Assembly (NCBI GenBank): GCA_016745055.1
Contig: JADGDF010000023.1
Span: 1 to 37,362, forward strand
Origin: Thiotrichaceae bacterium
GTDB taxonomy: Bacteria; Pseudomonadota; Gammaproteobacteria; Beggiatoales; Beggiatoaceae
Direction of reading: 5' to 3'
Length of the DNA stretch: 37,362 nucleotides
Shown here piece after piece: positions 1 through 37,362 of the stretch (its first letter is position 1; each line of letters starts with the position of its first letter). The notes beneath the pieces are model-generated. The model saw only the letters and a program-made list of their open reading frames with translations, ran no database searches and was not told the DNA's origin. Both the position numbers and the translations under genes were made by a program.

Positions 1-102
1 CCAAGCATATTCTCGTGATAGATTAGGTTTTATACCGCTTTCATCAATATACACACACTTCTCCTCATCTATAGAGCTGATGATTTGTTTAAACTCTTCC
101 GC
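1..102 (-). pseudogene. IS630-type transposase, catalytic-domain fragment
   Basis: Translated on the minus strand, this reads LAAEEFKQIISSIDEEK, then CVYIDESGIKPN, then LSREYAW. That is the segment of IS630/Tc1-like DDE transposases around the first catalytic aspartate (the D of IDESG). It has no start codon. It would follow the EEQDESK segment that ends near 396 if the intervening insert were removed. It runs out of the window at position 1, so whether the rest of the domain is intact cannot be judged here. Confidence 0.65.
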
Positions 103-395
103 TGCGAGGCATGGATGCCGAGTAGTCCGCGACTAGCTGGGCGCTCAAAAATAGTATAAAACAGTAGGTAAGGGCGATAGTCCTTGCGTGCGTTTTTTGC
201 TATTTTTGAGCTTCACCCCAGCGTCAAGTCATGGTGGAGTAGGCTAACGGAGTGCGTAGTGCAACGGAGTACGCAGTTGCCGTATCGAGACCGGACGTGT
301 CGGGGCAAACAAACTAGCGTCTCGCTGAGAATTGAGTCGCTCTTAGGGATAGGACGTCCCGGGAGCGTCACGAAATCTCTGCGTGACACCGGTAC
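103..395. other. GC-richer structured insert within the IS630 transposase
   Basis: About 293 bp separates two transposase segments that would otherwise join in phase (ESK, then AEEF). The sequence is visibly richer in G and C than its surroundings. It holds a 12-bp inverted repeat (143-154 with 200-211, CTATTTTTGAGC type), a small palindrome TAGTC-CGC-GACTA near 123-135, and a direct repeat around AACGGAGT (about 246 and 263). Its right end (363-392) matches 25 of 30 bases of 20260-20289, so at least that end belongs to a dispersed repeat. The short frame 184-420 on the plus strand has no recognisable protein features and is not called as a gene. Confidence 0.5.
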
Positions 396-414
396 TTTGG
401 ACTCATCTTGTTCT

Positions 415-747
415 TCATAAAAGAAGTTTTTTTTTGCGAGTTACTCCTATTTTAGCTAATGCTTTACTAATCGCTGGTTGCTTCACTCCAAATATTTGCG
501 CATGTTCGTCTTGAAACCAAGATGGGTTTTCTTCTACTTGTTTACGCAATTGTGACAAATCTATCTTGGTTGGCTTCTTTCCACTCATTGGCTTGGGGGA
601 TAGCTCTCCTGTTTCTTTAAATATTTTTACCCATTCTTTCACCCTATTGTAATGGATATTAAATACTTTACTTGCCCCTCTTCTGCTATTGTTCCCTTCA
701 ATAACAAATTTCACTACGCGCTCTCTTAAATCTTTACTATTATTCAT
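415..747 (-). pseudogene. IS630-type transposase, N-terminal part (helix-turn-helix)
   Basis: This is a 110-codon frame starting at ATG 747. It has the winged helix-turn-helix layout of IS630 transposase N-termini, which bind the element ends: NSRRGASKVFNIHYNRVKEW, then KPMSGKKPTKID and SWFQDEHAQIFGVKQPAISK. The frame ends as VTRKKKLLL and a stop, immediately after a run of nine A on the coding strand (427-435). One base over, the reading continues as NFFYEEQDESK, which is typical IS630 sequence. With eight A the frame would be continuous. So it is either a one-base insertion or a slippage site. The protein is then cut off by the insert at about 395. Confidence 0.75.
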
Positions 748-1155
748 TTGGTATTATTCATTACTCCATATTATGGTATATGTTTATAGGAATTTTACTA
801 TAGCATTGACATCAGGAGTGCAATTGTTGAAAATTAACCAGATTTCAGAAGAAAGCGCCTATTCTCATACTTTAGTCAATTACAAGTGTTTTGCAGAATA
901 AAATCAATTAAAACCTGTTTTTGATAAAAACTATTGATATTTGCTATGTTGGTTTTAACAAAATATTTTCATAGAGGGAGATATGAGTTTACAGCGTATG
1001 TTAAGTGTTCCCTTATAAGAGTTACGGCTAACTTAAATACAAATTAAATACTACAAAATTGATTGATATATTGCAAATCAAAATTGGGCACTTATATCTT
1101 AGCAATAGCTGAAATTTGATGTCCATTGAGTATACTGATTAGGAGACCATAGAGC
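748..1155. other. Intergenic region between the IS630 fragment and the chemoreceptor gene
   Basis: About 400 bp of AT-rich sequence with no supportable gene. The short open frame at 689-901 begins inside the transposase and looks like chance. The outer end of the IS630 element and the chemoreceptor promoter should both be here, but neither could be placed. Confidence 0.5.
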
Positions 1156-2883
1156 ATGGCAACCAAACAATCTCGTTTTGGTTTTAAAAGTATTAGAGTC
1201 AGTACACGCTTGTTTTTAGGGTTTGCCATAATGATGGTATTTATTGTGGGCGTTGGCGGCTTTTCAATGTACAAAATGTATCAACTGTCTAGCCTGACTG
1301 ACAAAATGTACAACCATCCATTGACTGTCAGTAATACTGTGCGTGATGTTTATATTCATGTCCTATTAATGCGTGGTGTGATGAAAGATATTGCTTTATC
1401 TCAATCAGCAGAAGAGTTACAGCAAGCAGAACAAAAGTTAGAGGTATTTGAAAAAGAAGTACAAATAAGCTTCATCATTATTAAAGAACGTTTTTTAGGC
1501 GATCAAAAAGATGTTGATACTCTGATTGATTTATTCAATCAATGGAAAGACATTCGGCAACAAATTATTACTTGGCAACACTCTGGTAAAGCAAATGAAG
1601 CTATTTACGCAATTACCAAAGGTATTGGTAAAACGCATGTTGCTAAGTTACATACTGCAATAGGGGAGCTCACTCAGTTTGCAAGCAATAAAGCAAAACA
1701 ATTTTTAAGTAATACTCATAATGAAGCGACTGCTACCTATATTTGGGTTGTCAGTATTATTGGTATTGTCGTGTTATTTGGTATTTGGTTAGCATTTAGT
1801 ATTTTCCGAGCAATTACGCACCCACTTGTACAAGCCGTTGAAATGGCTGATGCTATCAGTCGAGGAAATTTAAATACTCAGGCTGAAGTCAATTCTCGTG
1901 ATGAAATGGGACAACTATTAAATTCTTTGAATGCGATGGTAGGTAAGCTCATTGAAACGATTACTGTGATCAAACAGACTGCAAAGGCTGTCAGTATAGC
2001 TTCAGAAGAAATTTCACTAGGGAACATGAGTTTAAGCCAACGTACCGAGGAGCAAGCATCTTCTTTGGAACAAACGGCTGCCAGTATGGAACAGATGACC
2101 AGTACAGTGGAACAAAATGCCAATAATGCTGATCAAGCAAAGTTACTCGCATTAAGTGCCAAATCGCAAGCTGAAGAAGGAGGGAGTGTCGTTGGCTCTG
2201 CAATTAAAGCCATGTCGGAAATCAGTAATAGCAGTAAAAAAGTAGCAGATATTATTGGTGTAATTAACGATATTGCTTTTCAAACTAATTTATTGGCCCT
2301 CAATGCTGCTGTTGAAGCTGCACGAGCTGGAGAACAAGGCAGAGGATTCGCCGTTGTGGCAACAGAAGTACGTAATTTAGCCCAGCGAAGTGCGACCGCT
2401 GCCAAGGAAATTAAAGGACTTATTCAAGATAGTGTTGATAAAGTTGAAGAAGGCACAAAACTGGTTGATCGATCAGGAAAAACATTAGAAGATATTATTT
2501 ATTCTGTCAAAAAAGTCAGTGACATTACAACAGAAATTGCGGCTGCAAGCCAAGAACAAACGAGTGGTATCCGCCAAGTAAATAAGGCTATTACTCAAAT
2601 GGATGAAATGACACAACAAAATGCAGCCCTGGTTGAAGAAGCTGCGTCTGCCAGTGAATCCATGAAATCTCAAGCAAAAAGGTTGTCCCAACATATTTCT
2701 TTCTTTGACATTGGAAATTACTATGATGAATTTTCTCAACAAAACGAATTTGAAGGTGAAGAGGAAAAAAACCATCCAGTTAAAGATTGTTACAGGGAAC
2801 AACGTGAAATGGTAAAAACAAAGCCAAATCCTATACATAGACAGAAGTTTGACGATTATGATAATAACTGGCATGATTTTTAG
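1156..2883 (+). CDS. Methyl-accepting chemotaxis protein with C-terminal CheR-type pentapeptide
   Basis: Transmembrane chemoreceptor of 575 residues that would signal to CheA/CheW. TM1 is at about 17-37 and a four-helix-bundle type periplasmic domain spans about 40-190. TM2 is at about 194-216, HAMP at about 217-270, and the cytoplasmic coiled-coil domain follows. Its hairpin tip, near 366-402, has the highly conserved [20 protein letters not shown] and [15 protein letters not shown]. Gln/Glu-rich stretches at about 296-320 and 466-496 are candidate methylation regions. The last five residues are NWHDF after a 50-residue linker. This resembles the NWETF tether by which enteric receptors bind CheR/CheB. 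AGGAGA lies about 9 bases upstream of the ATG. No che genes are adjacent, so the ligand is unknown. Confidence 0.95.
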
Positions 2884-2955
2884 TGAATATCTCACGTGAC
2901 TTAAAAAGTTATGATTTGCGTTTACTGACAAGCTAAAGAATTTTTTCAATTTGGA

Positions 2956-2993
2956 GTGCGGGATTTATCTTGCATGGGCAAACTAAAGTTTGC
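2956..2993. repeat. Palindromic intergenic repeat (GCAAACT/AGTTTGC family)
   Basis: A perfect 7-bp inverted repeat GCAAACT-AA-AGTTTGC at 2978-2993 is preceded by TTTATCTTGC. The same two motifs recur at 8790-8828 in the opposite order, and GAAAGTATAC follows both here (about 3000) and near 8981. This is a dispersed palindromic repeat located between genes. Confidence 0.55.
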
Positions 2994-3115
2994 ACTTCTG
3001 AAAGTATACATATTGATAAGTATTCAAAACTTGTTCACCAAAAGTATAAAAGAGTTGACAGGTAAAATTTAGCGGTTATTCTGTATTTTTAAACTTTTGA
3101 ATTCTGTTTACAACT

Positions 3116-3439
3116 ATGGAAGATACTCTAAAACGTCTACTCGAAGTTGAAGCACAAGCTGAAAATATGGTCAGCAAAGCTAATGTAGAAAAAGAGCAAA
3201 TTATTCAACAATCCCTACAAGAAGCGCAAACCATTGAAAAAACTTTTGAGCAAAAAATCCCTGAGTTACAAGCTAATTTTTTAGATAAAGCTGAAATTCG
3301 AGCGCAACAAAGTATTATTGAATTACAAAAGCGTTATGAAGAAAAAAAGGGGCATCTACAAAATTTAGCCGATAAAAACCAAGCACGCGCTTTAGAAGCA
3401 GCAGTACAATTACTCATGCAAGTGGGTAAACCTTCATGA
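3116..3439 (+). CDS. V-type ATP synthase G/H-type stalk subunit
   Basis: A 107-residue, almost entirely helical, charged protein with no membrane segment. It opens MEDTLKRLLEVEAQAENMV and continues with Glu/Gln/Lys-rich heptads. This layout is typical of the subunit G/H family (AhaH/NtpF-like) that forms the peripheral stalk of A/V-type ATPases together with subunit E. The assignment rests on that pattern and on the gene overlapping it by four bases (ATGA, 3436-3439), which encodes a subunit C homologue. No good ribosome binding site is visible before the ATG. Coiled-coil proteins are easily mis-assigned, so the neighbour carries much of the weight. Confidence 0.65.
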   Translation: MEDTLKRLLEVEAQAENMVSKANVEKEQIIQQSLQEAQTIEKTFEQKIPELQANFLDKAEIRAQQSIIELQKRYEEKKGHLQNLADKNQARALEAAVQLLMQVGKPS

Positions 3440-4473
3440 GTACGGTTGCCAAATATGCGTATCTCAATGCGCGTGTTTCCGTATTCGCTAGTCGTTTGCT
3501 TTCTTCTCAACAGCTCCAAAACTTACTTCAACCCAGTGTTGGCCAAAAATATACAGGTATTGAAACCCTCGACAACTTATTGAGCAATGATAAAGTTGAT
3601 TTAAGCTTAATAGAACAAAGCTTATTTTTACATTTATTACATGATGTCAAAGCATTGCTACGGCCATTAAGCGGTGAAGAAAAAGCATTACTTTTATATT
3701 GGATGCGTAAATGCGAAGTGACTAATCTAAAAACCATTGTTCGTGGTAAACTTTCCCACACCGCTTCTGAGATTGTTTCGGAACGATTAATAGAATTAGG
3801 CGATTTATCTATTTTGCCAACAGAAAAATTATTACGCACCGAAGATATTAACGAGTTATTGAGAAATTTAGAAAATAGCCATTATGGCCATATTGCGCGT
3901 CAAGCACGCAGAGTTTATGAACAAAATCATCACTTACATGCCATTGATGCCGCCATTGACAAGCAATTTTTAACAGGATTACACCAACATATCAATGCAT
4001 TACCTTCAACTCAATATAAACAATTGCGTCCCTTAGCCAATATCTTATTTGATCGCTTTAACTTGTTATGGTTATTACGTTATCGATTTGCTTATCATTT
4101 ATCGCCTGCAGAAACATTTTACCTGCTGGTTTCAACGCCTTATTCGTTGAGTAGAGAATATTTGTTGCGATTAGTTGAATTTAGCTCTCTTCAAGAATTA
4201 TTATCTCAATTGCCAAAACCACTTTATGCCCTACTTGCAAATGTTAAAGATATATTTGAAGTCGAATATGCACTTAATATGCGTTTGCAACAAATTGCTT
4301 ATCAAACTTTAAAGTTTCAAAATTTTTCTATCGCAAAAGCTTTTGCTTACTTACTTTTACGTGAATTTGAAATGCGACAAATTTTGGCCATTGTCAAAGG
4401 TAGAAGATTAGGTTTAAAACCAGAAATTATTTTGCGAGCTGCGCATACAGACTCATTTATCTTAATGATTTAA
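3436..4473 (+). CDS. V-type ATP synthase subunit C (AC39 / V0D family)
   Basis: A 345-residue, all-helical protein of the V-ATPase AC39 family. This funnel-shaped subunit couples the central stalk to the membrane rotor. Family features include the N-terminal YAYLNARVSVFASRLLS, the internal WMRKCEVTNLKTIVRGK, and the C-terminal YLLLREFEMRQILAIVKGRRLGL, which matches the conserved end where an E-x-R-x-I segment precedes a glycine-rich turn. Length is normal for the family (about 330-350). It overlaps the upstream G/H-like gene by ATGA, indicating translational coupling. The remaining V-ATPase genes (A, B, D, E, F, I, K) are not in the window, so this pair is split from the main operon or is a remnant. 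Confidence 0.8.
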   Translation: MSTVAKYAYLNARVSVFASRLLSSQQLQNLLQPSVGQKYTGIETLDNLLSNDKVDLSLIEQSLFLHLLHDVKALLRPLSGEEKALLLYWMRKCEVTNLKTIVRGKLSHTASEIVSERLIELGDLSILPTEKLLRTEDINELLRNLENSHYGHIARQARRVYEQNHHLHAIDAAIDKQFLTGLHQHINALPSTQYKQLRPLANILFDRFNLLWLLRYRFAYHLSPAETFYLLVSTPYSLSREYLLRLVEFSSLQELLSQLPKPLYALLANVKDIFEVEYALNMRLQQIAYQTLKFQNFSIAKAFAYLLLREFEMRQILAIVKGRRLGLKPEIILRAAHTDSFILMI

Positions 4474-4490
4474 TGCCAAAAAGGATTTTT

Positions 4491-4766
4491 ATGAAAAAAC
4501 GTATTTTATGGGTAATATTTGCGGTTTTGTTTTATCAATCGGGGTTAACCTTTACCATTTTTGTAATGACACCCGAAAAATTCGCAGGTGGGTGGCAATG
4601 GCTGTGGGTTGGGTTATTTCCAATATTGTTACCCGCATTTTTTATAGTAAATAGGTATTTGGGATGTGCAACAGGGCAATGCCACACGGGTACTTGTGAA
4701 ATTGAAGGAACAAAACAGAGCTCAAATAAAGAAGCCCCACAATTTGATAGAATGCCAGGGATGTAG
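4491..4766 (+). CDS. Small membrane protein of unknown function
   Basis: About 91 residues from the ATG at 4491, which is preceded by AAGGAT five bases upstream. The ATG at 4473 overlapping the upstream stop codon is possible but has no such site. There are two predicted membrane helices, at about residues 4-25 and 40-60. A short hydrophilic tail follows with three cysteines (GCATGQCHTGTCE), which could bind a metal or form disulfides. It lies 17 bases after the subunit C gene and is probably co-transcribed with it. The family is not recognised, and any link with V-ATPase is only positional. Confidence 0.6.
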   Translation: MKKRILWVIFAVLFYQSGLTFTIFVMTPEKFAGGWQWLWVGLFPILLPAFFIVNRYLGCATGQCHTGTCEIEGTKQSSNKEAPQFDRMPGM

Positions 4767-4878
4767 GTTTGCTGTTATATTTTCGACAAATTATGCAAGT
4801 CCTTTGAGGAATGCAAAACTTGCGAAAAGCTTAGCAGCAGTTGGTTGGTGCAAATGAGTTATCTGCACGAAAATGATG

Positions 4879-4902
4879 GGTCGGGACTGCAGATCCCCGA
4901 CC
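4879..4902. repeat. GC-rich hairpin GGTCGGG/CCCGACC
   Basis: A perfect 7-bp inverted repeat (4879-4885 with 4896-4902) around a 10-base centre. It stands out from the AT-rich flanks. There is no T-run on either strand, so it is not a classical terminator. It sits between two convergent genes and probably belongs to a palindromic repeat family. Confidence 0.5.
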
Positions 4903-4957
4903 TGCATTGATAAGGCAACTTACATACCGTTAGGCGGCAAATAAATTAAATGATGAT

Positions 4958-5566
4958 TTATTTACGAAGCCAATTACCATCAGGGTCTTGGTAATACCAA
5001 CCCCCTTTAGCTCTGCTAATCCAACGGGAAGCAAAAATAGAACGTATATTATCTTCCCACTCAGGATGCCCATTTTCTCTGGCAATTTCTCTATATAAAG
5101 CAAGCCGGTCTTGATTTTCTTCAGCTACCCAATTTGTCACTCGTTTACGCATTTTTAATGGCACTGCGCCCGAATTTTTCAGGGTAATAAATGCATTGTT
5201 TTTAATGCCAATAGCGCCGTTGTTATAATACGGAGATAAATTCTCATGACGGGCTGCCATTTGATCTTTAATGGCTTGAATTTCAGATGAGGAAATATCT
5301 ATATTTGCGGTTGCATAAGCGTCTGCAATAAAATAGCTAAGTAAACTGGAAAACTGTACTTTTTTCAGAAAAATAGCGTCATTTAAACTTGATTCTTCTG
5401 GCACACTTGGGGTAGTGTCATTTTCACCTTCTTTTCCCCAAACTTCATCAATAATTTTATCAGCGGCTTTTTCTGCTGCTGCCGCAGGAAAATAAACATT
5501 AATTGTGACACAAGCGTGTAAAAATACTAATGTGAGAAAAGTGATGGATAAACGTTTTGGGTTCAT
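4958..5566 (-). CDS. DUF1318 (YdbL-family) lipoprotein
   Basis: A 202-residue exported protein. The N-terminus is a lipoprotein signal: hydrophobic stretch, then the lipobox LHAC with Cys19 as the acylated residue. VTINVYFPAAAAEKAADKII follows, the hallmark opening of DUF1318 proteins. The C-terminal half carries the rest of the domain: IQAIKDQMAARHENLSPYY, then a segment with GAIGIKNNAFI, ending WWYQ-type (GGWYYQDPDGNW). In enterobacteria ydbL sits with ydbH-ynbE, an AsmA-like envelope lipid-transport set. Here it stands alone. AGGAGA lies six bases before the ATG. Convergent with the upstream gene cluster. Confidence 0.85.
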   Translation of the reverse strand: MNPKRLSITFLTLVFLHACVTINVYFPAAAAEKAADKIIDEVWGKEGENDTTPSVPEESSLNDAIFLKKVQFSSLLSYFIADAYATANIDISSSEIQAIKDQMAARHENLSPYYNNGAIGIKNNAFITLKNSGAVPLKMRKRVTNWVAEENQDRLALYREIARENGHPEWEDNIRSIFASRWISRAKGGWYYQDPDGNWLRK

Positions 5567-5748
5567 GAAATTCTCCTCTATATTTCAGTCAGCTATCGAA
5601 CATATTAGTAGTTCATCTGATAAAATACAAATTTTAGACCAATTTTAATGATATAGGGATAATATCCTCCTTAGCTTGGTCAAAGCATAACATTAAAATA
5701 CCAAAGCATTATATAAAATAATAGATTAAAAACGTTTAGCGTTAATAC

Positions 5749-6699
5749 ATGATGAAAAAATGGCAACCCACAGCAACTCGCCAAATGCTCCAATTACGAG
5801 CACAACTCTATGAAAAACTACGCTTTTTTTTTAAAAAACGTCAAGTGTTAGAAGTCGAAACACCAACACTTTCCCAAGCCGCTGTGCCAACCCCCATGAT
5901 CGAACCATTTTACACGAGCTATCATAGTTCAAAACGATTATTTCTACACACTTCACCAGAATTGCCGATGAAACGTTTATTAGTGATGGGGTACGGTTCA
6001 CTATATCAAATTGCAAAAGTGTTTAGAAATGGAGAATTTGGGCGCTGGCACCATCCTGAATTTACATTATTAGAGTGGTATCGTGTTGGGTTTAAACAGC
6101 AAGACTTAATTGAAGAAGTCAGTGAATTACTACAAACTGTATTAGACTGCCAGCCTGTAGAAATATTTAGTTATCCTGAACTGTTTAATCAACATACTCA
6201 GTTGCAACCTTTAACTTGTGATTTAAAGGAATTACAAAACTATTTAGTACAATTTCAAGTGGTTAATCCACAACAATGTGATCGTGATGCTTGTTTACAG
6301 TTGATTATGTCTTCTCAAATAGAACCTACTTTGGGGCAAGAGCGACCAACAATTGTAACTGACTTTCCTGCAAGCCAGGCTGCTTTGGCTCGAACACGTG
6401 TAGATAAACCTGAATTGGCAGAAAGATTTGAGTGCTATGTTAAAGGCGTTGAATTAGCCAATGGGTTTTATGAATTAGCGGATGTTCAAGAACAACGGAC
6501 TCGATTTGAGCAAGAGTTAGTAGAAAGACAACGTTTAGGGATGGCCACCTATCCACTGGATGAAAATTTTCTGGCGGCTTTAGAGGCAGGCTTACCGCTA
6601 TGTTCAGGTGTAGCTTTAGGGATAGATAGATTATTAATGTTATTAGCCAATGCAAAGCATATTAAAGAAGTATTAAGCTTTTCAATTGAAAATGGGTGA
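5749..6699 (+). CDS. epmA: Elongation factor P--(R)-beta-lysine ligase
   Basis: A 316-residue class II lysyl-tRNA synthetase paralogue (EpmA/PoxA/GenX). It attaches beta-lysine to a conserved lysine of elongation factor P, easing translation of polyproline stretches. It lacks the tRNA anticodon-binding domain, as EpmA does. Family motifs include RQMLQLRAQLYEKLRFFF, EVETPTLSQAAVPTPMIEPF, LHTSPELPMKRLLVMGYGSL, FRNGEFGRWHHPEFTLLEWY, VELANGFYELADVQEQRTRF and the motif 3 region LPLCSGVALGIDRLLMLL. Length is close to the E. coli enzyme (325). Start codons at 5749 and 5752 are both possible. epmB and efp are not in the window. Confidence 0.95.
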   Translation: MMKKWQPTATRQMLQLRAQLYEKLRFFFKKRQVLEVETPTLSQAAVPTPMIEPFYTSYHSSKRLFLHTSPELPMKRLLVMGYGSLYQIAKVFRNGEFGRWHHPEFTLLEWYRVGFKQQDLIEEVSELLQTVLDCQPVEIFSYPELFNQHTQLQPLTCDLKELQNYLVQFQVVNPQQCDRDACLQLIMSSQIEPTLGQERPTIVTDFPASQAALARTRVDKPELAERFECYVKGVELANGFYELADVQEQRTRFEQELVERQRLGMATYPLDENFLAALEAGLPLCSGVALGIDRLLMLLANAKHIKEVLSFSIENG

Positions 6700-6764
6700 T
6701 ATTCTCAGTAGAAAAATATTTTGCATACAGGTAAAATACACAAAGTAAATTATTTCATCTCTTT

Positions 6765-6840
<76 letters not shown>

Positions 6841-6904
6841 CATTGTTATTTATTACATAATTAAATTCCAAACATTTTTTAGAACTTCTTTTTCATTCAA
6901 TCAC

Positions 6905-6981
6905 GTCCCTGTAGCATAATTGGATAATGCATTAGCCTCCTAAGCTGAAGACTTTGGGTTCGAATCCCAACGGGGACGCCA
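6905..6981 (+). tRNA. tRNA-Arg (anticodon CCU)
   Basis: A 77-base cloverleaf with encoded CCA. The acceptor stem is GTCCCTG/CGGGGAC with discriminator G. The D stem is GCAT/ATGC. The anticodon stem TTAGC/GCTGA encloses CTCCTAA, so the anticodon is CCT (CCU), reading AGG arginine codons. The T arm TTGGG-TTCGAAT-CCCAA pairs fully. It lies 64 bases after the alanine tRNA and is probably co-transcribed. Confidence 0.95.
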
Positions 6982-7034
6982 TATATTTCCTATTTTTTTG
7001 GCTATCAATCCAAATAACAATAGCCAAAATATAA

Positions 7035-7643
7035 TTAAGGCGATAAACGTTCAATATGCCATTGGTTATCTTGTAATTGATAACGTAACCTATCATGTAA
7101 ACGATTTTCTCTTCCTTGCCAAAATTCAAACATATTGGGCTTGACTAAATAACCACCCCAATGAGATGGACGGGAGACGGTCTGACCTTCATACTTTTGA
7201 GTAACATGTTGCAGCTTTTCTTCTAACACTTGACGGTCAGTAATCACTTGACTTTGTTCCGAAGCCCAAGCACCTAGTTGACTTCCTCTTGGTCGAGATT
7301 GAAAATAGCTGTCAGAATCTTCAACAGTTGATTTTTCTACCTGGCCTTCAATTCGTATTTGCTTGGCTAGCTTTCCCCACCAAAAGTTTAGGCATACCCA
7401 AGGTGTTTTTTCGATTTCTTCACCTTTATGACTTTGATAATTAGTAAAAAAGGCAAAGCCATTTTCATCAAAGCTTTTCAGCAAAATGACTCTGGCCGTC
7501 GGTTTTCCCTCTGCCGTTACGGTAGCTACCGTCATTGCGGTTGGTTCAATTAAATCTGCGTTGAGCGCTTCTTCATACCAATGTTTGAATTGGATAAAAG
7601 GGTTGGGATGGGCATCGGTTTCAGAAAAATGGGCAGTATCCAT
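7035..7643 (-). CDS. pdxH: Pyridoxamine 5'-phosphate oxidase
   Basis: A 202-residue FMN-dependent oxidase that converts pyridoxine or pyridoxamine 5'-phosphate to pyridoxal 5'-phosphate, the last step of vitamin B6 synthesis and salvage. Family landmarks: NPFIQFKHWYEEAL at the N-terminus; MTVATVTAEGKPTARVILLK and FAFFTNYQSHKGEEIE for FMN binding; LNFWWGKLAKQIRIEGQVEK; SYFQSRPRGSQLGAWASEQS; and the C-terminal signature EFWQGRENRLHDRLRY with a final IERLSP. Length is slightly shorter than E. coli PdxH (218). AAGGA lies six bases before the ATG. The gene follows the NYN-domain gene by 17 bases on the same strand, so the two are likely one transcript. Confidence 0.97.
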   Translation of the reverse strand: MDTAHFSETDAHPNPFIQFKHWYEEALNADLIEPTAMTVATVTAEGKPTARVILLKSFDENGFAFFTNYQSHKGEEIEKTPWVCLNFWWGKLAKQIRIEGQVEKSTVEDSDSYFQSRPRGSQLGAWASEQSQVITDRQVLEEKLQHVTQKYEGQTVSRPSHWGGYLVKPNMFEFWQGRENRLHDRLRYQLQDNQWHIERLSP

Positions 7644-7660
7644 AAAATTCCTTCAAACAA

Positions 7661-8467
7661 TTAAAAAACTAATAAACGAATATTGGTGGCAACAGGGTCT
7701 TTATTATTTGTTTTCGATACTTCTAAGCGAAATTCAAAAATAAGGTCACGGTTAGGGAGTTGGGTAACGTTAATTTCTTCGGGCAAACTAGATTCATGGA
7801 AAAAAGCTGCGCTGTAGGGTGAGTCTTGATTACGAGAATCAGTAATCCATAAACCAGGGCCTATGCTATCCATATAACGCATGAAACCAAAACAACGATC
7901 TTCATAGTAATGGGAACAATAACCGCGCACAATTGAACCAACGTCTCCCCAGTTAGTACTGGTAAAATCCAGCCGTTTAGAAGGAAGTAAATTGGGGATA
8001 AAGTAACCTGAAATAAACATATCTGCTTCACGTTTTAAATCAGAAGAGACATTTTCAAAGGCAATCACTTCTACCCGACAACCATGATTTTGTAATGCCC
8101 GAACAACTTGAACAAAGTCACCATCACCAGTCACTATTAGAACTCGGTCTAAATTTTGTGATTGCAACAGTGCATCGACTGCCATATCTAAGTCAGCATT
8201 TGCTTTGCCGTAACGATTCCCTTTTTCATCTTCATACCACTTAACATTTTTTTGAATAACTTTAAAACCATATTCTCTTAGCACTGAAAAATAATTATTC
8301 GTATTTTTGCGATAAACAACATCTTCTCTGGCTCTTTCAATATCAAAACTGACATAAGCATTTAATCGTATTGCTTCAGCACCATCACGACAGGCAAATT
8401 CTCTTAAAATATCATAATGCATCCCATATCCCCCATTCCGGTTAATATTGGCTACATCAACATACAC
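7661..8467 (-). CDS. NYN-domain (LabA/DUF88-type) putative ribonuclease
   Basis: About 268 residues. The N-terminal 160 form a NYN domain (PIN-like nuclease fold). YVDVANINRNGGYG carries the first acidic residue, ADLDMAVDALL the central one, and VLIVTGDGDFVQVVRALQ the C-terminal acidic pair. The remaining 100 residues match no domain I know. GTG at 8467 is the first conventional start, but it cuts the usual KIG off the first beta strand. The frame stays open upstream as LLKSSVKIG, with CTG at 8492-8494 and AGGAG eight bases before it, so a rare start codon is plausible. Cellular role unknown; it probably acts on RNA. Confidence 0.85.
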   Translation of the reverse strand: MYVDVANINRNGGYGMHYDILREFACRDGAEAIRLNAYVSFDIERAREDVVYRKNTNNYFSVLREYGFKVIQKNVKWYEDEKGNRYGKANADLDMAVDALLQSQNLDRVLIVTGDGDFVQVVRALQNHGCRVEVIAFENVSSDLKREADMFISGYFIPNLLPSKRLDFTSTNWGDVGSIVRGYCSHYYEDRCFGFMRYMDSIGPGLWITDSRNQDSPYSAAFFHESSLPEEINVTQLPNRDLIFEFRLEVSKTNNKDPVATNIRLLVF

Positions 8468-8759
8468 ACCAATTTTTACGCTTGATTTTAACAGTGTTTA
8501 ATCTCCTGAATTTTTTAAAAGTGATCACAGTACATATCTTATCATTTTATGGTACAGGTTGCGCCAAAAAAAGTTCCAAATTCACATAGGTGGAGCGGGA
8601 CTTTATTTAACAGCTTGAGCAGCTAAGGTGCCTGAAATAGCACCTCATTTTACATGGTTTTCACATGTTGCGTTGTAACCAGGGCTTATGGCTAAAATTT
8701 TAGCACAGGTAAACTAAATTGCAGCTTAAGTTAGATGAGGTTTGTAATTCCACCCGAAA

Positions 8760-8868
8760 GGTCACTGCCATTAAGTTAAGCTCGTAGGAGTGCAAACTTT
8801 AAGTTTGCACACGCAAGATAAATCTTGCACGCCAAACTGAAAAAATCCTTAACTTAATGGCTGTGACC
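8760..8868. repeat. Nested inverted-repeat (MITE-like or cruciform) element
   Basis: The outer arms are 21 bp with one mismatch (8760-8780 with 8848-8868; left arm begins GGTCACTGCCATTAAG). Inside are two further perfect palindromes, 8790-8810 (10-bp arms GTGCAAACTT) and 8813-8828 (GCAAGAT-AA-ATCTTGC). CCCGAAA occurs at 8753-8759 and again at 8867-8873, overlapping the right arm. That could be a target duplication or chance. Confidence 0.7.
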
Positions 8869-8936
8869 CGAAACGTTTGGATGCAGTATACTCAAAGCTC
8901 ATCTGTTCAGTTTTTCAGATGCTCAAAATCTATTTA

Positions 8937-8952
8937 GCAAGATAAATCTTGC
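8937..8952. repeat. Second copy of palindrome GCAAGATAAATCTTGC
   Basis: A perfect 16-base palindrome, identical to 8813-8828. The half-site TTTATCTTGC also occurs near 2963-2972. Confidence 0.6.
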
Positions 8953-9129
8953 TTTCTTTGAAGGATTGACATGATTTCTTGAAAGTATACAAGCCTTCTA
9001 CTATGTAAAAATAAACCCTTGCTTTCCTTTTGCAAGCGGTTTTAGTTTGGGTTAGACTTGATTCAATCAATGCCTTCTCAATGGGCAAAAATTGTCATTT
9101 GGTCATCGTCAAATTTATGGAGAAAACTA

Positions 9130-10032
9130 ATGCGTCAGCCAACACAACATCCTATTATTTTTGGGGAAGTCTTATACGATGTATTCCCTGATGGTAATCA
9201 AGTGTTGGGTGGTGCCCCATTTAACGTTGCTTGGCATTTACAAGGCTTTGGCTTAAAACCTCTGTTAGTCACACGCATAGGTCAAGATAGCCCTGGCCAT
9301 CGCGTATTAAATGCTCTTAGTAATGCTTATATTTCCCCCAGAACTATTCAAAAAGACCCTGAACAATCAACGGGGGTAGTGCAAGTCTTTGCTCAACAAG
9401 ATAAAGTACACTTTGAAATTCCAGACAAACAAGCCTATGATTTTATTGACAGTGACCAAGCAGTCACCGCCTTATTTAATGTCTCTTGCCGTTTACTTTA
9501 TCATGGCACACTTGCCCTTCGTCACCCAATTTCCCGCAGTGCTTGGCAAACTTTGGTTAAAACCTTAAATATCCCTATTTTTTGTGACTTAAATTTACGT
9601 GCACCTTGGTGGGATCAAAAATTATTAGAACTTAGTTTACAAACAGCAACTTGGTTGAAAGCCAATGAAAGTGAGATGGTAGCAATTGAGCCTCGCTTTG
9701 GAAAAACAAATCAAAGCAGTGTTTTAGAGTCCGTCTGTCAGCGTCACCACTTAGAATTACTGGTTGTCACTTTAGGTAAGCAAGGCGCTTTGTTAAAACG
9801 ACCAGGTCGGGCTTTAATCCACTATATGCCAGATTCACAAATAACAATTGTAGATACTGTGGGTGCAGGTGATGCCCTAAGTGCAGTACTTATCGCTGGT
9901 TTACTTCAAAAATGGCCAGATGAATTAATGTTACAGCGCGCAGTAAATTTCGCCGCACAGGTATGTCAATTGCAAGGTGCAACAACGGCAGATTGGAAAT
10001 TTTATAAATCCACTACGAATTCATGGCACTAA
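9130..10032 (+). CDS. PfkB-family sugar kinase (fructokinase-like)
   Basis: A 300-residue ribokinase/PfkB-family kinase that transfers ATP phosphate to a sugar. FGEVLYDVFPDG followed by GGAPFNVAWHLQGFGL is the N-terminal substrate signature. VDTVGAGDALSAVLIAGLL is the C-terminal signature, with the catalytic base Asp in GAGD and the anion hole glycines. The opening resembles fructokinase-type members, but the substrate cannot be fixed from sequence alone. The start is taken at ATG 9130, with GGAGA six bases upstream. The frame is open from 9058, but those codons look unlike any PfkB N-terminus. No sugar transporter or regulator is next to it. Confidence 0.85.
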   Translation: MRQPTQHPIIFGEVLYDVFPDGNQVLGGAPFNVAWHLQGFGLKPLLVTRIGQDSPGHRVLNALSNAYISPRTIQKDPEQSTGVVQVFAQQDKVHFEIPDKQAYDFIDSDQAVTALFNVSCRLLYHGTLALRHPISRSAWQTLVKTLNIPIFCDLNLRAPWWDQKLLELSLQTATWLKANESEMVAIEPRFGKTNQSSVLESVCQRHHLELLVVTLGKQGALLKRPGRALIHYMPDSQITIVDTVGAGDALSAVLIAGLLQKWPDELMLQRAVNFAAQVCQLQGATTADWKFYKSTTNSWH

Positions 10033-10416
10033 TAAATTTCGTGAAATAAACATTAGATTATTTGTCATGGAAACTTAATATTTCTAATGAACGCTCTGCT
10101 TTTTAATAGGTGATTTAAAATATATCTATTTCCTCTCTCAATACGTTTTACCATGAGTTAAAGAAAGGTGACTCACCAACGGCCTTATTAAATGTAGTAA
10201 GGTACTTGCAGGAGTCATCCAATCCTGATAGAGTAAATATTTACCCTTTCTAAAAGGTTTAATCTTACGCACTTGAGAATTATAGGACAGACATATTTAA
10301 GGGAATCAGCATAAACGGCTTGCAGTATAGTCATCAATGCTTTCTCAACTGCGTAATCATTCTGAAGTAGTGAAAACATGAAGTACTATAACCATTTATA
10401 AATTGAGGAGTTAAAT
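10033..10416. other. Intergenic region with nothing recognised
   Basis: About 380 bp of AT-rich sequence. No credible frame, tRNA or strong hairpin was seen apart from GAGGAG just before the next ATG. It should contain the promoter of the alanine-rich gene. Confidence 0.4.
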
Positions 10417-10881
10417 ATGTCTAACACAAAATTAGCCTTAGCGATTACTGGTATTTTAGGTATGTTGGCAGCCCCTGTGTTTGCAGCAGACGAAGCCACA
10501 GTGGCTAAAGAAGTAACAGAAGCGAATGTAGCTGCTGATGTTGCAGCTAAAGAAGTTTCTGAAGCTAACACGGCTGCTGATGCTGCTGCTAAAGAAGCCG
10601 CTGAAGCTGATGCTGCCACTGCGGCTGCAGCTAAAGAAGCTGCTGATGCTGATGCTGCTAAAGCTGCTGCTGAAAAAGAAGCCGCTGAAGCTAAAGCTGC
10701 TGAAGTTGCCGCTGCCGCTGAAGTAGCAGAAGCAAATGTGACTGCCGATGCTGCAGCTAAAGAAGCTGCTGAAGCTGATGCTGCCACTGCGGCTGCAGCT
10801 AAAGAAGCTGCTGAAGCTGACGTTGAACGGATGAAGCTACCAACACAAGCACAACCAACAGTTGATGCTCCTGCTATGTAA
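10417..10881 (+). CDS. Exported alanine-rich coiled-coil protein made of 14-residue repeats
   Basis: A 154-residue protein. A signal peptide covers about residues 1-23 (hydrophobic core, cleavage after VFA). From residue 30 the mature part is seven 14-residue repeats plus a divergent eighth, of the form AKEAAEADAATAAA. Two heptads per unit with Ala in most core positions and alternating Lys/Glu suggest a long alpha-helical rod or coiled coil. The last 17 residues are Pro/Thr/Gln-rich. It lacks the Lpp lipobox and C-terminal Lys. GAGGAG lies seven bases before the ATG. Function is unknown; a periplasmic spacer or structural role is inference. The long frame opposite it (10386-10886, minus) is a by-product of the Ala codons. 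Confidence 0.8.
   Translation: MSNTKLALAITGILGMLAAPVFAADEATVAKEVTEANVAADVAAKEVSEANTAADAAAKEAAEADAATAAAAKEAADADAAKAAAEKEAAEAKAAEVAAAAEVAEANVTADAAAKEAAEADAATAAAAKEAAEADVERMKLPTQAQPTVDAPAM
10504..10839 (+). repeat. 42-bp coding tandem repeat, eight units
   Basis: Eight in-phase 42-bp units encode the 14-residue repeats. Units three and seven are almost identical at the nucleotide level (GCTGATGCTGCCACTGCGGC occurs in both). This points to recent duplication or recombination within the array. The unit number is likely to vary between strains. Confidence 0.75.
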
Positions 10882-10905
10882 TCCACTTAAGCGCTAATGT
10901 GTTAT

Positions 10906-10938
10906 TTTCGTTCTCACATTAACCATGTGGGAACGAAA
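10906..10938. terminator. Strong hairpin between the alanine-rich gene and psd
   Basis: Arms of 14 bp (10906-10919, TTTCGTTCTCACAT; 10925-10938, ATGTGGGAACGAAA) with one G-T wobble and a five-base loop. It lies 25 bases after the alanine-rich stop. No T-run follows on the plus strand, so it may be a processing or attenuation structure rather than a full terminator. Confidence 0.5.
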
Positions 10939-10965
10939 GAAAGCGTTTACCTTAGTTATTTTTCT

Positions 10966-11811
10966 ATGTTACCAACCAGTTCCCTAAGTGATAGATTTAA
11001 AACCCTACCACAATACCTTATTCCTCATCATTTACTTTCTCGTTTTGTTCATCATTTAACTCAATTACAACTAGGTTTTTTGACACACTGGATCATTCGC
11101 CTATTTATTAAGGTTTATGGTGTTGATATGCAACTTGCGCAAAACGTCGATCCTAAAAATTATCTAAGTTTTAACCATTTTTTTACCCGTGCACTCACAC
11201 CTGAAGCACGTCCACTAGCAAAGGCAACTCTATTAAGTCCAGTTGATGGTGAAATTAGTCAACTTGGTATCATCGAAAATCAAAGTTTACTACAAGCCAA
11301 AGGTCACGCCTTCAAATTGACTAATTTACTTGCTGGCGAAGAGCAATTAGCGGCTTTATTTAATGATGGCTTATTTTGCACTATTTATTTATCCCCACGC
11401 GATTATCACCGTATTCACATGCCTATGTCGGGTCAGCTTACAAAAATGATTTATGTACCTGGTAAATTATTTAGCGTCAATCAGCGGACTAGCCGTGTTG
11501 TGCCCAATTTATTTGCTCGTAATGAACGCAGTATTTGTCTATTTGAAACAGACCTGGGGCCAATGGCTGTTATTTTAGTAGGTGCACTATTCGTTGGCAG
11601 CACGGAAACTGTTTGGACAGGGACTTTACCTTATGCACGTAATATTCGCCACTGGGAATATGAAACACCTATATCATTGCAACAAGGGGAAGAAATGGGA
11701 CGTTTTAATATGGGTTCCACCGTAATTTTACTCCTCAATCCTGCTCAAAAAGCATGGCTTGACAATTTACAACCTCAAACTAAGGTTATCATGGGCCAAG
11801 CCCTGATTTGA
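10966..11811 (+). CDS. psd: Phosphatidylserine decarboxylase
   Basis: A 281-residue inner-membrane enzyme that makes phosphatidylethanolamine from phosphatidylserine. Landmarks: FNHFFTRALTPEARPL, SPVDGEISQLG, LQAKGHAFKLTNLLAG, the histidine-bearing LSPRDYHRIHMPMSG, LFSVNQRTSRVVPNLFARNER, and near the C-terminus MGRFNMGSTVILL. There the Gly-Ser bond is the self-cleavage site that yields the pyruvoyl group. The start is taken at ATG 10966, which aligns with the family N-terminus. The frame is open from 10897, but that segment lies inside a hairpin and is not conserved. lpxB follows after nine bases. The stop codon overlaps the lpxB ribosome binding site (TGAGGA), so the two are coupled. Confidence 0.95.
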   Translation: MLPTSSLSDRFKTLPQYLIPHHLLSRFVHHLTQLQLGFLTHWIIRLFIKVYGVDMQLAQNVDPKNYLSFNHFFTRALTPEARPLAKATLLSPVDGEISQLGIIENQSLLQAKGHAFKLTNLLAGEEQLAALFNDGLFCTIYLSPRDYHRIHMPMSGQLTKMIYVPGKLFSVNQRTSRVVPNLFARNERSICLFETDLGPMAVILVGALFVGSTETVWTGTLPYARNIRHWEYETPISLQQGEEMGRFNMGSTVILLLNPAQKAWLDNLQPQTKVIMGQALI

Positions 11812-11820
11812 GGAAACTTC

Positions 11821-12951
11821 ATGCATATTGGTATTGTTGCAGGCGAATTATCAGGGGATTTACTTGGCGGCAGTTTGATTCGTACTTTACGTGAATGTTA
11901 CCCGAATGCTCAGATAGAGGGGGTTGGTGGACAACACATGCTTGCAGCCGGATTTGATACTTATTATCCCTTGGAAACTCTTTCTGTGATGGGATTAGTC
12001 GAAGTTATCAAACATTTTCGTCGCATAAAGCAGTGCCGAGATCAGTTGCGTGACCATTTTTTAGCTTCTCCACCAGATGTTTTTGTGGGGATTGATGCGC
12101 CGGATTTTAATTTAGGTTTGGAACGCATTTTAAAGCAAACAGGTATTCCTACCGTGCATTATGTTAGTCCTTCTGTTTGGGCTTGGCGACAATATCGTTT
12201 ACCTAAAATTGCACAAGCTTGTGACTTAATGTTGACCTTATTTCCCTTTGAAGCGGAATATTATCAACAACATCAAATTCCTGTTAAATTTGTGGGTCAC
12301 CCGTTAGCTGATGAAATTCCTTTGCATATTGACTCACAGATTGCCCGTCAGCGTTTAAACTTGGAAGATAAAACTTGGATTGCTTTATTGCCAGGCAGTC
12401 GTGTGCAGGAAGTAGAAAAATTAGGTACTTTGTTTCTACAAACAGCGCAATGGCTCATTGATAGAGAAAAAAATTTAAATTTTATTGTTCCTTTGGCAAA
12501 TTCCAAAATAAAGTCTCTATTTTTACAACAATTAGCAGAATTTGATTTGCCAATTAAACTTGTGGACGGTCAATCGCGCGAAGTGATGACAGTAGCAGAT
12601 GTCATTTTGATGGCTTCTGGTACTGCAACTTTGGAAGCTATGTTATTAAAAAAACCGATGGTAGTGGCTTATCGTTTAGCCCCAGCCACCTACTGGTTAG
12701 CCAAAAAATTGGTGAAAGTACCCTATTTTTCATTGCCTAATTTACTCGCAAAACGGTCCATTGTACCTGAATTTTTACAACATGAAGCGACGGCTGAAAA
12801 TTTGGGTAAAGCCATTCTATTTTGGTTAGAACACCCTAATCAGGCTGATCAATTAACAACTATTTTTACAGACTTACACCAATCACTTCGCCAATCAGCT
12901 AGCCACCAAGCAGCTCAAGGGATTCTTTCGTTAACACAAGTTGTTAAGTGA
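11821..12951 (+). CDS. lpxB: Lipid-A-disaccharide synthase
   Basis: A 376-residue GT19-family glycosyltransferase. It joins UDP-2,3-diacylglucosamine and lipid X to form the lipid A disaccharide at the inner membrane. Family landmarks: GIVAGELSGDLLGGSLIRTL at the N-terminus; VGIDAPDFNLGLE; GIPTVHYVSPSVWAWRQYR; ALLPGSRVQEVEKL; ASGTATLEAMLLKKPMVVAY; and the C-terminal VPYFSLPNLLAKRSIVPEFL. Full length compared with E. coli (382). Pairing with psd instead of the usual lpxD-fabZ-lpxA cluster is uncommon, though both products build the envelope. No clear terminator follows. Confidence 0.97.
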   Translation: MHIGIVAGELSGDLLGGSLIRTLRECYPNAQIEGVGGQHMLAAGFDTYYPLETLSVMGLVEVIKHFRRIKQCRDQLRDHFLASPPDVFVGIDAPDFNLGLERILKQTGIPTVHYVSPSVWAWRQYRLPKIAQACDLMLTLFPFEAEYYQQHQIPVKFVGHPLADEIPLHIDSQIARQRLNLEDKTWIALLPGSRVQEVEKLGTLFLQTAQWLIDREKNLNFIVPLANSKIKSLFLQQLAEFDLPIKLVDGQSREVMTVADVILMASGTATLEAMLLKKPMVVAYRLAPATYWLAKKLVKVPYFSLPNLLAKRSIVPEFLQHEATAENLGKAILFWLEHPNQADQLTTIFTDLHQSLRQSASHQAAQGILSLTQVVK

Positions 12952-13174
12952 TAGCTATTCTTCAGTATTATTTTATTTTCCTCTACTTTATAATGTTTTT
13001 CTAGTTGACTGCATTGAAAAATCTGAAAAATAATACCTAGATTTTTAGGTTAATTTTCAGGAATTAACATATATTTTATAATTAAATGTATTCAAAATAT
13101 CTGGGAAAATGTCCTATACTGTACTGTATATTTGGTAGCTAGTTACCTTAAATGTAATAAAGAGGGAAAACCTA

Positions 13175-16100
13175 ATGTTTAACCGCTATTTTTGCCTGTT
13201 TAAGCGATATATTATTCAAATAAGCTTGATGTGGAGTATTTTGATTTCAAGTTTTAGTGCCTATGCTGTTTGTGAAAGAGTCACAGAAATTCCAGTTGTG
13301 GAATGTGAAACTTTGGTTGATTTTTATAATGGGTTAGATGGCCCAAATTGGACTGATAGCCCTGGTAATCAATGGACATTAACTGATACACCATGCAGTT
13401 GGACGGGGGTAGAATGTATCAATGACCATGTGCAAAAAATTCATCGTGTTAGCCAACAATTAAACGGTGCTTTAACGTCGTTGGCTGCCTTAACTCAACT
13501 GGAATCACTTGATGTCACCGATAATAAAGTACAAGGAACTTTAGATGTTACTTTACTTCCCATCAGCCTTAAAGTTTTGGAGTTAGGTATTAATGAATTG
13601 GAGAATAATCTGGAGGTTGGCCCACTTGCGGCACTTACTAATTTATCCCAACTAACCATTCTCAACTTAAGTGGTAATCGTTTTAATGGTGAACTACCTG
13701 ATCTCAGTGTTTTAAACCTAACAGAAATTGATGTCAGTGCAAATGCTTTATATGGTTTATCACAAGGTCTACCGCCTACTTGGTTGGAAAATATTCCTGA
13801 AGTTAATATTAGTTATAATACTTTTGAGATTGAAAATTTAATACCCAGTTTGAGAGAACATTTGGCCAATCAAAACAATAATTTGGATACTCAAACTATT
13901 CCACCAACGGTAACAAGTATCATTCGTTTATCTGCTAGCAATGCGCAAGTTAGTTGGGTACCGATTACTTATAGCGGTGATACAGGTTTTTATGAAGTTC
14001 ATTGTTATGATCATCCGCTTGACAACCCTGGCCCTCCCATTAGTTCACAGCGCACAGTAGATAAAAATGCGACTTCCTTAATTATTCAGGGTTTGACCGC
14101 TGACACAAATTACTTTTGTGGAATTAGAACTGTGACCGAACCCCATAGTATCCAAAAAAATACGGTTGGACTCACCGTTTCATTTGGGGAAATTCAAGCA
14201 CAAGTTGCTAATAATCAAGCGCCCATACTTGAGCCGATTCCTAATCAGGCAATTACGTTAGGTGACAGATTAACACTCACAGCAAAAGCGAGTGATCCTG
14301 ATAATGATCCATTGGTGTTTAGTTTACTACCTAACGTTCTAGTAGGCACAACAATCAATGCTACAACGGGTGTATTTCAATGGATACCCGCAGCAGGTGG
14401 TAATTTTCCTGTCACCATTATGGTGTCTGACTTTGGACATTCCTCCACCGCAACGTTGACAGACAGTGTGATTTTTTCTGTTGATGTCAATCAGGCACCG
14501 GTCCTACAACCTGTTGCAAAACAAACCGTGAAGGTAGGAGATACCGTAAAATTTACAGCCATTGCCACGGATATTAACAAGCATCAACTGCAATATAACA
14601 TCACAAATTTACCAACTGATGCAAGATTTAATACAGAAACAGGGAACTTTCAATGGCAACCAACAGTCCCAATGACAACAAACCTCAATGTGACTGTTAC
14701 TGAACTAAATGGTAAACCGACTAACTTGATGGCAAATCAAACGGTGATAATTGAAGTTTTAGCCCAACCTGATGATCCAACGCCTCCCACTGAAACACCG
14801 AGTACAGGTACACCCGTCAATTCAGGCTTAGTTATTTTCGAACCTATTGTAGATTTAAACATTAATACGATTGTTAGAAATACACAAGGTAACATTTTGG
14901 AAAATCCAACTATTGGTAAAAATGCGAGTATTTCTGGTGGTATTTTATCAGGCAACATTACTAATCAAGGTTTAGTTTCAAATACTGTCATTACTGGTAC
15001 ACTCACGGGAGGTCGTTTGAGTGGAACAATTATCAACCAAGGTACTATTTGTGGGACTGAAATATCAATTTATGCTACTGTGATAGGTGGTTTATTTTGT
15101 GATCTCACTGATAATTACGGCAAAGTTGTTAATTCAACCATTTTATCTTCAGGTTCTATTGAAGGAGGCGAAGCCAGTAAGCGGGTTAGAAACTATGGAC
15201 TATTGAAAGACGTTACCTTAGAGCCGTTTGCTCAAGTGGTTGGTGGCAAAATGGAAGGTAAAATTATTGGAGATGAAAAAGGTATTGCACAAATTGGTGC
15301 AACCGAAATTGCTGAAGATTCAACACTTTGTAATGTACGCCTTAGTCCTACCGTTCTTTTACCGAAAAATGTTAATCTATGTGAAAACGTCTTATTTCCT
15401 GAAATTCCTGAAGAACCCATTTTAGAAGATTTTGGCATTGACCCACAGAGCATACCTCAATTTGACGCACAACGTGTCAGTGAGATAGAACCAGCAGCAT
15501 TTGGCTATTTTACAAGCAAGGAATTTAAATCTATTCCATCAGAAGCGCTAGTCACTATCATGCCAGAGCAAATTTCTGCTATCCGAGTTGAAACTTTGGA
15601 AGATATGACACCAGCACAGTTTGCCCAGATTCCTTTAACTAGCCTGTCTGGTTTTACGGCAGAAAATATAGGTGGGTTACCAGCAGAGGTGTTAACAACT
15701 GTGACTAAAGAGCAACTTAATGCTTTGGATGCCAAAAGTGTTCGAAAAAGTCAAACGTTAGCTGCTTTATTAACTAATTTAAACCCTGAACTTACACCTG
15801 CAGATGCGCAACACTTATTGCCAGAAAATTGGGCCATGGATGATATTGGACGTTTGACTGCCCCTAAAGGTGCTCAAGTCGGTTATAGCGTCATCCTACT
15901 TGACCCTGAAATACCAACACAAATTGATTTACCGTTGCAATTTAATTTGGGGACAGGATTTGGGTTAGCAGGTTGGTCAGAACCGGGTGAAAACTTACAA
16001 GATGATTTACAAGCTGCATTATCAATGCAAGATTTGCCATTCATCATCACTCAAGGTAAAGAAGGTATTTTGCAAATTGAAGGAGAAGGTAGTTTTAAAG

Positions 16101-16786
16101 ATGCCAATTTAGCATTTATTATTGATGTCGACAACGTCATACAAGCCGATCAAGAAGTGCCCGTTGGTTTATCTAATACCACAACAGGTAAATTTGTACT
16201 GACAACACCAAAAAGACAACAGTTCCCTTTGATTCCCACGACGCAAAATCCAGTTGGTTTATTTAAGTTATTAGCCGCACTACAATTAACCATTGATAAA
16301 AAAGGCATTACTTTAGCGACTGTTCCAGCCAATACACGGGCAGGTGGTTTTGTCCATCATGTATTTATGTTTGATCCTTTTATTTCACCCAATCCTCCAC
16401 CGCCTAATCATTTTAGCACTGGAATACATTTTCAAAGAAGAATCCGTGCAGCTAGTCCTGAACAAGGATTTATTGTTTACGAAAATAATACCTTGCAAGA
16501 TATTACTGCTACTGTACCTTCCCCTGAAATATTCATTGCTGAAGGTCTTAAATTTGAAGGCGTGGAAAATATTGGGTTCAATGTGGACGGTACATTTAGC
16601 CTTGTATTTCAAGGGGAAAATTTACGTGCTGTCCCCACTTTTGAAGTCAGTACTCGTGAAGTACAAGGTGATCCGCGTCGATTCAAGCCTAGTTTAGAAT
16701 TAAATGCAGATAACAGTTTACAGTATCAAGTTTTATATAATAATCAAATGCTGTCTCTTAAGCTCAATATTGTGGCAGAAGAATAA
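13175..16786 (+). CDS. Large exported mosaic protein (LRR, FN3, Ig-like, beta-helix-like)
   Basis: 1203 residues. The signal peptide ends near residue 31 (SAYA). Residues 40-220 are LRR: a cap CETLVDFYNGLDGPNWTDSPG with TPCSWTGVEC, then leucine-rich units such as LTILNLSGNRFNGELPDLS. About 239-340 is fibronectin type III. About 345-440 and 438-530 are two Ig/cadherin-like domains that both open NQAP[IV]L. A Pro/Thr linker follows, then a glycine-rich segment (about 565-705) with repeated SGGILSGNITNQG / TGGRLSGTIINQG patterns, likely a beta-helix. About 748-885 holds repeats around F-x-SIP, EQISAI and FTAENIGGLP. The C-terminus is beta-rich without an anchor motif. AGAGGG precedes the ATG. 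Probably surface-exposed or secreted; the binding partner is unknown. Confidence 0.85.
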   Translation: MFNRYFCLFKRYIIQISLMWSILISSFSAYAVCERVTEIPVVECETLVDFYNGLDGPNWTDSPGNQWTLTDTPCSWTGVECINDHVQKIHRVSQQLNGALTSLAALTQLESLDVTDNKVQGTLDVTLLPISLKVLELGINELENNLEVGPLAALTNLSQLTILNLSGNRFNGELPDLSVLNLTEIDVSANALYGLSQGLPPTWLENIPEVNISYNTFEIENLIPSLREHLANQNNNLDTQTIPPTVTSIIRLSASNAQVSWVPITYSGDTGFYEVHCYDHPLDNPGPPISSQRTVDKNATSLIIQGLTADTNYFCGIRTVTEPHSIQKNTVGLTVSFGEIQAQVANNQAPILEPIPNQAITLGDRLTLTAKASDPDNDPLVFSLLPNVLVGTTINATTGVFQWIPAAGGNFPVTIMVSDFGHSSTATLTDSVIFSVDVNQAPVLQPVAKQTVKVGDTVKFTAIATDINKHQLQYNITNLPTDARFNTETGNFQWQPTVPMTTNLNVTVTELNGKPTNLMANQTVIIEVLAQPDDPTPPTETPSTGTPVNSGLVIFEPIVDLNINTIVRNTQGNILENPTIGKNASISGGILSGNITNQGLVSNTVITGTLTGGRLSGTIINQGTICGTEISIYATVIGGLFCDLTDNYGKVVNSTILSSGSIEGGEASKRVRNYGLLKDVTLEPFAQVVGGKMEGKIIGDEKGIAQIGATEIAEDSTLCNVRLSPTVLLPKNVNLCENVLFPEIPEEPILEDFGIDPQSIPQFDAQRVSEIEPAAFGYFTSKEFKSIPSEALVTIMPEQISAIRVETLEDMTPAQFAQIPLTSLSGFTAENIGGLPAEVLTTVTKEQLNALDAKSVRKSQTLAALLTNLNPELTPADAQHLLPENWAMDDIGRLTAPKGAQVGYSVILLDPEIPTQIDLPLQFNLGTGFGLAGWSEPGENLQDDLQAALSMQDLPFIITQGKEGILQIEGEGSFKDANLAFIIDVDNVIQADQEVPVGLSNTTTGKFVLTTPKRQQFPLIPTTQNPVGLFKLLAALQLTIDKKGITLATVPANTRAGGFVHHVFMFDPFISPNPPPPNHFSTGIHFQRRIRAASPEQGFIVYENNTLQDITATVPSPEIFIAEGLKFEGVENIGFNVDGTFSLVFQGENLRAVPTFEVSTREVQGDPRRFKPSLELNADNSLQYQVLYNNQMLSLKLNIVAEE

Positions 16787-16879
16787 GTTTATAGAAGCTG
16801 TCTATGACACGTTTTCGTGACACATCGTGGATGAGTCTCTCGGTTGTTTCGGGAAATCCTGATTCTGACAAAAAAGACA

Positions 16880-16917
16880 GACCTGGCAGGTTTTTAAAAC
16901 CTGCCAGGTCTTTTTTT
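16880..16917 (+). terminator. Palindrome CCTGGCAGG/CCTGCCAGG with T-run
   Basis: A perfect 15-bp inverted repeat (16880-16894 with 16896-16910) is followed by seven T. It is well placed as a rho-independent terminator for the large exported protein gene. The same palindrome recurs at 37211-37239, so it is a dispersed repeat doing terminator duty. Confidence 0.8.
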
Positions 16918-16943
16918 ATAGCCTAAGCAACTAAATAAATTAG

Positions 16944-17030
16944 GTTGTTTCTCAAATGAGGAAACGATTTCGTGAAACTAAAGTATCTGGAAGTTTCAGG
17001 AAATCCATTTCGTTCCATTTGAGAAACAAC
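16944..17030. repeat. MITE-like element with 15-bp terminal inverted repeats
   Basis: GTTGTTTCTCAAATG (16944-16958) is matched perfectly in reverse by CATTTGAGAAACAAC (17016-17030), enclosing 57 bases. The element is 87 bp with no coding capacity beyond a chance frame. A related stretch around GGTTGTTTCGGGAAATCC lies just upstream (16842-16859) and resembles the interior GGAAGTTTCAGGAAATCC. Confidence 0.65.
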
Positions 17031-17224
17031 TGTAAACCACATTGTGAAAAATCAGTACCCTTTGTGACTTTATCCACAATGTTTGAAATCAGTTACAATC
17101 TATTCCCACCAAGACTTTTATTTGGAAAAAATTTATTTCCAGTAGCAAATTAATTACCCACTATTTTTTTAGCAATATTTATCCTAAGAAATGTTTTTTC
17201 AGGATAAATAGCTAAAAATACCAC

Positions 17225-20200
17225 GTGAAGCCATTTATTTTCACAAAAACTTATTTTATTTACATGCGAAGCACAATATATCAAAGCCTAGCTTTTTTTG
17301 TTAAGATACTTCAAAGTTTATGTGCTTCTCCGTTCATGCTAAAAAAATTCAAGCATTTTATTGCGAGTTCAATCACTCATGCAACCTCATTTAAAATTGG
17401 TGGTTGGATTACGTTGATTGTGATTATTACTGCAATGGTGTGCTATTTACAGGTGGCCTCCAGAGTTGAAAGTCAAGCACTCGAACGATTAAAAAATCAT
17501 GTACTTGAACGTGGCCAGCTAGAAAATTACCTTTTCACTATTACTAAAGATAACCAAGCTCTATTAAAAAAAATCTTACAAACCCGTTTAACCCAATTAC
17601 CAACTGTATTTGATCTTAATTCCAGATTTAAACAATTATTTGAGCTTTATTCTGATGGCGTAACTCGCAATCATTTAGAAACTTTTGACGGTAAAACGCA
17701 AAGTTGTGTATATATTGATAAAGCATTACCTTTAACGCCTGAAACTAAACAACAAATCCTGGCTTTCTATGATTTAACCAATTTATATGGGGCCGCTTGG
17801 CAAAATCGATTTGATAATACTTATATCGTGACAAACAGTAATGTCATTGTAAATTATTGGCCTTCAGAACCTCACTGGTGCCATAAAGCCAAAGCGAATG
17901 TAAATATCAAAGAAAAAAAGCATTTTGTTCTCTCTAATAAAGTCAATAATTCAGCAAGAACAACAGTTTGGACAGGTATTTATTACGAAGATGTGATTGA
18001 AAAGTGGCTAATTTCAGCCATTACACCCGTGGATGTTGACGGAAAGCACGTTGTTTCCATTGGCCAAGATATAGAACTAGAAAGCTTATTAAAACAAATG
18101 GCCAGTCAACCTCTGGAAAACAGTTATTCTATTGTTTTTAGATCAGATGGTCGGCTAATTGCTCACCCTCAGTGGATGTATAAGCTAAAAGCTAAGCGCG
18201 GTATGCTCAATATGCGTAGTGAAGAAAGTTTAGAGTACACTTATCACTTAGTCCGCAATGCAAAACAAACTATCATCGATGATCCCAGTAACGACCAATA
18301 TTTAGCCATTACCAAAATCACAACCCCTGATTGGTATTTTGTGGTTGTTTTTCCCAAAGCTATTTTTGACGAGGTAGCTTGGGAAACTGCTCAAATTATA
18401 TTAATTTTAGGCATACTTTCTGTATTTATCATTTTAGCCATTTTACATTTTTACCTTAACTCTCATATCAAAAAACCTTTAGACGATTTTCTCATTGCCA
18501 TGCAACACATTGGTAAAAATGATTTTGATGTGAGATTAGACGACTCTCGCCAAGACGAATTAGGATTGGTAGCCACTGCTTTTAAAGCAATGGCAAATAT
18601 TTTGCGCGACAGAGAAACTCAGTTAATTGATTATGCCAATGATTTAGAACAACAAACAGAAGAATTACGTCAGGCAAAAGAGACGGCTGAATCTGCCAAT
18701 CGCGTTAAAAGTCAATTTATTGCCAACATGAGCCACGAATTGCGTACGCCACTTAATGCCATTATTGGTTACAGTGAAATGTTGTATGAAGATGCCCAAG
18801 ATTTGGGATATGATAAATTTTTAACTGATTTAGAAAAAATCAACGTGGCTGGCAAACATTTGCTGGGTTTGATTAATGATGTGTTAGATATTTCCAAAAT
18901 TGAAGCAGGCAAAATGGATGTTTACTACGAAAATTTTGAGTTAATGCCCATGTTGCAGGAAGTTGTTACCACAATTGAACCCATGATTAGAAAAAAAGGG
19001 AATGCATTGCATACCATTTATACAGAAAATTTAGGATCAATTTGTTCTGATCTAACAAAAGTACGTCAAATTTTACTTAATCTACTCAATAACGCTTCTA
19101 AATTTACAGAACAAGGCACAATTACTTTAGTCGTCGGTGTTGAAAAAACGCAAGACAATGAATGGGTTTATTTCCGCGTGGGTGATACAGGCATTGGCAT
19201 GACGGAAGAACAACAAAGTAAATTATTTCAAGCCTTTAGCCAAGCAGATGCTTCAACGACACGTAAATATGGGGGAACAGGTCTTGGGCTAGTCATCACC
19301 AAACGTTTTGCTGAAATGATGGGCGGTTCTATCACGGTAGAAAGCCTTTACAGAAAAGGCACAACATTCATGATCCATTTACCAAGACAAATTGAACCTC
19401 GTGTCAATGCACCTAAACAAGAAATATTGATCGATCAACCTTTGCTAGAAGAAATAATTGACGATTCTGATGATTTAAAGGGCCTTCATGGCCAAGGCAG
19501 TATCTTAGTGATTGATGATGATCCTACCGTTAGAGACTTGTTTAATAATCATCTGACAAAATTGGGTTATCAAGTTACTGTTGCCAATGGTGGCGATGAA
19601 GGCTTACGTTTAGCGCGTCAAATTAAGCCTGCAGCTATCACCCTTGATGTGATGATGCCTGGCATGGATGGCTGGATGGTATTATCAGCTTTAAAAACAG
19701 ACCCAGCGTTAAACAATATTCCTGTCATTGTGGTTTCTATGGTAGAAGACAAGCATTTGGGCTATTCTCTAGGAGCCAATGACTATCTCATTAAACCTGT
19801 CAATCGACAACAACTTAGCAAAATTTTAAATAAATATACCACGGGAGAAAAACGTCTCCATCAAGTACTTGTTATTGAAGATGATCCTACCAACCAAAGA
19901 ATGATTAAAGAAGTTTTGCATCGAGAAGGTTGGCAAGTTGATACCGCAGATAACGGTCGAATTGGTTTGGAACGTGTGGCGATAAATCCACCTGATTTAA
20001 TTTTACTTGATCTCATGATGCCAGAAATGGATGGCTTTGAATTTGTTGAACATTTGCGTAAACACGAAAAATGGTATCATATTCCCGTGGTGGTACTGAC
20101 AGCTAGGCAACTGACTGATGCAGAAAGAAAAAGACTTAATCAACACGTCGAAGATATATTCCAAAAAAGTGCCTATCGAAAAGAACTTTTGTTAGGTGAA

Positions 20201-20230
20201 ATTCATCGCCTGCTAGAAGCTAGTCTCTAA
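17225..20230 (+). CDS. Hybrid sensor histidine kinase with two receiver domains
   Basis: 1001 residues from GTG 17225. ATGs at 17264 and 17336 are alternatives, and none has a clear ribosome binding site. TM1 is at about 57-77, a Cache-type periplasmic domain at about 80-385, TM2 at about 387-410 and HAMP at about 411-465, followed by a short coiled coil. HisKA is at about 495-562, with phospho-acceptor His504 in [18 protein letters not shown]. The ATPase has the N box [13 protein letters not shown]1 GDTGIGM and G2 [11 protein letters not shown]1 (about 758-870) has Asp808 in [14 protein letters not shown]2 (about 879-998) has Asp929 in [11 protein letters not shown] and Lys971. Two receivers and no Hpt or output domain imply a phosphorelay to an unlinked partner. 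The signal is unknown. Confidence 0.95.
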
Positions 20231-20259
20231 ACAGATATAAAAGGAACACGAGGTTTCGT

Positions 20260-20289
20260 GAACGTCATGAAATCTCTACAAGACACCGG
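20260..20289 (+). repeat. Dispersed 30-bp repeat ending GACACCGG
   Basis: Matches 25 of 30 bases of 363-392, the right end of the insert in the IS630 gene. The shared core is CGTCA-y-GAAATCTCT and the shared end GACACCGG. It lies 30 bases after the hybrid kinase stop codon. Confidence 0.55.
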
Positions 20290-20356
20290 ACTGAAACATG
20301 AAAACTTCTTTTGAAGTCAATATTATATTACAATAAATATATTTCCAGGCTTTTTC

Positions 20357-20689
20357 ATGTTTAGTACAATTGTGAACATCATTCGTTACACATTTTTAAT
20401 ACTATTTTTTATTACCTTCTACATTGATTACTGGGCATTAGATAAGGATGTTTTACAGTTCATTACTCGTACAGACACACCAATTATTGACTCTATATTA
20501 ATAAACTCAATTTATTTTTCTTACATTTTTTATCGACTTGGTTTTTTAAGCTTAGTCATCATCTTAATGCACAAAAATTTTTTTAAAAATAAATTATTAC
20601 TAACTTATATAGCAATATTTATTATTATTGGTATTTTTTATAACTATCGTGTAATTTTTCAACTTCTTCCCAAAAGCTGTTGTATTTAA
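20357..20689 (+). CDS. Small multi-spanning membrane protein, unknown function
   Basis: 110 residues with three or four predicted membrane helices (about 6-25, 45-68, 78-98), rich in Ile, Phe and Tyr and ending in KSCCI. No family is recognised. The ribosome binding site is weak (only AGG seven to ten bases before the ATG). Strong hydrophobicity in AT-rich DNA can arise by chance, so the gene is plausible rather than certain. Confidence 0.45.
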   Translation: MFSTIVNIIRYTFLILFFITFYIDYWALDKDVLQFITRTDTPIIDSILINSIYFSYIFYRLGFLSLVIILMHKNFFKNKLLLTYIAIFIIIGIFYNYRVIFQLLPKSCCI

Positions 20690-20977
20690 CCAAACGCATA
20701 GCTGGTGATAAATTGGGCTGGCGACAGGAAACTCAGCGTGGGAGTGCCATATTGGATTTCACATTATTCAGCTTAACCTGCTGGTTTATTTCCCTCTTAA
20801 CTAATCTGGCGGAAGAAGAATATGAAAATAACTTTTGCAGGTTGGAAAATACATCCTATCATATTTTTTGCAGACAATTGAAATAGCCACTTGCAAGCAT
20901 GCGTAAATATGCGTACTAAGTTTGGCGCAAAAACATCATTAATCATCTTTATAAATCTTGAAGGAGCAATTTTAATA

Positions 20978-22900
20978 ATGGAAGAAATTCTGGAAATTCG
21001 TGACGGTTGCAGTACTCCTGAGCAACTACTGAAAAGCAAAGCCTTTTGTCGCTATCTGGACATTTATAAACATACCTTCATCAGCCATCTTGAGCTACGC
21101 CCTGGTAATCGTCAACTCGAAGCTCAACCACGTATTGAATTTATAAAAAGTATACAGATACGTGAAATTGTGGGAATTTTAGATGAAAAGCTTATCTCCA
21201 GCAAAGAGCAGCATGAACGTAATCGCGAACTGGTACGTTTTTTAGATGGTGCTTTTCATCATTATCGTGGCAGTGTTTATTCACGCTTGGTGCGACTGCA
21301 AAATGATGTGGTTGCTGGAGATGGAGAAGAAACGCCAGATACAGTAAAAGATAAAGTATCCCGCAAAGCACAGCACTTGTCTGAATTAATTTTGAAAACT
21401 CGTCGCAAATTGCTACGGAAAGTAGGTTTGGATATGGGGGTACGCCGCACTCAAGGGATGACGGTATTACCCAATGTAACTGCAGGAGAAGTCTCTGGTC
21501 ATTATCTCAATTTGCCAGCTAATTATGTGAATCTGGCTTATATTCCTTTGACTGTTGCAGCAGATATTCAAACTGGAGTTGATTACAATACACCCTCTAA
21601 TAAACGGGCTTTACCGTTTTATGAGTTGTCACACAACCCTTTCCGTGCAGAATCATTTGCACCGGAAGAATGGGTTTCTGTGGCATTGCAAGTAGGTGCG
21701 GTATTAATTGTTGCTTATATACATAAATCGCGTGGTTGTATAGAAATGGAACCAGGCCTACTCAATTTATTTCCTTTTGCCAAGATTGAAGAAATTCAAC
21801 AAGGGCGTCGTCCTGATGGCTTATTTTTCTTTGGCAATCCCAATGCAGAAGATAATGATTTAGGTTATTATTGGGATGAAACCAGTAATGTGTTGGTTGG
21901 CTGTGTACCTAATCGTGATCCCCTAAAATATTTTGGTTACTCAAAAAAACCTATTCTGACATTACACAATGTATTGGCAATACGTGCAGGTGAAATGCCA
22001 TTGCATTGTGGTTGCACTCGCTATGTGATGCGCTTTGGTGAAAAAACAGGTGAACCCTATATTGCTGATATGTTGGTTAAAGCTGACGATATGGGGCGTA
22101 TTGTGCTGGAAGCCTCAGAAAGTAACAACCGTGTAAAACCAATATTTTATGGTACAGAAACTGGGGCTTTTGCTTGTCTTGATGGTTTTAGCGAGCAAGC
22201 AAAACTGTTGATGCATGGACGTGAAGTTGGTTATAACAAAGCGTTCGGTTCAAATGCACGGCAGATTGTACCTATTACTGAAAGTGAAGAAGTTGAGCAA
22301 GGAGATGTGCTAGATATCTTGCTATATATGAATAACTTTACCCTGATTGAAGAAAGTGGCCACACTATCAATATTGATATGAATCTTGATGAAGCGATTG
22401 AGCATTTTCGTTTGGGTGAACGTGTCGCTGCGGGGAGTACACACACACATCGCGGTACGAAAGAAAGCAGTTATTGGGCAAATCCATTTCCACTACTGCG
22501 TGATGGTACTGGGCAAATTTTACACCCTAATTTGTATCAGCAATTTATCGAAAATGAAGCCCGCTTTATCTCTGAAATACGTACTTTGGTGGATAGTGAC
22601 GAAATGCTCATCGGTGTGGCTTATAGCCAACTAATGGCTGGTGTATATGAAAATAACAACGATGATGACATACAACGTTGTGGTTATGCTTCCCGTGATA
22701 ATGTAGAACAAGAAGGTCCTGTACGTTTAGCTGAAGACTTAATAGGATTAATTAAGAAACAAGCATTATTGAAACGTGAGCGTTTAGGTGGACATGTTAC
22801 TAAAGTGAGTATTACTGTTGCATTAATCGGTGACAGTCGTACAGGCAAATCTGAAACAGCAGAAAAGATGGAAGGTATTTTAAGTTTGCAATTGATTTGA
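20978..22900 (+). CDS. Large protein of unknown family ending at a Walker A motif
   Basis: 640 residues from ATG 20978, with AAGGAGC about 11 bases upstream. The frame is open from 20891, but that N-terminus has no such site. No signal peptide or membrane helix. The middle is rich in conserved-looking segments such as GVRRTQGMTVLPNVTAGE, MPLHCGCTRYVMRFGEK and AAGSTHTHRGTKESSYWANP. The only motif I can name is IGDSRTGKSE at about 617-626, a P-loop with the GKSE form seen in HPr kinase and near the GKT/S of PEP carboxykinases. It lies just 15 residues before the stop, so the nucleotide-binding domain is missing. The protein is probably a truncated form of a longer kinase-like protein. No continuation was seen downstream in any frame. 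Confidence 0.7.
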   Translation: MEEILEIRDGCSTPEQLLKSKAFCRYLDIYKHTFISHLELRPGNRQLEAQPRIEFIKSIQIREIVGILDEKLISSKEQHERNRELVRFLDGAFHHYRGSVYSRLVRLQNDVVAGDGEETPDTVKDKVSRKAQHLSELILKTRRKLLRKVGLDMGVRRTQGMTVLPNVTAGEVSGHYLNLPANYVNLAYIPLTVAADIQTGVDYNTPSNKRALPFYELSHNPFRAESFAPEEWVSVALQVGAVLIVAYIHKSRGCIEMEPGLLNLFPFAKIEEIQQGRRPDGLFFFGNPNAEDNDLGYYWDETSNVLVGCVPNRDPLKYFGYSKKPILTLHNVLAIRAGEMPLHCGCTRYVMRFGEKTGEPYIADMLVKADDMGRIVLEASESNNRVKPIFYGTETGAFACLDGFSEQAKLLMHGREVGYNKAFGSNARQIVPITESEEVEQGDVLDILLYMNNFTLIEESGHTINIDMNLDEAIEHFRLGERVAAGSTHTHRGTKESSYWANPFPLLRDGTGQILHPNLYQQFIENEARFISEIRTLVDSDEMLIGVAYSQLMAGVYENNNDDDIQRCGYASRDNVEQEGPVRLAEDLIGLIKKQALLKRERLGGHVTKVSITVALIGDSRTGKSETAEKMEGILSLQLI

Positions 22901-22990
22901 TACTGGTGTTGTGGACATTTTTTCGCCATTATTTATTTTTTTTTTTAGGCAATTAGTCTTGTATAGAGAGTGATTTTCTCTCACAAAAAC

Positions 22991-23015
22991 CTAGCAAGTC
23001 TTTAAGACCTGCTAG
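22991..23015. repeat. Palindrome CTAGCA-GTCTT / AAGACCTGCTAG
   Basis: A near-perfect inverted repeat (CTAGCAAGTC with GACCTGCTAG, one mismatch) around TTTAA. It has the same architecture as the CCTGGCAGGT...ACCTGCCAGG repeats but different arm bases. It lies 90 bases after the preceding gene and could act as a bidirectional terminator. Confidence 0.5.
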
Positions 23016-23156
23016 ATTTACTACTACTCCTACACAGCTACCATTTTTTAATTAGTTGCGTATGGTTTAATTAATAGCGAACGTAAGGTGTAGTGCGTTA
23101 AATAACGTAAAGTAGATTATTTTAAATGAAAAAATAAATAAAATTCATCCTGCAGG

Positions 23157-23702
23157 TTATTCCAAATTAATATCATAAGTAATTGGCCCATCAAATGATA
23201 TTCTTTCCAACAACGATTGACATACAGGTTCACCGCAAAGTAAACCTTTGTTATCCAAATCAGTACAAAGTTGCACTTTACAGGATTCCCCCTCCCGAAA
23301 ATAATGGCTCAACTGAAAATGCCTTTCATCTTGTTGTATAAAAACATAAGTGTAATTCATATCAACAATGAGCTTTTGTTGACTAATTGTTCCTGGCGCA
23401 ACAATATACAGAAAAGGCGCAGAAAATATAGCCACTGCTTGGGTAGGAATACTATTTTGATAATCTGCTTGTAATACCTTAATGTATGTTTTTTTTGTTA
23501 ATGTATTAACATCTGGCATACCACCCGTGATACGCAGAAAAAATAAGCTATTTACCTGCTGAGTCACTTTTATTTCAGAAACTAAAGTTTGGTTTTGAGT
23601 ATCAACTCCCTGATAAGTGAGAGTAATGGCTTGAATGTCAGTGGTTGCTAAAAATAGCAATATTCCAACATTTATCCAGAATTTAGAAATATATTTTCGC
23701 AT
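23157..23702 (-). CDS. Secreted protein of unknown function
   Basis: 181 residues. A signal peptide (hydrophobic 9-22, cleavage after about IQA) leads to a beta-rich mature domain starting ITLTYQGVDTQNQ. The C-terminal third has four cysteines (SCKVQLCTDLDNKGLLCGEPVC) that probably form two disulfides. No family is recognised. AGGAA lies about nine bases before the ATG. It is the next gene downstream of the neprosin-type peptidase on the same strand, 137 bases away, and both products are exported. Whether they act together is unknown. Confidence 0.65.
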   Translation of the reverse strand: MRKYISKFWINVGILLFLATTDIQAITLTYQGVDTQNQTLVSEIKVTQQVNSLFFLRITGGMPDVNTLTKKTYIKVLQADYQNSIPTQAVAIFSAPFLYIVAPGTISQQKLIVDMNYTYVFIQQDERHFQLSHYFREGESCKVQLCTDLDNKGLLCGEPVCQSLLERISFDGPITYDINLE

Positions 23703-23839
23703 AGAAATGTTTCCTGATGAATGTTTGAGTTAACTGATGTTATACAGACCCTTTATAAATTAATAGTGTACGAAAAAAAGTTTCATAGTTCATTGATTTT
23801 TCGTTGTAGGTGCATAACATCAGTAGTTAATTTAAAACA

Positions 23840-25084
23840 TTATTCACAATCAGGATTGTTATATCCTGTTCCACCATAATAGAAATGTCTTCCCCAAGCT
23901 GTATTACTGTCATGTGCAATATCATAGCATAGTGAATCATCTACAATAGTAGTACCAGGAGTAACATCCAAGATGTTTTGACTAATATCCATGTATTGAA
24001 GAGAACGTTGATAAGCTGCTTGACTATGACCTGCTGCTGGAAATGCACCACTGCCCATATCTGTTGCAGTGTGCTGTCCTCCAACGTTCTGATTGATGAT
24101 TTCTCCTCCATAGGTAATTCTACTGGCAAAATTTTCTAATCCATTGGTATCGAAAAGGCTAGTTGGATAATAACCAACCAAAATGCGGTCAACACCTTCT
24201 CCTACTGCTAACCACCAATGCCCAGTGGTTGGATCTCGCCAATATGCTACGGTACCTTCCTGCTGAGTACCACCGCTCACACTACTTGGTAATTGCATAC
24301 CAATAACTATACTTGTATCAGTCTGAATAAAACCAGTGCATGTTAAATCGTAACAACCTGTTGTGTCATAGCCATCTGAAGTATAGTAAATAAAAAAATG
24401 GGGTAAATTATCTCCATTTCTACCTTGATAAACTTGCCACCCAGTTTCAACCGTCTCTAAATTAGTTCCACTACCACGACTCAACCATATTTGCGAAAGA
24501 GAGAATTCATTATTTCTCTCAACAGCTGGTGCCCAAATGTTTATAGTGCTCTGAGAAGCTGTCGCACTGACATGCTGTCTTATCGCAGCATATTGGTGGA
24601 GTGTGGTGGGGCCACTTCTTCTTACATTAGACTCTATGCTACTAAAAGAAGGTTTAGACTGAAATTCCCTGAGTGTTTTGAACCGAACAACATCTTCCAA
24701 CGTATGTAGGCGTATGGGAACACTATTTTCTGAACATTTAGGAATAGGGAAAGAAACATCTTCTTTAGACAGTCCTAGAGACGCTATCTGTTTATCAAAG
24801 ATTTTCATCAAAGCTGGTGAAGGCTTTCTTTGGACAATATGATTGCGGAGATCAGGATGGTTTAAGGAAGGCTGGGTACCAATATCAATACAACTGATTA
24901 ATTTCCCATTTTCGGTAAATTGATCAGTAATCTTAACACCTTTGTAGAAATCCTTTAAGTAAGTTGCCATCTTCACTCGTTCTTCTGGAGAAGCTAATTG
25001 GCGATTCTCTGCCAATACATTAGGTAACAATACAACTAAGCTAAACACACTACTTAACATAAGATACAAAGCTTTTAATTTCAT
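23840..25084 (-). CDS. Neprosin-family (DUF239) glutamic peptidase, exported
   Basis: 414 residues. The signal peptide ends about residue 25 (VLA). A propeptide-like region follows (about 26-155), including ISCIDIGTQPSLNHPDLR, which resembles the neprosin-activation segment. The peptidase domain is at about 160-375: HQYAAIRQ, INIWAPAVERNNEFSLSQIW, TVETGWQVYQGRNGD, YTSDGYDTTGCYDLTCTGFIQ, ITYGGEIINQ and DMGSGAFPAAGHSQAAY. By comparison with plant neprosin the two catalytic glutamates would be Glu213 and Glu328. Neprosin cleaves after proline at acid pH; that activity here is inferred from family. AGGG lies seven bases before the ATG. A C-terminal Cys-containing tail follows the domain. Confidence 0.85.
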   Translation of the reverse strand: MKLKALYLMLSSVFSLVVLLPNVLAENRQLASPEERVKMATYLKDFYKGVKITDQFTENGKLISCIDIGTQPSLNHPDLRNHIVQRKPSPALMKIFDKQIASLGLSKEDVSFPIPKCSENSVPIRLHTLEDVVRFKTLREFQSKPSFSSIESNVRRSGPTTLHQYAAIRQHVSATASQSTINIWAPAVERNNEFSLSQIWLSRGSGTNLETVETGWQVYQGRNGDNLPHFFIYYTSDGYDTTGCYDLTCTGFIQTDTSIVIGMQLPSSVSGGTQQEGTVAYWRDPTTGHWWLAVGEGVDRILVGYYPTSLFDTNGLENFASRITYGGEIINQNVGGQHTATDMGSGAFPAAGHSQAAYQRSLQYMDISQNILDVTPGTTIVDDSLCYDIAHDSNTAWGRHFYYGGTGYNNPDCE

Positions 25085-25823
25085 ATTTTTCCCTCAGTCA
25101 GTTTTGTAACATTTTAGTTTGTTGAAAATGTCTTGTTGTTTGGAATTATTCCTTAGTTACCAAATAAGACAAGGCAGTTTTGTAAGGTAGTCAGCTTTGT
25201 TATTAGTTCATTAATTAAGAAATTTTATTTTCACCACTGCCATGTTATTGCCAGCTCAATACTATTTTTGTATGTTTAATAAATTCCTAGTTACATTGTA
25301 CTTATAATAAACTTTTTACCTATTGATTAGTATAGTATATATTATTACGGTTATTTATCTCAAAAAGCCATAAGTTGATAAGAGTGGCAGGATAAAATAA
25401 TAATTTTTAATTATTTATAATTTGATTGAGAAATGTCTAGGTTCTTCAAACTAAAAACTCTTATAGCTTATTACATTAAGGAAATTTGGTAGCTTTTAGC
25501 TGAAGCTGACATTAAGGGACAGAAGCTTGTAAGGTAGGTAAGATGATGTGCCATTTTGGATAACTGTATTGTACTTATTACCACTTAGCTCTTGATCTTC
25601 TATCAAAATTAGGCATGATAGTCTGTTTTTGTATGTTCTTTTTCTCTCAAATAGGAGTTAGGGATGAAGCAGATGAAATGTCCAAATGGTAGTTCTCAAA
25701 TTCAGAGGGCACTCCATCTTCAGGAACACAATCTGGACAGACCAGCTATGTTGAGAGACCACTTCAGTAATGCTTTTTCTTATAAATTAACGATATTACT
25801 TTGTTTTTAACATTCAATATTAC
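25085..25823. other. Long intergenic region with a possible IS remnant
   Basis: About 740 bp of strongly AT-rich DNA between two minus-strand genes. Apart from the zinc-ribbon-like fragment near 25664-25770, nothing recognisable was seen. The promoter of the peptidase gene should lie at the left end. Confidence 0.5.
25664..25770 (+). pseudogene. Possible remnant of an IS1-type InsA zinc-ribbon start
   Basis: After AGGAG (25653-25657) an ATG opens MKQMKCPNGSSQIQR, close to the MKCPNCGSxxIxKNG start of IS1-family InsA proteins. The second cysteine is missing and the rest of the ribbon appears only in pieces in shifted frames. No second half of the transposase is present. This rests on a short match and may be wrong. 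Confidence 0.3.
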
Positions 25824-27932
25824 CTACTTAACTTCTGGACAGTATTCAGATAAAAAAGTTCTAAAGATTTTTGCAGGCATAGGCCTACCAAATAAAAAAC
25901 CTTGTGCGTAATCACAATGATGCCGTTTCAAAAATTCCCATTGATATTCAGTTTCAACGCCTTCTGCAACAACTGTCAATTTTAAATTATGGGCCATAGC
26001 AATAATTGCTGTGACTAAAGCATGGTCTTCAGTATCTTCTTCATGAATATCTTGTACAAACGATTGATCAATTTTCAGTATATCAATAGGAAAACGTTTT
26101 AAATAGCTGAGAGAAGAGTAACCTGTTCCAAAATCATCCACTGAAAGTTGAATCCCTAACGTTTTCAAAGCACATAAGGTTTCAATTGTTTCTTCTGCAT
26201 TAGGCATAATTAAACTTTCAGTAAGTTCTAGTTCTAAATGATGTGGGTCAATACCAATTTCACCCATAATACTTTCAATATTACTTAACAAATCTTCTTG
26301 AACAAATTGACGTGCAGATAAATTTACTGATACTTCTACTGCTGGATGACCATTTTGTTGCCAACTTAAACTTTCTTGGCAAGCGGTACGCAATACCCAT
26401 TCTCCAATTGGAATAATTAATCCCGTATCTTCTGCTACTGGAATAAATTGTCCTGGCGATACTAGGCTAAACTCAGGGCTTTGCCAACGGATTAAGGCTT
26501 CTGCTCCGACAATGCATTTAGAATTTACATCAAAACGTGGTTGATACCAGACTTCAAATTCATCATATTCCAATGCTTGACGTAATTTGTTTTCCATATT
26601 CAAACGAGTTGCTGTAGCTGCGGTTGCACCTGACGTATAAAAACGGTAATTATTTCGTCCTTGCTTTTTCGCCATATACATGCCTGCATCTGCATGTTTC
26701 ATCAAGCTTCCAACATCCTCACCATCCTTTGGATACAAGCTGATACCAATGCTTGGCGTAATGTACAGTTCTTGCAAATTAAATTTGAACGAATTGGTTA
26801 ATACCTTAATAATATGTTCCGCAACAATCCCTGCATTCACCGAATCCTTAATATCACGTAGTAATAAAGTAAATTCATCTCCCCCTAATCTTGCTACCAT
26901 ATCTGTTGGTTGCCGAGTACATGCCAATAAACGTTTTGCTACTTCCTGCAACAACAAATCTCCGACGGCATGACCTAAAGTATCATTAATATATTTAAAG
27001 CGATCCAGATCAATAAACAGCACGGCTAACATTTCCCGATGCTGAGAAGCATGTTCAATTGTTTGTTCAACTCGCTTAATAAATAAGGCGCGGTTTGGCA
27101 AATTTGTCAATGCATCATGATATGCCTGGTAACGCAACTGCAAATTCAATTTTTTTAATTCGGCTGTTCGTTCAGCGACCACTTTTTCTAAATGTTCTCG
27201 ATGTTGGGCAAGTTGTTCGTCTCTTTCTTCAATTGCACCCAACATATCATTAAACCCTCTAAATAATACCCCTAATTCGTCTTTACGTTGTGAATTTAGG
27301 CGTAAACTATAATCCTTCTCTGTAGACACGCGATAAGCTATTTCTACCAAAGAAAGAATAGGATGTGTCACAATTCTTTGCAAACGGGCACTGAGTAAAA
27401 GTGCAATTAAAATAGCGACAAAAACAATAATAATTGCAATCGCAATATACCATCGGACACGCTCATGTAATTCACTATAATCCAAAATTAATACAATCGA
27501 ACCCACCTCATTACCTTCAGGCGAAACAAGAGGTTGAGAATATTGTAAAAATTGATGACTAGAAAAAAATTGATGTTGTTGGTAGTTTCCTAACAATACA
27601 GGCATGTCAGTCTCTTGGCGTAAATAAAAAGCAAATGGTTCAAATTCGTCCTTTGCGTACACCAATGCCAAAATCATTTTCTCATTTTGAGATAATGCTT
27701 TTAAAGTATCAGCAGCACTTTGGGCATCGTCAAAGTCTAAGGAAGGTAATACATTTTCAGCAATAACCCTCGTTTGAATAGCTAAATCGCTCCTAATTTT
27801 TGTTTGTAAATTAACCAAATCATTAATAATAAAAGCAGAACTGGATAACAACAACACAATCACGCTGACAAATAAAATTAAAATCATCAATTTATGACGA
27901 ATAGATAAATCTCGAAAATACTTAATTAACAT
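25824..27932 (-). CDS. CHASE8-HAMP-GGDEF-EAL protein (c-di-GMP turnover)
   Basis: 702 residues. TM1 is at about 14-37. A CHASE8-type periplasmic domain (about 38-158) contains AENVLPSLDFDDAQSAADTL. TM2 is at about 161-181, HAMP at about 182-235 and a coiled coil at about 236-262. The GGDEF domain has an intact catalytic motif (ARLGGDEF, 347-354), with FIDLDRFKYINDTLGHAVGD before it. The EAL domain has EAL at 478-480, the downstream ELELTES and DDFGTGYSSL, and late AEGVET, all looking intact. It could both make and degrade c-di-GMP. AAGGA lies six bases before the ATG in the 15-base gap after the YfiR-like gene. The pair resembles YfiR/YfiN (TpbB), where YfiR binds the periplasmic domain and represses it, but YfiN lacks EAL. 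Confidence 0.95.
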   Translation of the reverse strand: MLIKYFRDLSIRHKLMILILFVSVIVLLLSSSAFIINDLVNLQTKIRSDLAIQTRVIAENVLPSLDFDDAQSAADTLKALSQNEKMILALVYAKDEFEPFAFYLRQETDMPVLLGNYQQHQFFSSHQFLQYSQPLVSPEGNEVGSIVLILDYSELHERVRWYIAIAIIIVFVAILIALLLSARLQRIVTHPILSLVEIAYRVSTEKDYSLRLNSQRKDELGVLFRGFNDMLGAIEERDEQLAQHREHLEKVVAERTAELKKLNLQLRYQAYHDALTNLPNRALFIKRVEQTIEHASQHREMLAVLFIDLDRFKYINDTLGHAVGDLLLQEVAKRLLACTRQPTDMVARLGGDEFTLLLRDIKDSVNAGIVAEHIIKVLTNSFKFNLQELYITPSIGISLYPKDGEDVGSLMKHADAGMYMAKKQGRNNYRFYTSGATAATATRLNMENKLRQALEYDEFEVWYQPRFDVNSKCIVGAEALIRWQSPEFSLVSPGQFIPVAEDTGLIIPIGEWVLRTACQESLSWQQNGHPAVEVSVNLSARQFVQEDLLSNIESIMGEIGIDPHHLELELTESLIMPNAEETIETLCALKTLGIQLSVDDFGTGYSSLSYLKRFPIDILKIDQSFVQDIHEEDTEDHALVTAIIAMAHNLKLTVVAEGVETEYQWEFLKRHHCDYAQGFLFGRPMPAKIFRTFLSEYCPEVK

Positions 27933-27947
27933 TACAATTCCTTAATA

Positions 27948-28433
27948 TTAGCAAGAATTTGCTAACTTTAATAATTGTGCGGCAATCTTAAGCTTTGCAT
28001 TCTTTGCCGCTATTCGACTATAACGGAATCGAACCTTATTTTTTTCCAAAAAAAAACTAAAGATTGCGCCTTTTGCACTACATTTTTTATTATCACTGAT
28101 GGTTAATACATTTTTTTTTGCGCTAACGTTAGTTTGATTAACAAAAAGAATATTACAAGATGGAGATTGGCCTTTTTTAAACTTAAGTGGGCGGCCTAAT
28201 AATTTTTTACCTTTGGTACGTTTTGCAAGTTGTATTGCTAGACTTGCTTGACCAACGACACAAAACGTTAATGTTTTAATGTTTTTAGGCCAGCGTACAT
28301 ATTGAGCAAATTTAAAGATATATTCTGCCTTTTTATCAATATGTTTACCTTCAGCAAATGCTGGTGCAATGCTGTTTAATGCAAGAAACAGTATAAGCAA
28401 AAAACATACCTTGGTATAAAAGGCGAGGTGCAT
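27948..28433 (-). CDS. YfiR-family (DUF4154) periplasmic regulator
   Basis: About 161 residues from ATG 28433, which has AAAGGA six bases upstream. The frame is also open from 28463. The signal peptide ends near AFA. The mature domain follows the YfiR pattern: KAEYIFKFAQYVRWP, TFCVVGQASLAIQL, KLLGRPLKFKKG, CNILFVNQ, VLTISDNKKCSAKGAIFSFFLEKNKVRFRYS and AKLKIAAQLLKLA. YfiR is a periplasmic repressor of the diguanylate cyclase YfiN. Its target here is very likely the CHASE8 protein encoded 15 bases downstream. The outer-membrane partner YfiB of the classical three-gene system is absent. Confidence 0.85.
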   Translation of the reverse strand: MHLAFYTKVCFLLILFLALNSIAPAFAEGKHIDKKAEYIFKFAQYVRWPKNIKTLTFCVVGQASLAIQLAKRTKGKKLLGRPLKFKKGQSPSCNILFVNQTNVSAKKNVLTISDNKKCSAKGAIFSFFLEKNKVRFRYSRIAAKNAKLKIAAQLLKLANSC

Positions 28434-29079
28434 TTTGAATCCTTTTGAAGTATGTTTTGTCAATGCACGGCAATAATCAAGCCTATCACCCCTTTACATT
28501 GACAGTGTAGTAATTTTGTTTATTCTAAAAGTAAAAATATGGCATTTTCTCAGTATTAAAAGTTTTTAAATAATTATTTTTTTATTAACGTTACCTATGT
28601 CAGTTTAATTTATTATGATGAATTACTGTTTTATATAAAAATAAAAGAATAAGTAATAGTATAAGAGAGAAAAACAGGTAATAGCAAAGGAAAGTATCTA
28701 CTTGACAAGTAGGTTAAGTACCCTAACTTCTCTCTTTTTATGGCTCAAAATACCCCTGAGAAAGAAGATGAGAGTCAAAAATACTGGTATGGATTTTATC
28801 CAGTGTTAGAGTGCTTTTGTTTGGTTTGTTATACTCTACTAGTTATATAACAGTAGGCCTAAAAACATTATCTAACATATAGTAAGTTATGTAATACAAT
28901 AGGGTTATCAAATTTGTTATAGGGCTGCATAAGTCATATATCAAAGGCATACTTCTGCTAGCGAAAAAGAGCTTAAATCAAATAAATGCTAAATTTTTGG
29001 ATATTGAAACGATTGACTTGATGTTAGAACGTTAACGTAGTCTAGATTTCTATGTAAAACCTTCAAATAATTCTACTAT
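28434..29079. other. Long intergenic region with nothing firmly recognised
   Basis: About 640 bp, AT-rich. It holds a 15-base palindrome CTACTTG-A-CAAGTAG (28698-28712). It also holds a 36-codon frame at 28740-28850 (MAQNTPEKEDESQKYWYGF...), which has no ribosome binding site and is not called. A 45-codon open stretch ending at about 29035 has no start codon. Confidence 0.4.
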
Positions 29080-30252
29080 CTATTCTCCATCAATTCCTTG
29101 AATAGGTTTAATACTATTCCACTGTTTACAGCTAGGGCATTGCCAATGTAAGCTTTTACCTGTAAAACCACATTGTTTGCATTGATAAATGGGTTTATTT
29201 TTCAATAATTGGTTAAACACTGCTTTTAACAAAAATAAATGGGTTTGAAATGCATTTTCCTCTGTCAAACTCAACTCAATAAGGTAGTTAATACCTCGGA
29301 TTGAAGGATTTTTGTGCAGCTCTTGGGTCAAAAAAGTTGTTGCTGCTTGTATTCCGTATTTGCCAGATAAACATTCAGCCAGCGCTAACATGGGGCTGAT
29401 TCCTCCATATTTGTCAAACAGGTGCTGCAAATAAGTTATTAATTCATCTTCTTGAGCTAATGACATATAGCATGTTTTCAGCGGTTCAATAATTTCGGGC
29501 AAATAACTCGTATCCTGATATTCTACCTTCTTTAATGCATTAATTGCCTGTTGGTGATTACCCTGTGTTAAAGCTAATTGAGACTGTAACAGACTGGCTC
29601 GGACACAATTACTATCAATACTTAATGCCAGCTGAATAGCTTCATAATCAGCACCTGCTTGTTTATTCAGAGCTGTTAACTCGCAATAATATTGTGCAAT
29701 TACGTGGTTAAGTGGTTCATCTGAAATATTGGCTAGTTCTTTAGCCATTTGAATGGCTTTTTCCCAATCATGTTCTTGTTGGTAAATGTCTAATAGTTGG
29801 TGATACGCATGAACATTATGCTCTCGGGATTGAGTTAATTGGCCAAATAAATCTTCTGCCCGATCTAATAAGCCTGCACGACGATAATCTTGTGCTAATT
29901 CCCATAGTGCTAAATCCCGTTGCTGCGGGCTAAGTGCTGAATGAGTTAATAAGTTTTTGTGAATTTGGGTAGCGCGATTGACTTCACCTTGCCGTCGAAA
30001 TAAACCGCCGAGCGTTAGGTGCATTTCAATAGCGTCACTGTCTATTTCTTTTTCATTAATATCAATAAATTTACTAAAAATATCAACCGCTTTTTCTGGT
30101 TGCTCATTTAATAAATAGTTGAGACCTTTAAAATAGTCTGCGGGTAAATGTTGTTGTTGATTTTTTTCTTGTTGTACTAATAAGCTATGGCGAGCTGCAA
30201 ACCAACCAGATATTGCGGCAATGGGTAATAGTAACCATAATATTTCAAGCAT
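29080..30252 (-). CDS. lapB: Lipopolysaccharide assembly protein B
   Basis: 390 residues. A single N-terminal membrane anchor (about 3-18, opening MLEILWLLLPIAAISGWF) is followed by a long tetratricopeptide array (about 38-340). A C-terminal rubredoxin-like zinc knuckle has CKQCG and CPSC pairs about 17 residues apart. LapB (YciM) sits in the inner membrane, coordinates LPS assembly and regulates FtsH proteolysis of LpxC. Length equals that of E. coli LapB (389). It follows lapA by 14 bases, as in E. coli, in a minus-strand set with ihfB and rpsA. Confidence 0.95.
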   Translation of the reverse strand: MLEILWLLLPIAAISGWFAARHSLLVQQEKNQQQHLPADYFKGLNYLLNEQPEKAVDIFSKFIDINEKEIDSDAIEMHLTLGGLFRRQGEVNRATQIHKNLLTHSALSPQQRDLALWELAQDYRRAGLLDRAEDLFGQLTQSREHNVHAYHQLLDIYQQEHDWEKAIQMAKELANISDEPLNHVIAQYYCELTALNKQAGADYEAIQLALSIDSNCVRASLLQSQLALTQGNHQQAINALKKVEYQDTSYLPEIIEPLKTCYMSLAQEDELITYLQHLFDKYGGISPMLALAECLSGKYGIQAATTFLTQELHKNPSIRGINYLIELSLTEENAFQTHLFLLKAVFNQLLKNKPIYQCKQCGFTGKSLHWQCPSCKQWNSIKPIQGIDGE

Positions 30253-30266
30253 ATTAATAACATATC

Positions 30267-30551
30267 CTATTTGGAATAATTAAGCAAATTTTCAATTTCC
30301 TTTAATGCCTGTTTATGTAAATTTCGTAATTGTCGATTATTAGAACGCAAGTGCCACACCCAGGTTAGGTTGAATAAGATACCCAGTATAGCACCAATAA
30401 AAATAGCTGTTACGAGCAAAAATACTAAATTCGTTTCAATTGTACCCATGTAATAATATAGTGTAACAGTTGATTCAATATTGGGAATTACAAATATTGC
30501 CACACCAACAAAAAGTAAAAAAGCTAAAATCCAAATGATAATTTTTAACAT
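30267..30551 (-). CDS. lapA: Lipopolysaccharide assembly protein A domain protein (DUF1049)
   Basis: A 94-residue inner-membrane protein. Two membrane helices (about 2-23 and 40-63) are separated by the typical beta-like NIESTVTLYYYMGTIETNL. A short coiled coil RSNNRQLRNLHKQALKEIENL follows in the cytoplasm. This is the DUF1049/LapA layout; LapA works with LapB at the membrane in LPS assembly. The neighbour lapB 14 bases downstream confirms the call. The ribosome binding site is weak (GAAG). Confidence 0.9.
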   Translation of the reverse strand: MLKIIIWILAFLLFVGVAIFVIPNIESTVTLYYYMGTIETNLVFLLVTAIFIGAILGILFNLTWVWHLRSNNRQLRNLHKQALKEIENLLNYSK

Positions 30552-30927
30552 TGCTTCAATATTTTGATTATGTTTTTTTTAGATGTAAAGTATATAACAG
30601 GCTGTGAATTTGTAGAGAAAAATTGGAGCTAAAAAGCACAGAAATTATTTATGCAAGATAGGAAAAATGAATTAAAAATACCAGCCTTGAGAAAAAGACT
30701 TGTTGGGAAAGAAAAAGGAGGCGCGAATCTAAATCGACACAACCTCTCATAAAACTATTAAATTATTTAAGATTTTTAGAGAAATTCTTTTTTTACTCAC
30801 TTTCACTTTTGTATATAACAAGTTAAGTACAATTCCTAGTATCAAGTGCCTAAATTAGACTATACAACTTAAATTTAGGGAGTCTACAGAACTAGATACT
30901 AGGATAAATTCCATAACAGCTTAACTT
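30552..30927. other. Intergenic region with nested inverted repeats
   Basis: About 375 bp separating ihfB from lapA. No gene seen. The main content is the two-level inverted repeat at 30835-30903, just after the ihfB stop. A lapA-lapB promoter is expected in the left part. Confidence 0.5.
30835..30903. repeat. Nested inverted repeat downstream of ihfB
   Basis: The outer arms CCTAGTATC (30835-30843) and GATACTAGG (30895-30903) are perfect over 9 bp. The inner arms CCTAAATT (30849-30856) and AATTTAGG (30872-30879) are perfect over 8 bp. It could act as the ihfB terminator or be a small mobile palindrome. Confidence 0.6.
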
Positions 30928-31209
30928 TTATGTCAGATTAACACGATCGCGTAATTCTTTGCCAGGTTTAAAATAAGGTACATATTTTTCTGGCAACTCT
31001 ACTTTTTCTCCAGTTTTGGGGTTACGTCCTGTACGTGCAGGCCGGTGATGTAAACAAAAACTCCCAAAACCACGGATTTCAATCCGTTCATTATTTTCTA
31101 AAGATTCAACCATATGTTCTAGCATGGTTTTAACTGCAATATCGATGTCTTTGAGAGCTAATTGTGTTTGTTTTTGCGCAATAGCTTCGATCAATTCAGA
31201 TTTTGTCAT
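30928..31209 (-). CDS. ihfB: Integration host factor subunit beta
   Basis: A 93-residue DNA-bending protein of the HU/IHF family. It pairs with IhfA to bend specific sites in transcription, replication and recombination. The start at ATG 31209 ([11 protein letters not shown]) aligns with the E. coli protein. The ATG at 31221 adds MDAA, and neither has a strong ribosome binding site. Signature parts are [40 protein letters not shown] with the intercalating proline of the beta arm, and [16 protein letters not shown]. It lies about 220 bases downstream of rpsA, the common gammaproteobacterial order. Confidence 0.96.
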
Positions 31210-31402
31210 TGCTGCATCCATTATTTTGCTGAGTTAAAAGCGACAAAGATAAATTGTTAAATAGTGTATTTGGCAAGTCAATAATAACCTCACCAAATTT
31301 TACAGCATCAGCTTACAATTAAAACAATAACAATTGATTATATAATTTAGATAATTTTGAAATAAATTATCCAAATTATAGTTTGATAAGCTTTAGATTT
31401 TG

Positions 31403-31435
31403 AAAAATGCTTGGCTAATCAAAAAATTAAGCATT
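31403..31435 (-). terminator. Possible rpsA terminator or attenuator
   Basis: On the minus strand AATGCTT (31435-31429) pairs with AAGCATT (31412-31406), followed by a short T-run. The first arm overlaps the last rpsA codons. The stem is only 7 bp, so any termination is probably partial, which would let ihfB be read from the rpsA promoter. Confidence 0.35.
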
Positions 31436-33136
31436 GGCTACTTGTGATTCTTCTTTTTCATCATCTTCAGTTGCTTCCATCTGCTCTTTGACCATGTCAC
31501 CCAATGTTAGATTAACACCTTCTTGAGAGGCATTATATTCTTCCATGGCGACCACGTCTTCATCGCTTTCTTTCGCCTTAACTGATAAGGTGATGACACG
31601 TTTTTTTCTATCAACGCCAATAAATTTGGCTTCAATTTCTTCGCCTTCTTTCAAGACCATACGGGCATCTTCAACCCGATCCATTGCTAGTTCTGAAGCA
31701 CGTAAATACCCTTCAACGCCTTCTGCTAACAGAATAACAGCACCTTTAGCATCAAGTTCACCGATGGTACCTTTAACAATTGCCCCCTTAGGTATTTCTG
31801 CAACATAATTAGAAAATGGGTCTTTATCTAACTGTTTGACGCCTAAGGAAATTCTTTCTCTTTCAGGATCAACAGCTAATACGACGGTTTCGATTTCATC
31901 GCCTTTCTTGTATTTATGAACGGCTTCTTCACCTGTTTCATTCCAGGAAAGATCAGATAAATGGACTAATCCGTCAATACCGCCTTCTAATCCAACAAAC
32001 ACACCAAAGTCAGTGATGGATTTAATGTATCCAACGACTTTATCGCCTTTATTATGGGTGGTTGCAAAAGCATCCCAAGGATTGTCTTTACACTGTTTAA
32101 TACCCAAAGAAATACGACGGCGTTCTTCGTCAATGTCAAGGACTTCAACTTCGACTTCATCACCCACTTGAACGACTTTAGAAGGATGAATATTTTTATT
32201 AGTCCAATCCATTTCTGAGACATGGACCAAACCTTCAACCCCTTCCTGAATTTCAACAAAGCAACCATAATCTGCCAAATTGGTCACTTTACCAACTAAA
32301 CGGGTATTTTCAGGATAACGGCGAGCAATATCTATCCATGGGTCTTCACCCATTTGCTTCAAGCCTAAAGATACACGGGTGCGTTCACGATCAAATTTGA
32401 GCACTTTGACATCAATTTCATCGCCAACTTGAACAATTTCACTTGGATGTCTGACACGTTTCCAAGCCATATCTGTAATATGGAGTAAACCATCAACCCC
32501 GCCCAAATCCACAAAAGCACCGTAATCGGTTAAATTCTTTACAACACCACGCAAAGTCATACCTTCTTGCATAGAAGAGAGTAATGCTTCTCTTTCGGCC
32601 GTATTTTCTTTTTCCACGACGGCACGACGAGACACGACCACATTGTTTCTGCGTTTATCTAGTTTAATGACTTTAAAATCGAGGGGTTTCCCTTCTAAAT
32701 AGGAAGTGTCTCGGACGGGGCGTACATCGACGAGTGAACCTGGTAAAAAGGCTCGAATATCGTTAACACTGACTGTAAAGCCGCCTTTGACTTTATCTGT
32801 AATGATGCCAGTGATAGTTTCACCACTGTCGTAAGCACCTTCTAAATCTTTCCATGCGGCTGCGCGTTTAGCCTTTTCTCGAGATAAGCGCGTTTCACCA
32901 AATCCATCTTCTACTGTATCTAAGGCGACTTCGACTTCATCACCAACAGAGACTTCTAACTCTCCATTTTCATTATAAAACTGTTCAACTGGAATGACGC
33001 CCTCTGACTTCAGGCCTGCATTCACAATTACCATATCTTGACGTATATCAACAACAATACCCATGACAATATTGCCAGGGACCATCATTTTTTCTGCTTG
33101 ACTTTGCTCAAATAATTCCGCGAAACTTTCGGTCAT
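31427..33136 (-). CDS. rpsA: 30S ribosomal protein S1
   Basis: About 569 residues, with six S1 RNA-binding domains in tandem. Repeats such as [40 protein letters not shown] and [20 protein letters not shown] each start a barrel. S1 recruits mRNA to the 30S subunit. The start is taken at ATG 33136 ([13 protein letters not shown]), which aligns with E. coli S1; AGGGG lies seven bases upstream. The frame is open from 33160. The C-terminus is acidic and disordered ([16 protein letters not shown]). Codon use is more regular and GC-richer than in the neighbours, as expected for a highly expressed gene. Confidence 0.97.
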
Positions 33137-33711
33137 TCCAAACCCCTGCCCTTTGGCCAACTGCGCATATTTTAGAGAAGAAACAAAGGGACTAACTAGA
33201 TGTGTTGACTGTGTTTTGGCGACACAGGTTGGTTATTTTACATTGCTTTAAAATTTAAGTTGTGAGGCAAACTTGTCTTAAAGCACCTTTTTACTAAAAT
33301 TTATTTAAAAAAGTTTTCAAATTACTTAAAAATACCATTAACTTTGGTTAAGTAGGGCGATTGTAGTGAGCACAATCACACATTGGCTATCTTATTGATT
33401 TTAAGATTTAAAATTTTAACACTAATGTTATGTTGTTTCAACTATTTAGCAACCTTGCAATGAGAATAATTGTATTAAAAACAGGTTGACAAAGGTATTT
33501 AAAAGTGAAATTAACGATTAAATTTGATTTTAAACATTCCACAAACTTAATATTTTTTAAAGTAAAGAATATCAAATTTACATTCTGATATTTTATTTGC
33601 ACTACTTCTATTTAGGACAATTTACAAAAAAAATATTTTGATATTTGCAAAAGCTAATTGCTTAAGCAATAATGTACTTAAACTTCTATTAAATTATATT
33701 CAGAGGGTTCT
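33137..33711. other. Divergent promoter region between rpsA and the ATPase-like gene
   Basis: About 575 bp of AT-rich DNA. It should hold the strong rpsA promoter and leader. The only structure noted is CTGTGT-TTTGGCG-ACACAG near 33209-33227, in the rpsA leader. No gene seen. Confidence 0.45.
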
Positions 33712-34512
33712 ATGCTCATAGAAGCCATTATCTTTGGTGGGACACTGTATTCAAGCTTCAAAATTGCAAAAGCAACTGGCAATGCAAGTACCTTTCATAA
33801 ACCACCTACTTTAAAACATAGACAACAAGACAAAGTTGAAAATACTCAAAATAAGCTAACATTACAAGCTAATTTTAGTATAGCAGCACTTGCTTTTGCC
33901 ACGATGGGACTTTTTTATGCGCCTTTGGGTTTCTTAAGTATCCCTTTTATTGTGGGAGCAAGTTTAGATGTCCATCAAACCACTTATGATTCATTGAGAA
34001 AAAGACAAATTGGGTTAAATGGATTTATGAGCCTAACCATTATTGTCACTGTTTTATTTGATAACTTTTTCCTCGCAAGCTTTTTTGTTTGGTTTATTAA
34101 TTGGACAACAAGATTTTCTACTCATATATTGCAAGGTTTTCGCTTAGATGTCATTGATAGTTTTGCACAACAATTTAGTTTTGTCTGGGTTTTTGCAGAT
34201 GGGGTAGAAATCAAAACTCATTTTGACAAATTAAAAGTTGGAGACCTGATAGTTATTCGTGAAGGGGAAATTGTGCCAGTAGATGGGTACATTGTTAAAG
34301 GCACAGCCACCCTTGACCAACATATTATGGCAGGTAACAATAAATCAGTTGAAAAAGGGCCTGGTGAAAAAGTATTTAGCGCCAGCATGGTAACTTCAGG
34401 CAAACTTTATGTGCGCATTGATAGAATCGGAGAAGAGAGTTCAATTGTTGCCGTTATCTCTAATATGCTCAACACCGAAAATAACTCTTTTGTCAATGGC
34501 ATGACCTTTTAA
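33712..34512 (+). CDS. Truncated P-type ATPase homologue: membrane helices plus actuator domain only
   Basis: 266 residues. Predicted helices lie near 50-72 and 73-85 and a longer pair at 101-135. About 150-245 reads as the actuator domain of heavy-metal P-type ATPases: KLKVGDLIVIREGEIVPVDG, then GTATLDQHIMAGNNKSVEKGPGEKVFSASMVTSGKLYVRI. Two things are missing. The dephosphorylation motif TGES is AGNN (from 207), so the catalytic Glu is lost. The whole phosphorylation/nucleotide part with DKTGT is absent, since the frame ends at 34512. Ion pumping is not possible. It may be a decayed pump or a repurposed regulator. AGAGGG lies five bases before the ATG. It is followed after ten bases by a DUF5989 gene. 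Confidence 0.8.
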   Translation: MLIEAIIFGGTLYSSFKIAKATGNASTFHKPPTLKHRQQDKVENTQNKLTLQANFSIAALAFATMGLFYAPLGFLSIPFIVGASLDVHQTTYDSLRKRQIGLNGFMSLTIIVTVLFDNFFLASFFVWFINWTTRFSTHILQGFRLDVIDSFAQQFSFVWVFADGVEIKTHFDKLKVGDLIVIREGEIVPVDGYIVKGTATLDQHIMAGNNKSVEKGPGEKVFSASMVTSGKLYVRIDRIGEESSIVAVISNMLNTENNSFVNGMTF

Positions 34513-34522
34513 GGATAGAATC

Positions 34523-34675
34523 ATGGGTGAATTGCTATCAGATTTATGGGTATTTATGAAAGTGCGGAAGAAATTTTGGTTACTGCCCATCATTATCGTA
34601 TTACTTTTTGTTGGTGGTTTACTGGTATTTGCAGAAGGTTCTGCAATAGCCCCATTTATCTACACTTTGTTTTAG
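34523..34675 (+). CDS. DUF5989-family small membrane protein (50 residues)
   Basis: A 50-residue protein with the DUF5989 layout. The N-terminal amphipathic segment is ELLSDLWVFMKVRKKFWLLP. One membrane helix (about 20-38, IIIVLLFVGGLLVFA) follows, then EGSAIAPFIYTLF at the end. AAGGA lies eight bases before the ATG. The next gene, mobA, starts one base after its stop, so all three genes from 33712 are likely co-transcribed. The role of the family is unknown; members are often found beside unrelated membrane or biosynthetic genes. Confidence 0.8.
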   Translation: MGELLSDLWVFMKVRKKFWLLPIIIVLLFVGGLLVFAEGSAIAPFIYTLF

Positions 34676-34676
34676 C

Positions 34677-35288
34677 ATGGATAGAAGATGGCTTACAGGT
34701 GTGGTATTGGCAGGTGGTCAAGCGAAGCGCATGGGAGGCATAGATAAGGGGTTACTAAAACTACAAGGACATCATTTAGTTGAATATGTACTGACAGCTT
34801 TACGTCCCCAAGTTGAACATCTATTAATTAGTGCAAACCGTCATTTAGATGTATATGCTGAATTGGGACAATGTGAAGTTGTCCCCGATACTATAGAAAA
34901 TTATGCAGGGCCACTTGCAGGCATGGCTGCTAGTTTGAAAACCATTAATACACCCTACACTTTGTTTGTTCCCTGCGATACACCTTTACTAAATGAGAAT
35001 TTAATCATTCGTTTATTTCAAGCATTAAATAATAAACAAACAGAAATTGTTTTTGCCCATGATGGACAAAGATCGCAGTATCTGTTTACTGTGCTGAAAA
35101 CAGAGCTATTAGAAAATTTATTAGCATTTTTACAATCAGGCCAGCGTAAAGTAGGACTGTGGTATGAAAAAAATAATGCCTATTCGGTTGATTGTGCCGA
35201 TATTGCCCATAGTTTCTTAAATATTAATGCACCTGAAGATTATCAACAACTAGAAAAACTAATTGTAGATAAACAATTAAAGCTATGA
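34677..35288 (+). CDS. mobA: Molybdenum cofactor guanylyltransferase
   Basis: A 203-residue nucleotidyltransferase that attaches GMP from GTP to molybdopterin-Mo, forming the bis-MGD cofactor used by DMSO-reductase-family enzymes such as nitrate reductases. The N-terminal signature TGVVLAGGQAKRMGGIDKGLLKL is the nucleotide-binding loop. Further family parts are VPDTIENYAGPLAGMAASL, the metal-binding VPCDTPLL, SQYLFTVLKTELLENLLAFL and the C-terminal INAPEDYQQLE. Its presence implies molybdoenzymes elsewhere in the genome. It overlaps closely with DUF5989 (one-base gap), so it is probably translated by coupling. Confidence 0.95.
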   Translation: MDRRWLTGVVLAGGQAKRMGGIDKGLLKLQGHHLVEYVLTALRPQVEHLLISANRHLDVYAELGQCEVVPDTIENYAGPLAGMAASLKTINTPYTLFVPCDTPLLNENLIIRLFQALNNKQTEIVFAHDGQRSQYLFTVLKTELLENLLAFLQSGQRKVGLWYEKNNAYSVDCADIAHSFLNINAPEDYQQLEKLIVDKQLKL

Positions 35289-35357
35289 AAATTTAAAATT
35301 TTCCACAACCTTCTTCACACCAATATTTTTAATCAAAACCGTAGCGAGCTAAAGACG

Positions 35358-36005
35358 ATGAAAAAATGGTTACGTATCAGCTTACTTTTTTTACTTGCTA
35401 CAGGAATTATTTGGGCATTATTTCATCAAAACTTGTTTAACTTAGAAGATATTCAAAGTTGGCTAGAACATTCAGATCATGCTGCAGCCCCCTTTATTTT
35501 TATGCTGGTATATATACTAGCTTGCATTTTAATGCTGCCAGGTACGCCATTAACTTTGTTAGCAGGCGCATTATTTGGACCATGGTGGGGAACCTTGTAT
35601 ACCCTAACTGGTGCTACGTTGGGTGCCACTTTTGCTTTTTTAATGTCCCGTTATCTTATTTCCGACTGGGCTAGAAATAAGATGGGTAAACGTTTAGGTA
35701 AAATCATTGAAGGGGTAGAAGCTGAAGGGTGGAGATTTATTGCTTTTGCCAGGCTCGTGCCTTTTTTTCCATTTAATCTACTAAATTATGCCCTAGGTTT
35801 AACTAAAATTCCGCTCTGGCACTATTTTGTAACCAGTTATATTTGCATGATTCCTGGAGGGTTTGCTTATGCCTATTTGGGTTATGCAGGTAAAGAAGCC
35901 GCTGTTGGCAATGAAAACCTTATTCATACGTCACTACTTGCTTTAGGATTATTTGCCTTAGTCCTTTTTCTCCCACGTTTTATTATGCGTTTTAAAAATA
36001 GATAA
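35358..36005 (+). CDS. TVP38/TMEM64-family (DedA-like, SNARE-associated) membrane protein
   Basis: 215 residues with about five to six membrane helices. The DedA/VTT signature is visible: MLPGTPLTLLAGALFGPWWG, then TLTGATLGATFAFLMSRYL, and after a cytoplasmic helix the FARLVPFFPFNLLNYALGLTKIPLWHY re-entrant region with its arginine and prolines. Proteins of this superfamily include lipid scramblases and transporters. The substrate here is unknown. It is 69 bases downstream of mobA on the same strand and may be in the same transcript. It converges with waaF. Confidence 0.9.
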   Translation: MKKWLRISLLFLLATGIIWALFHQNLFNLEDIQSWLEHSDHAAAPFIFMLVYILACILMLPGTPLTLLAGALFGPWWGTLYTLTGATLGATFAFLMSRYLISDWARNKMGKRLGKIIEGVEAEGWRFIAFARLVPFFPFNLLNYALGLTKIPLWHYFVTSYICMIPGGFAYAYLGYAGKEAAVGNENLIHTSLLALGLFALVLFLPRFIMRFKNR

Positions 36006-36052
36006 TTATCGCTACTTTTTCATCTTTCATCAGTTGACCAATGTATGATCAG

Positions 36053-37066
36053 TTAAATATAATTTTCCAACGCATACAGCACTTTTTTAGGCGTTAGTTC
36101 TCGTAAACAATTAAAATGTTGATACCGGCAAGACCGTTGAAAGCAAGGACTACAAGCTAGATTTAGAGACAATATATGGGCTTTTGGACTTAGAGGCGGA
36201 GTCATAGCAGGATTCGAAGACCCGTAAATTGCAATCATAGGTTTATCTAACGCAGCAGCAATATGCATTAGCCCCGAATCATTAGTAATGACTACTTTTG
36301 TTAAAGCTAATAAATCCACGACTTCAGATAAAGTTGTTTTTCCACATAGGTTATTACAAAATTGACCCGTTTGTCGTTGAATAGTTTCACCAACTGCTTG
36401 ATCTTTACTAGAGCCAAACAACCATACTTGCCAGCCTGTTTGAATATACCGGTGTGCAACAGTCGCAAAATATTCAGGTGGCCAACGTTTAGATTCCCCA
36501 TATTCTGCGCCAGGACATAATGCAAGTATGGGTAAATCTGAATTAAGTTGAAGTTTCTGTAGAATCTTTGTTGGCGATTGAGGTTGCAAGGTTGGAGGAG
36601 GTATATCCACTGGTACTTGATTTGGAGGTAAACCTAAGGCTACAAATTGTTCCACCGTTTTAGCCAAAAGTTTCTTATTTTTTTTGCGTAAATCGTTCAA
36701 CAAACCATAACGCAATTCACCTGTGAAACCTGTGCGTATAGAAATATTTGCCCAAAAAGGAATTAATGCAGCTTTCCAAGCATTAGGTAGCACAATCGCT
36801 TGTTGATATCCGCACTCTCTTAGCTGATAACCCATTTGATGTCGTACTTGTAACACCAATTTTCCATGTCCAATATCATGGGTATGAATATGACGTACTT
36901 CAGGCATTCGCTGTAGTAATCCCGCACTCCAAACTGGTGCTAATACATCAATTTCAGGCGTTGGTTGTCGCTGTTTCAAGGTTTTAAATAAACTTTGTGC
37001 CATCATCATGTCACCAACCCACGAAGGCCCAATGATTAAAATAACATTTTGTGTCTTACTCATCAT
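36053..37066 (-). CDS. waaF: ADP-heptose--LPS heptosyltransferase II
   Basis: About 337 residues, a GT9-family glycosyltransferase that adds the second L-glycero-D-manno-heptose to the LPS inner core. The N-terminal signature ILIIGPSWVGDMMMAQSLF is characteristic of RfaF/WaaF. The C-terminal nucleotide-sugar part shows LALCPGAEYGESKRWPPEYF, NLCGKTTLSEVVDLLA, TNDSGLMHIAAALDKPMIAIYG and SSNPAMTPPLSP, with YRHFNCL-like YQHFNCLRELTP near the end. The start is taken at one of the paired ATGs (37066 or 37063). The longer frame to 37117 begins with TTG inside a short inverted repeat (CCCACTTTCGTGGG). No clear ribosome binding site. Confidence 0.92.
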   Translation of the reverse strand: MMSKTQNVILIIGPSWVGDMMMAQSLFKTLKQRQPTPEIDVLAPVWSAGLLQRMPEVRHIHTHDIGHGKLVLQVRHQMGYQLRECGYQQAIVLPNAWKAALIPFWANISIRTGFTGELRYGLLNDLRKKNKKLLAKTVEQFVALGLPPNQVPVDIPPPTLQPQSPTKILQKLQLNSDLPILALCPGAEYGESKRWPPEYFATVAHRYIQTGWQVWLFGSSKDQAVGETIQRQTGQFCNNLCGKTTLSEVVDLLALTKVVITNDSGLMHIAAALDKPMIAIYGSSNPAMTPPLSPKAHILSLNLACSPCFQRSCRYQHFNCLRELTPKKVLYALENYI

Positions 37067-37210
37067 AAATGTAAAAGTTTGTTCATATAAAGTGCCCACT
37101 TTCGTGGGAAGTGCCAAAATTCATTGGTTTGATAGAAATATTGTTGAATTAGTTTTTAACCTAAAATGTCAGCCACTAAGGAATGGGAACTAAATAAAAT
37201 CAGAAACAAA

Positions 37211-37239
37211 ACCTGGCAGTTTTTTAAAACCTGCCAGGT
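37211..37239. repeat. Second copy of the CCTGGCAG/CCTGCCAGG palindrome
   Basis: Nearly the same sequence as 16880-16910, with one mismatch between its arms. No T-run follows on the plus strand (ATGATT). It lies upstream of waaF and downstream of the IS630-like fragment on the minus strand. Confidence 0.65.
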
Positions 37240-37294
37240 ATGATTGAAAACTTATGGATGTTATTTAATAGAGTTGTATCCCGTTAAAAATCAA

Positions 37295-37362
37295 TCAATT
37301 AGCTAGATAAAAGTTCCATAGTCCGGCACATACTCCAATTATTTCATCATATAAATCAATAA
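37295..37362 (-). pseudogene. Possible IS630-type transposase C-terminal end
   Basis: At the right edge the minus strand reads DLYDEIIGVCAGLWNFYLAN and a stop. This resembles the C-terminal YDxIIxxCxxAWN segment of IS630-family transposases. It ends earlier than usual. Only 21 codons are in the window, so the call is tentative. Confidence 0.4.

Follow-up and report, generated by a model that had tools for sequence, protein, structure and literature searches.

An actuator-only homologue of P-type ATPases with AGN in place of TGE in a member of the Beggiatoaceae, and its stand-alone relatives

A short P-type ATPase homologue upstream of DUF5989 and mobA-like genes

The window, i.e. the whole stretch of 37,362 nucleotides that was analysed (contig JADGDF010000023.1 of a Thiotrichaceae bacterium, family Beggiatoaceae), carries a gene for a short homologue of the P-type ATPases, followed after a 10-bp gap by a gene for a DUF5989 protein (E 4e-25) and, after a further 1-bp gap, by a gene for a MobA-like protein (E 5e-36). 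The coordinates are collected in Table 1. The frame of the homologue is unbroken from its ATG start to its TAA stop, shows a coding-like pattern of codon-position GC and is preceded, a few bases 5' of the ATG, by AGAGGG as a plausible ribosome binding site, in agreement with an earlier note on this DNA in which both frame and binding site were described as looking intact. The range given there (33712-34675) extends over the DUF5989 gene, whereas the homologue proper stops at 34512.

Table 1. Features of the locus, in coordinates of the window
Feature	Position	Strand	Basis or remark
Actuator-only P1B-type ATPase homologue, 266 aa, AGN for TGE	33712..34512	+	Intact ORF, PF00122, A-domain fold
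Predicted membrane-helix region	33712..34173	+	Secondary structure of the AlphaFold2 model; topology inferred
Actuator domain, about residues 157-240	34180..34431	+	Pfam, PDB sequence matches, AlphaFold2, Foldseek
AGN codons, residues 207-209, at the TGE position	34330..34338	+	Alignment to pumps
DUF5989 small membrane protein, 50 aa	34523..34675	+	Neighbour; relatives give a functional link no support
MobA-like NTP transferase	34677..35288	+	Neighbour; unlinked in most relatives

A Pfam search assigned residues 156-257 of the window protein to PF00122 (E1-E2_ATPase; E=4.7e-22; 78.8 bits at a gathering score of 28.1), the match spanning just profile positions 5-106 of 181, i.e. the first 60%. 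Among solved structures, copper P1B pumps and the isolated actuator (A) domain of CopA (2hc8) come closest. With the latter the A domain aligns at E 8e-15 in a sequence search of the PDB, and the A-domain motifs can be followed through to the end of the domain. The AlphaFold2 model (mean pLDDT 83) shows a low-confidence N-terminal helix, four long predicted helices (residues 2-22, 34-66, 70-96, 102-115 and 119-154 for the five together), a confidently modelled A domain and 10 final residues of very low confidence. By their position the helices may be MA, MB, M1 and M2. Foldseek matched the modelled A domain to 2hc8 with a target-normalised TM of 0.79. The proposal that the actuator domain is well formed and that membrane helices are kept is thereby upheld, the helices being predicted.

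The protein ends ahead of M3 and therefore lacks M3-M6 as well as the P and N domains; its ORF stops before the M4 metal-binding (CPx-like) motif could appear. In P-type ATPases it is the TGE loop of the A domain that takes off the phosphate. The position of this TGE(S) dephosphorylation loop is occupied by A207-G208-N209 in the alignment. The Pfam search gave no HAD/Hydrolase domain (PF00702), the protein has no DKTGT phosphorylation motif and no remnant of a C-terminal half adjoins its gene, and the score with the P1B pump profile TIGR01525 was 77.4 bits at a cut-off of 346.25. Since both the Asp-bearing P domain and the usual Glu are missing, as had been noted before, the protein can neither be phosphorylated nor dephosphorylate a partner in the usual way, and it is thus not a pump. 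The analysis confirms that the window gene is a real actuator-only P-type ATPase homologue with AGN for TGE.

Actuator-only relatives within and outside the family

The Beggiatoaceae comprise 25 genera in GTDB (PMC11172852), and our family-level set consisted of 42 genomes from 25 genera, with a single genome for the genus of the window. A first homologue search returned full-length pumps and some short frames; a scan of genome contigs gave no match with a single-protein query and 78 relatives with a profile query, and a plasmid search gave generic metal pumps only. A profile built from four stand-alone short ORFs was searched against the 42 genomes and recovered 13 actuator-only ORFs in six genera, i.e. 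the window ORF and 12 others in five further genera; lower down the ranking, partial frames and full-length pumps are interspersed. Left out were L098, L099, L197, L101, L202 and L095 (broken or frameshifted, with the C-terminal half adjoining), L088 and L126 (cut by a locus or contig end) and the broken copy L270. The many broken full-length copies (L270:1024-1635(-) and the six named first) are in themselves a sign that this gene family is undergoing active birth and death.

All 13 ORFs terminate just past the A domain, and the other 12 have the same architecture at about 250-300 aa. A tblastn search with six C-terminal halves as queries found no P/N-domain remnant beside any of the 13; strong matches came from the Marithrix loci alone and were to full-length pumps separate from the actuator-only gene. 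A class-wide sample of 369 genomes added two ORFs from outside the family (G181, 263 aa; G218, 259 aa), which likewise end with the A domain. Within the family, 12 further genomes therefore have stand-alone homologues with the ending of the window protein, as do two genomes beyond it.

A shared AGN motif, which the earlier note had suggested looking for, was not found. The TGE position reads TQD in G002 and G056 (Thioploca SL_4_0), TSE in G003 and G048 (Ca. Marithrix Canyon 246), TGI in G020 (Thioploca CSMAG_545) and G043 (Thioploca HyVt-590), TGK in G046 and G044 (Ca. Halobeggiatoa HSG11), FKE/LKE in G052 and G053, and TGD in G051 (Ca. Parabeggiatoa HSG14), while SRN and HKK replace it in G181 and G218. 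The triad is intact in one of the 12, that of G049 (Ca. Parabeggiatoa sp. nov. 3), which shares a 2-residue insert with G051.

Full-length homologues co-occur in the other inspected genomes that have an actuator-only gene, and about 12 intact P-type ATPases (660-890 aa) are encoded in the window genome. In some full-length pumps (L191, L007, L002, L203) the M4 motif upstream of DKTGT is degenerate (e.g. YSYLGD, MSSNFGN, NSHIGV, GSCMGD), without the usual Cys/Pro of the CPx type.

Number of origins

In the trees the 12 other actuator-only proteins of the family group together, with two full-length pumps placed weakly inside their clade. The window protein groups with another, full-length subfamily (L009-L014 and L218; a set at 95% SH-aLRT in the last tree), with which it has an MLIE/MIIE N-terminus and a SIPFI..AS.D stretch in common. 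Forcing it into the main actuator-only clade was rejected in two trees (AU p 0.045 and 0.023), as was a single clade for all 13 short proteins of the class-wide sample (p 0.0008). Because the window branch is long (1.5-1.66), its separation from the main clade is held at moderate strength. Its position outside that clade suggests that it was probably truncated independently, which would make the window gene a probable independent case of the actuator-only class. With G181 and G218 as a third lineage, outside the family, the phylogenies indicate that actuator-only proteins probably arose at least three times.

Selection and decay

The dN/dS of the actuator-only genes (NG86) was 0.18-0.35 in eight congeneric comparisons (G056/G002 0.21; G003/G048 0.35; g21 0.18, 0.34, 0.25 and 0.18; g2 0.25; g19 0.30), indicating purifying selection, against 0.06-0.14 for neighbouring genes of the relatives, so that the actuator-only relatives are constrained, though more weakly. 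All 13 actuator-only proteins retain the structural columns E, D, DG, G, Q and K (100%); T, G and E of the TGE triad occur in 77, 54 and 38% of them versus 98-100% in 64 full-length sequences. To judge from the alignment, core columns kept and TGE lost is the pattern expected if the fold, rather than catalysis, were maintained. By contrast, almost all broken full-length copies with frames of similar size still have TGE, and a C-terminal half adjoins most of those inspected. As a general explanation for the relatives, decay is rejected in view of the dN/dS values, the missing remnants and the fact that TGE was lost selectively. A full-length ATPase at the window's locus, named beforehand, along with relaxed selection, as a sign of simple decay, was found in none of the relatives.

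The measured dN/dS covers the relatives only, and it is from them that we infer constraint on the window ORF. This gene could itself be a relic, i.e. a truncated full-length pump that is drifting and open by chance, in which case the conserved clade of the other genera would be a separate matter. A long branch apart from that clade in the sole genome of its genus would fit such a history, as would the frequency of broken full-length copies in the Beggiatoaceae and the fact that none of the pumps of the window genome best-matches the nearest subfamily. Against this, no P/N remnant follows the ORF, the next gene beginning 10 bp past the stop, the codon-position GC is that of a coding sequence and the core residues of the A domain are retained. 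Moreover, when neutral drift was simulated on the ORF, less than 1% of the copies were stop-free by 66% amino-acid identity, a point well short of the observed divergence. Taken together with a branch that is about 1 substitution per site longer than those of the full-length sisters, the simulation makes unconstrained decay unlikely, a late truncation being still conceivable, and we consider a relic improbable. For the relatives there is good support for the retained non-pump function put forward earlier, which is presumed to hold for the window gene as well.

Gene neighbourhood

The earlier note had placed the gene in an operon with DUF5989 and mobA and had taken DUF5989 as its coupled partner. 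In the window the three genes follow each other at the short gaps given above; the relatives differ. Their DUF5989 lies behind a carbamoyltransferase and then SxtJ in most of the loci inspected and never adjoins another actuator-only gene, so that, as far as seen, the window operon is particular to its own genome; coupling to DUF5989 as a conserved feature is rejected in view of the gene order of the relatives. In the relatives mobA is unlinked as well, with the exception of G044, where a full-length pump from another subfamily comes after mobA-mobB; apart from this case, a comparison of coordinates revealed no pump near rpsA or mobA in the relatives.

As to the DUF5989 gene of the window, the order carbamoyltransferase-SxtJ-DUF5989 (PF19451) is absent beside it, i.e. 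the gene is detached from its usual cassette. At another locus (L214, G002:C1:3357500-3369000) a full-length pump of the subfamily nearest to the window protein is clustered with genes for ACP-like, ligase-like, sulfotransferase and carbamoyltransferase proteins, the last of the family that DUF5989 usually accompanies in the relatives.

The surroundings of the other actuator-only genes differ. In both species of Ca. Marithrix the gene lies about 12 bp after an ABC exporter and near a full-length pump, with DUF697 between the two in G048; in Thioploca G020 a WD40 protein and DUF697 are encoded after it; in Thioploca SL_4_0 (G056) a membrane-protein gene is about 12 bp away; and in Thioploca/Halobeggiatoa (g21) no tight operon partner was seen. 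Since the neighbours vary by genus, no conserved partner emerges from them. The DUF697 context, present in few of the 13 genomes only, hints that the actuator-only proteins belong with a pump system.

Two further observations concern the pumps. A protein of 822 aa encoded in another genus, at L219:4017-6482(+) (G005:C129), joins DUF697 to a full-length P1B-like ATPase, and separate DUF697 genes adjoin similar pumps in G048, G052, G049, G041 and G056. Small membrane proteins with an HPV/HPI...G..Y motif are encoded near pumps in three genera (L210:7116-7313(-), L189:13258-13491(-), L132:4160-4387(+)); the two of these that were searched had no Pfam match.

The fact that in three genera a different membrane-protein gene lies only a short distance away (about 12 bp to the Marithrix ABC exporter, 12 bp in Thioploca SL_4_0 and 10 bp to DUF5989 in the window) could mean that an actuator-only protein serves as a scaffold or membrane anchor for local operon partners and not as a regulator of pumps. 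Such partners are, however, unrelated among the genera and missing in others, g21 being an example, and we regard a role of this kind as unlikely.

A proposed non-pump use of the actuator domain

The window protein is probably a retained non-pump protein. As to what it does, our tentative preference, held at somewhat less than an even chance, is that the window gene codes for a P-type ATPase paralogue of the heavy-metal (P1B-like) type that is non-catalytic and has the role of partner or regulator. The protein, consisting of the helices that precede M3 and the actuator domain, would act in trans from the membrane to which it is anchored: the helices and A domain would dock on a full-length pump of their own family encoded in the same genome, or on another membrane complex, and the docked protein would take the place of the pump's own A domain and thereby modulate, lock or scaffold the pump. 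The pump-partner mechanism in particular is possible yet doubtful. The variation of the genomic neighbours by genus, a selection weaker than that on neighbouring genes and the intact TGE of G049 count against the reading as a whole. P-type pumps require an A domain, and split enzymes are known generally, so that the actuator-only protein might instead provide the A domain, in trans, for a split pump with P/N domains from another gene. This is very improbable and is rejected, given that the loss of TGE makes the usual dephosphorylation impossible, that a HAD search of the window genome showed no pump half evidently lacking an A domain and that no separate P/N half lies near the actuator-only genes of the relatives.

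At a more general level, the TGE-less actuator-only proteins might form a recurrent class of pseudoenzymes that derive from pumps and serve in trans to regulate full-length pumps or to assemble them, i.e. an undescribed layer of control; we put this forward as a rather unlikely generalisation. The set of mostly TGE-less, pump-derived actuator proteins itself is real and, apparently, undescribed: our full-text literature searches, which cover few subscription journals, found no description of natural actuator-only P-type proteins. That the A domain and helices are kept, while TGE has repeatedly been lost under maintained selection, suggests a second use for the A domain. Giant sulfur bacteria appear to have repeatedly reduced an ion-pump gene to a membrane anchor and one moving part, which points to a job other than pumping, and the class turns the notion that dead A domains tune pumps in trans into a testable idea.

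Comparison with known systems

The closest sequence relatives of the window protein are the P1B-type heavy-metal ATPases (TIGR01525, ATPase-IB_hvy; e.g. CopA and ZntA), with which it shares the sequence and fold of the A domain and the order of the N-terminal helices, and from which it differs by the absence of M3-M6, the P and N domains and TGE. It has the A-domain fold in common with the CopA construct 2hc8 as well; the latter is a laboratory fragment of a catalytic pump and has TGE, whereas the window protein occurs in nature as the product of a gene and brings membrane helices of its own. MJ0968 is a soluble P-type catalytic domain that is encoded alone, comprises the P/N part and is catalytically competent. 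Both are parts of a P-type ATPase encoded as a separate gene, the window protein being the A part that complements the other and having lost the catalytic triad. In pseudoenzymes such as the pseudokinases the fold is retained and kept by selection, and the catalytic residues have repeatedly been lost. They offer a general analogy for the actuator-only proteins, whose regulatory role is hypothetical.
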